From Hesseltinella vesiculosa (taxonomy: Eukaryota > Mucoromycota > Mucoromycetes > Mucorales > Cunninghamellaceae): a DNA stretch of 64,000 nt. The stretch is from assembly GCA_002104935.1 (NCBI GenBank), contig MCGT01000012.1, positions 496,001-560,000 of the forward strand, written 5' to 3'. Position 1 is the stretch's first letter. Each line of letters starts with the position of its first letter. Of the stretch, positions 1-64,000 are shown piece after piece. Made by a program: the position numbers and the translations under genes. Below the pieces are notes generated by a model. The model had not been told where the DNA came from. It saw only the letters and a program-made list of their open reading frames with translations, and did not search any database.

Positions 1-429
1 ATCAATCAACACTGGCCTGGTTCCAAAGGAGATCAATCTACTGTGGCTACGCCCACCGCTACTGGAGCTACCTTTGTCAGCACCAACAGTGCTAGTGAAA
101 GTGATAGTCTAAGCGAAAGCCAAAGCGGAAGCCAAACCTTGTCCTTCTCTGGCACACCCACGTCTGCTGCCACCCTGCAAAGTTCGTCTGGCTCCGCCAC
201 CGTCAGCGCCAGCAAAAGTGCCTCTTCGGTCATGTCCTCGGTCAGCATGAGCCACACTTCCTTGCCTTCGCTTTCCATTCTGCCTACTTTGTCCAGTTTC
301 AGCACCCCTTCGGCCTCCTCCTCGGTTGCTTCGGCCTCGGCCACACCCATCCGCAATGGCGCCTCCAGTCTTCAATGGTCAGCTGCCGCCGTCGTTGCTG
401 GCGCCGCCATCTTTGCTTGGTTCCAATAG
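1..429 (+). CDS. C-terminal part of a Ser/Thr-rich, probably GPI-anchored cell-surface protein (5' truncated by window)
   Basis: The frame is open from the first base and stops at 427–429, so only the last ~142 residues are present. About 110 residues are a low-complexity Ser/Thr/Ala stalk (SAS, SES and SVSMS runs). The last ~25 residues are a small-residue spacer (NGASS) followed by a hydrophobic stretch ending AAIFAWFQ at the stop. A Ser/Thr stalk plus a terminal hydrophobic tail with no basic end is the usual GPI-anchor signal of fungal wall and membrane proteins, so surface location is inferred. The catalytic or binding domain lies outside the window and the family cannot be named. The 3' flank has an AATAAA-like motif near 500. 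Confidence 0.6.
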   Translation: MNQHWPGSKGDQSTVATPTATGATFVSTNSASESDSLSESQSGSQTLSFSGTPTSAATLQSSSGSATVSASKSASSVMSSVSMSHTSLPSLSILPTLSSFSTPSASSSVASASATPIRNGASSLQWSAAAVVAGAAIFAWFQ

Positions 430-811
430 TCACCTGGACCAAGCGTTCCATTTCCTATTTCTGTTTTGTTTCGAGTAGTAATGCATCGTGATATAATTTA
501 ATAAAGAAAAATATCCACTTTCCTTCTCGGTCCATTGGCAAGACACAGATTTGCAGCATGGCTATGGCACCAGACACTGTTTTTATGTGTTTGCACGAGG
601 ATCTCCTGCATTTGCTAGTGTCTCCTTTTTTATTTCATTTTTTTTAGAGTTTGCAGAAATCAAAGACTGGTTTGACATGATCCGCGATCGCCTTCTGGAC
701 ACACGACCAAGCGCAAAGAGTCTTGCTGGCTACCGCGGAATGAAAAAAAGGCGGCGGTTTTGCATTTTTTTTTTTCCAATTGCAGCTGTCTTTCACTCAT
801 TCATCATTACC

Positions 812-2983
812 ATGGCCAGTGAATCACTCAAGGTGTAAGGTTTTTATTCCCTCCCCCCTTCTTTATGCTCTTTATTAAAAGTAGATACTGATGGATCATT
901 TTCTAGACTCGTGACGGGCTCAGTGAACAGCCAGTTCCATGCCTTTTTTGAAAAGATCGAAAGCATCAACAGCAAACATGGTCCTTTTGATCTGTTGTTC
1001 TGTGTGGGCGATTTCTTCTCATCCGATGCATCTCTTCCTGATGTACAAGATCTTTTAGATGGCAAGATCAAGGGTAATCCACACCTGTGAAGTTTCTATT
1101 TGATGTCATGTTTTTTTTTTCTTTCTTAGCTCCCATTAGCACCTATTTTATCCAAGGCGCTAGCGCCTTCCCCTCAGCTGTCCAGGAGCGTATCCACAAT
1201 GAATCTGGGATGGTATGTGATGATGTTGTGTATGCTGGCAAACGCGGCATCATGAACACGGTCCATGGCCTGAAAATCGCCTACCTGTCTGGCATCTTTA
1301 ATCAAGGCAACGACGACGACTCGATCCTTGCCTACGATCAGGCCGATGTTGACAAATTGCGATCTGCCAACTTTCAACAAAACGTTCCCTATGGTGTCGA
1401 TCTTCTCTTGACAACAGAATGGCCCGAAGGGATTCAGCAAGGGAGCGCCAATACCCCTTCGTCCTCCTTACAAACCGTCTCGCGTCCTATTGCTCAGCTC
1501 GCCCTCGGCCTGAAACCGCGTTATCACTTTGCCGACTCTGAACATGTCTTTTACGAACGAGAGCCCTACACCACTGTGATGGGCTTTGGTGGTGCCAACG
1601 AGCGACCTGCGAATCATGTCACCCGCTTCCTTGGACTGGGCGATGCCTTGAACAAGAACAAGCAGAGGGTAGGCAAGAGGGATGGCCGAAAATGACGAGA
1701 GTTCTTACCCTGGTTTTATTTTTATTTCAAAAAAGTGGTTTTATGCGTACAACCTGGTGCCCATGTCTAAAGCCACGCCTGATATCCTTTCTACACAACC
1801 GACATCAACAACAGACTGTCCCTTTTGGGAATTGACGCAGGCCAACAGTGGCAAGCGCGACCACCCGGACAATGGCACCTATTTTTGGGGTGATAACCAA
1901 CCTCGAAAACGTCAAGGTATTCTCTTGTCAGTCCTCCTTTTTGTAGTCTTTGCCTCATCTGTTTTTTTAGGGCCACCTGAAGGATATGTCTGCAAGATAT
2001 GTAACGAGCCTGGTCACTTTATCAAGGATTGCCCACAAAAATCCGTGCCTCGAAATGACTATATCTGCCGCGTGTGCAATCAACCAGGCCATTTTGTTCA
2101 AGACTGCCCTAACAAGGGTGCTGCTCCGGATCGTACGCACGCACTTTCCAAAAATGTCAGATGGTTAGGTTGACTCTTTCTTTTTTTTTGTAGTCCGTTC
2201 CTGCTGGTTCTGCTTGTCCAATCCTGATATTGAAAAACATCTGATCGGTTCGATTGGTGAGAATGTCTATTTGACACTGGCCAAGGGTCCTTTGGTGGCA
2301 CCTTCGACATGTCCTGTGTCTGGAGGTGGCCATGTCCTGCTGATCGCCATCAACCACTACCCTGATTTTGGCCGCGCTCCCGATGACATCAAACAGGAAG
2401 TGGAAACCGAGCTCAAACAGTACAAGGATGGTTTGCGACAATATTTTGATAGCTTTGGCTACGAAATGGTCACCTATCAAATCGCCCGTGAACCACACCG
2501 TGGCATGGCCCACGCTCACATGCAAATTCTTGCTGTACCAAAGAACCTGTCGGATCACATCGAACAAGTCGCTCAACAAGAAGCCAAAATGGCCGGCTTC
2601 AACCTGGCCACTCATCGATCAGATGAGGTAAAATAGAAGGAACGGCGCGGAAAAGGCAAGGATGGTTTCTCACTATTTTTAAATGTGTATAGGACCACGA
2701 TTATTTTGAAATGGAACTGCCCAATGGGAAGCGATTGATTCATGCCTTATCACCAAAGGAAAGGTTCAATTTACAGTTTGGAAGGTAAGGTTGCTAGGCT
2801 TCTGTTGTTGTCAAAGATGACTCACTTTTTTTTTTTTCTTTTTGTAGACTGGTTTTGGCCAATGCCTTGGACACGCCTGACCGTATGGACTGGAAGGCCT
2901 GTGCCCAAGGGATGGAGGAAGAAAAACAAGCATGCAAGGAATTCAAGGCCGCGTTTAAGAAATTTGATTTCAGCTTGGATTAG
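812..2983 (+). CDS. CWF19-like protein 1 (Drn1/CWF19L1), spliceosome/lariat-turnover factor with two CCHC knuckles
   Basis: Eight exons join into about 590 aa. The N-terminal part (LVTGSVNSQFHAFFEKI, LLFCVGDFF) is the metallophosphatase-like domain of the CWF19L1/Drn1 family. The C-terminal half has the CwfJ_C_1 signature (CWFCLSNPDIEKHL, a histidine-rich HRGMAHAHMQI HIT-like motif) and CwfJ_C_2 (YFEMELPNGKRLIH to the stop). Between them are two CX2CX4HX4C knuckles (CKICNEPGHFIKDC and CRVCNQPGHFVQDC). Drn1 works with the debranching enzyme on intron lariats and associates with late spliceosomes; that role is taken from the family. First exon 812–834, intron 835–906, second exon 907–1073, third from 1130. 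The junctions near 1669/1735 and 2168/2194 are the least certain. The neighbouring HAD gene follows in tandem. Confidence 0.88.
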
Positions 2984-3195
2984 CGTCGTTTCATTTTTTT
3001 CTTTCTTTCGCACCCTTGGACTGACTTGACTCTGTTCATCTGACCGACCCATGCAATAAAGTAGAAGAACGTTGCAATCGCCGGGGTTCAAATGGAGACA
3101 AGCATGGGTTCCCCTTATTAATTCAGCTTTTTATTTTATTTTCATTCTTTCTTTCTTTGCCTTTTTTTTTTTTCACAGAACAATCACACAGAAAA

Positions 3196-4635
3196 ATGGC
3201 AGAAGACAGCACGAACGCCAACGTCAGCAAGGCTGAAGCCAAGAGCATTGCCAACGAATTCCACAACCGCACACAGCAGAGCGCTGTTCCTCCAAAGAGC
3301 TCTCACCATCACCACGTCAACGATATTGGTGAGCCTCCTGCCAATGCTTCCTCCTCTACGATGCGCGACTGGGCCTTGCTCAATGACCCTGTCATTCACT
3401 CCGAACGCCTGGAAAACATTCGCTCCAAAAAAGGGTATGTCATTGATATGGACGGCGTCATTTATCACGTAAGTCTACAGTTTTTCATTTTGTTGTGCTG
3501 ACCAGTCAACTCGGCTATTAGGGTGGCACGCTCTTGCCTGGCGCCATTGAATTGGTAGAATTCCTGCAAAGAAACAACAAGAAATTCTTGTTTCTGACAA
3601 ACAACTCCGCCCCCACGCCTCGTGAACTGCAGCTCAAGCTGGAACGCCTAGGTATCAACGTGGGAGAGGAACACTTTTTCACCTCTGGTCAAGCGACTGC
3701 CTATTTTCTCAAGTCACAAGCACCCGACGTAAGCCCAAGGAGGTTACACACGATTCATGCAAGTAAAATACTGACCTCTCCTTTATATCTGTATAGGGTG
3801 GCACTGTTTATGTCATTGGTGAACCTGGTTTGGCTTACTCGCTTTATGATATGGGTTTCTTTATGAATGACCATGTAGGTGGAAAAAAGAAAGTGGGTTT
3901 GCTGGCTGACCTTTGCGATGGGTTTTAGAATCCCGATTATGTTGTTCTTGGTGAAAGCAATACGTACAATTTTGAAAAGCTTACCAAGGCCGTCCAATTG
4001 GTACAAAAAGGAGCCAAACTTATTGCTACACACTTGGATACTGAAAATCTGGATTCGGCTGGCATGAAGATTCCTGCCACGGGCGCCTTCACCGCCAGGT
4101 AAAGCAAGGAAAAAGAAGCTTCAAAACCCCTGCACGATCTAGTCTCTTATCTTTTTTTTTGTATCTCAACTAGTGTGGAACTTGTCACCAACACCAAAGC
4201 TTTCTATTGTGGCAAACCTTCAGCATTGATCATGCGCTATGCTCAGCGTGTGCTTGGACTGAGTCGGTTGGAAACCTGTATTATTGGTGACCGTATGGAT
4301 ACCGAGTAAATGCCAGGAAAAAAAAATCCAGTTTGGCAAGTCATCTCATTTTTCTCTTTTGCTAGCATTGTTGCTGGTATCTCCTCTGAAATTGACCCTG
4401 TCCTCGTATTGTCGGGTGTCACAAGCATGGATATGCTTCAACAGTATGCTTATCGCCCTTATCTGATTCTTGGTGGGGTTTATGAAATCCCTGACGACGA
4501 TGACCGCCACTTGGTCAGCCAGAGCGACATGGAAGAAGCTGCTCGAAGGGTAAAAGCCAATGTCTCTCCACTAAAGGACGACACGTGTTCACCCTCGCTT
4601 CATTCCTCTTTTATTCTTAGGCGTCCTTCCTATAA
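3196..4635 (+). CDS. HAD-superfamily IIA phosphatase (PHO13 / 4-nitrophenylphosphatase / phosphoglycolate phosphatase type)
   Basis: The product has all HAD motifs: nucleophile motif VIDMDGVIYH, motif II LFLTNNSAPTPRE, a Lys motif in CGKPSALIM and the acidic motif IIGDRMDTD followed by IVAG. Family members dephosphorylate small metabolites such as 2-phosphoglycolate or 4-phosphoerythronate, acting as cytosolic metabolite-repair enzymes. An extra ~75-residue N-terminus includes a His run (SSHHHH). The start at 3196 follows a T-tract, a common local arrangement. Exon 1 ends at 3468 and exon 2 begins at 3522, with further introns near 3730, 3875, 4100 and 4307. The 3' end is ambiguous. Splicing a typical intron at about 4550–4620 gives a stop at 4633–4635; retaining it gives a stop at 4676–4678. 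Confidence 0.85.
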
Positions 4636-4940
4636 GTTTGAAACCATCGGAGTGGGCCATCACAAGCCATTAGCATAGCATCTCGGCATTCCCGCTTTGA
4701 AACTTGAAATAAAAAGGACAAACGCGCAATATTTTGTACCCGCACAAAATCAGGGAGTTGAGGGTATTTAGAGATAGAAGTGTTCAATTAGTGTATAAAA
4801 CATTGATTTTATTCAGTGAGGAGGCCTGCTAATTTAGTTTGCTCGCATTTCAGGAAAAATAAATCATGTAGGGAGACCAGCCACCCCTCTTTTCTTCCCT
4901 CTTTCCCGTTTTTTTTTTTTTTAACCTTTTTGTGTAGATC

Positions 4941-5540
4941 ATGGCATTCTCCAAAGGTTGGTCCTTGTGGCCAACAGCAATCCCGAGTCTCATTCCACCA
5001 GAACAAATCACAAATGCGTCTCCAACCATTCAAATGCTACCGATGAAAATGACAGACGACGAAATGAAAGAATACCTGCACCAACTCACCTTGAGTATCA
5101 TGGACCAGAGCCGACGACAGGAACGTCACGACAATGCCATCGATGAAGTGATCAACAGCAGAAGCTTTATCAAAAGCGGTCCTTTACGTCGTCCATTATT
5201 TAATCACTCAAAGACACCCCCACCATCGCCTGACGCCGATGAATCTCAAACCTCATCCATTTTTACTATCCCACGAACACCTACCATCGACATCTTTGGG
5301 CCCCAGCCAATCATCAACAATGGCGCACTTCTTACCGTTGATCTCGACAAACATCTTCTTACTGCTGGCCGCCGCCCATATGCACTCAGCAACCCGCCCC
5401 TCCCTTCCGAACCAATGTCACCACAAACGTCTGTCAATGAACCCATGGATCAAGACTTCCCCGACGATCAGCAGGTACATGCCATCGAGGATCAGGAAAA
5501 AAAAAAATAAAAAAAATGAGTGCAGTAGCATACTAACATG

Positions 5541-5573
<33 letters not shown>

Positions 5574-7037
5574 AGCCCATGCTGGCTACCCAACCTTCTA
5601 GTTTGGAATCGGCATCCCAGTGGACCTTTGACAAACTCCCATCCAGCGTGGTACCTGTGTATTTGACCGAGACACAATACCAGTCCATCAGAAATCGCAA
5701 ACCCCTTCCTCCAGCACCGTCAGAACGTGTCCTTCGGGCCCACTTTGACTTTGTGCTCGATGAACTGAATCACCCCGAAGTCAATATTGTGCACGACGAT
5801 ACAACCATTCCCCACTTTGAAGATTCTGGGAAGTCTTTGTTCCTCCACAAACTTCTCCAGCGGATCAAGCTGGATACCAACATAGCCAAAGTGAGTGAAA
5901 TTGCGACTCTGACTGCATCGAATCACTCATTTCTTCTTCTTCTTAGCCCTTTGATATTGTCCTTACGTGCAACGGCTTCAACACCGAAGACGTCTATTTC
6001 AAATTGATATCGACCGGGTTCCTTTGCCGACGACTGAACGAAGTGCTGCCGGAATTCCTCGACGATCAATATGGCGTGATCATGCGCGTGGGTGAAGGCC
6101 GCAAGGTAAAAACAAACCCTCATAAACGTATTGCCATTCATGCCATTTTCTTTTTCTATCCTAGAGCGATTTGAAAAGTCAGGCGCACTTGTACATTGCT
6201 CTCGATACCCGTGCCCCCATCAACGTTGTCAATTATAGAAATGCGGCGGATCCCAGCAAACCTCTGCCCGCGATCCAGTTATTGACTCTTGGCACAATGG
6301 AACAGCGCCTGGATGATTACTTTCGAGAGTTTGGTCAGAGCAAGAATACCGCAGCACTCAGCCAAAGCCCTTGGAAGTTGCCTGAATACCAAGCCTGCGG
6401 CGCTATCCTCGGCGACAATCCCCAGCCTCTTCCAGATCAGCAGAATCTCTACGATCCAATCCTCGAGTCAGTGATGGATTGGGTGTCCAATGGAATGCAA
6501 AACAAATACCGCCACCCCACCAGCGACCTTTCGTCCCTTGTGCTCAATGGCCAGCCACCATCCACGTCTCATCCCCGACCTTTTCGATCTGGCTTGCATT
6601 CAGCCATCGCCCATCCTCTATTTCATGGTGATTCTCAATCCGACACAGATTCAATCATCGATATCATCGACATCGACTCTGATAACGATACCATTATCAG
6701 CGACCCTACCGTTTTGAGGCAGCGTATAGCCAGCGTAAGCTTCACAAAACACCATCGGCTCTTTTTAACAACATTTTTCTAGCTCTTCTCCGGATGCTCT
6801 CATGGAAAACCAGCAACACCATCATCGATTTCTGCGTGTTTGCCGAGTATGTGACCCTCTTCCCTTTCATTTAGTCACTCACCTACTTTTTCATTCTCTT
6901 TAGTCCCAGCCATCGATAGGAAAGAGGTCAAGAAGCTGTTGGAAACATCAAAAGAAAAGTTTGACCGTGATCTACGCAAACTCCAGGAAAGCTATCTCTC
7001 AGAAACCTTGACGACTCTCCACAGCTACGCTCAATAA
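4941..7037 (+). CDS. Hypothetical fungal protein with disordered N-terminus and C-terminal helix
   Basis: Not recognised. The start at 4941 lies just after a T-tract and opens MAFSKGWSLWP. Exons run about 4941–5475, 5576–5890, 5946–6104, 6165–6734, 6782–6856 and 6903–7037. Residues ~1–180 are Pro/Ser-rich. A more ordered core follows (VLTCNGFNTEDVYFKL, RLNEVLPEFLDDQYGVIM, HLYIALDTRAPINVV). Then comes an acidic Asp/Ile run (IIDIIDIDSDND) and a final charged helix (KKLLETSKEKFDRDL). Joining the last three exons keeps one frame to the TAA at 7035–7037, which supports the model. No enzyme motif, signal peptide or membrane segment is visible. Confidence 0.65.
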
Positions 7038-7309
7038 AATCATTCCTAATCATGAACATCCTGCGATCCCTCAAAAATTTGCACCCAGCGGCTCGTCGCC
7101 CGGTTCGTGTCGCAGAGCCAGAGCGGCATTGCATGAATGCCAGCCGGCTCAAAATATACTAGCCGATAGCCAGTAATTTGTTTGTTCTCCATGGTCTGAG
7201 AGGTTTCGTTGATGGGAGAAACATGAAAAAATCTCATTACACAGGCCAAGTACTGGAGCTATACATGCCGTGTGCGAGCCAAACACCCTCGATTTTTTTT
7301 TTTTTTTTT

Positions 7310-7470
7310 GTAAAAGAATGAAAAAACATAATGCTGTCAAGCACTTTTAAGTAATTAGATCATTGTGAAATTTTGAATGCATGCAGTATTTCATGATGAC
7401 GACAGTTCTTGAAAGAAAATCTAGGGCGATTGGTGAAAGCTGCTCAACCAAATTACCTAGTGACAACACT
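7310..7470 (+). repeat. Dispersed repeat, copy A (short, diverged)
   Basis: This segment resembles five others in the window. It begins with an A-run and the motif ATGCTGTCAAGCACTTTTAAG, continues through TTTTGAATGCATG, and reaches GATTGGTGAAAGCTGCTCAACC. That is the same order of landmarks as copies at 24590, 28480, 37430, 38335 and 44485. It covers only the 5' half of the longest copies and lies between two convergently unrelated genes, not inside either. Confidence 0.55.
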
Positions 7471-7942
7471 AACCCCAAGCAAAAACGATCCCTTTGGGAC
7501 TCGGGCGAGGTCATGAAAATTCATTCAGACGCAGCTGTATTCGAAGCGGCTCAATATTTGTACACAGACAAAGCTTGGTGACTGTAGGATGAGCAGACCT
7601 CCAGGGCTGTTTGAGGTGGTACAACAAGAGCATCGTGTTGTGCAGGGCCGCCGACGAGCAAGCTCCGCAGCAGAGCCTGGCTATTTTTCCGGCTCCTGGC
7701 AAAAGACTGAAGTCTCGAGAGGATAATCTTGCTCAATATCTCGTCCTTCGTAACTTATTAAAACAGCAAAAAGCTGCTATTGGATTGGTAAGCTGGCAAG
7801 CAGCCGATTGCAAATGATGTGGTCACGGGACAGCGGCATTGAAAAGAAAAAAGGTGCGCAAGGAAATCCGCATTTCTTTTTTTCGCCTACTCTTTTCAGC
7901 TGCTCTATCGTTTACCATTTGGGATTGACACAATTACAAAGA

Positions 7943-9962
7943 ATGCAATGCCACTATTGTCGATGTTATAATCGAAAATTCTACTGCAAGTCTTGCTTAA
8001 CAGAAAAGTAAGTTGATCCATTGACAATCAAAAAAAAAAAAAAAAAAAAGAAAAGAGCAATTGGAACTTGCCGATGCATCCTGATTTGCAACGTGGCTCA
8101 CTTGCATATTTTTACATTGGGGTTCAGATTACTGGATCATAGCAAGGAAGTGGCAAGGACCAGAAAAGAAAGGGACCATGCCATTCACCAAGCACAGATA
8201 CATTTAGAAGCAACAGAGGCCTCCCATCGTCTCTTGGTCGAAAAAACCAAACGGACAATGCATCTTGATCAACTTGCTAACGCCCAGCACCAAACCACCA
8301 AGGATACAGCTCAATGTAAGCTAACGGCAAACAGAAGTGAGATAATAGCCCTAAATCATGCTCATGTCCCTTTTTTTTTTCATTCACGAAAAAAGTAAGA
8401 ATGGACATTGACCAGCTCAAGCAAAACTTGGCAGAACGAAGGCAACGATTGCATCAAAGCAAACAGGTGCAAGCACAAGCCTGCAGCGAGCTGGAGGACG
8501 TGGATGACATCCGGCTCAAGGCCTGGCAACGCACGCACAAGCTGACGACCCGGACTCGGCAGATCCTTGTACGCGAAGTAGCCTCGCTCTTCAATGTCAA
8601 GGCTGGTGTCGTGGAAGAAAATACCGACGATGACCTCCACAGTTGTTCGCCACCACCGCTGTCATCACACCCTCCTTTACAACCTGCACCAAGCGACTCC
8701 ACCACCTTGGCAACGTCTGATACGATTGACCCTGTAGAAAACATGCCATTCTCTCGCTCAACTACCCTGACGCAACAGGTTCGACGCCCGGTCGTCGAGG
8801 ATCTCTACATTTGCGGCGTCAGCTTGCCCACTCGACTGATTGACATCTCAAGTATGCATTTCACAGCACTAAAAAAAATAAAAGCGGTCATGCTCACCTT
8901 TATTTTTCTTTTCTGCATAATTAGTATACCCCAAAGAAGAACTGAACTCAACCATTGGTTACATTTGCCAAATGATGGAGCTGATCATTCAATACCTAGG
9001 CATCAAGCTGCCGTTCACCCTTTTTCGAAAAGACACACACCAATACATACGATCCCCCCCTCATTCGAAATTTTACCCAAACCAAAGGTATGGACAGGGC
9101 AGGTGACAAACAAACAACTGAAGCCTTATTATTTTATCCGCTTAGCAAAATGCCGCTGTTTATGGATGATGATCACAACTTCCGACGGTTTCTAACAGCA
9201 ATAGCCATGCTGAATTACGATGTTGCTTATCTATGTCACACCCAAGGCATAGATATCCCCCTCAGCCAAGTTGCCAACACTCTCCAGAACCTGATGACCT
9301 GCTGTCAAGCACCAAATCTTGGCATGTAAGTTGGCGAAGCAGAAATCGTGAAAACGTGGGCCAAATTGCTCATTTTTTATTATTATTAATGTAGCCGCTC
9401 CCACGCCACGATTTACCAAGGATTGATGGAGATGCAGTATTCTGTGGATTTTCAGCAAGTGCTTCGCCAAACTGGGCTCAGGCAAGCACATGAGATCGAA
9501 ACTCTTATATGTTGTACTCATTTTTTATGACACAATAGGTACCGATGTGGGGCGCCAACGATGACACAAGATCTCGATGACAAATATTTCAAGGTTCGGC
9601 ACTCAGCGTTTCTTGGCGATCAATACCAAGGCGACGAGGAGGATGACGAAGAGGACGACGAGGATGTGGATACGACGAAAGAAAAATGCGATGAATCTTC
9701 GTTCCACACTGCCGACCCAAATGACCGCGACAGCCAGCAGGACATTGAACAGAAGTCCACGGACAGTAGCGGTCAAGAAAATTGGAACCTCGTGGATGTG
9801 ATGCCTGCTTTTGCAACAGCAAGGTCTGGTCCGAGCGAAAGTATCTTGCAATTAGGCGCCACCCTTATGCCAGGTGTCATGGGCATGATGGAATCGTTCG
9901 GTCGCAGCCATCACAACTCCAGTATACACAAGCAGGACTCGCCGCGTTCAAGGCGACAATAA
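7943..9962 (+). CDS. ATG14: Autophagy-related protein 14 (ATG14/UVRAG family), PI3-kinase complex I subunit
   Basis: The product opens with the Atg14-type cysteine pairs (MQCHYC, then FYCKSCL). A long coiled coil follows (DHSKEVARTRKERDHA, MDIDQLKQNLAERRQRL). The C-terminal fold ends near a WNLVDVMPAF segment typical of the family. Atg14 brings the Vps34–Vps15–Atg6 lipid kinase to autophagosome formation sites; that role is family knowledge. Exons: 7943–8007, 8128–8315, 8396–8850 or so, then four more. The joins give DISIYPKEEL and SKMPLFMDDDHNF in frame. One join near 9480–9540 needs a GC–AG intron. The start at 7943 is inferred from the Cys pair. An open stretch with a good GTAAGC donor at about 7614–7790 could be an upstream exon or leader. 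Confidence 0.8.
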
Positions 9963-10246
9963 AATAATAAATGACCTTATTCTAATTTAGGAGTTCGCAT
10001 GATAGGAAAAGTTCGCACAATCTGCAAGCCGTGAAGTGTTCCTACAGCACGCATGTGCATGAAAGAGCTGACCGAACGCAATGATGGCAGCACCGCTGAC
10101 TTTCAAAAAAACATCTTTGTCAAAAGGATTGATTTCCCTAAATGGGTGGTTTTTTTTTTTTTTTTTTTCTCTCCCCATTTTCCCATTCCTTGAATTGCTT
10201 CTTCTTTTTTTACCCCAATACCAACAACCATCACAAAAACGCAAGC

Positions 10247-13002
10247 ATGCAAACGTCAGAAGCGTACCCTTCGGATGAATTTACGGCTACTGGTGAAAAA
10301 CGCCGCCGCTTGGCCCAAGCCTGTCTAACCTGTCGCAGAAAAAAGGTAAGCCCAAGCAAAAGTTTTTCACATGGGTTGAACGAGCAACCATCAAAAAAAA
10401 CCGTCCATCTTTTATCACACCCTGACGCTTTCTATTTTTAACTGTCTGATAGACAAAGTGCGATGGTTCCAAACCGGTTTGCGGTAATTGTCAACGTCTG
10501 AGCCAGGAATGTAATTACGCGGACAGCAAACGACGCCGAAAAGCTGCACGGCAGGGTCACATCGACGTACTGGAGGCCAGACTTGCCAAAATGGAAACGA
10601 TGCTGCGTGAACAAAGTGGCAAGCCGGGCAATGACAACACTCGACGCAACATCACGGTTGACTTGAACAAGCTCTCCATGATGCCCAATAGTGATCCCAC
10701 CCTCCCCAATATGAACCTCGTTGAATGCCTGAACCAGACTCCTGGTTCGCCGCAATATGTGGTGGAAATGGATCGCCGTTTGCTGCCTCCCCGAGACGTG
10801 CAAGAAACCCTGGTGAATCGCTATCTCGACCGCTTGTATGGCTGTACCCCCTTTTTCCATCCAGATGAAATCCAAAACCCTGACAGTTGTCCCACTGTCG
10901 TCCTCATGGCCATCACCACTGCGACGATCAAGTAATTCTACTCAGCCAGGGAGCTTGGGAATGAAAAGAGAGAATCAATTTTCTCACCTCCTTTTTTTTT
11001 TTTTTTTTTTTTACTTGTCAGGTATATACAGGATGAGGATAACGATGATGTGCCTCCTTGGATTGCTGGAGAAAAATACGCAATGGCAATTCGACAGCGG
11101 CTCGTAGATATCCTGGATGTGCCTTCCATCACCCACATCCAAGTCCTGATGTTGTTGATCATGCACGAATTTGGTTGTGCACGGGGCGCTCGTAGTTGGA
11201 TGCTGTGTGGTATGGCTTGCAGGTAAGCTTTTATTAGGAAAAAAAAAGGGGGGGGAGGTGAAAGGATCTTGGCAAAGTTGGTTAAATATTTGAACCGCTT
11301 TCTTAATTTTGTACAATAGAATGGCGCAAGAAATTGGACTGCACCGGAAGCCAAAGATGGCTGCTGGCGAAGTGGTTAGCATGGATGTTTGGCGGAAGAA
11401 TGAGCTGAGCCATCGAGTGTTTTGGAGTATCTACATGTTTGACAGGTAAAGAAGTCCCTTGCAAAAGTCCCTCCTCCATACAAAAGAAACCGACTTGCTC
11501 AGCTTTTTTTTTTTTTCTAATTGCCTTGAATAGATTTGGAGGTGCATCGACAGCTCGACCGGTGATGCTCAACGACGCTGACATTGAAATACATTTGCCT
11601 GTGGATAGCGATGAGTTGGAAAACGACGAGTTTGTGACCGAATCATTGGACGGCACAGTTGTTGCCACCTACCGTGTGACGGAACGCGACGCCAACAACA
11701 ACCCTTTGTTCATCAAGCTTATCAGCTATGCCAAGCAAGACCCTATCCATCGACCCCGGTGTAACCTTGGCTGGATCGCCCACATGCTTCGCATCACCGG
11801 CCTCTTTTCCAAGGTCGCCACATTTGTCAACCGAAGCATGGAACGAGAAAATACACCCTTGGCCCCCTTTGACATGGAAAGCCCCGAGTACACCGACCTG
11901 AGCGAAGCCTTGGACCGCTGGGCCAACCAACTGCCTTTGAACATGCGCAACACGCCGGCCAATCTGGAACGCTACCGATCCGAGAATTCAAACAATATGC
12001 ACCGATTTTTATTGGTAAGAGAGAACGCGTGCAGTGGCTGCAGAGAATCGCTGACCTTGCCTTTATGTGACTAGTCTCATGTGCTGTACAACTCATTGAT
12101 CGTGTTCCTGAACCGGCCAGCCTTGACCCTGACAACCACCATCAAGACCATGGATCAATTGCCTCAGTCGATTCGTGATGCCATCCAGCTTGGCCTGGAG
12201 CGCTGTCTTGCTGCTTCGGATAACGTGACTGTGATGCTGCAAGATATCAACCACCATATCAAGCTCGTCTTCCCGTTTTTATCTTACCTGACCTACACGA
12301 CTGCAACGGTTGTTGTGCATTCCATATTCAACGGCAAGCCAGATGAAGCCAAGAAAGCCGCTGAGGCATTGAAATGCCATTGCCAATTCTTACAGGTAGG
12401 CTGCAAAAGAGAGGCAAAATGCGCTGGATGTCGGTTCTGACCCTCATTCCCCATTTTTCCATTAGAACATGCGAAAGTATTATGCTATGGCAGACAAGCT
12501 GTTTTTCATGATCCGCGACTTTTATGCCATTCACAAAAACCAGTTTACCCTCCGAGATCTGGTCAGCGACACGCATGATGGCGACTTCCCATCCCCTACG
12601 ACAGCTCGCGACAGTCTTACGACGGCAAAGACAGATCGTCCATTGTCAACGTCCAATAATTCGACTTCATCTTTGTCTCCACCCATGCCTGACCAAGTAT
12701 CGCCATTGTCCTCAGTACAGTCGACCACCTCTGCCTCCGGCAATACACCCAAGATGATGGACAAATCGCTGGATGAGCTCTTGGGATCGATCGACAGTAC
12801 ATTCACACAGCTTCTAGATCAGCCATGGCTAGCGTCCAACGGCAGTGCCAATGTCACCAATTTGAATATGCTTGCCAACAGTGCTACAGCACCTGCACTT
12901 GTTTCCCATTCAACTGTCTACCCCAATGCCCTGGGTGCCAATGAGCCAACTAGTTTACCAACATGGCCATTCCCTGCGGGCTCTGACTTTGATCTGCTTT
13001 AA
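10247..13002 (+). CDS. Zn2Cys6 binuclear-cluster transcription factor with fungal-specific TF domain
   Basis: Near the N-terminus is a complete zinc cluster, split by an intron: CLTCRRKK, then TKCDGSKPVCGNCQRLSQEC (CX2CX6CX6CX2CX6C). A basic linker and short coiled coil follow (HIDVLEARLAKMETML). The middle-homology region begins around LPPRDVQETLVNRYLDRLYG with a typical GCARGARSWMLCGMACRMAQEIGLH helix pair. The C-terminus is Ser/Thr/Pro-rich and ends FDLL. Such proteins are nuclear, usually dimeric activators of metabolic or stress genes; the target here is unknown. The start follows a long T-tract at 10150–10167. Introns lie near 10346–10452, 10931–11021, 11223–11319, 11444–11533, 12014–12074 and 12396–12465. 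Length is about 750 aa. Confidence 0.85.
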
Positions 13003-13313
13003 GAAAATATCACTTCGGCTCAGTTGCAGCTGCCTTCCTATCACCCCTATGGATTATACGTATTTTATTTTTCCTTTTCTTTCTTCTTTTTTTTTTTTTT
13101 TTTTTTGCTACTGTCTTTAAAAAATGAAGTGTATACCTGGTGTTGAACAATCTCAATCTTGAAGAAAATAAAAAACCCTGTAGTCTCAAAGAAAGGCGGA
13201 TTTTCAAAGCTTACCACGGCGTTTGCGACACGGTCCTTTTTTTTTTTCTTTTTACTTTTTCTTTTTTGGTTTCTCTTTTTCGTTTACATGCTAAAGTACC
13301 TTTGTCAGCGCAA

Positions 13314-15495
13314 ATGTCATTGTTTTCTGTATTTAAAGATGACGACGACGCTATTGTGAAAGACCATACCAACCATCGTACAGAGCCAAGCCAGGCTCTT
13401 GACCAACCTGCACCTATGATCCCTCTCCCCTTCAACAATGCGTTCCTTTTAACTGACAAAACCAATCGCCACAGCCGCATCTTTTCCAACAACACACCAC
13501 CCTTTAGTTTATATGGAAGCTCTCATTCACCAACCTTACCTTTTGTGCCTGTCTGCGGTATGCCAATTTAATATTGTGAACCAAAATGAACGATACTCAC
13601 TGACCTTTGTTTTCCATTCTTTAGATCCAGATCCCAATGCTACGCGAATTATTTTGATTGATAATTTGCCTCTTGACTTCCAACGTTCTGTGATGGACAT
13701 TCTTTATGTAATTCTCTCAGTTTCACATCTCTTTTTAAATTTTTGCGTGGACCGTCTTACAAGTGGAAATACCAGGGACCAACTAACTAGGCAACAATTT
13801 ATCTCTTTGTGAACTGCAGGTATCCGGTGATCTCAAATATATCTACACGAAACCTAGTACTTCCAGCTGTGTCTTCTTAACTGGCAACAGCCTTAGCAGC
13901 CAGACCCAGTACAGTCTGCTCCATTCCCTCGCCGTGATCTATTTTGACCTGACGCGAGCCATTTTGTGTGTGAGCCGGCTACGCCAATTTGGAGATCGCC
14001 ATCTGGCCAATCTGACGCCGCCCTTTCAAGTGACCTATGCTTCTGATCACTTGCTGATGTCTCTGTATGGCTGCACACCTCTTGATATCCCACCTTGCCT
14101 GGTCTATGTGTCGATGTATGCACCCCATTGGCGCCTTAAATTCTTCAACTACATGGTAAGCCATGAAAAGCAATGTCTTTCACACGCTGTGCCTAAAAAG
14201 GCAAGTCTCATTTTTTTTTCCTACTCTCATCAGGACATTATCCAACAAGCAGGGACTATTCGCAAGTACCAAGAGCTCTTATGGCTGGACCATAGCCTGG
14301 TGGTGGAGGTTGAATATCTTGACACCCGCAAGGCTGCTATTGTGCACGACCGCTTGCACCGAATTCTCGAGCAGGTAGGTCATGCTGGGTGGGTAAAAAG
14401 ACCCATCATGGCCATTGGAAGGATCTCACAGTCTAATTGATTGCATAGGGCGTGCGTTTTGAGACCTCCTTCACTCCTCCACCCTCTCTACGCCATCCTA
14501 CTCCATCGTACGCATTGCCTCTACCCTTGGCCACCCTACCTACCAACCTTGCTCCATCCCTGATGCCTTATACGCCCATGCAAAGTACGCAGACGTTGAC
14601 GTCCAATCACTGTATTGCGCCTCCTCCAGCGGATGAACTTGATCCTTTGATCTCCACCGAACCTTCTCCTGCCATTGTCGCGCCTCAGTCGACTTTCGCT
14701 AATATCATTCGGGACACCTGTCTTTCTTCCGACTTCCTTCCCGCCATAGCCATCAATGACAACCAGCTTCCGCTTGCCATGGAGTCTACGGACATTCTTA
14801 CCAAAGCTATGGAGAGCATCCCTATGGATCGGGCGGACGACCAGCCATCCTGTGCTACGCCTTGCAGCAGCTCGACTGCCTCGCCAATCCCCGCCGTTAA
14901 TGTACCGTCGCCTTCCGTGGGAGGCATTGCCCCCAGTCAACGAGTAGCACCCCTGGGTGGCTACATCAACAGCGACGTCTACAAATTGGATCTGGAGAAG
15001 ATCGACCATGGCCGGGACCAGCGCACCACGTTTATGATTCGGAACATTCCTAACAAGTACACTCAGGTAAAATGCCAAAACGGGAGATGTCAATGGCCGG
15101 TATACCTTTTTTTTTTTTTTTTTTTTTATGTCAACTAGGAAATGTTGCGGTCGTGGATCGACGAGTCGCACAAGGGGACATACGATTTCTTGTACTTGCC
15201 AATTGATTTTGACAACAAGTGCAATATTGGCTATGCGTTCATCAACTTCTTGGATCCTCGTACGGTTGTCTCCTTCTCCAAAAGTCATGTCGGCAAGAGC
15301 TGGTCACGTTTCAACTCGGAAAAGAAATGCGATCTCTCTTATGCGCGTCTCCAAGGTAAAGGTAGCCTGATCCAACGGTTCCGAAATTCTGATATCATGC
15401 ACCAAGACGTTTCCTACCAACCTCTCCTTTTCCACTCCTCAGGCCCTTGCAAAGGCGAGCCTGAACCCTTCCCTCGTCGCCTTCCCCGATCGTGA
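13314..15495 (+). CDS. Mei2-like RNA-binding protein
   Basis: The C-terminal domain carries the Mei2-specific third RRM: RTTFMIRNIPNKYTQ, then after an intron EMLRSWIDESHKGTYDFLYL, FDNKCNIGYAFINFLD, and the basic SWSRFNSEKKCDLSYARLQG. Upstream are two weaker RRM-like units (ATRIILIDNLPLDF; DLTRAILCVSRLRQFG to VEVEYLDTRKAAIVHDRL) and a Pro/Ser-rich linker of ~200 residues. Mei2 proteins bind meiosis-specific RNAs and promote entry into meiosis in fission yeast. A developmental RNA-regulator role is likely by family, but unproven in this lineage. The start at 13314 gives MSLFSVFKDDDD; introns interrupt each domain. Length is about 590 aa. The gene is downstream of and parallel to the Zn2Cys6 gene. 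Confidence 0.85.
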
Positions 15496-15874
15496 TTTTT
15501 TTTTTTTTTTTTTTGTATCAAGCCATCCCTCCTCTGTCTTTATCTACTTCTCTATTTTTAGTACTTGAAATAATAAATTGCCTGGTCCACTGACATATTT
15601 TCGAACGCAAGTATTCAAATGTACAAATCGTTTTTTTTTTTTAAAAAAAAAAAAAGCAAGAGGATGGACAGCCGGGATATATTAAAAAAAAATTATACTA
15701 CGGGGCATAAAAAAAAGGAATCTAGTGGGTGGTCATGACAAACTATGAATGGAAGATGCTAAAAGGGTGCTGTAAAAATAAAAAAAAAAAAAAAAGAGAA
15801 AGGTAACATGCTGGAGGGGTGGCCTAGCCTAGGCGGGGTCAGTAATAAAGTAAAAAACACCAGGCGAGAGAGTT

Positions 15875-17513
15875 TCAGCTGGAGAGGGGGTAATCTTGTA
15901 AAATGGTATGGCTACGTTTGATGCTTTCGGCCCATCTCTTGGAGAAGCGATGCTCCAATTCGACCGTCCGTGCAGAAGCGGGTGCCACGTACCGAAAGGA
16001 AGGGCTGTCGTCGGACACTTCGCGATGGACATTGGTATCGATGGACAACTTGTTGAGTGCTGGTTCGACCGGCTGCTCCTTACCATACTTGTAGAATTCA
16101 GTGCGTTTCTTTGAGGTTTTGATGATCGTGACGACGGGGCTTGTGGTGTCTTCTTCGCTATCGCTGCTGTCGACCGAAGTGGATCCATGCCACCAGCCAT
16201 GGTCAACCTGGTGCATGGTTGCCTGCTCAAACACGATACGACGGCAGGCCGGATGGTTGACCTGGTCCCTGGCAAACAGCACAACACAAGGCATACAGGG
16301 CAGTTGCTGCATGAGCGCAGGCAGCGTGTAGTGTATAAAGTTGACTCGTTTATCCAGCAAGTCAGTAGTGGTAAGTGGTTCATGGTGAAAGACCAAAATC
16401 AACCGTTCGTACCAGGTGTGTTCTGCATCAATCTCTTGGAGCATATTGTCGATGTCGTTCAACTTGCCATGGATCTCGGTTCTAAAAATAAAAATATTGC
16501 CCGCCAAAATAGCAATAAAATTGGATGAGTGCTAAAATTAGCTTATTGGCTCTTCCCCCCTCTCAAAAAAGGCACTCACAAGGGTGTCGTGATATCCAGG
16601 CACACCATGATCGAGGTAATACCAAGGCGGCAGAGGACCAAATTCTTGAATTCATCCAAGGTGCCGGGGTGGTCCATATCAGGCGTTACCAAAGTACAAA
16701 TGGCCTGATGGCTATCCACTGGCCAGATGACTGTGCGTTCCATCATGGCACTAGCTTTTGAAATCGTTGGTTTCACACCGAACATCGAGAGCCACGCCTT
16801 CATCTGAACCAGAGTAGGTGAGTGTGCTTTGTCACTTACTATTGAACACTTACATCGCCAAAGCCGGCCAAGACAAGATGAGAGGGTGTGCCGGATCGAA
16901 AGACAGGGTCCAGGACGGCGTTGTCGGTCAAGGATCGACGGAGCCAGCCCAGGGGTTGCGATGAGCCAACCATAAACGGTGCATAGGGTTCACAATTGGT
17001 CTGCTCATGGTAGACAGATGACCAAGACCGATAGGCTACGGGAGAGGCGGGCGGCACGGCCAGTTCGTTGTCGACTTGGTGGAGTGCTTGAGGTGTGCGG
17101 GGTGATTCCTGCGATACCATCTCGTGTCCATAGCCCAATGGCGAGCTTGTCATGTCTGTGTAGGCTGTGCGAGGGGAGGCAGGAGGGGAAGCGGTGAGCA
17201 CTCGGGAAGTCGAGGAGGAAATGGTGGAGAAGGAGAAGGAAGAAGCGAGCGAACTACGGTTTGAAACGGAGGCCGATGAGTATGTTGGCGACATGGTTTC
17301 CATCTCTTGTAATTTGTACCGTTCAACACGGGCAGCGACAGGTTGCATCGTGGTAACCGATATGGTGTTGATAGGATTCAAGGAGATCACGGAATGGCGA
17401 GGAGCTGGCGTGACAGTGGTGGAGAGGACTTCCTGCAGCACCAGCTTTTCTTTCATGGGCCGTTGCTGGATGACTTGATCAAAGCGCCAGCTGCTGTTTC
17501 TTCGTTTGTCCAT
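15875..17513 (-). CDS. Hypothetical protein, possible nucleotide-binding-like fold, three exons
   Basis: Not recognised. Three exons join cleanly: 17513 to about 16854 (GFGD then donor GTAAGT), 16806 to about 16583, and 16499 to 15875. They give ITTP–LTEIHGKLND across the last junction and about 490 aa in all. Residues 1–190 are Ser/Thr/Pro-rich and likely disordered. The C-terminal ~290 residues alternate hydrophobic strands and helices (HLVLAGFGD, AICTLVTPDMDHPGTL, TSIMVCLDITTP, ERLILVFHHEPL, MPCVVLFARD). That pattern is reminiscent of a G-domain or Rossmann layout, but no P-loop is visible, so this is only a suggestion. It is followed on the same strand by another unknown gene. Confidence 0.6.
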
Positions 17514-17749
17514 GCTTCTTTACCAATGAAGAAAGAAAGATAATCAAAAGTAAATCGGCAAAAACGGTTAAAGAAAAAAAAGAAGACCAAACTAGGAAGT
17601 AGAAAAAAGTGAAAGAAGAGAAAGGAAAAAAGGGTGACACGGCAAGTCATCTGATTGAGATCCTCCCAAAAAGAAAAAACCCAACCAAATTTGGGTTTTT
17701 GGCAGAAGTAAAAAAAAACTGGCACATTTTTATTTTAAGGTATCGATTC

Positions 17750-19078
17750 TCATTTCTTCATACAGATCACTCTGCCTTTGACAAGAGGGTGAGGTTGATG
17801 GACAAGGCGAAAAGGTGGGGAGACACAAAATTGGATAATGCCTTCGGTGTGACCGTTGAGATCGTCCATGAGGTCAGGGTCTAACAGTTGTGTGCCTTCT
17901 TCCACAGCAGTCGGGGTGATATCCTGTTCAAATCCTTTCATAGAAAAGCCAAGGGCAGCCGCCTGGTCAACCAGCTGCTGCACCTGAGCGCCAAAGTGGG
18001 TGGTCAGGTCATTCTGATCGGAGGTGTCGTGCTGATAGATGAAGGGGTAGGCTTTGCGAAGGCCACTGTACAGGTACTTCCAGTGTTGACGGATGGTGTG
18101 TTCAAGGTGCTGCTTGATCTCCTGCTCCTTTTGTCCTCGCACCACACTTCTTGCTAGATGCTGCCTCAGATCTGTTGCTAAATCGTCCAATTGGTGGTCT
18201 TGGAGCCAGTGGTACATGGTGGTATAATCCTCAGAGCAGGCACAACCAACCATGTCATGCAGGGTTAGGTTCTGCAGCAGAACATCGCTGATGAATTTTT
18301 CGGTCAAGTGGCGTACAAGAGAGTTTGAGAAAGGGATCATGGGCACCAACACGTCACGCAGATTCAGCCAGAAGGTAGCAAGGATTTGATAGGTATGGTC
18401 GGGTGATAGGTGTGGCAGTAGCCTGTCGGCAAGTGCACCGATGCCTTGTTGCAGTTTTTCAAGCTTTGTTTTGATGGCGTCCAGGTCGTCCGGCATGGCT
18501 CGCAGCGACCGCACATGGTTTTGGTACTGCTGTTGAAGGTGTTCCAAGGCTTGGGCTCGGTCGGCACGTCGCTGTTGACTCTTTTGCAGCTGATCTTCCA
18601 GTCGGCTGTTTTCCTGCTGCAGCTGCTGATGCTGATCCGTCCATTTCTGTAATTCTCGCTGGGTATCGTGAATGCGAAGCCTTAATTCCTGGGGCGAGAG
18701 AAAAGCACTGCTGGTGATATCAAGGTTGGCTGTCGCGGTGGCAGCTGACGACATTGACGTGAGGTTCTTTTCAACACTGCTGAGCTGGCTATCGTTTTCA
18801 TAGAAGCTGCTGGATGAAGTGACGGTAGAAAAGATTTGATCGTCATGGTCCGGTTGGCGTCGCAGTGAATCGTAGCGGGCAGGTGGCGTCGAACGAACGG
18901 ATGTGTGACGGGACAAGGATGTTTGGTTGGCTGAAGGGCCAGCAGGGGCAGGTTCCTTTTTTTGCTTACTACTGCCACGCTTTGAAAACAATCGAGACAG
19001 GCGTTCTTTTGATTTCTGCTTAGGCGGGGCCGATGCATCATCTGACCAGGGCTTGCTTTGATTGCTGGAGCGTAACAT
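17750..19078 (-). CDS. Hypothetical coiled-coil protein, single exon, 442 aa
   Basis: Not recognised. This is an uninterrupted 442-codon frame, unusual in this intron-rich region. Residues 1–125 are basic and Ser-rich (KERLSRLFSKRGSSKQKK). Residues ~130–200 form a Gln/Glu/Leu coiled coil (LRIHDTQRELQKWTDQHQQ). The C-terminal 230 residues are a mostly helical, Leu-rich domain (HTYQILATFWLNLRDVLVPM, LQNLTLHDMVGCACSEDY). The arrangement resembles cytoskeletal or trafficking scaffold proteins, but no named domain can be assigned. The ATG at 19076–19078 is the first in the frame and follows an A/G-rich stretch. Confidence 0.65.
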   Translation of the reverse strand: MLRSSNQSKPWSDDASAPPKQKSKERLSRLFSKRGSSKQKKEPAPAGPSANQTSLSRHTSVRSTPPARYDSLRRQPDHDDQIFSTVTSSSSFYENDSQLSSVEKNLTSMSSAATATANLDITSSAFLSPQELRLRIHDTQRELQKWTDQHQQLQQENSRLEDQLQKSQQRRADRAQALEHLQQQYQNHVRSLRAMPDDLDAIKTKLEKLQQGIGALADRLLPHLSPDHTYQILATFWLNLRDVLVPMIPFSNSLVRHLTEKFISDVLLQNLTLHDMVGCACSEDYTTMYHWLQDHQLDDLATDLRQHLARSVVRGQKEQEIKQHLEHTIRQHWKYLYSGLRKAYPFIYQHDTSDQNDLTTHFGAQVQQLVDQAAALGFSMKGFEQDITPTAVEEGTQLLDPDLMDDLNGHTEGIIQFCVSPPFRLVHQPHPLVKGRVICMKK

Positions 19079-19423
19079 TTCAAATATGGGAAGGAGGCAA
19101 AGGAACAGTGATGAACACTACAATTAAACTATTTTACAAAGGGGTGATGCTTATATGGTGCCGACGAGAAAGAAATAGAAAAAAAAAAAAAAAAAAAGGA
19201 GACGATAAAGGAGCCAAAAAAAGAAAAAGATCCAAGAAAAAGGAGGCACAAAAAATAAGTCAGATGTCAAAAATTTAATTTTGCGAGGGCAAAAAGTCGA
19301 AGATGGATCTACAATGGGTTTTATTTCTACGAAAATATTCTAGAGAATTAAAATAGTGCGATGGGATTATAATACAATGAGATTGGATGAGAGGGCGATG
19401 ATAAATGTTCTAAAAAAAAAAAA

Positions 19424-21265
19424 TTAAGTGGGCTGATCCCAAGTCACTCGTTTGCCGCTAGCGAAAAAAAAAAAAAAGAAACATGAGCCTGGACCTTTTA
19501 ACACTTTTCTTCTCATGTTCACTTACGTATCGTTCCAATAAACAGTTTCGCGCTGCCACTGGTGGTCATCCAAGGATTTGATAAAGGCATCAAAGTGGCT
19601 GTTTGTCCAGTCGTGCGCGTCGGCCATGGTTTGCCAATAAGCTTCCCAGTGGGTATCCTTGGCGATGTGCTGGGAAGAAACGAGGTCATACATTTTGTTG
19701 GCATGGAGAATACTCTTCATATAGTCGTTCGCCTCGGCATTGTCATGATACAGAATAAACATGGTGTTTTTCGCTTTGTCGAAATTGAGCAGATAGCGTT
19801 CGCCACACAGCAGATGGATGGCGTTGCTGATCTCTTCTGTCGATCGGAAGGCCTCGTCAGCGCTGGCGCCCATACGGATTTTGTAATGAATGTTCCCTTT
19901 GCCTGGACGGATCCACTCGCCAAAGCCGATTTCCTTGTCAGCCAGACCATCATAATTCTCGACATAACCGCGATCGATGAAACCACGGGTCAGCAGGGTC
20001 ACCTTGGCCTGATTCAAAATTTCGAATTTGGACACTTGGATCATCTTGTAGGTTGACCAGATGTTGATGGGTGACAGGATGGCAAACATGGTGAACAAAA
20101 AGGTTGGTGAGTCGCAGACAGCAATGAGCCCAACGCCCGATAGCATGCCCAATAAATGCGCTGTGGACATTTGTGCGTCGTCTTTTGCCACTATATCCCC
20201 GATATTGCCATTGGGCTGCTCAAGAAAAAACAAGTCAGTGTGTTTTCTTTTCCAACCGTCAGGTGCCTACTGAAAATTGCTTGGTGAAGGTCATATGGCT
20301 TGCGATCCACACACTTTCATGAACCAGCTCGAATGCATTGCCGACTTTATGAGGGAGAGAAAATAGTGAGCAGGTCTAGGCACCACTTGACAGGTCGTGA
20401 TCTCTTTACCTGAGGCCAGGGGCAAAAACATTTTGGTGGGGGCAATGCTGGTGCAAAGTTGGAGGAACGACCCGACGGACGACAGGATCTCGCAGACAAA
20501 TTTCCAAGTCTTGGGGTGCGAATCAAATGAACTGGCAAAACTCTTGATGAAGAACAGCTTGCCCACTTCGCCAATGCCATCCTTGAGAATGTATTTGATC
20601 ACCGCCCTGGAAGATTATCAGATAAGCAATCATCACGTGCAAATCGTCCACGGCAATTCCAGACTTCCTTCCTTACCCACTTGTCGCTTCCACCGTGCCC
20701 AGGCCAAGCGAGGCCAACATCGCCTGAGAACAAAGCACACCAATCTACAAGGGCGTGGAGACAAGGCGATGAGAAAAAAAGAGGAGTAGTAGGGTGGTCC
20801 TACGCATGATCCCACATAGGTTTCGAGGGCTAGCCACATGTGGAAATTCTTGTAACATGGGTGCAGATTGTCAGGATAGCCGACTGGTAAGAAAAGTTCA
20901 CGGAGGTTTTGCTTGACGCTGTTGACAAATGGAAGGGAGGAAGTGGCGCGAGGCTGTTCATGTGAGGAGGACCCTGCTGATGAGGATGCGGGTGTGTGTA
21001 ACCATTCCCAAGTCAGACCAGGCGAAGTGACCGGGGCAGCGATGCATGTCTTTGTGGTGGTGCTTGGTTTGATCTTTGCCATGGTGCTTGTATAGATTCG
21101 TGTACGTCCATAGATATGCTCTCGTAGGATGGTCTTTGTCTCGTTTGCCGATCGGCCGGTGGAGGAAGTGGAATAGAAGCTGGTCATGCGACTTGTTGGA
21201 GGCCCCCTGGTCATGGGCCATCGATTGGCCAGTAAAGAACGACTGCAAATAGACAATCGAATCAT
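19424..21265 (-). CDS. RUS family protein (DUF647, RUSF1/C16orf58-like)
   Basis: Family hallmarks are present in order: REHIYGRTRIY, ELFLPVGYPDNLHPCYKNF, LALETYVGSC–IGVLCSQAMLASLGLG, the membrane-like core KYILKDGIGEVGKLFFIKSF, and SPNGNIGDIVAKDDAQMSTAH. A C-terminal α/β part closes the protein (KNTMFILYHDNAEANDY). RUS proteins are named for root UV-B sensitivity in plants, and their fungal role is unclear. The N-terminus MIRLSICSRSLLANRWPM with FYSTSS looks like a mitochondrial presequence (inference). Exon 1 is 21265 to ~20804. Four short introns follow. The main exon ends at 19527 with a strong GTAAGT donor. A last exon at 19424–19457 adds GKRVTWDQPT and a stop; without that intron the stop is at 19523. 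Confidence 0.83.
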
Positions 21266-21492
21266 GATCTACACTTGGTTGTTCCTTGATATATTCTAGG
21301 TCAACACACAAACATTAAAACCCAATCTAAGAGGGAATCATAAAAGTGCAAGATTGTCAAAAGAAAGAAAATAAAAAGGGGGAGGAAGAAGTTGGTGCGA
21401 TTTGGCCAGGCGGGTGGACCTTTAATTTTCAGCCACCAATTTTTTTTTTCATTTTTCTTCTTTCTTCACTGTTGAACGAAGTTGTAATTATC

Positions 21493-22539
21493 ATGAGCGA
21501 TTGGGGTAAGCAGACTTACTCAATCTTGTGTGGTCATGGCGATACTTATATTATATGATTTAATGATTGCCATGTCATAGAAGAAGAAGAAGAAGTCCAA
21601 GTCAACGTGGCTCCCAAGGCCAACCAATGGGACGACGAAGATGCTGAAGATGACGTCAAAGATAACTGGGAAGATTCTGATGAAGAAGAAGCTCCCAAGG
21701 AAGCTCCTGTTATCAAGAAAAAGGTGCCTTTGGCTCAGCGTATTGCTGAAAAGAAGGCTGCTGAAGCAGCAAAGAAGAAGGAACTGGAGGCCAAGAAAGC
21801 TGCCATGGTAGGCTCGCAAAACAAGGTACGCCGTGGATACTGACCCGTTTTGACGAATATTTATTGCCAGGCCGAGCGTGCTGAAAACGAAACCGAAGAA
21901 GAACGCTTTGAACGCAAGCAGCGTGAACGTCAAATGCAATTGGAATCCGATATGGCCAATGCTACAGACTTGTTTGCTGGTGTGGCCGTTACCCGTGCGT
22001 TGAAAGAAAGAGGACAGCTTGTATACCAGATCAGCTGAGACTAACCCTAGCCATTCATCTTAGCTGCCAAGACCGGTGATTCTGTCGAATCCATGAAGCC
22101 CAAGACTCGTGTGGAATTCGAAGCCTATCGCAAGAAGCTGACCGAAATGATCTTGGCTAACTCGGTTAGTGAACCTGGATCAAGAACAGCCAGCCAAACA
22201 CCAGACTGACCTCTTTTTAATCCTCTTTTAGAAATCCATGCACTACGCTACCTTCATCGATCAATTCGTTCGTGACATCGCTGGCCCATTGAAGGACATG
22301 GATGTTAGAAAAGCTGCTAGGTAAGGAAACGGATGGTGTGCAAAGATCAGCAATAATGCTGATGTACCCCTACTAGCACCCTCAATTCTCTTGCCAATGA
22401 CAAGCAACGACAGGCCAAGGAGGCTACCAAGTCCAAGAAGAAAGGCAAGCCTACATTGGCTGCCGCCGGCAAACAAGACACTTTGGACGAATACAGCTAC
22501 TCCAACGACAAGTTTGACGATTTTGACGACTTTATGTAG
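21493..22539 (+). CDS. Eukaryotic translation initiation factor 3 subunit J (eIF3j/Hcr1)
   Basis: Exon 1 encodes MSDW and then splices (donor GTAAGC) to an acidic N-terminus (EEEEEVQVNVAPKANQWDD, EDSDEEEAPKEAP). A charged helix follows (LAQRIAEKKAAEAAKKKELE), then the conserved core TDLFAGV, SMKPKTRVEFEAYRKKLTEM, HYATFIDQFVRDIAGPLKDM, and the C-terminus YSYSNDKFDDFDDFM. eIF3j binds the 40S decoding centre, helps eIF3 recruitment and start-site selection, and assists ribosome recycling. About 250 aa, matching the family. Introns lie near 21508–21580, 21807–21870, 21989–22064, 22166–22231 and 22321–22376. Another eIF3 subunit (eIF3f) lies at the right edge of the window, with no sign of linkage in function. 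Confidence 0.92.
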
Positions 22540-22761
22540 ATACTATGCGATTCCATGTTTTCATAAAATATTAAAACAACAATGAAACAGTTTAAAAAAC
22601 CGAGGAACACGTCGTGATCTTCTTGCATGGAAGCACTTTTGCATGCAGGAGATTTAAAGTTTCGTCCATTTTTGAAAACCCGGTCTCTCGGCTACTTTCC
22701 CCTACTTTTTTTTTTTTTTTTTTGCTTCTTCCTCTCCTTTTTCATTATTTTGTTGCTAACA

Positions 22762-24178
22762 ATGAAGCTTTTGGCTTGGGCATCGCTATTAATTCCTTTG
22801 ACACAGGCATACGATCAATTCTATATTGGTTCTCCCCAACAAGAAGCTCATGTGGAACGTTCAAAACCTCATGAACATGCCAACCATCTTTTGAAACACC
22901 ATCCTTTAATTGACACCCACAACGACTTTCCAATGTAAAAACCATCCCATATGCCTCCTCTAGCACCTCTGCCTCTCCCGTTTCTTTTTTACTTCATGAA
23001 ATGGCTCACGTGTTTGTCATTCCGTATTACCCATGACTCTAGGTTACTGGCGTTTGACTTGAAGGGCAAAATCAACAATTTTGATATGAAGAACATCAAA
23101 GGCAGCCATACCGACTTGACAAAGATCAAAAAGGGCCATTTGACTGGCCAGTTTTGGAGCGTGTTTACGGAATGCGAAGCCCAAGACGATAACCAGGTCC
23201 TGATGGCCTTGGAATCCATCGATGCCGTCAAACGTATGGTCCAGCTGCACCCCAAGACCTTCCAATTGGCCATGGATACCAAAGACTTCAAAAAAGCTTA
23301 CCGTCATGGCCGTGTGGCTTCCATGATGGGCATGGAAGGCGGCCAAATGATTGGCAACTCCCTCGCTGCTTTGCGCAATTTCTATGACCTGGGCATCCGC
23401 TACATGACCGTAGGTTATACCTGAAAAAGAGACCACCAGCCTCAAACTCTAATTATTTTTTCTAGCTGACTCACAATTGCCATACTCCCTGGGCTGAGTC
23501 TTGCTGCGACCCTGCCGATCCTCCCTTTGAAAAAGGTCTTGGCTTGACCGCGTTTGGCGAAAAGGTGATTGCTGAAATGAACCGTTTGGGCATGATGGTC
23601 GATATCTCCCACGTGTCACATGCAACCATGAACGCTGTGCTGAATGTCACTCAAGCCCCTGTGCTGTTCTCACACTCTTCAAGCCATGCTCTTTGCGCCA
23701 TCGAACGTAACGTACCAGACACTGTTTTGCAACGCTTGAAGGACGAAAACATCGACGGTAAAGAGCCAAAAAAAAATAATAATAATAAACATTGCTAGGA
23801 AGGACCAACTTTTTTTTTTTTTTTTTATCCACAGGTGTCATCATGGTGAACTTTTACAACCGATTTGTACGATGTGGAGCCGAAGCCACCTTGCAAGACG
23901 TGGCCGATCACATTGAGCATATCGCAAGCGTGGCTGGTCGCGATAAGGTTGGCCTTGGCGCAGATTACAACGGCATCGAGATTACGCCTGTCGGCCTGGA
24001 GGATGTCAGTAAGTACCCAGATTTGTTTGCTGAAATGGTGCGTCGTGGCTGGTCGGACGAAGACTTGATCGGCCTAGCAGGCCAGAATCTACTCCGTGTC
24101 TGGAAGGGCGTTGAAGTTGTCCGCGACCAACTGGCTGGTCAGCTTGCCACTGAGGATCGCCTGGAGGACTTTGAATAG
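22762..24178 (+). CDS. Membrane dipeptidase (peptidase family M19), secreted or membrane-linked
   Basis: Residues 1–16 are a signal peptide ([16 protein letters not shown]). The metal-site signature LIDTHNDFP (HxD) is split from the rest by an intron. Other landmarks are [66 protein letters not shown] and [10 protein letters not shown]; together they supply the expected His, Asp and Glu zinc ligands. M19 enzymes cleave dipeptides, and some hydrolyse cystinyl-glycine or leukotriene D4. Introns lie at about 22936–23041, 23410–23465 and 23758–23834. The start follows an 18-nt T-tract. No terminal hydrophobic tail is visible, so the enzyme may be soluble and secreted. About 410 aa. Confidence 0.92.
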
Positions 24179-24589
24179 ATCTTTGGTATACCAGCGTACT
24201 TATCATCTACCTGTACAGAATAAAAAAAATGACAGTGGTAGACTTTTTATCAGCGAGGGTAAATGATTGGCAAGGAAGCTGCAGCTGGAACAAGCCATGG
24301 ATTGGTAATTGTCTTCCTTTTTACGTCGGATAATGCTTCTTTGAATCGAGTTGCTCGAAAACCACCTGTCCTCTTCCAATTCTATGCGCAGGGCAATGAC
24401 GAAACAATTCGAACGTCCAAGGCAATACAAACATCCAGAGTCCCATTAGATAAAGATATACCGTCATTACTTAGATCTTGGCACGTCACCATGGCGAGCC
24501 AGCTTGTACAAAGAAGACCACCTTCTTTCGCTGATCACCAATTCCGATAATTGCCGTAGTGCCTGAATATGGCAATCCAATGTGTCTCA

Positions 24590-24990
24590 TTTGAAAAAAA
24601 AAAATGAAAAAAAACCCCAAATACTGTACAGCACTTTTGAGTGATTCGATCGATGTGGAATTTTGAGTGAAATCGCAAATTCATAGATAATGTTGATACT
24701 GAAAAAATCAGGTCGATTAGTGAAGGTTGCCCAGCCAACTTTTGATCACTTTGTTTTTGACACTTCCGATTCCCCCGCTTAAAAAAATGAAAAATCGGCT
24801 GTTTTGGCCAGAGGACCCCCCAGGCGATCTGATAAAAAATCACGTTCAGATTTGCTCATGGTAAATTCGCCCCAAATTTTGCATACCCACACAAAAGATG
24901 AAAAAAGACTTTGATTAAAATTAAAACTCTAGCAGACAGCTGGGGGATGAGTCCTGGAGGCTGGCAAACTTGCACTAAAAGGGACCTCGC
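24590..24990 (+). repeat. Dispersed repeat, copy B (long)
   Basis: One of the two most complete copies. It starts at an A-run, then GTACAGCACTTTTGAGTGATT, GATTAGTGAAGGTTGCCC, a segment reading PTFDH…FDTSDSPA in translation, AAAATCGGC, AGGCGATCTGATAA, and a tail with TTTTGCATACCCACAC and GATTAAAATTAAAA. The frame carries a stop just after DSPA. No terminal inverted repeats or target-site duplication are obvious by eye. Confidence 0.65.
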
Positions 24991-25597
24991 ACTCGTTTCA
25001 AGTGTTCGCCCGTCAAAAATATTTTTCACCGATCTAGCTTCAGCAAGCGCCAGCCAATTTCAATTTTGTGAATGAACAAAAGTACGCTATGCTACCTCTT
25101 TCGCGTTTTAGCGTGAGTAATTATATTCTGTTTTCTCAATCGTTTCTTGCGACTGTATTTTGCGTAATGATATTCCCCTATTTCGGGAGTTGCAGCAACA
25201 TTTTTTTTAATCAACCAAGACAAACGCACAGACCCCCACCGCGAAAAGATACAGAAAGAGCTATTTTTTTGATGTTTTCTCTTGTTGATTTATCAAACAA
25301 ATATACTTGATTGACTACGTCAATCAGATAGTGCCGTTTGGATGCCACAGCTGCACATTACCACAGCTCAAAGCAAAGAAAAAGTGATAAATAAATTGAA
25401 AGAGTAAGCCAATGCTGAATTTTGATTGGCTGAAGTGAAAGCAAACCGATAAAAGGGACAAGAAGCGCGTTTACACTTCTTTGTCCCATTGACCAAAAAA
25501 ATGCTATACCTTTATACCTTCTTTTATTGATCAGTTTGTGATTTGATGACGTCTCCTAGTAAGAAAAGTTTCCAACTGTCTTAATCTAACAGATTAA

Positions 25598-28101
25598 ATG
25601 GACGCAAATAGATTCATTTATATTTTTTTTTTCTTCTCATGAGAGGTCATTAGTCGTGTTCTTGCTGCTGCTCATGCATCCCGCCTTTGACGTATTTCCA
25701 CAGACCCCAGTGTCTCGCCGCCACCACGTCTCGTTTACCCTTGCACCTTACTTTGTAAGCTTTGGATAGAGACATTTCATCTTGCTTGACATTGCCATTG
25801 CTTTTGCAATGTTTGTTTACTCCAGAAGCGTCCACTCCTTATTCTGGTTCAGTTCTCGCCGATGAAAACGGTAAGCTACTTTGAAAAATATGGGCTGTAG
25901 AAATTTTATGCTTTAACTTCTATTTTTTTTTTTCCTATCTTATTCCATGTTGCTTCTCTTGCTAAAAAAAATAGCCTCGCGTCTGAATTGCAGATCTTCG
26001 TCGTCACCGCACAAAAAATGGTACGAAATCGTACAAAAATGAAGTCGATTTAATCTATGCTTTGTTTGAAGCAGGAGCAAATTGACATTAACCAAGGAGA
26101 TGGTTCTGCCCATTCGGCCATACGTCCACCCTCTCTCCTAGACTTGGATTATTGGGAGAAAATCTGTAAGTATGAAGTTGGCTGTAAGAGTGGAAACAAT
26201 TGATGCACCAACTTTATTTTTTTTTTTTTTTTCATTGAAAGCCATGGAAGAGATTCCCAAAGTAAGACCTACCTGCTGGTTGTCAGGAGGGCCCAAGTAA
26301 ACAAACCGGCAAATAGCACAGCTAACTTTACATTTCTTTGCATTTACGTTAGAAAAAACTCAAAACGCAATGGGAAAGCAGCCAAAAAAAACACCTATGC
26401 CATTCGTCCCGGCCACACAACCTCCACAGCATCGCTATCATCGCTTGTGTGTGCTCTCCACTGATGGCTTCTGAACATGTGCGCCTTTCGACCGTGTCTT
26501 GCGTCTTTCCTTCCTCCAGCCATCAAGAGGATTGGTTCCTTACACCTTGCCTTGGTATTTGCTGTTTCCAGCCTTACTGATCCAGTGAATGGATTTCCGA
26601 GCGGCAATTCCCAATACGGGCAAGTGATGCTCAGGCGGGGACGACTTGGCCCGCTTTATAGGTAAGCTCTTTGCCCTTTTCGTGCGCAATACAGTAGCCA
26701 TTGAAACTGACTTTACTTTTCTTCTGTAGCCCGTCACAGGACCACGAGTAAGCAAGACATAAAATAAAGGTTGCCCGGACGATTGTATTTATGATTTTCC
26801 TATTCATTCTAGAAGATTGACCTTTTGCGATATCGTCAGGCCCGATTGTGCCTGGCATTCGTGCTAACACTGCTTCCCCTTCTCCAGTTCCAGCTAGCGA
26901 AGCAGGCAAAAAGCGAAGCGGTGACGAAGGCGACGAAGACCGTTTCTATGGTTCGTATCATTAAGTTTAACGAAAACACCACTTTCCAGGTGACACTCAC
27001 ACTGATTATTTATCCTTTTATTATTTTTGCAGGCCGCTGGCGTCATTGATTTCAGACTGTCATTTCTTACTTCAAGCAATGAAGCATTGCGAGGTGTGGA
27101 CATTCTAGATCTGGTCAAGTATCTGTTGCCTGCTTTAAGTATTGAAACAAAAAAAAAGGTGCAAGTGATGTAACACTCGGTTTTATTTTCTTAGATGGTT
27201 GCTCTGGTATGTCTGGCCACTTGACGATGGTCGGGGCCGTCTGGCCTTGCCAATTCTTCGCCATTGACTAAATACTGCTCTCCTTGCAATGCGTTATTCT
27301 GGTCCCCGGTCATGTCCCCTTAACCCTTGGCCCATTGTGCATTCCTGCTGGGCACAAGGGCACATTCTGGCCAATCCGAAAATTGGTTGACCCAACGGGG
27401 TATGTCCTGCCCAACAATGAATGAGTCCGAGGTAAGTATAAAAAAAAAACAGATATGCAATTTTAGAACCTGTCATTGACCTTTTTCATGCTATTAGGCA
27501 AGTTTCCACGTCAAGACTCTCTTGTTCCTGCTGTCGCTGCATCAAAGCCGTAGCCCAAGCTTAAGGCTTTACGTCTTTCTCTTACAGAACCTGCCGCACA
27601 AAGACTATGGCTACTTAAAAAATGGCGTTGGGGACTCTCATGCTTCTGCTTGGTGTAGCAATCTTGACCTGGTCAACAAAACCCTTTGCTTGGAGATGGA
27701 TTGTCTGTTGACCGGAGAAGACATTAGCTCCGGCTCCAGCGTGCCTTCTCCTCGTCCTCACGGGAACTTTCAGGCAAGCTACAATCTCAGTTTTACCTTA
27801 GTGTTTTAGTTGGTTCTAATGGGCATCCTTTTTTTTTCTTTACAGTTCTTGGCAAGCGCTCTCTTGTGGTGGTAGTGATCTTCCATAAATTGCCCAAGCG
27901 CATGATCAAGAGCGCTCTGGCTGTGAACCCAGCCTTGTCTCATGACCTCCTTGTTTGTGGTGTCGATCCTGACCATGTTCTCGGTATGTCAGCTGTTTAT
28001 GCATTTTGTGAAGCTGATGGGCCCATGCTTGGCTTGTTTCTGGTATCGTGCCGACCATGTTGGTTGGCTCTTTGCTTGGTGCTCATTGTGAGACCCTGCT
28101 A
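25598..28101 (+). pseudogene. Decayed paralog of the micro-exon gene at 33455–36759
   Basis: Segment by segment this locus matches the minus-strand gene at 33.5–36.8 kb, in the same order and with many splice sites kept. A first exon reads ATGGACGCAA (25598). An exon-2-like piece ends at a GTAAGC near 25758. An SGSVLADEN exon at ~25830–25870 matches SGYVPADEN. An exon-11-like piece ends GACGACTTGGCCCGC before GTAAGC near 26662. Then follow a short CACAGGACCACGA exon, a GKKRSGDEGDEDRFY exon (~26842–26949), a GAVWPCQFFAID-stop exon (~27194), a GKFPRQDSLVPAV exon with stops (~27499), and a LGKRS…LPKRM exon (~27846–28101). The first donor is ATAG instead of GT, and in-frame stops interrupt the exon-2-, exon-15- and exon-16-like parts. 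A TATA-like ATAAAAGGG sits near 25450. Exon limits are approximate. Confidence 0.6.
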
Positions 28102-28479
28102 AGCCTCTCTGCTGCGGCTATACCCACCATACCAAAAATGGAAAAATTTCCTGTTCAATAAACCAGTTGTATGGCTTTTTTTTTACTACAAAACAAAACA
28201 TGTCATACAAAAGACAACGTCCAAGTTAGCCCGATCCTGTGATTGTTTTTGCACAAATGGTGCCAAAGCCTATCTTTTCGTCCCGGTGCCATGGGGGAAA
28301 ACCTCATCTCAACATCTGTAATCAACTCTTTGATGGCTTGATGGCATGAAAAACATGCTGCAAAAGCATGTCGAACTGATTGCTTTTTGTTTTTTTTTTG
28401 TTGCGGTTTTTTCATCATTAACAGCGCGGACGTTGAATTTGACTACGGCTCTTTTTCTTCGCTTTGGAAAAAATAAACC

Positions 28480-28735
28480 AAATGCTTGACTGCATCTTTC
28501 AGTAATTGGGACTAAGTGAAATCTTGCAAGAGTGCATAAGCTCGTCAATGATGATGGTGCTGCAAAACTCAGAGAGATTGGTAAAAGTCGCTCAGCCTAC
28601 GTTTGATCACCTTTTTGACACCTCCGTTTGCCCAGCCAAAAAAAAAAGAAAAACCGGCTATTTTCTCCAGGGGACTCCTAGGCGATCTGGTCGATTCACT
28701 CTAAATTTTGCACACGAGTTCTATATGGTCTCCCT
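28480..28735 (+). repeat. Dispersed repeat, copy C
   Basis: Shares landmarks with the other copies: GATGATGGTGCTGCAAAACTC, AGATTGGTAAAAGTCGC, a translated stretch VAQPTFDHLFDTS…PAKKKRKTGYF, AGGCGATCTGGTC and AATTTTGCACACG. Here the reading frame is uninterrupted through TPRRSGRFTLNFAHEF, so it is the best view of the coding-like part of the repeat. It lies just downstream of the decayed gene. Confidence 0.6.
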
Positions 28736-29939
28736 TTCAATTTCAGCTCTTGCAGTTGGTTGGCTGAAGAGCTAAAAGACTTATTGCAAGCGTGGGTAAG
28801 AAGAACTCCACCAAAAAAAAGTTGATGTCTGGTTCATTTATTTTAATTATGTCTGGTTCATTTATTTTAATTTCGAGTCCTTGTGTGGGGTGTATATGAT
28901 GCAAGTGAACTGTCAGAGTAAAAGAAAGGAGCCTAGAGATACCATAGCCAGTGGAGGCGAAGGAGATATATATAGTGAACCTGAAGGAGGGTAAAAGGCG
29001 ATTGATTATCTTGTTTACGAGGTAGTTTTTGCCAACTCGAGAGTGATCGCTGTTTTGCATTTGAGATGACTTTTTTTTTCATCCCGCATTTTCTGTATGG
29101 TTCATTCGTCGCTACTTGAGTTTAGGTCACCCTCGGTCATAAGTTCAAATAAGAGTTGCAAGGCCACATGTACATAGTACAGAGGAGTGTATACCACCAA
29201 ATCAAAGTTTCTTGAATCAATCTCGAGGCCCCCTTTTTTTACGAGACAATTCACTGCTGAAGACACTTACACACACACACAATCTAAAAAGGGTAGTAAT
29301 GCGGTGAGTGGTAAGAAGTAAAAGAGGAATAGAGTGAATAAAGTTTTTCGATCACCCGTAAATTAAGGCCCTCATTTGGCCAAGGTTGCATTGCCAAGTC
29401 TTCAGAGTACCGCTAGTGAGTTACCAAATCGGTAATTGCTGTCATGCAACACATACTTCAATCCAAAAAGTCCATTAGACCAGGGGAAAAAGACTTTCAA
29501 ATCAAACTTACAACCATGTCAATGTTAGCAGCTTGTTACATCACATAAAACTTGAATAGAATTTTGCTATAATAAAAATAAAAGTGAGCACCGCCACCTT
29601 GAATTGATATGTTCTCCATCTAGCTAACCTCATTTGTAATTGCAGCCAAGTAGTCACTTTTGCCAGAGAAACAGGTGTCGTTTGTAGGTAAGACAAACTT
29701 GTGCAGCGACTTGCTGAGTGTGTCATCATAAAATAGTGCGCCGAAAAAATTCCGCCGAGATCATCATGGATACTGTCCCACAGGAAATGAAAACTACACG
29801 TGGTCGCTATGAGTCGTTTTCGTTACAATTTGCCTTCATAAACACTTACATAATACCTAGTATGGCTGATTTTTGCTTGGATAAATTGAATAGGATGACT
29901 GAAAACGATCGACTGGGCAAGTCAAATAGCTCATGAGAT
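28736..29939. other. Intergenic region without recognisable gene
   Basis: AT-rich sequence with only short frames. It contains a perfect tandem duplication of a 24-bp unit at 28824–28847 and 28848–28871 and a short CA run near 29270. No RNA gene or coding pattern with splice signals was found. Confidence 0.5.
28824..28871. repeat. 24-bp perfect tandem duplication
   Basis: Two adjacent identical copies of a 24-bp unit beginning ATGTCTGGTTCATTT. Probably a replication-slippage product; no function is suggested. Confidence 0.85.
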
Positions 29940-31435
29940 GTGCTGTGATGTTGTCAAGTAGTAGACTCCGCCAAAGAAGACACCTGCCGAGAAAGTAAGA
30001 CGTGTCAGTAAAATAAGAAAATCTCTCCAACGTAGCCACCCCACCAAACTTGCTTACATGCGCGAATAGTATGCCATTCATTCCTGCCTATACCTTGTTT
30101 CGACCAGTTCAATAATGTTATCATGTAAAATGCCACCAATGCGTGTGGGAGTCACCTTCAAATTCGTTTTCCCAGAGGTGATCGCCAGTTTCACCAAAGC
30201 GTTGTGTGCTTCGCAAGAAAGTGCTGTGATTGTAATAAGTTCATAGCACCAATTTCCATCAACAAGTCCAACTTTTTTTTTTTTTTTGAAGATTTTTTTT
30301 TTTTTTTTTTTTGGAAGATTTTTTTTTTTTTTGGAAGATTTTTTTTTTTTTAAAGATTTTTTTTTAAAGAAGAATCAACCGAAAGAGGTGCCCCTACCAA
30401 GAAAATAAGACTCGTCAGATAAAGAAGATGATCTAACCAAGGTAGCCACCCAACCAAACATTCTTACCTGCGCCAAAAGTTTCCATTGATTTCTGCCTAT
30501 GCCTTGTGTCAATCAGTTCAAAAATGATGTCATGCAAAATGCCACAAAACCAAAGAAAGCGTAAAATGCCTTCGTGATCGTGTTCCCAGAGGTGATCGCC
30601 AATTCCACCAAAGTGTTGTGTGCTCCCCAAGAAAGTGTTGCAATTGTGAGAGGTTCATAGCGTTTCCACCAAAAAGTCCAAGAGTTTTGTTCCCAAAAAA
30701 AAAAAAAGAAAAAGAATCAACCCAAAGAGATGGCCCCTACCAAGAAAATAAGGCACGTCAGTTGAAGATGATGGTCTCCCAATGTAGCCACCCATCCAAG
30801 CAGGCTTACCTGCGCCAAAAGATGCCATGCGTTCCTGCCAATATCTTGTGTGTGACGACCGGTTCAATGAGGTTGCCATGCTAATACCATCCAAGAAAAA
30901 AGCAAAATGCCTTCATGATCATGTTCCCAGAGGTGGTTATCAATTCCACCAAAATGTTGTTTGATTCCGAATAAAGTGCTATGATTTCGAAAGGTTCACA
31001 GCACCAATTTCCACCACAAGCCAAGAGTGTTGTTTCCCACAAAACTTCCTTTTTCTTCATGCACCGCCATTGGTCGTCGGCGGCACTGCAACCAAAGAAA
31101 TGAAAATCAGCCCAAAAAAGGTATGAGAGGTCTCCGCCAAGAGAGGATCCCTACCAAGTAAATAAAAAACGTCAGTGTCTCGCTAAAATAGCCACCTAAC
31201 CAAGCAGGCTTACCTGCGCTAAAAGATGTCATTGATTTCTGCCTATGCCTTGTGTATTCCAACCAGGTCAATAATGCTGTCATACAATTTAGCCGCCAAA
31301 GTGTGTATGAATTGCCTTCAATATCGTGTTCCCAGAGGTGGTTTCCAATTCCACCAATGTGTTGTGCTTCCCAAGAAATTGCTATGATTGCGAGAGATTC
31401 AATTCACAGCACCAAAATCTGCCAATTAAAGAGAG
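29940..31435 (-). repeat. Four diverged tandem units (~320 bp) carrying exon-like sequence on the minus strand
   Basis: Units lie at about 29940–30280, 30360–30690, 30715–31040 and 31125–31435. Each repeats, in plus orientation, CCTACCAAGAAAATAAGA, then TAGCCACC-AACCAA, CTTACCTGCGCC, TTCTGCCTATGCCTTGTGT, TGTTCCCAGAGGTG, CACCAAAGTGTTGTG, and GTTCACAGCACC. Read on the minus strand, each unit has an exon-like piece. The best preserved (unit 1) reads VKLAITSGKTNLKV and GGILHDNIIELVETRYRQE; the others have shifted frames. Units 2–4 end in GGCGCAG before a GTAAG donor and have a TTGGTAG acceptor about 75 nt on. Units 1 and 2 are separated by T-runs interrupted by GAAGATT. This looks like a duplicated exon–intron module that has decayed. 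The parent gene is not recognised. Confidence 0.6.
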
Positions 31436-33121
31436 TTTGCTTCCCATAGTGTTCCATTGAATGTGCGTTGCATTTGGACGTGAGCAACATTGCATTGAGA
31501 AAATGACAGAGGCTTGTGACGAGCGAAGGATAAGTGTGCCTTGAAGGATTGCTGGCAGTCAATATCACCCATATAATAGGTGTCATACATGTTTAAATGA
31601 AGCTTGGTCTTCCCGGTGCATGGCAGCTTTAGGGAGTGCCAAAAAAATAAAATTTTCCCCTGACCAGCAGCCAAAATACAGCAAAGGATGCCACGGAAAA
31701 GATACTGATATGTCTTGCTATGACCATCGTCACAATAGCCATCAAATATTTCATAAATGTGGATTGCAGATGACGAGAAGATGTTTCACCAATGGCACCA
31801 GGATGTAGAGAAACCCTGGCACCGTCTGCGCAAAAAATCCACAGGATCGTGCTAGGCAAAAGTTAAAGCCCAGCAACACCGTAACTAACTCCCAGAGAGC
31901 ATTTTCCGCGAGTTGTGCTGGCCAGCCCAGAGGACGAGGTTGTTCATATACAGGATATCTTGCATGGAGGTTCCCCCCCATTACGAAAAAAAAAGACTTG
32001 AATCCTCGACCACGATAAACAGCCAATGGCCAGCGGTGCTGGTGTCTGTTGCCAGCAATTGCTGTCGAGTGAAGGTTTGCCAAAGAGGGCTGGCAGTGAC
32101 TCAAAAAGGCCAACAACTTGGTAGTTAGTCTACGGTGTTGAAGATCTGGTGTTACTAAATGTGTCAGAGAGTGTGATACTGAACGTACCTGTTACATCGT
32201 TGTTTTCATATGGCCAGTCGGCTGGTGCATCACAACATTGGTTCATCACTGCATCAGTCCAGGGCATTCGTCGCCATTGCTTTCGATCGTAACGATCATT
32301 ATTTGATTGTCATGGTGACCAAAAAGTAACTTGAAGTCAGCTATGTCTGGGTGTGCTGCCCTGAAGTGATCATCACCAGCTTGAGAGTGACCGTATTTTG
32401 GAATCTGGTCACAGGCCCATACAGAAAAAAAAAAACGAGGGGCCATCACAGGTGCTTGAGCGCAAGGCCAAGAAGAGACAGCCTTGGCCAAACATGAGCG
32501 CACCAGCCATACATATTGAACGGCCAAGACTTGGCTTGGCTTGGCTTGGCTTGGCTTGGTTTGACTTGCACCATTACGATACAACACCACCTGTGTTGAT
32601 ATAGCTGACTTGAATCCAGGGCCACCTGTCTTGGTTTACGTTGAGGGCTCAGAGTTGCGAGGTTGGAAGCCAGGGCTAGTTTCAGATGCCCGTCAGTAGG
32701 GTGCTATGACGACAGTAGTGCCTCCACTGCCCCCGGGGACCCAGGGGGGCCGTGTCTAGCTAGCAACGGACCGTTTTCGCACAATGGTGGCACAGCAACA
32801 ATTTGTGCACTTCCCTCATGATTCCAAAGCCTTTGAGGCAAAAAAAAAAAAGCCATGCCACATAGCCCAGCATATGCCAATGATTTGACTGGTGGGTCAA
32901 AAGCAAAGGCGCCGTGCCAGAGGGGGCCTGGCCAGCCACCTGGATCGATGTCTCTTGCAAAAAAAAAGTGGTCAGTGCATCATGTTCCACAACGTTTCTG
33001 ATTTTTTTGGCGCTTTTTTTTTTCCCGTCCCTGACGTACCATTCAATTCCAAAACAAAAAACAAGGTGCTTGTTGCTCAAGGGTGCAATTTTTTTCGGTG
33101 CACGTGTCCCTTTTGTTGCTT
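31436..33121. other. Intergenic/accessory region, nothing identified except a short microsatellite
   Basis: Frames up to ~120 codons exist but show no codon pattern, splice context or family motif. A pentanucleotide microsatellite, TTGGC repeated five times plus one variant, lies at 32531–32560. The segment nearest 33.1 kb becomes C/G-rich and merges into the duplicated last exon of the next gene. Confidence 0.5.
32531..32560. repeat. (TTGGC)n microsatellite
   Basis: Five perfect TTGGC units followed by TTGGT, inside otherwise non-coding DNA. Confidence 0.85.
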
Positions 33122-33349
33122 TTACGCGACGTCGCCCTCGTGGATCCCGGTTGAGGACAGGGGAGGCGTCGTCATAGCAAATTCCCTACCAAGCAGACAT
33201 CCAAGCGCCGGAGAAGACGACCAACCATATAGTGTGGAGCCAGAGACTGCCAAGACAGGGGCCAAGACAGGCCAACGAAGGGGGGGGGGAGAACTTGAAC
33301 CTTCGTTGGCCACACGCCACATCATCCCAGGAGCTTGGCTAGACATCAA
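33122..33349 (-). pseudogene. Extra, decayed copy of the last exon of the micro-exon gene
   Basis: On the minus strand an acceptor-like GATGTCTAG is followed by a frame starting SQAPGMMWRVANEG. This parallels the start of the true last exon at 33716 (GATGACTAG, then AIAPGVVWYLRPR). A donor-like GTAAGTTGAG near 33415 precedes it, matching the donor at 33802. The resemblance fades after about 30 codons. It is best read as a third tandem copy of the terminal exon module, lying beyond the in-frame stop at 33455. It could alternatively be a used alternative 3' exon. Confidence 0.4.
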
Positions 33350-33454
33350 TGATTAAATAAAAAAAAAAGTCGGGTGAGTATTGCCTTTCACTTGCATTAT
33401 TTTTTCTCAACTTACGCAAAGCATCCCGAGACGATGTGGCGGGGGGGCCAAGAA

Positions 33455-36400
33455 TCAGGTTGGGCCCCCAGGAGCACCAAACATTGGGCCAAGGTTCGCC
33501 GTGAAGTTGGGCAAAGGTTTTGCCCGACGTCCACGGCGACCACCAGCGCGACAGCGAGAGAGACCTTGAGCTGGTGCTGCTGCACCAGCAGCACCACGTA
33601 ACGATCCAACATGACCGGCACCGACGCCGACCACTGCCGCCCCCATTGACATGTTTGATGCCACAGCATTGCTGTGGCGGGGGCGGAGATACCACACCAC
33701 CCCGGGAGCAATGGCGCTAGTCATCAATCATGAATAATAAAATAAAAATTAGGGTGAGTATGGCCATTGACATTGCATTAAATTTTTCTTCTCTCAACTT
33801 ACACAAAGCGTCCCGGGACGATGTGGTAGGGGGGGAACCCCAGAAGCACCGTGCGGCCACCAGGCACGCTAACAATGGGACCAAAGGTCACCACGAAGTT
33901 GGGCATAGGCTTTGCCCAACGTCGACGGTGACCTTCAACACGGCGACCGCCATCACGGCGGCCGCAGAGACTTGTGGCAGGCGCTGCTGCACCTGCAGCG
34001 CCAAGAGCACCGGCAAAAACGTCAACAGGGGCCCCAGCAGCAAGGGGCCCGCCAGCAACAGAAGACACGAAGCGAACAGGTGTGCCGGGCACACGGCCAG
34101 CACCAACGCCAGACACAAGGCAGCCAAAGCAAGAGGCTGGGTGCACGGCCCGAGCGCGCTTGTTCATGCGCTCGGGCAATTCTTTGCGGACCGTCGCCTC
34201 ACGAGAGCGCTTGCCGAGAACTATGTTGAAAAAAAAAGGATCGCCATCAGCACCAAGTAAAATGTTAAAGTGAACCGAGAGATATACTTACCTGTGGAGC
34301 TCTCGTGAGGACGACGGGGGGAGCACCAGTCAACTTCTGCTCCGGAGAGCAGATAAAAAATGCCCCAAAAAAGGGCATTGGTGGCCAGCGCACGATTGTT
34401 GCGCCAGCCAACCACAGAGCAGCCAGTCAAAAGCTTCTCCGCCCCCTTGGCAAACGTTTGTGCCACGGTCTTGATGGTGCGGGGGCGGAAGCAGGAAGGG
34501 GGAGCCTTGCCTTTCATCTGGGGCTTTGGTGCGCCAACGACAGGAGCATGTCGACGCACCAACTTGCCTTCAAATAGGAAAAAGGTCAACGACAGGTTCT
34601 AAAATTGTATATCCGGTTATTCAACTTACCCCAGATACCATTCTTGCTGGTCTGGGCACAAGTACTGGCACCCTTTAGGCCAACAAACTTGATGGGTGGC
34701 CAGTAGGTGCCAAAGTGCCCAGACCGCACATACGCCGGGCCACGGGCCAGCAGACAAGGCCCAGGAAACAGAACCACGCCAGGAAGGTAGGGTAGAGTTG
34801 GGCCAAGGCCCAGAAATTGGTTTGGCCAGATGGCCCCTACCATTGTCGAGGGGCCAGACGCACCGGAAGAGACAGCTAAGAAAATAAAATCCGGTGTTAC
34901 GTCTATTGACAAGAACCGTCCCTATTTTTTTTTTTAGCAAAACTTACACTTTGGGCCACGTCGGCCTACAAAAATAAGGAAGGGGCAGAAAATGAGTGTG
35001 AGTGTGATTTGTAAAATGTTGCTTTCCTCAAAAGTACTGATACTTACCAGAGAAGCGGGTGTTGTCGTCCCACACCCCGCGTCGCTTATTGCCGACGCGG
35101 GCAGGAGCGGGAGAAGCAGGGGCGACAGGGCGAGAGAGCACAGCGAAGTTGCAGGCGTCTAGTTTTAAAAAGAGTGATTCTTAGCAACATCCTCAGGTAA
35201 TTTTTTTGTATTGCTTACGTTTTGGCCCGCGACGGTCTATAGAAGAAAACGAAAAAAAGTCAGTTTCAAAGGCTGCTTTCTACAGCGAAGGCAAAGAACT
35301 TACTGGCGAAGCGGGCCGAGTCGTCGCCGTCCGAGCGGCGCTTGTTGGCTGCCCGCAACTTGAGTCGTCGGACAAGCAAGTTGCGGAGCAGCGAGTCCTC
35401 GGGCAGGGAGGACGGGGCCAAAGCACGGAACCGAGCCGCCGGCTTGCTGGATGGTGGCAGCGGACGGAATGCTGCCGAAAGGGCCTGCGGCACAGGACCC
35501 AACAGGGGAGAACCCACGGGCGACAATGGTGAGGGTGGCAAGTGGGCGTAGCCAGGGCGAGTGGTTGGCGCAGGGGCAGAAGACACCGAAACAGGGACAG
35601 AAGACACAGAAGAGGTGGCATAAGGGGCATAGGTGATTTTTTTGGGGTTTTCTACTGCATTTTCATATTTTTCTATTGTAAATAAAGAAATGTTAAGCGG
35701 CTATACTGTCCATGGCCTTATTTGTGTCTCAATGACAGCATGTTAATCTTACTTTGGGTGTTTTCTTCTATGATTGCCAAGGGTAAAAAAAAATATAAAA
35801 ACACGAAAAAGCAGTTAAAGCATGCAGTTGTTTTAGCTCTTGTGTTTCAAAGCAACTTACGATTTTCATCGGCGGGAACATAACCGGAATTGGGTGCTAG
35901 AGAAAAAAAATTGATGAGACTGGCTCATTTTCGTAAGAGTGCGGCACATTAAGCTCTTACATTTTTTTTCTATGTGGAGAAGAACATCATGGTCAGGGAT
36001 CTATTAATTTTGATTCATTTTGTTTCAATTGTGCGAATGATACTTACGGGTTTTTTGATCTAGAGCAGCACAATGGAATAAAATAGAACGAAAAATAGGT
36101 AAGCAACATGTTGCTTTGGTACTTGTTTTTTTTAAAGTAACTTACTTTCTTCATCGGCGGGAACACAACCGGAATCTAGAGAGAGAGAGAAAAAAAGTAA
36201 ATCCGACTCATTCTTGCAGGAGAGTCCGTGCACGAGTTCTCACCATTTTTTTCTATGCGGAGAAGAAAATGGACTAGGTCAGCGATCACTGCATTAAATC
36301 GTTCATTTTTTTTAGTTTTTACGAAAGGCACTTACGGGTTTTTTGATCTAAAGCAGCAAAATGGAATAAAAAAAGAAAAACAAAAAATGGTTAAGCATGA

Positions 36401-36476
36401 AGTTGATTTGGTTCTTTTTTTTCAAAGCGACTTACAATTTTCTTCGGCGGGAACATAACCGGAATAAGGGGCGGCT

Positions 36477-36511
<35 letters not shown>

Positions 36512-36759
36512 TCGTGTGAGTAAACAAACATTGCGATACAATGGTAATGCCTAGCAAGCAGCCAATGGCACCTATAAAGGAATCTTACAGAAGAAGGTGG
36601 AAGGTGATGCGTAGGGTGGTGGTGGAGGCGAGGCGGGGGAAGCACGGGAAGCAGAGGCAATAGCTGAGGCAGCAGCGCGGTCGTCGTCTATTTAGGGGGG
36701 AAAAAAATAGGAAAAGGATGTTAAAGTTAGCACAAATGCATCGATTAACTTGCATCCAT
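33455..36759 (-). CDS. Unknown multi-micro-exon gene, 18 exons, 656 aa predicted
   Basis: Not recognised. Exons (high to low coordinate): 36759–36750, 36687–36589, 36474–36436, 36347–36336, 36252–36244, 36175–36146, 36059–36048, 35969–35961, 35896–35861, 35767–35753, 35654–35304, 35236–35219, 35158–35048, 34965–34948, 34875–34630, 34567–34292, 34220–33803, 33716–33455. They total 1971 nt with one open frame and stop TGA at 33455. Exons 2–16 are all divisible by three and every intron up to the last is phase 1. Almost all donors are GTAAG. The product starts MDANDDRAAASAIASAS, is Ala/Pro/Ser-rich, and repeats short modules: SGYVPADEN, QKT, RRGPK, and NKRR…DD…RF (twice). The last two exons share AGAAAPA…GGRR and KP(L/M)PNF. 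No signal peptide or membrane segment is obvious, and basic patches may direct it to the nucleus. The exon model was made by eye. Confidence 0.6.
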
Positions 36760-36987
36760 CTAATCTATTAGACTTAGACAGATGGCAACCTTTCTTACAG
36801 GCAGGCATCATCACGAATCAGGAAAGAAGAAAGAAGAAGAAGAAAAAAGAAAACACTCTTTCTCGACCCTTTTACCTGGTTTCCTTCGGCTCTAAGCCAA
36901 TCATATTGCAGTATTCGTTGGCATTCTGCCCTTTTTCTTTACTTTTGAAACTCTTAGATCGAAGCAATGCGCTAGAAGTTCATTGAA

Positions 36988-37209
36988 ATGACATATGATC
37001 AAGATAGCCTCCCAAGTATTTTTCTTGGTAAGTTAACACTTGAAATCCTCCAAAAAGAAAAAAAGAGGCTGTTGTTAGGTTCTTTGACAGTGGATGACTG
37101 GACGATTGTCAACATTGAATCGAGGAAACTGCCTCAGAATATCTTTGTGCGAAAAGCCGCAAGCCACTATCCTGATGCCCGCTTTTCGCTGCCCCGCACC
37201 AAAGCATGA
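36988..37209 (+). CDS. Possible small protein (57 aa spliced, 73 aa unspliced)
   Basis: Not recognised. A frame from ATG 36988 reads MTYDQDSLPSIFLG. A good GTAAGT…TTAG intron (about 37029–37076) would join it in frame to SLTVDDWTIVNIESRKL and a stop at 37207–37209. The retained-intron frame is also open. The conserved-looking DDW and charged C-terminus suggest coding, but there is no family match and the piece may be an exon fragment. It lies about 230 bp upstream of, and divergent from, the micro-exon gene. Confidence 0.3.
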   Translation: MTYDQDSLPSIFLGKLTLEILQKEKKRLLLGSLTVDDWTIVNIESRKLPQNIFVRKAASHYPDARFSLPRTKA

Positions 37210-37429
37210 AGGGAGAGAGAGAAGGACGTAGTCTATGTTCCTTCATACTCCAAACTTAGAATTGGCGGTGCTTGTTGAACTCATGCCAAAACCTCTCTAG
37301 CTTCTCACCACAGCGTCAGACAGGCGAATGCTTTTAAGCATGATCTTATCTCATTATTTTTTTACACGTTCGCAGACTTTGAGATGAATTGGATTTGTTC
37401 TCTTTATCGCATCGCCTGGGAATGTCTGA

Positions 37430-37645
37430 CAAAAAAAAATGGGAAAGTTCGAAAAAAAAAACATGCTGCGCAGAACTTTTGGAGTGCCAGATCAACGTGA
37501 TATTTTGCATGGGAGCACAAACATTAGATTGGTGATGATGCTGAAAAACTCGTGTCGAATGGTGACGTTGCCCAGCCAACATGTTTAATTTGACACTTCC
37601 AAATCCCCAGCCAAAAAATAAAAACGGCGTTGGAATGAAACGTCA
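37430..37645 (+). repeat. Dispersed repeat, copy D
   Basis: Begins at an A-run with CATGCTGCGCAGAACTTTTGG, continues TATTTTGCATGGGAG, GATGATGCTGAAAAACTCG and GTTGCCCAGCCAAC, then a translated VFNLTLPNPQPKNKN part that parallels LFDTSDSPAKKKRK of copies C and E. It is in the same orientation as all other copies. Confidence 0.55.
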
Positions 37646-37689
37646 GGGCAAGGTACGAGGTAAACTACAGAAAAAAAAATGCATGCAGG

Positions 37690-38315
37690 GAATGATTTTA
37701 TTTATGCACTGTAAAATGCAGTTGCTTGATCAACAACGCAGGTTTGCCGATGTTTTCAGTGATATTGAATACATCAGCGACGACGCTCAGGATCAAAAAA
37801 GCACCAATAAATCACCGCTTCCCTACTTTCCCAACGATAGCATGGTGGTATAGCCCAATTGAAGTGTTTCAGATGACAATTTCCTTTTGAAGATGATGCT
37901 ACTGCTCGTCACCATGTCATACGCGTCTGATCCTATACCGTGGCACATCCTGTGGAAGAGATTGCCGGCTTTGACGACGACGATAGTGTACCTATGCAGG
38001 AACCAAGCCAGCCTTTGATACACTGTCTCAAATCTCGCCTGGGGCTTTGTTTTTATTGTCCTAGAGAAGTTTACCCCATCGCATCCTATTTCTTTGGTTT
38101 TTTTTCGACCCCTGCTGCTATTTCTAACCTGCTTTGCTGATCCCACTTTGACCGATGCTATGGAAGTTGACGAGGTTATATTTGACAAGGCCTATATGCC
38201 TATAAAGAAGCCTTCAAGTATGGATGCGCCGCTGGAAAAGGTAAACTCTATCACGGTTTTGTCAAGCAAGCCTGACTGGTTTTTTTTTTTTTTTTGTTTT
38301 CAGCTGCTGGGTTCT
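37690..38315 (+). other. Exon-like fragments between two repeat copies; possible gene relic
   Basis: Acidic, coding-like stretches appear in plus orientation: RFADVFSDIEYISDDAQDQK (~37740–37800), PVEEIAGFDDDDSVPMQEPS (~37945–38008) and AMEVDEVIFDKAYMPIKKPS (~38157–38216). The last is followed by a GTAAAC donor and, ~60 nt on, a T-tract with TTTTCAG. The pieces are in different frames and could not be joined convincingly. They look like a degenerate or incompletely visible gene trapped between repeat copies D and E. Confidence 0.35.
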
Positions 38316-38334
38316 TAGATCGAATATTTCATTT

Positions 38335-38720
38335 TGAAAAAAAAAAAAAAAAGGCGAGCACTACACAGCACTTTTGAATGATTCAATAGCTCTGAAATTT
38401 TATATAGGTGCGCAAATGCATGAATGATGGAGGTACTGAAAAAAATAGGGTGAGTGGTGAAGGCTGCCCAGCCAATGTTTAATCCGTTTCTTTTCGACAC
38501 CTCCGATTCTCCAGCTAAAAAAAAAAGAAAAATCGGCAATTTCACCAGGGGAACCTCAGGCGATCTGATCAAAAATCACAGCGCAAAATTGTTGGAAGTC
38601 AGTTCAGTCCAAAATTGCATACACGTGCGAAACGATAAGAAATGACCTTGACTAAAATTACCATTATCACGGATGATGGTGCGAAGTACTGGAAGGCTGG
38701 CAGACTAAATCTTGCTGGAA
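38335..38720 (+). repeat. Dispersed repeat, copy E (long)
   Basis: Starts at an A-run, then ACAGCACTTTTGAATGATTC, GAGTGGTGAAGGCTGCCC, a translated VKAAQP…FDTSDSPAKKKRKIGNF part with no stop, AGGCGATCTGATCAAAAATC, and GCATACACGTGCGAAACG. The tail GACTAAAATTACC and the later CTGGAAGGCTGGCA match the end of copy B, so B and E define a unit of about 390 bp. Confidence 0.65.
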
Positions 38721-38920
38721 ACTGATGTCTGTCATTTTCCTCTTCTTGACATTCTGTGTTAAAGCCGAGGCGGTAGGTTACAAAAAGTATGGGACCACCA
38801 CTCCTGATCATTTCATCTTAACTTTGCCATTATGTGCCAGATCACGGAATGACTCAGCGAAGAAATATTAGAGGTATAGCGTGAAATGCAAAGGTGGATT
38901 TATTTTTTTTTTTTTGTTAT

Positions 38921-38994
38921 GTGAGACTTCAGTAAAGGTGTCAAGAGGGCAGGAAGTGTGAGACTGCAGTAAAGGGATCAAGAGGGCAGGAAGA
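38921..38994. repeat. 37-bp imperfect tandem duplication
   Basis: Two adjacent 37-bp units (38921–38957 and 38958–38994) beginning GTGAGACT and ending GGGCAGGAAG with one more base. They differ at four positions. They lie immediately 3' of the first DUF2828 gene, in its probable 3' UTR. Confidence 0.85.
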
Positions 38995-39006
38995 GTAGCA
39001 GTATCG

Positions 39007-41271
39007 TCAATCATAGACTTGAAGCCCGGAAAGGCTTGGCACGGAAAGGCTCTTGGTCATCAATTCGAGAGGAGTTACCACAGGCTTTTGCTTTACCTCG
39101 GACTCGACTTGTTCACCATCCATAAAGGTTTTGAGCATGTTTTGAGAGAATCCAGAAACCATGGCCATGCCTGGAGTATTGTGGGATCCTTGCGCAGTAA
39201 TAGGCATTTCAGTGGCTGCCAGATTCCACCACACAATCTCGGGAGGTTCATATCCAGCATGGTGATACTCTGCAACAATCGATTGCCACAGGGTGTCAAA
39301 TGGTGCGGCCGTTTCATAACAGCTATTGATATGTTCGCATGCATCAAATTGCATGTCAGTAAACACAAACAGGCGCTTGACCATATCTTCTTGCTTGATC
39401 TTGAGCTTGATGGCCATGGGCAGTAGCAGGTCCACAAAAACTTTGTAGAGATCGGTCGAGCTACCCCATGGTGCCTTGAGAGCTTGCTTTGCTTGGTCAA
39501 CAATGGATTGCTTGGGGTCAATCTTGACAACGTTGGGATTGGAGTCGAACGTGATCATCATTCCGGTAAAGGGGGGAGCAGCAAGAGCCATCAAAGTCAA
39601 GGACAGACCAATAGCAGCATGCATGGCAGTAGCACCGCCTAGAAGCTTCCCACTGCAGTTCATTGACCCAGACACATCGCAAACAGCCAGTGATCCGCGG
39701 AGTGCATGCCCAGGGCTACAAGCATCTTGGAGACCACGGATATAAGAGGACCATTGGCCGTCGATCAGGAGCCGTTCATAGTCAGGTGTCTTGGCATTAA
39801 TTAACAGCGCTCGCTTGACAAAGTCATGGGGGCCTAGCACACCGCCAGCAACCTTGGCTTTACCTTTCTGGACCGCTTGCAAGAACTCGAGGTACTCATC
39901 CTTGGCATGCTTGACAAAGAGGTTGCGGCAGTTCTGCATGCAGACGGCTGGCACGTGGGAGAAGTCGATATCTTTCCAGTTGTTTTCGGACATTTTGCGT
40001 TCAGTGATTTCAAGGGCTTTACGCAATGGAACAAGTACTTGGCGGCGATACAGGTCTCTGGCACCATTGAGACGATAGGCACGTTGGTCTTGCGCAAGCA
40101 AAGGGTCCTTGATGAACATCAGTTCAGCAATGGAAGTGGCCATGAGGGAATACTTGTCATGCGCCGAGGCCAAGGAGGGCGCCCACTTGGCAGCAAAGCT
40201 GAGGGTGTTGGCTAGTGCATACTTATCAGTGTCGGTTGAGATGGACGAGTCAGGGTGGGCTTCATTGAAAGAATGCAAGCAAGCGAGATCTTTTTGGAGC
40301 TGATCAGCAAACAGGCGAGCGACAGTGAAGTGAAGGGCACGGTATACTACATCGGTTTCGAGTAGACGCGAGCACCACGTTTGGCGTGAGAGGCGCAGGT
40401 CATATCGGTCACAGGCAGCTTTGTCCTTGGCAGCGTATCTTTTGTCTGCATCTTGCTTGGCTTGCTGTGCTTTGATGGTGGCGGCGACTTCCTTGTCCAT
40501 TTTCTTGAGTGCACGAGTAGCTGCACGGCTGTTTTTTCGGCGATGCTTGCGATTGGCTAAGCTGAGGGGGTTTGGCTTGTTGCGCGGGTGTGTCAGTGCA
40601 ATTGAATCGGCAGGACAAGTGATGTCACCAAGAGCATAGATTGACACTATGTTGAGCAGGTCTTTCCAATAGCCATGGGATCGGTAAAACAGCGGCTTAG
40701 CCTTTTTTACTGGATTGTTGGTAGTACGAGGAGTGTCGCAGTCGTCCATATCGTCGTCGTCGTCCTGGAGTAAATCCCAGCCGGCGGCTTCCAAATCGTC
40801 TTGCTCAGTCACAGGGCGGCTGGCGACAGTGCCTTTGACGATATACTCCATGTTTTTCAATGCAGTGCGTGGGTGGTGCTTAAGTAGCCAGAAGAAGCAT
40901 TGGTAAAAAGTAGTCTTGTCCTTTTTACCATCGTGGATAGAGCGGCAGTGAAAAATGATGGCAAGCGTGGTCAAGGAGTTTTCTTGATAGGCGTTTTCCA
41001 GGCGAGAATGCAAGTTGGTGGCATTCGGCAGAGATACAAACAGGTCAAGACAGGCATTGTTGGTGGTGGAGGTGGCAATGGCACCATTGGTGGTGATGGT
41101 GAGCTGTTCAACAGATTGCAAAGCGTCCATAAACGACTGACCGACCTCTATCGGTTTTGGTTTCAAGTCCTTTGGTGGTCCAAGAGCTTTTTTTACTTCG
41201 CTCCACAGGGTGTTTTCATTATGCAGCGAATTGAAAAAAGGGAGGCTAGATGGGAATGTGTTGAATGACAT
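39007..41271 (-). CDS. DUF2828 (TROVE-like) + von Willebrand factor A protein, paralog 1
   Basis: Single exon, 754 aa. The N-terminal and middle parts show DUF2828 features: TLAIIFHCRSIHDGKKDKT, FYRSHGYWKDLLNIVSIYAL, FTVARLFADQL, AAKWAPSLASAHDKYSLMAT and AYRLNGARDLYRRQVLVPLR. The C-terminal vWA-like domain has a complete metal-site set: DVSGS (~residue 527), Thr in SSTDLYKVF (~604) and Asp in FVFTDMQFD (~637). DUF2828 proteins occur in plants, fungi and giant viruses; a relation to Ro60-type TROVE/vWA RNA-binding proteins has been proposed, and function is unknown. The start at 41271 matches the MSFNTFPS start of paralog 2; a longer reading would need TTG. An ATGAGTCAT site lies about 150 bp upstream. 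Confidence 0.85.
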   Translation of the reverse strand: MSFNTFPSSLPFFNSLHNENTLWSEVKKALGPPKDLKPKPIEVGQSFMDALQSVEQLTITTNGAIATSTTNNACLDLFVSLPNATNLHSRLENAYQENSLTTLAIIFHCRSIHDGKKDKTTFYQCFFWLLKHHPRTALKNMEYIVKGTVASRPVTEQDDLEAAGWDLLQDDDDDMDDCDTPRTTNNPVKKAKPLFYRSHGYWKDLLNIVSIYALGDITCPADSIALTHPRNKPNPLSLANRKHRRKNSRAATRALKKMDKEVAATIKAQQAKQDADKRYAAKDKAACDRYDLRLSRQTWCSRLLETDVVYRALHFTVARLFADQLQKDLACLHSFNEAHPDSSISTDTDKYALANTLSFAAKWAPSLASAHDKYSLMATSIAELMFIKDPLLAQDQRAYRLNGARDLYRRQVLVPLRKALEITERKMSENNWKDIDFSHVPAVCMQNCRNLFVKHAKDEYLEFLQAVQKGKAKVAGGVLGPHDFVKRALLINAKTPDYERLLIDGQWSSYIRGLQDACSPGHALRGSLAVCDVSGSMNCSGKLLGGATAMHAAIGLSLTLMALAAPPFTGMMITFDSNPNVVKIDPKQSIVDQAKQALKAPWGSSTDLYKVFVDLLLPMAIKLKIKQEDMVKRLFVFTDMQFDACEHINSCYETAAPFDTLWQSIVAEYHHAGYEPPEIVWWNLAATEMPITAQGSHNTPGMAMVSGFSQNMLKTFMDGEQVESEVKQKPVVTPLELMTKSLSVPSLSGLQVYD

Positions 41272-41422
41272 GAGCTTCAATGGACTTCAATAAGGTCAAA
41301 GCAGGTTGGAAAAAAAAATAAAAAAGAACGTGTGTGAAAAAAAAGTCAGCTTTCAGCTTTTTCTGCGGCAGACAAACGTTTGTGGCGCCCGCCACGTTGC
41401 GTGCTTGCTGTCAAAGGCTGTC

Positions 41423-41431
41423 ATGAGTCAT
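41423..41431. promoter_or_regulatory. Palindromic ATGAGTCAT (Gcn4/AP-1-type bZIP site) upstream of DUF2828 paralog 1
   Basis: Perfect 9-bp site 152 bp upstream of the start at 41271. The same site is found 149 bp upstream of paralog 2. Binding by a Gcn4/AP-1-like factor is inferred from the consensus alone. Confidence 0.5.
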
Positions 41432-41664
41432 TTTCTTTGCTATTACGACTAATACACCCTTCAGTACGGTGGTACAAGCATCGTGTGATCCCAATGGAGG
41501 TAGCTTTTAAATTCGAAAACTAAGCCCTGTCTGCATGACGCGCTTCAGTCTTTCACGTTGAAGTCACGTAACTAGCCATTAAATTAATAGTAAAAAATAA
41601 AAAAAAAAGAAATGCTTGACAAAGTTTATTCACAGGGACAAAAAAAAAAAAAAAAAAAAAAAAA

Positions 41665-43920
41665 CTAATCATATACAGCTAGACCCTTGAAGCTAGGCTT
41701 GGACAAATCTTTCTTCATGAATTCAAGGGGTGTGAGGGGTGCCTTGGCCATAGGCGATTGCACGTCCTTGCCTTCCATAAAGGTCTTGAGCATGTTTTGT
41801 GAGAAGCCAGCAACCATTGCCATGCCGGGGGTATCGTGGGAGCCTTGAGCAGTGATGGGCATGGCAACAGCAGCCAAATTCCACCACACGATCTCAGGAG
41901 GCTCATAGCCGGCGTCGTGGTACTTTGTTACGATCGTTTCCCACAGGGTATCAAAGGAGGATGCGGATGGGTCGGCAGTAGCGTCAAATTGCATATCGGT
42001 GAACACAAACAGGCGCTTGACCATATCTTCTTGCTTGATCTTGAACTTGATGGCCATGGGCAGTAGCAGGTCCACAAAAACCTTGTAGAGATTAGTCGAG
42101 CCACCCCATGGTGCCTTGAGAGCTTGCTTCACTTGGTCAACAATGGATTGCTTGGGGTCAATCTTGACAACGCTGGGATTGGAGTCGAACGTGATCATCA
42201 TTCCGGTAAAGGGGGGAGCAGCAAGAGCCAATAAAGTCAAGGACAAGCCAATAGCAGCATGCATAGGGGTAGCGCCGTTGGGCATCGCACCGCCCCATTC
42301 CATCGAGCCAGACACGTCACACACGGCAAGCGATCCACGAAGGGAATGATCAGGGCCACAGGCGTCTTGGAGAGCACGGATGTAAGAGGACCACTGGCCA
42401 TCGAGCAGGATGCGTTCTTCGTCGGGAGAGTCGGTGTCAATTTCGGATGCCCGCATTGCAAAGTCTTGGGGGCCAAGCACACCACCAGCAACCTTGGATT
42501 TTCCATTGACGACATCCCGCAAAAACTGAGAGTACTCATCCTTGGCATGTTTGGAAAACAGACGACGGTTGGATTGCATACACAGTGAAGGCACGTGTGA
42601 GAAGTCGATAGCCTTCCAGTCGTTTTGAGACATACGGCACTCGGGTAGATCCAAAGCCTTGCGCAGAGGGGACAGGATTTGGCGGCGATATAGTTCTCTG
42701 GCACCATTGAGACGATAGGCACGTTGGTCTTGCGCAAGCTGAGGATCCTTGATAAACAGCAGTTCAGCAATGGAAGTGGCCATGAGGGAATACTTGTCAT
42801 GCGCCGAGGCCAAGGAGGGCGCCCACTTGGCAGCAAAGCTGAGGGCGTTGGTGAGTGCATACTTGTCAGCGTCGGCTGAGGTGGACGAGTCAGGGCGGGC
42901 TTCATTGAACGACTTCAAAATGGCGGCATCTTCGGCAAGCTTTTCGGCAAACAGGCGAGCGACCGTGAAGTGAAGGGCGCGATACACCACGTCGGTATTG
43001 AGCAAATGGCTGACGCGTTGCTGGCGTTCATGGCGGAGGTCGTGACGATCACGGGTCGCCTTTTCCTTGGTAGCGCGGGCCAGATCGGCCACTTCCTTGG
43101 CTGCCTTGGCCTTGACATTGGCGGAGACTTTAATGTGCTTCTTCTTTAATTCGGCTGCTTGCTTGCGGCTGATTTGATTACGGAGTCGACGGGCAGCACG
43201 GACTTCTTCATCACGTTGATCACGAGGGTGCTCCAGGGCAATGGAGGCAATAGGGTTGGGTGCATCTCCCAAGGCATAGATCGACACCAAGTTGAGCAAG
43301 TCCTTCCAATAGCCGTGGGATCGGTAGAACAAAGGCTTGGACTTCTTCTTCTTGGTATCACCAAAATCAGACCCAGCCCAGCTGCTATCCTCGTCAAGCA
43401 TGTCCCAGCCATCGGCGACCAGCTGGTCTTGCTCGGATAAGGCGCGGTTTGCCACAGTCCCTTTGACAAGGAACTCCAGGTTCTTCACAGCGGTACGTGG
43501 GTGGCGCTTAAGGAGCCAGAAAAAGCATCGATAAAACGCATTTTTGTCCTTTTTGCCGTCATGGATAGAGCGGCAGTGGAAGATGATTGTGAGAGTGGCC
43601 AGTGGATGGCGTTCATAGGCTTTTTTGAGGTGTTTCTGCAAGTCGACAACGTTAGGTAGCGACGAGTACAGATCGACACAAGCGTTGCTGGTGGTCGAGT
43701 TTGCTGTGGCTCCGTTGGTTGTGATGGTGAGCTGCTGAATTTTTTGGAGCGCCCGAGCAAACGCCAGAGTATCATCGGTTGTAGATTGGGCTTTAGGTTG
43801 CTTCTTGGGCTTTGGCTTTGCTGCTGCACCAAGTGACTCATCTACCTGCTGCCACAAAAGTTCCTGGTTGTGAAGCGATTCGAAATATGGAAGATCGGAT
43901 GGAAAAGTGTTGAATGACAT
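41665..43920 (-). CDS. DUF2828 (TROVE-like) + von Willebrand factor A protein, paralog 2
   Basis: Single exon, 751 aa, starting MSFNTFPSDLPYFESLHNQ. It has the same domain order as paralog 1 (RSIHDGKKDK, FYRSHGYWKDLLNLVSIYAL, AAKWAPSLASAHDKYSLMAT) and an intact vWA metal site: DVSGS, Thr in GSTNLYKVF and Asp in FTDMQFD. A Lys/Ala/Glu-rich charged helix occupies roughly residues 245–310. DNA identity to paralog 1 is patchy, with one block of 86 identical bases (42760–42845 against 40120–40205), so duplication was recent or conversion has acted. The stop lies next to an A-tract at 41641–41664. TATA-like and ATGAGTCAT elements lie upstream. Confidence 0.85.
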   Translation of the reverse strand: MSFNTFPSDLPYFESLHNQELLWQQVDESLGAAAKPKPKKQPKAQSTTDDTLAFARALQKIQQLTITTNGATANSTTSNACVDLYSSLPNVVDLQKHLKKAYERHPLATLTIIFHCRSIHDGKKDKNAFYRCFFWLLKRHPRTAVKNLEFLVKGTVANRALSEQDQLVADGWDMLDEDSSWAGSDFGDTKKKKSKPLFYRSHGYWKDLLNLVSIYALGDAPNPIASIALEHPRDQRDEEVRAARRLRNQISRKQAAELKKKHIKVSANVKAKAAKEVADLARATKEKATRDRHDLRHERQQRVSHLLNTDVVYRALHFTVARLFAEKLAEDAAILKSFNEARPDSSTSADADKYALTNALSFAAKWAPSLASAHDKYSLMATSIAELLFIKDPQLAQDQRAYRLNGARELYRRQILSPLRKALDLPECRMSQNDWKAIDFSHVPSLCMQSNRRLFSKHAKDEYSQFLRDVVNGKSKVAGGVLGPQDFAMRASEIDTDSPDEERILLDGQWSSYIRALQDACGPDHSLRGSLAVCDVSGSMEWGGAMPNGATPMHAAIGLSLTLLALAAPPFTGMMITFDSNPSVVKIDPKQSIVDQVKQALKAPWGGSTNLYKVFVDLLLPMAIKFKIKQEDMVKRLFVFTDMQFDATADPSASSFDTLWETIVTKYHDAGYEPPEIVWWNLAAVAMPITAQGSHDTPGMAMVAGFSQNMLKTFMEGKDVQSPMAKAPLTPLEFMKKDLSKPSFKGLAVYD

Positions 43921-44004
43921 CTAATCTGCAAAGCGATTGGTGTGAGAGAACAAGAAAAGAAAAAACTGAAAAAGGCGTGTGAATGAAGAAAGTTCGCCGC
44001 GTCC

Positions 44005-44012
44005 TATTTATA
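44005..44012 (-). promoter_or_regulatory. TATA box candidate for DUF2828 paralog 2
   Basis: On the minus strand the sequence is TATAAATA, about 85–90 bp upstream of the start at 43920, in a normal position for a TATA element of a gene with a short leader. Confidence 0.45.
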
Positions 44013-44068
44013 GTCTGAGCCTGCCGCAGGCTTCATTCCAGCATTTGCCACCTGCCGCAATGTCAGCC

Positions 44069-44077
44069 ATGAGTCAT
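44069..44077. promoter_or_regulatory. Palindromic ATGAGTCAT upstream of DUF2828 paralog 2
   Basis: Perfect 9-bp Gcn4/AP-1-type site, 149 bp upstream of the start and 57 bp upstream of the TATA candidate. The surrounding GTCA…CATGAGTCATTTTC context is shared with the site at 41423–41431. Confidence 0.5.
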
Positions 44078-44484
44078 TTTCAAAATACAGAATTATAGAC
44101 AACTGCTTTGTGCAACGTCAGTGAGGCTCGGCTTGCTTGGATTCAATCTTTACTCATCGTTACTCAATGTTTTAACTCAAGCATTGACAAGGTTGTGCTG
44201 ACTACTTTAAAAAAATTGGATAACGGAACCAGACGTTGGCTTTCTTCTATAAAGAGGTTAGGTCTTTGGCGTACGTCTCCAAGCTAGGACTGCGCGCTAC
44301 GACGTTGGTGAGCTTGTGTGCTTAGGCAAAAAAAAAAAACATAATGCTCTTGGAGAAGCTGGCACTAAGCCAACCGATAGCAAATGGCTCATCCTACTTG
44401 CACATACCCTTCACAAGCTAGGATTTCCTTAATTGGAATTCTCAGTCGGATATAGAATTGACGCTGGCGGTTTTTTTTTCAAAA

Positions 44485-44795
44485 CAGAAACAAAAAGAAA
44501 AATGCTGTGGAGCGCTTTTAAGCTATTCTCTCAGCACTGTATTTTGCATGGATGTACATTGTTATGGAAGATACTGTAGCAAAAGAAACCAAATTGATGG
44601 ATGATGGCCACTCACACTTTTGAGGAATATCGTTTAGAAAGCCCGACTCCCCAGCTAAAAGATGTCAAAAACCGGGTCTTTTCCCCAGGGGTCACCCAGA
44701 CGGTGTGTCGAAAATAATCAGCGTAGAAGCATCCCAGATCGATTCGCTTCAAATTTTGCAAGAGAATACAAGGTGATGGGATATACCCATGGTTA
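44485..44795 (+). repeat. Dispersed repeat, copy F
   Basis: Landmarks in the same order as the other copies: AAAAATGCTGTGGAGCGCTTTT, GTATTTTGCATGGATG, GACTCCCCAGCTAAAAGATG, CCCAGGGGTCACCCAGACGG and CTTCAAATTTTGCAAGAG. The coding-like part is broken. It lies between DUF2828 paralogs 2 and 3, which accounts for the longer spacer there (1067 bp against 393 bp). Confidence 0.55.
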
Positions 44796-44987
44796 AAAGC
44801 ATTAGCCAGTTAGACATCATGGCAAGGAATGGGAGAGGCTGAAAGACTTTGCTGCTCTGCCATTTGGCACGAGGAGAACAAAGAGTAAACCTGCTGCTAT
44901 CATTGACTACCAGGTGTTTTTTTTTAATGATAATTAGATATCATAGCATATGTATTAGCAGATGAGTTGAAAAATGAAAAAAAGAAT

Positions 44988-47303
44988 CTAATCGAGAATT
45001 TGTAGGCCAGAGAAGCTTGGTTTCGCAAGGTCATCTTGCATGAGTTGGAGAGGCGTGATGACGGGCCGTTCCTTGGCTTGGCGGGACCGAATGGCGTCGC
45101 CTTGCATGAATGTCTTGAGCATGCTTTGCGAGTAACCGGCAACCATGGCCATACCAGGGGTGTCATGAGAGCCTTGGGCAGCAAGAGGTATTTGGCGGTC
45201 GCAGAGGTTCCACCAGACAATCTCGGGAGGCTCGTAGCCAGCTTCGTGGTACTTGATGACAATGGATTCCCACAGCGTTTCAAATTTGCTGGGTTTGTTC
45301 CCTTCATCATTTTCCTCGGTGCTGCTCGTTTCCTCGGTGGGCATGTCGTTGAACTGCATGCAAGTGAATACAAACAGCCGCTTGACCATGTCTTCTTGCT
45401 TGATCTTGAATCGAATGGCCATAGGCAGCAAGATATCCAGGAACACCTTATGGAAATTGATGCTGTAACCCGAGGGAGCTTTGCTGATCTGGTGGGCCTG
45501 TTCAACAATGGACGCAGAGGTGTTGATTTCCAATAGCGCAGGCTCATCCCCAAATGTCATCATCATATCAGCAAATGGAGGCGAAGACAAAGCCAACACT
45601 GTCAAAGACAAGCCAATGGCAGCATCCAAAGGTCGCACACCAGGTACAGAACCATAGTTCATTGAGTTGGATATATCGCAGATAGCAAGCGATCCTTGAA
45701 GGGTTTGGCCACCAGTGGCTTCCGTAAGATCACGAAGATAGGACGCCCATTGCCCGTTGAGGAGCTGGAGTTGCTCCCTGGGAGTTTTGTCGTCGACTTG
45801 AAGTGCACGCTGGACAAGCTCATGAGGGCCGAGAGAGGCGCCAGCGACCGAACGCTCGCCTTTTTCCACAGCACGCATGTACCTAGCAAATTGGACCTTG
45901 GCATGGCGGGCAAAAAGATCGCGATTGTCTTGCATGCACTTGGCGGAAACGTGCGAGAAATCGATCTTTTTCCATTCGTTTTTGGACATTCGGGTTTCGG
46001 TCAGGTCCATGGCACGGCGCAGAGGACCAAGTACTTGGCGGCGGTAGAGATCGCGCGCTCCATTGAGGCGATAGGCGCGGCGATCCTGGGCTAGCACAGG
46101 ATCCTTGAGGAAAAGCAGTTCAGCAATGGAGGTGGCCATCAGCGAGAATTTGTCATGGGCAGAGGCCAGTGAAGGTGCCCATTTGGCAGCAAGACTGAGT
46201 CGGTCACCGAGTGCATATTTGGTGGAAGCTTCGGTCACGACAAATGAACGCAACACATCCAAGTCCTGTTCTAGCTGGGTGGCAAACAGGCGGGCCACGG
46301 TGAAATGCAGGGCACGGTACAATGGGTCGTGCTTCAAAAGATGGGTGACCTGCTGTTGGCGGTCGTGTCGGACATCTTGACGGGTACGGGCGGCTGCTTC
46401 CTTTGCAAACTGGTTCTTGTGGTCTTCTTCACGTAGGTGGCGGGCGAGCAGTTTTTCTGCCTTTTTGGGATGCATCTCCTTGCGCTCTTTGGCAGCTTCA
46501 CGGTAGAGAGCGACTCGGGATTGACGTGCAGAACGGACATGACTGACGACAGGCTGACGAGGATGGCTCAGGGCAGTCGAGTTTGCAGGATCTTCTGTAT
46601 CGCCGAGCACGTAAATCGACACCAAGTTCAGCAGGTCCTTCCAGCAGCCGTGAGACTTGTAAAACAATGGCTTGGGATTGACAGGCTTTTCGATGCTTTG
46701 CGGGTGCCTGTCATCGGTATCCATGTGGTCGACCTTGTCAACATCCGTGTCCATAGGCTCACCAGTAGCGGCTGCCTGTTGCTGACTGTCGGTAGCGGGG
46801 TCATCTGACTTCAAATGATCCTGGTCCGTGACAGGGCGGCTGGGGATGGCACCCTTGACGACGAATTGCAGGTTTTCCAGAGCAGTCTTTGGATGGTTGT
46901 TGAGCAGCCAATAGAAACACTTGTAGAACACGTTCTTTTCTTTTTTACCGTCGTGAATAGAGCGGCAATGGATGATGATGGCGACGGTCAGCATGGCATC
47001 GTGTTCAAAGGCCTGCTCGAGCTTGTTGTGCAGGTCGTCAAAGCTGGGAAGGGACGAGAACAGGTCCAGACAGGGGTTGTCAGTGGTGGTCAAGGCTTGA
47101 GCGTTTCCGTTTTGAACACGCGAGAACTGCTGGACCTGCTTGAGGGCTAACATAAATGGGTGTGATTTTGGGGCTCTGCGCAGGTTGGGTGCCTTGTTTG
47201 CTAACGTTTTGGACGAGAGGGCATCCACCTCTTTGGCCAATGCATCTTGATTATGCAGCGATTCATAAAAAGGGAGATACGATGGGAACGTTTCAAAAGA
47301 CAT
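44988..47303 (-). CDS. DUF2828 (TROVE-like) + degenerate von Willebrand A domain protein, paralog 3
   Basis: Single exon, 771 aa, starting MSFETFPSYLPFYESLHNQ. Conserved blocks include RSIHDGKKEKN, FYKSHGCWKDLLNLVSIYVL, FTVARLFATQLEQDLDV and AAKWAPSLASAHDKFSLMAT. The vWA domain keeps DISNS for DxSxS, but the other metal ligands are changed: the Thr of GSTNLYKVF is Ile (GYSINFHKVF), and the Asp of FTDMQFD is Cys (FTCMQFN). It is the most diverged of the three. Residues ~170–210 carry an extra acidic linker (MDTDVDKVDHMDTDD). The spacer to the TBC gene upstream is only about 154 bp, so its promoter is very compact, and no ATGAGTCAT is seen there. Confidence 0.83.
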   Translation of the reverse strand: MSFETFPSYLPFYESLHNQDALAKEVDALSSKTLANKAPNLRRAPKSHPFMLALKQVQQFSRVQNGNAQALTTTDNPCLDLFSSLPSFDDLHNKLEQAFEHDAMLTVAIIIHCRSIHDGKKEKNVFYKCFYWLLNNHPKTALENLQFVVKGAIPSRPVTDQDHLKSDDPATDSQQQAAATGEPMDTDVDKVDHMDTDDRHPQSIEKPVNPKPLFYKSHGCWKDLLNLVSIYVLGDTEDPANSTALSHPRQPVVSHVRSARQSRVALYREAAKERKEMHPKKAEKLLARHLREEDHKNQFAKEAAARTRQDVRHDRQQQVTHLLKHDPLYRALHFTVARLFATQLEQDLDVLRSFVVTEASTKYALGDRLSLAAKWAPSLASAHDKFSLMATSIAELLFLKDPVLAQDRRAYRLNGARDLYRRQVLGPLRRAMDLTETRMSKNEWKKIDFSHVSAKCMQDNRDLFARHAKVQFARYMRAVEKGERSVAGASLGPHELVQRALQVDDKTPREQLQLLNGQWASYLRDLTEATGGQTLQGSLAICDISNSMNYGSVPGVRPLDAAIGLSLTVLALSSPPFADMMMTFGDEPALLEINTSASIVEQAHQISKAPSGYSINFHKVFLDILLPMAIRFKIKQEDMVKRLFVFTCMQFNDMPTEETSSTEENDEGNKPSKFETLWESIVIKYHEAGYEPPEIVWWNLCDRQIPLAAQGSHDTPGMAMVAGYSQSMLKTFMQGDAIRSRQAKERPVITPLQLMQDDLAKPSFSGLQILD

Positions 47304-47457
47304 GATGTTGGGATGGGAGCGAGAAAAATAAAAAGAAAGAAAAAAATGGGCCTTTTGAAGAGCGCGCCAAACTGTAACTGTTTGACTTACATTGCCGAAA
47401 CTGTGCCATGACAGGATTTGAGAGGAGAAACAAAAAAAAGTTTATTCATCTGGGATA

Positions 47458-49644
47458 TCATGAAGGAGGCTTTGAGTGTCGCACAGTTTTCGCTCTTTCC
47501 ACAAATCGCTTTGCTTCCTTGGCCTTGTATAACAGAGTACCGGCTACTCCTCCACGCTGAAGTTTTGGCGCTGGGTTGCCTTTTCTTCGTTCGTCTCGGC
47601 GCCGTTTGATCAGATCCCGACGTCGCTCCAGATCTTGTTCGCTTAGCCTTGTCATTGATCCATATTTGTAATAAGTGGCGTCCAGCAATTGGTGGCAATC
47701 TACCATGCGTTTTGGCATATTTTGTACTACTTGAAACACTTCCAGCGGATCAGTCACCGACAAGATAGCTTGCTCGTTCAATTTGAAGATGGTCAACGCT
47801 ACTCGCATCAACGTATGCTTTCCTTCGCTGTCAATCAAAAACCCGTCAGTCAGATTCGCCTGTTTTTCCTTTCCAAAAAAAAAAAAAGCAAACTTACTAG
47901 AACAAGCAATCCCAAACACGTAATACAGACTGCAGGATGATGTGTCAGTATGCAACTGCGGTCGATTTTTTTTTTTTCATCTTTCCGTTGTTACCTCGGT
48001 TGGGAGAATGTTAATAAACAAGGTCAAAAACCAGTGGCTAGTGACCAAGGAGCTTGTAGGCAGGCCAAGGCCGGCTGGATCTTCGCAATCCCAAAAGGAG
48101 CGGCCACTAGAGACTCGTTGCCAAATCAAAGGGCAGCGTTCGGAGAGAAGCATCATCAAGATGTTCTGATCAATGCTGGCACCTTCCATGGATACGTCGT
48201 ACACATTGGCAGGCAAAATGTCTTGGATCAGCGTCACGAATGTCCAAAACGCATGCTCTTCGTCCATGAACAGTAGCAGGAACCCGGCAATGTAATTGAG
48301 TGATTGGCAGTAGCCGATGGAAGGGGCGTAAACCGAGAAGGCGTACAGCATGTTGCGTAGCGATCGGATAGCCGGTGAATCGCCTTCTTGAGGCATTGCC
48401 ACGGTGGTAGAATTGCGGTTTTTGGATTTGAATTGTACATTGTCGGGAAATGTGCGATGCAAGTCTAAAAAGAGGCAGAAAAAAGAAGGGTAGAGATGAG
48501 TGTCCCTGTCGGTCCACTTTTTTCTCTTTCCAAGGATTACCTCGTTCTATAATATCTAGGTATTCGTTGCCATCCATACCCATGTCCTTTGCTTTCTTGA
48601 TACAATTTCGGTACACGCCTGGGTTGTCTTGCATTTTGATTTCAGCTCCACTGTAATGGAACCATGCCTACAATGACTTTTTGAGTGGCACGGCTTTTTT
48701 TTTTCTTTTCAGGACTCACATTGGCTCGGAATTCAGGAGGTATACCTTTTCGTACATAGCGTTTGACTATTACAAAAAGAGGGCGATGAGAACCACCCTC
48801 CCCTACATTCAGTTTTTTTTTTTTTTTTTTGTACATTTGCTGCTTGGTTGGGGCCATTCGCCATGATTTTCTTCCAATAAGGTGCGCCATTTTGCCGACC
48901 GTCGAGCCATGATGGGTGCATAGGTTTGATCGAAAGCTTCATATTCTTCAGGAGCAATCCACTGTGTTGATTGGGTAAATCCGTACTGATCCCTAACAAA
49001 AGAAATGAGGCCGTACTCTTTTTGATATAGCTTGAACTGATTTACCTTCGTTGTGTGTCTGTGGTTTGGCGTGGGGGCGGGTAAAGGTTCTTGCCATCGT
49101 CGTAAAGTTTGGGGGCCTGGCTGGACGAGGAGTGGTGTTTCCAAAGCGAGAAACCGTGAGATTTGGCGCTTTGCGATCGACGGGCAAAATGAAGCTTGTC
49201 TTTGAATTGAAGGGAGATTTTCTTTTCCAGTGGTGCACTGGTCGGGCCAGACTGTTTCGAAGGAAGAGGAGGTGGAGGCTCAGTGGATGGCGAACGGCCT
49301 TGCTGTAGAGGCACGCCAGGATCGATACGCAAATCCTTGGAGGAGGACTTGAGCTGGGGCGACGGAGCGGGTCTCGAGGTATGTTCCAAGTCGTCGTCAT
49401 CGTCATCATCATCATAGTCAGAACCGCTATCCAAGGATGAGGCGGGTATGGATTCAGGAGGCATCAGATATGAGGGCGAAGACGTGTGCAAGGCGGTGTA
49501 GGAATCATCTTTGGGCCGGGGCGGTTGGTTGTGTTGTTTTTTAAGATGCATCACAGCCGTGAATGATGACGAACGACCCCGTAGTCGGGGAGGTGCAGGT
49601 TTACCATTGCCGGATGTTAGCGATCGTGTCAGTGGGGACGTCAT
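47458..49644 (-). CDS. TBC-domain Rab GTPase-activating protein
   Basis: Residues 1–200 are disordered and Ser/Pro-rich with an Asp run (SDYDDDDDDDD). The TBC domain follows over several exons: VKRYVRKGIPPEFRANV, DLHRTFPDN (arginine finger), LRNMLYAFSVYAPSIGYCQSLNYIAG (Gln finger in YCQ), MDEEHAFWTFVTLI, SSLVTSHWFLTLFINILPTE. The C-terminus is charged (LERRRDLIKRRRDERRKG). By family it speeds GTP hydrolysis on a Rab protein in membrane traffic. The layout is closest to GRTP1/Gyp-type TBC proteins, and the Rab target cannot be told. Introns lie near 49040–49000, 48840–48780, 48720–48670, 48540–48465 and 47995–47890. About 640 aa. Confidence 0.85.
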
Positions 49645-50873
49645 GATGGGTTACAAGCACAATGAAAATAAAACAAGGAGGTATCGCAGTATCAAATAAA
49701 TAAACGTGATGGCCCTAGGCTTGGTAATGAATGGATGGGTAACAAAACTATGAAATAAATAGCGGGAAAGATCGCACTCTCCTCCTGTAATGGAATAGTA
49801 ATGAATAAAAAAATGAAGGGTCGAAAAAAAAAAAAGAAGAAAACAGAAGATAAAGAAAAGCGTGCCGGACAAAAAAAAAAGGAGACTTTTTTTTCTACCT
49901 GAGCTTTTGTGAGAGCGTGGAGTTTCATTGTAGTTTGAAAGCCCATCCGTCAACGTTCACGGCTGCCTTTCTTGAACAATCAACCTATCTATTGCGCCAA
50001 AAATAAACCTGGTCCTATTTTGACCTACAAACGTGACGCGATACTGCCGTGTCATGGAGGAGATCAACATACCTAAGCCAATCCAAGTATCACCGTTGCT
50101 GCCTAGCGTTTCTTGTTTCTTCCAGAAACGAGCTACCACATAACAAAAAAATAAGCGAACATTCTCACCAATGCTTGCCCTCTCCCACCATGTCACTTTA
50201 TAAAAGATCAAGAAAAATGGCAAAAAGTAATAAAAAAGGTATGACACAACGATCCTTCTTTGAACCTGTCGGGAACACACTGTGAAATGAATGGCTCGGA
50301 AAATCTAACCTCACTAAACACTGCACAGGGACAGAAAATGACTGATTGGCAATCCTGGCATGGTGAGGATAACCAGATCACGCCTACGCCCTGACCATTG
50401 ATTGGCCCCCTATTTTCGGTATCCGATGCAATCCAATAACAAACAATTTGAATGATGGAGATTTCTGGGAATAAGATACAAGGTTTGATAGCTTGTGCCA
50501 AAACGCAAGGTTTGAAGGCTTGTGCTAGGAAGGTTGGCCAACGGTCCCAAGAAAAGGTGAACTGAACACGACGTGACAGCACGTTTTTACCCATTTATTC
50601 CCTATTTTTGAAGACGAGCAGATCATCCTTCATTGTCCACGAGGTGATGCAAGTGCATGATTTTGCTGAACAAATGTTTGGTGAGATTCTCATCATGATG
50701 AGCAAATCCTGACAATCAAAGCGATGTGCTCATTTTGCACCAATGAGAGAGAGGCATTGCCAACTGACAGGCGGAAGCACGTCATTGCGGCCGAATCCTA
50801 TTTAGCCAGACACATTTTTTTTTTTTTTTACACCTCTTCTCTCTCGTATTTCTCTTTCTTCTTTTCATACATC
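49645..50873. other. Divergent intergenic region between the TBC and F-box/WD40 genes
   Basis: About 1.2 kb between two genes transcribed away from each other. Only short frames are present. A T-tract at 50815–50829 lies 45–60 bp before the F-box start. Around 50470–50525 a short near-repeat (CAAGGTTTGA…GCTTGTGC twice) is visible. No RNA gene was found. Confidence 0.45.
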
Positions 50874-52580
50874 ATGTCACTTTGCCACCGTCATTCCCTC
50901 GTAACAAAAAAAAGCTCATCCATAAGCCTCCATCAGGTATGCCCATTAACCAGACCAGCAAATATAAAAACGCTGGTTTCGCTTACGCCTTTTCCACTTG
51001 ACCAGGAACTCAACCTTGCTCCCGAAGACCAACAACAAAATATCCAAAAGTCTTGGGATATTTTCCACCAGTCATCACCTCAGCATAGACTACTGATCCT
51101 GAAAGGTCTATTGTCGTCCTCTTGCACCTCACAGCTCTCCTTTTTATGGGAAAACGTCCAGCAGCTGTTGCGCACCGACTTCACCTTGATATTTCCCATG
51201 GAAGTCACTTTGCAGATCTTCACTCATCTTGATGCCCAAACTCTTTGTGCAGCAGCTCAAGTCAGCCGCCGCTGGCGAGAGCTAGCCAACGACGATACTA
51301 TCTGGCACCGCCTTTGTGAACAGCATATCGACAAAAAGTGTGCCAAGTGCGGCTGGGGCCTACCTTTGCTCCAAAAACGCAAGCCTGTCCGCTACCAGCT
51401 TCCACCTGTTTTGGCAGGCACAAAGCGATCGCATGATGGTCTAGACCAATTGCCTTCCTTGTGTGAGTCGTCTGCCATCACGCCTGCTTCATCCGTGCCC
51501 ACCAACGCCTCCCCCCAGAACGTCCTCGTCACCAATAAACGACAAGATCGCAAGCCCTGGAAAGTCGTCTACAGCGAACGCCTGGTTGTCGAACGCCACT
51601 GGCGCAAACTCCAAGCCAAGACCTTCACGGTGGAAAAGGCCCACACCGAAGCCATTCTAGCCGTGGCCTTTTGCGAGGGCCTCAACATCATGATGACCGC
51701 CTCTGCTGACAAGACGGTGAAGGTCTGGTCACTCCTAGACGGCCGCCACTTACGCACGCTGCAAGGCCATACCCGTGCCGTCACTTCGTTACAATTCGAT
51801 GACGCCAAGCTTGTCACCGGCTCCCTCGACCATACCCTGAAGATCTGGAATTACCGCACTGGCCAATGCATCCGCACGCTCGAAGGCCACACCGAAGGGG
51901 TAGCCCACCTGCACTTTGACAGCCGACTGTTGGCCAGTGGCTCTGTGGATGGTGAGATCAAGCTCTGGAATTTCTCCTCGGGTGAATGCTCTACCCTTTC
52001 TGGCCACGCCCAGGCTGTCAACCACGTACATGTCTTCCAACAAAGCACGCGTCTACTCTCCAGCAGTGAAGATGGCCGCCTGATCCTGTGGGATCTCGAC
52101 GCCAAGCAACGGCTCCATGTCTTTGAAGGCCATCAAGCTTCTATTCAAGCCTCCATCCCCAGCATGCCGGGTTTTCTACATCGCTTCTACGAGCCTGCTA
52201 GTACCGAAAAGCTAACGGAAGTGACGTCGGCTGCTCACGTGCAGCAACAACTGGATCTCCAACACCGCTCCGGCACACCCATTGCTATTTCCTGCTCCTT
52301 GGACAAGACCCTCAAGGTCTGGTCGCTTTCCTCCGGCCGATGCCTTACCACCCTGTTTGGCCATCGTAACGGCGTCAAGGCTCTGGCCTATGACAAGCTC
52401 CGCATGGTGACCGGCAGCAGTGATGGTGAACTCAAGATCTGGGACATTGAAAATGGCCACGTTCTGCATTCCATAGATCTGTTTGATGGCAGCGCCATCA
52501 ATGCTGTCGGTCTTTCTGATACAAAAATCATTTGCGTATCTGCATCTGGCGCCATCCGTGTTGCTGATTTTGGTGTTTAA
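50874..52580 (+). CDS. F-box/WD40 protein of the Met30/SconB type (SCF substrate receptor)
   Basis: Single exon, 568 aa. The N-terminus has the Met30-type dimerisation region (SPQHRLLILKGLLSSSCTSQ). The F-box follows (FPMEVTLQIFTHLDAQTLCAAAQVSRRWRELANDDTIW, residues ~105–145). The diagnostic LCEQHIDKKCAKCGWGLPLL and YSERLVVERHWRKLQAKTF segments precede seven or so WD40 repeats (KTVKVWSLLDGRHLRTLQGH and so on) to ~residue 568. Met30/SconB brings the sulfur-metabolism activator (Met4/CYS3 type) to the SCF ubiquitin ligase, repressing sulfur uptake and assimilation when sulfur is ample. The start at 50874 lies after a T-tract and is followed by MSLCHRHSLV; an upstream in-frame ATG at 50724 is less likely. 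Absence of introns is notable here. Confidence 0.85.
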   Translation: MSLCHRHSLVTKKSSSISLHQVCPLTRPANIKTLVSLTPFPLDQELNLAPEDQQQNIQKSWDIFHQSSPQHRLLILKGLLSSSCTSQLSFLWENVQQLLRTDFTLIFPMEVTLQIFTHLDAQTLCAAAQVSRRWRELANDDTIWHRLCEQHIDKKCAKCGWGLPLLQKRKPVRYQLPPVLAGTKRSHDGLDQLPSLCESSAITPASSVPTNASPQNVLVTNKRQDRKPWKVVYSERLVVERHWRKLQAKTFTVEKAHTEAILAVAFCEGLNIMMTASADKTVKVWSLLDGRHLRTLQGHTRAVTSLQFDDAKLVTGSLDHTLKIWNYRTGQCIRTLEGHTEGVAHLHFDSRLLASGSVDGEIKLWNFSSGECSTLSGHAQAVNHVHVFQQSTRLLSSSEDGRLILWDLDAKQRLHVFEGHQASIQASIPSMPGFLHRFYEPASTEKLTEVTSAAHVQQQLDLQHRSGTPIAISCSLDKTLKVWSLSSGRCLTTLFGHRNGVKALAYDKLRMVTGSSDGELKIWDIENGHVLHSIDLFDGSAINAVGLSDTKIICVSASGAIRVADFGV

Positions 52581-52989
52581 ACACCCTCCCTCTCCCCCTC
52601 CCCCTGTATCCCGTTTTTTTTTTTTCTTCTTCTTCTTTTCTTCACTAATGCCCTTGATTCCCTTGTATTTCTTCTTCTCATGATTCCCCTTATCCCACAC
52701 TAGCATCAACATTGAAAAAAAAAAAAAAAAAAGTAAAGCTTTTTAGACTTTTTCTAGACGTTCAAAAAAAACTGAATAAAACTACCTTTTTTGAGATGGT
52801 CTAAAGATAGCCATGCAAAAACCAACCGCGGTAGCGATCCTACGGGTTGGAATGTTTTCTTTCTTGTGAACGGAAACATCACGACGTTAACATTTTTTTG
52901 CACTTGCTAACAAGAAAAGGAAGAATGGGTTTGGTGTCTTTTTCTTTTCCTCCTTACATTCTTTTTTTTTTTTTGAATCAATTTGCCAA

Positions 52990-53682
52990 ATGGATCTAGT
53001 ACCCTTGATGCTTGTTGTCGCAGCCTCGGGATGTACTCTAATGACGGTCGCTCTGCTCATGCGCCACCGCCGGGGACGTGTCCAGCAGCAAAAACGGATC
53101 GAGGATGAACAGCTGATTCTACCCTGTGCTTCGAAACTTCAACTAGATGGCCTGGACCTCTGCCTCACAGCCACCGATGAAACAAAAAAGAGGGGAAGCT
53201 GGCTATCCTCACTTTTGCGCCGCCCGCCCAAAGCAAAACTGCACACCACTGTCAAACGATGTCCGGGGAAACTGATGGACCTGTATTCAGGGGACACTTA
53301 CATGGAAGACAAAACCAGCCTGTCACCTTTTGTACTGCCTGTCTACCACCAGCACTTTCATAGGACCATTTTAAATGCAACCAGCGAGCTACTCATGAAC
53401 GTGCAACTGCAAAAACCCCACCCCACTCCGCCACCTACCCACTTTTTCCAGAAGGATACCTGTCAGTCAACCTTCCCAGGCTCAACAGACGAATTTTCGG
53501 ACATCACCCTGATCGCCGATGAACCCCAGTCACCTGCCTCCGCCTTGGCCATGGCTTTCTCTCCCAAATTCCAATACCTGACCTGGTGGTACATGCTGCC
53601 CCACAAAAAATCCACACCATGGGCCATCTCGTCTCCTCCACGATCTATCAGCATTAAAACAAGAAACATTTTCTGTCAATAA
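52990..53682 (+). CDS. Hypothetical small single-pass membrane protein
   Basis: Not recognised. Single exon of 230 codons. Residues ~4–25 form a hydrophobic segment (LVPLMLVVAASGCTLMTVALL) followed at once by RHRRGR, suggesting an N-terminal anchor with a cytosolic body. The rest is polar with a basic patch (LLRRPPKAKLH), a Pro/His region (KPHPTPPPTH) and a Ser/Ile tail. The start lies 16 bp after a T-tract (52962–52974). A downstream aquaporin gene is parallel; no functional link is evident. Confidence 0.6.
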   Translation: MDLVPLMLVVAASGCTLMTVALLMRHRRGRVQQQKRIEDEQLILPCASKLQLDGLDLCLTATDETKKRGSWLSSLLRRPPKAKLHTTVKRCPGKLMDLYSGDTYMEDKTSLSPFVLPVYHQHFHRTILNATSELLMNVQLQKPHPTPPPTHFFQKDTCQSTFPGSTDEFSDITLIADEPQSPASALAMAFSPKFQYLTWWYMLPHKKSTPWAISSPPRSISIKTRNIFCQ

Positions 53683-53830
53683 ACACGGTTTTTCTTTTCT
53701 TTCGGTGATCGTATTCCTGGGATTTTCAAACACAGCGCATGGGTATGGGATGACTCTTTTTTTTTTACTTTTTTTTTTAATTTTTTTTTTCTTTTCTTTG
53801 CTCACACAAACACCCCCAGTCCCCAGTATT

Positions 53831-55335
53831 ATGGCATCCACAAGTTCGTCCAAAGAGCCTGTGGCTCCTTTGACATCGATCCTCATCAATAACAATTTGA
53901 AACCAAACACGCCAGCCAGTGACAGTAAGCAACGCCGCAGCACAGAACATACCTTGATCGATTTCCATCCAAGCACGCCACAGCAGACCAATGAGTGCAA
54001 GTTTGATACACCCACGAGTTTCTCAAGGAGATCATCAATGAGTCAAGCCTTGTCTGCAGGTAGTCGAGACACCATACCCACTGCTGATGTCCACCCTGTT
54101 GAACGAGTCCCAGGCGACCTCAAGCTACTTCCTGACAAGAAAGAGAACTTTGGCCCAAGTCGCCCTGAGCCTCACCGCCGTCGTTCCATTGATCCTCGAC
54201 CCCGACCATACCCAATGAAACGCCGCCGCTCATCCGTGTATGCTCTCCAACACCAGGGACTTTGCATCCGGCACAAGGTAAAAAAAAAAAAAGTCGGCTG
54301 GTTTTTTTTTTTACCGATTGACCTGACCATTTGTTTCAAAGATACGGCATTACGTTGCCGAGTTTTTAGGCACTTTTGTCATGGTGCTGCTGGTGATTGG
54401 AGGTGCTGCCGAGGAAACGGTGCGTTTGCCTCTGATCAAAGGCACACCCTCTTGGCTTTTAACCTCCTTCAGTACAGGTAAAAAAAAAAAAAAACATAAG
54501 CCATCTGGCTGATGCCATGGTCTTCTATCGGGTAGGGTTGGCCATCTTGTTCGGATTGTGCATTGCTGGAAATATCTCAGTAAGAGAGGAGGCCAGACCT
54601 CACTTTGGTCCATGGCTTCATTTTTTATTCTTTTTCTCTCTTTCCTTTTTAGGGTGGCCATCTAAACCCAGCTGTCACCATTACCTTTTGGCTGTTCACA
54701 GGGTTCCCGAGAAAGCGAGTGCCATTCTACATCCTTGCACAACTCCTAGGCGCATTTGCTGGTGCAGCAGTGATGTATGGGATTATTTTTCCTACTCTGA
54801 ATCAATTTGACGGTGGCAAGCGCGCCATCAGCGGCCCAACAGGAACGGCAGGGGTCTTTGCCACTTATCCGCCCATGACGATCCTAGACCCATCCACCAT
54901 GACCTTATCCAATGCAGCCTTGATGTCCTCTATTGCCTCGGAAGTCTTGGGAACTGCCCTGCTGCTCCTCGTTACCATGGTCTCTGGCAATCCCAACAAC
55001 CAACCTTTCTGCTTCAGCCAGGCTATTTATATCGCAATTGCCGTGGTCGTCCTGGTCATGTCCATGGGTTATACCTCTGGATTTGCCATCAACCCCGCTC
55101 GTGATTTAGGACCTCGCTTTTTCACTGCCATCGCAGGTAAGCTGTTGAGAGTGGAGCTGTCTGGGCAGTTTCTCATTTTTTTTTGAAACTAGGCTGGGGT
55201 TTCGATGTGTTCACCGTGTATCGTTATTACTTCTTTGTACCTTTGCTTGCTCCTCTTCTTGGAGCCATGCTCGGTCGTTTGGTATACACGGTCTTGATTG
55301 ATCTTAACAGAGATCCGCCACGCATCATGAGCTAA
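53831..55335 (+). CDS. Aquaglyceroporin (MIP family) with long N-terminal extension
   Basis: The first ~150 residues are a hydrophilic, Ser/Arg-rich extension (RRSSMSQALSAGSRD, MKRRRSSVYALQHQG) as in fungal Fps1-like channels. The channel follows: HYVAEFLGTFVMVLLVIGG (TM1), the first NPA in GGHLNPAVTITFWLF, SEVLGTALLLLVTMVSGN, the second NPA in SGFAINPARDLGPR, and a last TM near RYYFFVPLLAPLLGAMLG. The Asp straight after the second NPAR is typical of glycerol-permeable members, so glycerol/water transport in osmotic adjustment is likely. Introns lie near 54279–54341, 54479–54535, 54581–54651 and 55136–55192. About 420 aa; the stop is at 55333–55335. Confidence 0.9.
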
Positions 55336-55565
55336 ACAAAAACTAGATTGTTCCCGCCCTCCTCTTCCCCTTTTGAAAGATTAAAGAGTTCAAGGTGATA
55401 TTTTATTCAAAAGAAAAGAAAACGGTAGGAATCGACATTAAGAGAGGGTCAGTAACAAGTAAGATGAAAGTGAAGGATGAAAGGGACTATAGACACAAGC
55501 GAGGAGGGGGGGACACCAAAAGCAACGAGGGGGTAAATGCAGGACGTAAAAAAAAAGGACGGGGT

Positions 55566-56569
55566 TTACACACATTGTTGACCATCCCAATCAAAAAGAT
55601 CATAGAGTTCAGGTGTCATGACCGAGGCTTCATCATCGGAGGAAGTTGTCGATGCTGCCGAGGACACTTGCGGAGACAACATGGGCGAGGGTAAACCAGC
55701 CAAACGAGTAACTTGATTCAAATCATCAACTTGCTGCACAACCTCCGCTGCAGGGAAAAGACTCAAGCTTGCATTCCAAAGAGACCAAAAGAGTGATGAC
55801 AAAAAAAGGAGGGGACGGCGTTTTTCTTGATAGGGCGAAATCCATTGGGTGGTGGGTTTTACAATATCAAAGAGAGAGCATTTCCATCAGGCAAAGGGCC
55901 AAACGTAGTTACTGGCAAAATGAGAACTTGGTGTCGATCACAAAAAAAAAAAAAAAAAGGTCTTCAAAGGAGGAGCAACAGCAAGCAAGAGTCTCTTGCG
56001 ATCCGTGCTGAATCGCAAAAGCCATGAGCAAGGAGAGAGGTTGAATCAATATCGTCTTGATTGGAGATTTTAAACGAGGGCACCATCAGCGTCTTGGAGA
56101 CAGAGGGGTTGAGATGTGGTTGCATTTGTGTAAGGACGGTCATGAGGAGTTGGTTTTGGGATTCCAGGAGTTTGATGCGCTTGTTCATCACTTCATTTTC
56201 ATCCGTCAAACGGTTGTTGTTGGATTCCAAATCGGCCACATAGCGACGTTTCTTGTCGCGGGATTCCTGAGCAGCAGCTCGATTACGTAGGATTCTTTCT
56301 TTCGTCTTTTGATCCTTATCCTCCAGGGAGATACGGGACTTCTTGGCCACAGGCTTGGCAATCTTCTTCTTGTCCATCCGTTTTGAAGTTTCAGGCGAAA
56401 GATCAGGAGAGGCACAAGGCGAAGACTCAGGCTGAGGCAACAAGGGGAACAGCTGACCACTGGAGAAAGTCGACTCGGTTTGAAGCGTTGCCATGGGATT
56501 GATACCAAATGGCAAAGGCATGTTCAACAAGGAATGCAAAGTATCTTGAGGCGAGTTGGTCGACGACAT
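55566..56569 (-). CDS. Hac1/XBP1-type bZIP transcription factor of the unfolded protein response
   Basis: Residues ~85–150 are a bZIP: basic region RILRNRAAAQESRDKKRRY, then zipper LESNNNRLTDENEVMNKRIKLLE. The basic region resembles Hac1 (NRRAAQSSR) and XBP1 (NRVAAQTAR). Unspliced, the frame from 56569 ends at 55964 (201 aa). Removing 56007–55751 (257 nt, not GT–AG) joins …HGFCDS to AAEVVQQVDDLNQV in frame and yields 248 aa with a new acidic tail (PELYDLFDWDGQQCV). This is the usual arrangement of HAC1/XBP1 mRNA, cut by IRE1 under ER stress. No conventional donor/acceptor pair keeps the frame. The ATG at 56567–56569 is used; the upstream TTG reading is ignored. SLY1 is divergently transcribed 760 bp away. 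Confidence 0.85.
55747..55753 (-). promoter_or_regulatory. IRE1-type 3' cleavage loop
   Basis: On the minus strand this is the 7-nt loop CTGCAGC, identical to the consensus CNG|CNGN. It is closed by CC/GG and T-A pairs (TTCC…GGAG). Predicted cleavage after CTG places the downstream exon start at 55750. Confidence 0.7.
55996..56018 (-). promoter_or_regulatory. IRE1-type 5' cleavage hairpin
   Basis: On the minus strand a perfect 7-bp stem (TTGCGAT / ATCGCAA, 56018–56012 and 56002–55996) encloses TCAGCACGG. A T·G pair would leave the 7-nt loop CAGCACG. Cleavage after CAG ends the upstream exon at 56008. Loop position 6 is C where the usual consensus has G, a departure to note. Confidence 0.6.
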
Positions 56570-56876
56570 ATTTAATAACAAAATATCAAAAGAGTTTGGC
56601 TGACGTTTGGCGAGAGAATTGATTTTCCGGCAAAAAATAAAAAGAGATCACTGAACTTGTTGTTTTGAGATATAACCACCACCCAATGGATTGTATAAAA
56701 AACAAGAAGTTCTAAAGTTGCAGTAACGAACTGGAAAGTCTGAAGAAAAGAAAAAGAAGAGAATGAAAAAAGCTTGGCGCTTTTAAAAAGCAAGAAAAAA
56801 GGGGGCTCAACTCGCCAGCCAATCACAGTGAAACAGATGTTCTCGTTCTTTCTCAAGAGAGCGATTGGGCTGGTGT

Positions 56877-56882
56877 CACGTG
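56877..56882. promoter_or_regulatory. CACGTG element in the bZIP–SLY1 divergent promoter
   Basis: A palindromic CACGTG within GGTGTCACGTGAG, about 310 bp from the bZIP start and 450 bp from SLY1. It could bind bHLH or bZIP factors; Hac1/XBP1 sites often contain an ACGTG core. Function is inferred only from the motif. Confidence 0.3.
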
Positions 56883-57329
56883 AGATTGTGAACAACTTTC
56901 ACGATTGCTGCTGCTACTTTTTCATTCTTTCTTTGGCGACAGTGTCTTTGTCTATCACCAGGCTTTCAAAGAAGCAGAAGAGAGCCGAGGTTGGTCCGTT
57001 GGCAAAAAATCTGACTGGCACACCACCGACTTTTTTTTTTTTTTTTTTTTTTCCCCTTCGACCCCTTACTCATTTCTATTGGAACACGTTGGCATGATGA
57101 ACTACGGTAGATGTGACAAAAATAACAAGTTCTGTTTTTGGAGCAAGAAGCTTTGGAAGCGTCAAAAAACATGAAAGCTCGCACTAGCTGGCGGACACTG
57201 AAAAAATCTCATTTTGGAGCCTGCTCTTCATTTTTCCTCTTGCTTTTCCCTTTCCAAACCAGCCAATCATCTATTATATACATTACTTTATAAACGTCCT
57301 TGGTCTTTTTAATTCGTGATCCCAAGCTC

Positions 57330-60000
57330 ATGTCCTCATCAGAAATACCATCATTACGGTCTTGCCAATACGGTATGCTGTTGTTTTCCGTGAATCAAAC
57401 ACCTTTGTTTAGGATAGACCAATAGCTCATCACCCTTCCGTTCTTTTTTTGTAGATGCTGTGGCATCCATGCTTAATCTGAACTCTGCCACAGAAGCTAA
57501 CAAGGAAATGAGTGATTATGATGGCGCCAAAGTGCTGCAAGATAATGCCGTATGGAAGGTTCTTATTTTTGATCGCTTCTGTCAGGACATCGTGTCCTCC
57601 ATCATGCGTGTCAATGACTTGCGAGAAAACGGCATCACGGTTCACATGTAAAATAACTCTGCTCATTAGTCCAATGCACAATAGACATCATAGACTCATC
57701 GCTTTCCTTTCATCGCAGGCTTTTGAGCAATGACCGATCGCCTTTACCCGACGTGCCTGCCGTTTATTTTTTGGAACCCACGGCTGAAAACATCAGCCGA
57801 GTGTGCGAGGTAGACTTCCCTCTTTTTTTTATATTTTATGCTGATCAACAGATTTGCTGCAGGACCTCAATCGCAACTTGTACGATGACTATTACATCAA
57901 CTTCTGCTCCACGGTCCCTCGCCCCTTGCTAGAAGATTTTGCGACACGCACCATCCAAAACAACACTTCTGAAGAAGTCACCCAGGTAAAAGAGGTCTTT
58001 TCAAAGACCCCGGACGCTCACTTTGTCTTGTAGGTCTATGATCAATACTTGAATTTCGTCTGCACCAACCCAGACGTTTTCTCACTGAATCAAGAAAATG
58101 CCTTTATCAATCTCAACAACCCCACTGCCCCCGATAGCCTGATTGACGAAACGATCGACCGCGCCGTCAACTCTCTGTTTTCGGTCATTGTGACCATGGG
58201 CGTGATACCCATCATCCGATGCCCTAGAGGCAATGCTGCGGAAATGATCGCCAACAAACTGGACAGCAAGCTCCGGGACCATGTCATGAACTCGCGCACC
58301 AACCTGTTTTCCGAACACTCCAACAGCCACGTCCATTTGCAGCGCCCTGTCCTGATTCTTCTGGACCGCAACATGGACCTGACGCCCATGCTCAGCCATT
58401 CGTGGACCTACCAAGCCTTGATCCATGACGTCCTGTCCCTGAAGCTCAATCGCATCACACTCGAGGTAAGACACCAAATCGAAGAAACAAAACTTACCCA
58501 CCTTCCTCGTCTCTGCGAAGCCCGATGAACAAAACAAATCAAGACGTAGCTATGATGTCGACCGAAAGGACTTTTTTTGGAACAAGAATGCACCCAATCC
58601 TTTCCCTCAAGTAGCCGGTAAGATCACCCTCCCTCTACTAAACCTGGAGTGACACCATCTCTCTTTTTCTGTAGAGGACATTGATTTGGAATTGAACAAC
58701 TACAAACGTGATGCTGCAGAAATCACTCGGATCAGTGGCGTCAGCTCTTTGGAAGATGTCGGTCAACTGTATGTTTTGCTTTAGAGAGAGAGTGTGTGTG
58801 TGAGCTGACATGGACAACCATCACCTCATTGACGATCTCCGTAGTGACATGTCATCGAACACAAAGATCCTCAAGTCTGCTATCGGCGCCTTGCCGGAAT
58901 TAACGGCACGAAAGGCAACCCTGGATATGCATATGAACGTCGCCACATCCCTGCTGAACCACATCAAAGACCGCCAATTGGACACTTTTTTTCAAATCGA
59001 AGAAAATATCACCCGCCAGGTTCGTGCCTTCCCAATCAATGGACAAGAAAACGCTCATTTTATTTTTTTTTTACCCGCACAAAGAACAAATCGCTTCTTC
59101 TCGAAACATTCAATGATCCGGAGAAGACCAACCCTGAAGACAAGATGCGTCTGTTCTTAATTTATTACCTATCCACTGTGGATGAGATCCCTCCTGAAGA
59201 CATGGATGCGTACAAAAAAGCACTTGAGCACGCTGGCTGTAACATGGCTCCTCTCAAGTACATTGAAAAGTAAGCTGCCTTCATTGTCGCCCTAGAAATC
59301 AAAAGGCGGTCCTCTAACACTATTTTCTTCATCTGTACCTTCCTCGGTGGAATCAGAGTGCGTGCTCTCATGCGAATGACATCAATGTTAACGTCACCTA
59401 CAACCAACACTTCGTCATCGAGCTTCAGCCAGAACGATCTCTTCCGAGGATTTAGCAGCATTGGCAACAAGGTACGCCGGGCAAAAGGAACTCAAAGACA
59501 ACGATAGTTCTCACTTCATTTCACCCCATAGTTGACGGATCGATTAAAGGAAGGTGGTCTCGGTGGAGGGTTTGAAAACCTGTTGTCAGGCGTCAAGAAT
59601 TTGCTGCCCACGAAAAAAGAGCTGGTGATCAGCAAGATCGTGTCGGACATCATGGCGCCACCTCCTAACGAATCATCCAAGGCCGATGAATACTTATACT
59701 TTGATCCAAAGCTTAGCAAGTCTAGTCGCTCACCTCGCCAAAACAAAGTGTCCTTCCAAGAAGCCATTGTCTTCGTGGTTGGTGGCGGCAACTATGTCGA
59801 ATATCAGAATCTACAAGAACTGACTTTGGTAAAGTTTTCCCCGAGATTTCCTTTTTGAACATGCTTTGCTGAACACCCTTTTTTTTTTCCCTCACTAGCC
59901 AAACAATCAAAGAAAGAAAATCACGTATGGTTCCACCGCTATATTATCGCCTCACGAATTCTTACAACAGTTGGACACCCTTGGCAATATTTCATCATAA
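57330..60000 (+). CDS. SLY1: SLY1-type Sec1/Munc18 protein (ER–Golgi fusion)
   Basis: About eleven exons join into roughly 640 aa. Diagnostic stretches are [119 protein letters not shown], and the C-terminal [16 protein letters not shown] and [20 protein letters not shown] proteins of this class bind the syntaxin Sed5/STX5 and promote SNARE assembly in ER-to-Golgi and intra-Golgi transport. Exon 1 (57330–57372) encodes [14 protein letters not shown]. The join near 58466–58525 uses acceptor CTGCGAAG before [14 protein letters not shown]. Stop TAA is at 59998–60000. The divergent neighbour is the UPR-type bZIP gene. Confidence 0.92.
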
Positions 60001-60761
60001 ATTAGCAACGTGGCTACTACCCTGTCTCTCCTTTGTAAAACTTTCTTTTTTTTTTTTTTTTTTTTTGCTACGCCATCAAAATTATAAAATAAAAAAAGAG
60101 CGTGGAACTTTCTTGCCCAAAACGTCTTTGGATCACTTGTTGTGATGACCCGGTTCACCGCGCTCCTTGAAATGATGGCCCATCCCAGATGGACCCCTCC
60201 AGCTGAGTAACAACGCCACAGATCAACACCCGATGCCACGGGAAAAAAAAAAAAAAGAAAAGAAAGCGTGTTGCTGATTCCAAGAATTCTCCTTTGACGC
60301 CTAGCTATTTTATTTTAGCTCACCTTTCTGGACGAAAATACAGCCATATTTGGCAATTTCATGACGGGGCAGCAATGAACTTCAACATTTGAAATTCCTC
60401 CATAGATCAAAAAAATAAAATAAAATGAGTGACAGTCTCGATTGCCGCGGCAATCACGCACCAGGAAGAAAGAGGAAAATCTATAAATGAGGCAGGTGCC
60501 TTTGCTGCTATGAGTCATGATCGTTTAAACGGGAGTGTTCACAGAACGTGTCCTCTTTTACCCAAACAGTTTCTTGGCCTCACCGGATAAATTCTCTCCG
60601 GCATCAAACTCTGAAATTGTTTTGGAACACAACAAGCTGGCGGGGTGTGTAAAGAATTTTCTTCGAATTTGTATAATTTGGAATTTTTGCCCTTCCCCTT
60701 TTTTTCCCTCTTGTCGTTTTTTTTATTTTCTCGGGTTTAATCAGCTACGAGGATTCGCACA
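60001..60761. other. Intergenic region between SLY1 and the MFS transporter
   Basis: No gene. T- and A-tracts occur at 60045–60066 and 60242–60255. The right half holds likely promoter elements of the MFS gene: TATAAAT near 60482, ATGAGTCAT at 60510–60518 and a T-rich tract at 60700–60732. Confidence 0.5.
60510..60518. promoter_or_regulatory. ATGAGTCAT site upstream of the MFS transporter
   Basis: Perfect Gcn4/AP-1-type 9-mer, 244 bp upstream of the start at 60762 and just downstream of a TATAAAT at 60482. It is the third perfect occurrence noticed in the window, all upstream of genes. Confidence 0.45.
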
Positions 60762-63188
60762 ATGAGTGAAAAAGTTGCCCAAGAGTCTGAAAAAATCACT
60801 GAGACGTCTCAAGAAGAGACTGTTCTCAACGACAAATCATCTGCCAGCACCACCACAGAACAAGCCATGCCCCCCTCCAAAGCCGATCCCAGTGATCCTG
60901 CTACTGCCTCTCATGAACGCACCCGCAAGGAAAAGATCGGTCGCATCATGACCTTTTTTGCTCTACAGCTCTCACTTTTCCTCGGTGCCTTGGACGGGTA
61001 AGAAGGGCAAACAAAAAAAAAAGAAGGTTGATCCTATTTTTCTTCTTTTGCACAGGACAATTGTGAGCACATGCATGCCTGTCATTGGGTCTGACTTTCA
61101 GCAAATGTCGATTGTTGCCTGGGTTGCAACGGCTTATATCCTTACCTTTGACGCCTTCCGTAAGTGGGTGTTGATTCATTGGGTAGATCGTGGGAAGGAT
61201 GCCATAAATGAGGAAAGCCAGTGGTGTCTCACGCAACTCTCTCTCTCTCTCCAGAACCTCTCTTTTCCAAATTTTCCGATATCTTTGGCCGAAAGTATAC
61301 TTTACTCGTTGGCGTCTTCATCTTCTTGTTTGGCTCCTTGATGTGTGGGGTTGCAAAGGTAAAGAAAAAAAAAAAGGAATGGGAAAAAATGCAGGGTTTC
61401 GCACGTGGCTAATGAATTCTGTTAAGACAATGATCTGGTTGATCATCTGTCGAGCAATTGCCGGAATTGGCGCAGCAGGTATCTTCTCAGGTGTGTTTGT
61501 GGTCATTTCCGAAATGGTGCCGTTAGAAAAACGTGGTAGTTACCAGGGGTAATATGAATGTGTAACAAACAAGGCGGACGCCCAGTGTATTGATTTTTTC
61601 CCCCTGTATCTCACAGTTTGATCAATGCCGTGTTTGCTCTCTCTTCCGTTCTGGGCCCTTTGATTGGTGTAAGTCTTTGGCTGTACAAAAAAAAAAAATA
61701 GATCGAGGCTGACCGTTTTCTTTTCCCAAACGCAGGGATCCTTGACTGAATATGTGACATGGCGGTAAAACTTTTCATATTATCGAAACGTCCTCGTTTC
61801 GTCTTACTCACTCTTCCCTCGTTTTGTTTTTATTTATTCAGATGGGTGTTCTTCATCAAGTAAATTAACGCGAAGAAAATACGGAAGGAAATTGACCCTC
61901 TTTTTTTTTTTTTGTAGCTTACCTACAGGCGGTGTTGCCATGGTGCTGCTGGTTCTGTTCATGGATCTACCCAAGAAACAACAAACCTCTTTCGTCGACA
62001 AACTCAAGAGTATCGACTACCTAGGCACGTGCATGGTGCTGGCCGCTGCGCTGCTGTTCCTGTTGGCCCTGAACTTTGGTGGTCAATTGTACCCCTGGCG
62101 ATCGGCTGCCGTGATCACCCCTCTCGTGCTGGCTTTTGTCATCGTCTTTGCTTTTGCCTATGTTGAAGTCAACATTGCCAAAGACCCTATCATGCCTCCT
62201 CACTTGTTCCGCAACCGCTCAGTCCTCGCCATCCTCATCACCAACTTTTGGTTTGGTGTGTCGTTCTTTGCCGTTGTCTACTACCTACCTGTCTACTTCC
62301 AAGTTGTGCGCAACGACTCGGCCATGTGGTCCGGCATTCGCTTGATTCCTATGCAAATGCTCATCTGTGTCTTCTCCTCGGGAGCCGGCTTTACTATCAG
62401 CAAGACCCAGAAATACCGCCCCATGTAACCAACCAGAAAGTCTCTGCTCATAACAGGCACTTATTTTTTTTCAACAGGATCTGGGTGGGTATGGCGGTGC
62501 TGACGTTGCACTCTGGTCTGATCAGTCTGTTTGACATCAATACCAGTTTTTCTGAAATCTACGGCTTGACAGTCATTGGCGGCTGTGGTATGGGCTTGAT
62601 CTTCTCCTCTACCATCATTGGCCTACAAGCCTCTGTCAGCCCCAAAGATATCTGTAAGCTCTCTCTTTTTTTTTTTTCATATCGTTACAAACAGCTCACC
62701 TCTTTCCTCTTTCATAGCTGTGGTCACTGGATTGGGCAATTTCTCTCGGTTATTGTAAGTTTTCAACGGAATGGGCCAAGGTCAAAAACTGACCTGTTCT
62801 GTTTTACGTTGACAGGGGCGGTGCTGTTGGCGTGGCCATTGCTAGCAATGTTTACAACAGTCAACTGACCAAAAATCTACCCAATGCTGTGCCTCTGGAA
62901 TTCGTCGAACCCATTCTTATGTCCAACCTGTTTGTTCACAATGGCTTGCCCCCTCAATATCTCGAATCGGTCTTGAATGTGATCGTGGGCGCGCTGCGTT
63001 TGCTGTGGTACATCATGACGCCCTTGACTTTTCTTGGTCTGGTCAGCAGCACCTTTGTGCGACCCTACTCCCTGCGCCAACCTGGCCAGCGTGACAAGAA
63101 GAAAGCTGCCGCTGATGAAGAACAAAAACCAAGCTCCGACGGACCCGAAGAAGTCGTTGTTGACGCCACAGAGCTTGCCAAAGCCTAA
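60762..63188 (+). CDS. Major facilitator superfamily transporter, DHA2-like (14-TM) family
   Basis: The hydrophilic N-terminus (residues 1–60) precedes ALQLSLFLGALD–GTIVSTCMPVIGSDF (TM1, with the D/GT motif of DHA exporters). Then come AWVATAYILTFDAF, motif A-like SKFSDIFGRKYTLL, ICRAIAGIGAAGIFSGVFVV (motif B/C region), [28 protein letters not shown] (motif C and the DHA2 signature), and further TMs to about residue 570. The C-terminal tail is charged. These transporters export drugs, toxins or organic ions across the plasma or vacuolar membrane; the substrate is unknown. Introns are many and short (near 61000–61055, 61160–61252, 61360–61428, 61551–61616, 61668–61734, 61768–61840, 61861–61917, 62428–62477, 62655–62716, 62757–62817). 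About 600 aa. Confidence 0.85.
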
Positions 63189-63497
63189 AAAAAAAAAGAA
63201 GGACACTTCACCTTCATTGCATTACGTAATTTAACTTGCTACATTACTTATACATTCTCTCATCTAATAAAACCATATAATCATAACCACCATCTATCTC
63301 ACCATGCTGTTTCTCTTCTTTGATTTTAATTTATTGGGCAACCGAGAGTATTCACACATGACAGGAAGAAAGAGGAGGGGGTAAGCGATCAAGAATAATA
63401 ATAAAATGAAAAACTTTCGAGGAGGATGAAAAGGAAGAGGTAAAAAAAAAAAAAAAAAAAGAGGCAAAAACACACATTTAAACATCTAGAAAAAAAA

Positions 63498-64000
63498 TTA
63501 ATGGCTGTTGGTGTTGGGGGTGTTGACCAAGAGATGCAATTTTTCGGCCACGGATAATTGAGTGCGGGTCATATTGGCGAGATAGACAACCATGAGCAAA
63601 TCTTGCAAGTGAGAGTTGAAGGTCTTTTCAAACACACTGGCATCGATCTTGGGCACGACAGACACAGCGTCCATAATGTATCGGCCGATGGCGTTGTTGG
63701 GTGGTGTGGTGCCTTGCACCACGCTGTCGACGTATTTGCTGACACGTTCCAACAGTTCTTGCAAGCGCACAATAGCTACTTCCAAATGATCCATGTCCGA
63801 CAACAAAGCTGCAGTGCGAGTTTCGTTTGATTTGGCCGAGGCAAGCATTTCCACTGTTCAAGAGACGAGAAGAAAAAAAATGGGTGAGCATCCTTGTCCC
63901 CTGCCTGGACCTTTCTTGCTGTGCTTCTTACATCCGCTTCGTTCAGCATCCAAGTATTTGATTTCGCTAGGCACAGGCAAGAACATGCAGTCGGCATCTT
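63498..64000 (-). CDS. eIF3 subunit F (eIF3f), C-terminal part, 5' truncated by window
   Basis: Two exons are visible. The first runs from the window edge (DADCMFLPVPSEIKYLDAER) to a GTAAG donor near 63931. The second, from about 63856, reads EMLASAKSNETRTAALLSDM, VRLQELLERVSKYVDSVVQG, NAIGRYIMDAVSVVPKIDA and NSHLQDLLMVVYLANMTRTQ, ending at 63498. This C-terminal helical region after an MPN domain is characteristic of eIF3f, a scaffold subunit of the eIF3 initiation complex. The MPN domain itself lies beyond 64000. The gene is convergent with the MFS gene, about 310 bp apart. Confidence 0.85.

Follow-up and report, generated by a model that had tools for sequence, protein, structure and literature searches.

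A probable orphan gene family of Hesseltinella vesiculosa built from phase-1, frame-neutral exon cassettes

Frame-safe micro-exon designs have mostly been described from two sources, parasitic flatworms and aphids, the latter using a different phase. Here we ask what such a design is doing in the genome of Hesseltinella vesiculosa, a soil fungus of the Mucorales (Cunninghamellaceae), where an initial annotation had proposed an undescribed gene composed almost wholly of frame-neutral exons. The window that we analyzed is a stretch of 64,000 nucleotides (C4:496001-560000 of the 27.05-Mb assembly, contig C4 being MCGT01000012.1), and positions given without a contig refer to it. We found that the gene, here called gene A, is real but not single, as it is one of a family whose members differ in cassette number (1, 3 or 4). 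Gene A is probably a member of an orphan family of this species that is built from phase-1, frame-neutral exon cassettes and comprises 11 whole-gene loci.

Gene A lies on the minus strand (36811-33455), where we reconstructed its exon chain with GT..AG at every boundary and an open frame. In each of the 15 consecutive internal exons (2-16), the length is a multiple of three and the boundaries are phase 1; the exon chain, frame and splice boundaries thus confirm the architecture first noticed here. The chain itself stood, but the right edge placed at 36759 did not, since the start is 52 nt beyond. Exon 1 (36799-36811) is 13 nt long, ATGATGCCTGCCT, and ends in phase 1; a second ATG at 36808 gives a 10-nt version, which is used by the deposited models of two close copies, B and C, and with which the exons sum to the 1971 nt originally reported. 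Every internal exon length proposed for the gene was recovered with GT..AG: exon 2 (36589-36687, 99 nt; 108 nt in copy C via an in-frame 9-nt indel), exon 3 (36436-36474, 39 nt; the first exon of what we call the 36-type, SGYVPAEEN), exon 4 (36336-36347, a 12-nt micro-exon, ATCAAAAAACCC), exon 5 (36244-36252, a 9-nt micro-exon, AAAAAAATG, which the models deposited for B and C leave out), exon 6 (36146-36175, 30 nt; the second 36-type exon, SGCVPADEE), exon 7 (36048-36059, a 12-nt micro-exon), exon 8 (35961-35969, a 9-nt micro-exon), exon 9 (35861-35896, 36 nt; the third 36-type exon, SGYVPADEN), exon 10 (35753-35767, 15 nt), exon 11 (35654-35304, 351 nt), exon 12 (35219-35236, 18 nt, RRGPK), exon 13 (35048-35158, 111 nt), exon 14 (34948-34965, 18 nt, a second copy of RRGPK), exon 15 (34630-34875, 246 nt) and exon 16 (34292-34567, 276 nt). 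For exon 11 the AG chosen at first is usable, but the deposited paralogue models take an AG 18 nt upstream, giving 369 nt (35304-35672), likewise a multiple of three. The 3′ end of this exon carries the motif KRR..DD..RFA and is repeated at the 3′ end of exon 13, KRRGVWDDNTRFSG. Exons 15 and 16 hold the first and second halves of a conserved C-terminal region; they are followed by the weakly constrained exon 17 (33803-34220, 418 nt) and by the terminal exon 18 (33455-33716, stop included), a partial duplicate of exon 17 with which it has duplicated stretches in common. Introns up to exon 17 are in phase 1; the last one, 17/18, is assigned phase 2 by the models deposited for B and C. Apart from the two 18-nt exons, all exons no longer than 39 nt encode the N-terminal part, and most of the coding sequence lies in larger exons.

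Searching this genome at the DNA and protein levels yielded 11 loci spanning the whole gene, on 7 contigs, and at least three remnants. The close copies of gene A are B (C4:482k, plus strand) and C (C4:374k, minus strand); a further pair lies on C1 (1464k and 1512k), and a second subfamily was found on C19, C24, C34, C49 and C67, with the locus L050 on C24 being more distant. Decayed or divergent pieces of the family occur at C1:1534k, C1:36k and 27.2 kb of the window. Two of the 11 whole-gene loci look damaged, L055 having no start and L011 departing from the family frame near the C-terminus. Searching the 27 Mb for the 9-nt exon together with its splice sites gave 11 matches, one per family locus, and the reversed pattern gave 0. 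Across six members, of which the most distant is 35% identical to A, the C-terminal region retains 47 invariant columns, and paralogues are 35-44% identical across it.

Gene models deposited for this species tell much the same story. Four Hesseltinella proteins (DM01DRAFT_1373731, 1373689, 1369647 and 1341645), all hypothetical and without Pfam domains, are homologous in sequence and match in exon order. The deposited models of copy B (P0001), copy C (P0002) and the family locus L010 (P0003) mapped onto the exon chains without mismatch, and phase-1 introns make up 15/16, 15/16 and 17/18 of their introns, respectively, and 14/16 of those in the L011 model (P0004); the short L009 model (P0005) has phase 1 in only 3 of 6 introns. 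Some micro-exons are omitted in frame by these models: B and C lack the 9-nt exon 5, L010 lacks a 12+9 pair and L011 lacks several. A Viterbi gene finder without any phase rule, trained on C and L010, which are both among the ten loci counted, placed 143 of 153 introns in phase 1 (A 14/16, B 15/16, C 16/17, L010 19/20, L011 17/20, L049 13/13, L052 11/12, L053 12/13, L054 13/13 and L050 13/13). In A and B it strayed from the deposited path over exons 14-16. L055 and L051, with no usable start, were left out of the 153, and one L050 run that set out from a spurious ATG was excluded.

We then compared the exons and introns of A, B and C. Their exons differ by two indels, 9 nt and 1 nt long (the latter in exon 17 of copy B), and their introns by 7 (A-B), 12 (A-C) and 7 (B-C) indels, of which 4 of 26 are multiples of three, the pairs not being independent. 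Overall dN/dS was 0.42-0.43, and differences between A and C fell 22, 27 and 50 times on the three codon positions. The contrast in indels and the dN/dS of about 0.42 support a coding role. In the second subfamily, the two domain exons gave a dN/dS of 0.42-0.87 over six pairs. Nucleotide divergence was higher in exons than in introns (2.6% vs 1.0% for A-B, 5.8% vs 4.0% for A-C and 5.1% vs 3.9% for B-C), an excess that comes from exons 11-17 and means that part of the coding region evolves fast or under weak constraint; exon 17 alone has a dN/dS of 0.61-0.91. At greater distance, when A is compared with L010, L049 or L050, the micro-exons keep their lengths (unchanged for those of 12, 9 and 18 nt; 36 or 39 nt for the 36-type) and the introns are gapped. 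The 36-type exon has 27-34 identical bases of 36-39 between clades, vs 37-40 of 48-50 in the following intron. It is length and not base identity that is conserved in this exon between clades, the exon being no better conserved than the next intron.

The short exons are organized in cassettes. A genome search for the core of the 36-type exon, with one mismatch allowed, found 23 exact matches in the 11 loci and 0 for the control; it would overlook copies that carry two or more mismatches. There were 4, 4, 3, 3 and 3 cores in the C1 and C4 genes and 1 in each of the six others, with one extra core, at one mismatch, in the remnant at C1:1533.6k. In A and in L010 the cassettes of a gene can be aligned with each other, introns included, and therefore arose by tandem DNA duplication. 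Thus a cassette of 36-12-9 nt has been multiplied in tandem and is present 1, 3 or 4 times, with the frame kept. Duplication has also affected a second unit, in which the KRR..RF exon end is joined by the 18-nt RRGxK exon. With phase-1 boundaries, both unequal crossing-over within the gene and skipping of exons would give in-frame proteins, and the N-terminal tail, SGxVPA(D/E)-QKT-QKN, would therefore vary in length among paralogues and perhaps among transcripts. That the cassettes set the tail length of the product is a guess that we hold with low confidence.

The same facts may have a plainer explanation. Surviving duplicates may simply be the phase-1 ones, the symmetry being a neutral relic and the exons constitutive, with no alternative splicing and no adaptive diversity; we give this account a real, though less than even, chance. 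The cassettes were indeed duplicated together with their introns, their number is invariable within groups (3, 3, 3; 4, 4; 1 in six), and the micro-exons missing from deposited models could be failures of gene prediction. It fits less well that larger, non-duplicated exons are symmetric too, even in L050, which shares 35% identity with A over the conserved region, or that all 18 specified bases of the 36-type core are identical in the 23 copies, synonymous sites included, which suggests splicing constraint or homogenisation.

The C-terminal exons showed a different kind of variation. Perfect hairpins (stem of at least 8) exceeded those in synonymous-codon shuffles in 8 of 9 members at 3/100 or fewer: the number of shuffles, of 100, that reached the hairpin count was 0 in A, B, C, L049, L054 and L050, 1 in L053, 3 in L010 and 6 in L052. 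Among five control ORFs, one likewise scored high (2/100), and the others ranged from 27 to 100 of 100. Across 15 paralogue pairs, we found two exactly inverted hairpins, with reversed-only and complement-only controls both at 0. The first, at 33980-34002 in exon 17 (arms 8 nt, spacer 7 nt, 5 changed bases), separates A and B from C; the second, in a 282-nt exon of the second subfamily (arms 10 nt, spacer 4 nt, 4 changed bases), separates L054 from L049, L053 and L055. A third kind of inversion match was a CAG-type repeat. Ten exact spacer inversions between perfect inverted-repeat arms, attributed to template switching, have been described in coding genes of S. cerevisiae (PMC8604942). The inversions seen here resemble those described there in being exact, between perfect arms and within coding sequence; they differ in being found between paralogues of one hairpin-rich family. 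Together, the cassettes and the hairpins could form an independently evolved fungal micro-exon system, in which skipped or recombined phase-1 cassettes would yield tail-length variants of a basic, non-secreted protein and C-terminal hairpins would flip by template switching, so that both ends diversify in frame. We put this forward tentatively and regard it as possible but doubtful.

To return to the family of cassette-built genes, its loci share more than the gene. A conserved non-coding segment lies downstream of gene A (32430-32970, minus strand) and has 11 matches in the genome including its own, each downstream of a family gene and at the same 11 loci as the 9-nt exon; the ten others are 74-97% identical to that of gene A. 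We had considered this segment as extra coding exons and dropped it by eye, given the many out-of-frame indels in its alignment. Because the loci share this long non-coding segment, they were duplicated as large blocks, and since the neighboring non-coding DNA is also 74-97% alike, function is not provable from similarity alone. This raises an alternative, which we consider unlikely, namely that the gene is cargo or an open frame of a mobile element, its copies having travelled in large units and its exon pattern being incidental. The spread of the eleven loci over 7 contigs with a common downstream segment would fit such an element, as would the similarity, over several kb, of second-subfamily loci on different contigs. 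Order around the gene has also changed: in copy B (L063 1159-2402), a segment matching window positions 38697-37441 lies downstream of the gene block and not upstream as in A, and parts of it lie upstream in L010 and L011, in permuted order. Near the upstream edge there is a dispersed repeat (38327-38600) with at least 41 matches (40 scored of 902 first-look candidates). The edges themselves argue otherwise, as the point where upstream homology stops varies from one locus pair to the next, and B and C cease to be collinear with A on the downstream side near 28278 and 28890, respectively, which speaks against fixed termini. Nor did we find a transposon match at gene A by inspection of large ORFs between 22.1 and 39.0 kb, where the only ORF of at least 170 aa is antisense to gene A; a spliced or shorter transposase could escape this inspection. 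A dN/dS below 1 and the retention of the micro-exons likewise weigh against mere cargo. Two other features were seen in the surroundings of gene A: a tandem array of units of about 340 nt (29900-31400), with relatives downstream of other family genes, and three tandem genes on the minus strand with DUF2828 and DUF7788 domains (39010-47441), which adjoin the gene.

Next, we characterized the predicted product. The spliced gene A protein matched 0 Pfam families at E ≤ 1, bearing out the initial annotation, in which no domain had been recognized. Searching six C-terminal pieces against Pfam gave one match (0.25, in one member), NCBIfam gave NF005083 (0.0077, in 2 of 6 members) and plsX (0.077, in one), and the best match among PDB sequences was at 0.28; we took all of these as chance matches of low-complexity sequence. 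The window was also scanned with Rfam (gathering threshold) and for tRNAs, with no hits. A protein homology search, which had been suggested for the predicted gene, returned matches only within Hesseltinella vesiculosa: no homologue outside the species was found, with 4 proteins, all from Hesseltinella, among 2069 candidates at E ≤ 0.001 in a search that needs shared 5-residue words. A further protein search of the same 5-residue-word sensitivity gave one Hesseltinella protein and none outside the species among the matches listed (E ≤ 10, at most 8000 candidates compared). A query from the second subfamily had no protein at E ≤ 1 among the matches listed, so its loci seem unannotated in that length range, unless their proteins fell beyond the 8000 candidates. 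The deposited models P0001-P0004 encode proteins of 61-71 kDa with a pI of 9.9-11.3. At low confidence, we guess that the product is non-secreted, largely disordered, very basic (pI 10-11) and nuclear or nucleic-acid-binding via its conserved C-terminal region, the nuclear role being suggested by composition only.

These properties bear on the likeness to schistosome micro-exon genes (MEGs) and aphid bicycle genes that had been pointed out for gene A. MEG products are described as having a signal peptide in all cases (PMC4350168), and the genes as having long flanking exons, the 5′ one mostly encoding the signal peptide, around a central run of micro-exons, with products that tend to be small; among MEGs 26-32, 26 of 33 micro-exons (79%) are reported to be symmetric (PMC4671649). 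In bicycle genes, the internal exons are described as nearly all phase 2 (PMC9168663). What holds of the comparison is the modular, frame-safe architecture shared with MEGs. The signal peptide described for MEGs (PMC4350168) was absent from our hydropathy scan, and the phase described for bicycle genes (PMC9168663) is a different one. Specifically, the Hesseltinella family shares with MEGs the many short exons divisible by three, the multigene families and the lineage-restricted proteins, but its first coding exon has only 10-13 nt, its full deposited models are basic proteins of 61-71 kDa, its internal exons of all sizes up to exon 16 are symmetric and in phase 1, and in gene A very short exons are not the majority of the coding region. 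With bicycle genes, compared here by description and not by sequence, it has in common many small internal exons of uniform phase and a divergent, lineage-restricted family; those genes differ in being phase 2 and in being described as putative salivary effectors. Homology to platyhelminth MEGs was not found either, the protein searches giving only Hesseltinella among the matches listed (shared 5-residue words needed). The family thus resembles MEGs and bicycle genes in frame safety, yet is a member of neither.

It is very unlikely that the family is secreted and effector-like, working as MEG or bicycle proteins do. Its micro-exon architecture, its multigene nature, its variable proteins and the lack of homologues found outside the species would all suit that role, but the size and charge of P0001-P0004 and the use of phase 1, vs phase 2 in bicycle genes, do not, and no N-terminal hydrophobic stretch like that of a signal peptide was seen in six proteins (P0001-P0005 and the L049 prediction; 19-residue hydropathy ≤ 0.57 within the first 40 residues). 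Among the open-access papers found by word search, no fungal family of such design appeared, and none of those naming this species has the family in its title or displayed abstract. If the exons are borne out by transcripts, symmetric micro-exon families would no longer be a specialty of animal parasites or insect effectors: a fungus would have evolved this design as well, for a protein that has no visible secretion signal, and host pressure would not be its obvious driver. The eleven paralogues, with 1, 3 and 4 cassettes, also offer a graded set in which to study how 9-nt exons are recognized by a fungal spliceosome, and whether selection favors phase symmetry because it permits isoforms or merely because it makes duplication safe.

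Finally, we asked whether the exon pattern exceeds chance. For lengths that are random modulo 3, the probability that all 15 exons are divisible by three is (1/3)^15, or about (1/3)^10 when duplicated exons are counted once. Strict splice-site scoring for candidate exons of 6-45 nt found 8 in gene A, 7 of them divisible by three and the non-conforming one, of 40 nt, spurious; the score was trained on family members, which favors gene A, and it missed exons 5, 8 and 10. That the micro-exons are artefacts of the gene model, chance GT..AG pairs within non-coding repeats, is hardly credible: some family members do appear degenerate, exons 11-17 diverge more than introns across A, B and C, and micro-exons are not better conserved per base than introns between clades, but splice sites and exon lengths are maintained across diverged paralogues, exon indels are few, and deposited models employ these micro-exons. 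In the rest of the window, on both strands, the same strict scores gave 9 candidate exons of 6-45 nt, 3 of them divisible by three, and all 3 of these lie at 26.1-26.7 kb, inside a decayed family copy. This decayed member occupies 25750-27400 on the plus strand, opposite to gene A, and still shows traces of exon candidates of 18, 24 or 42 nt.
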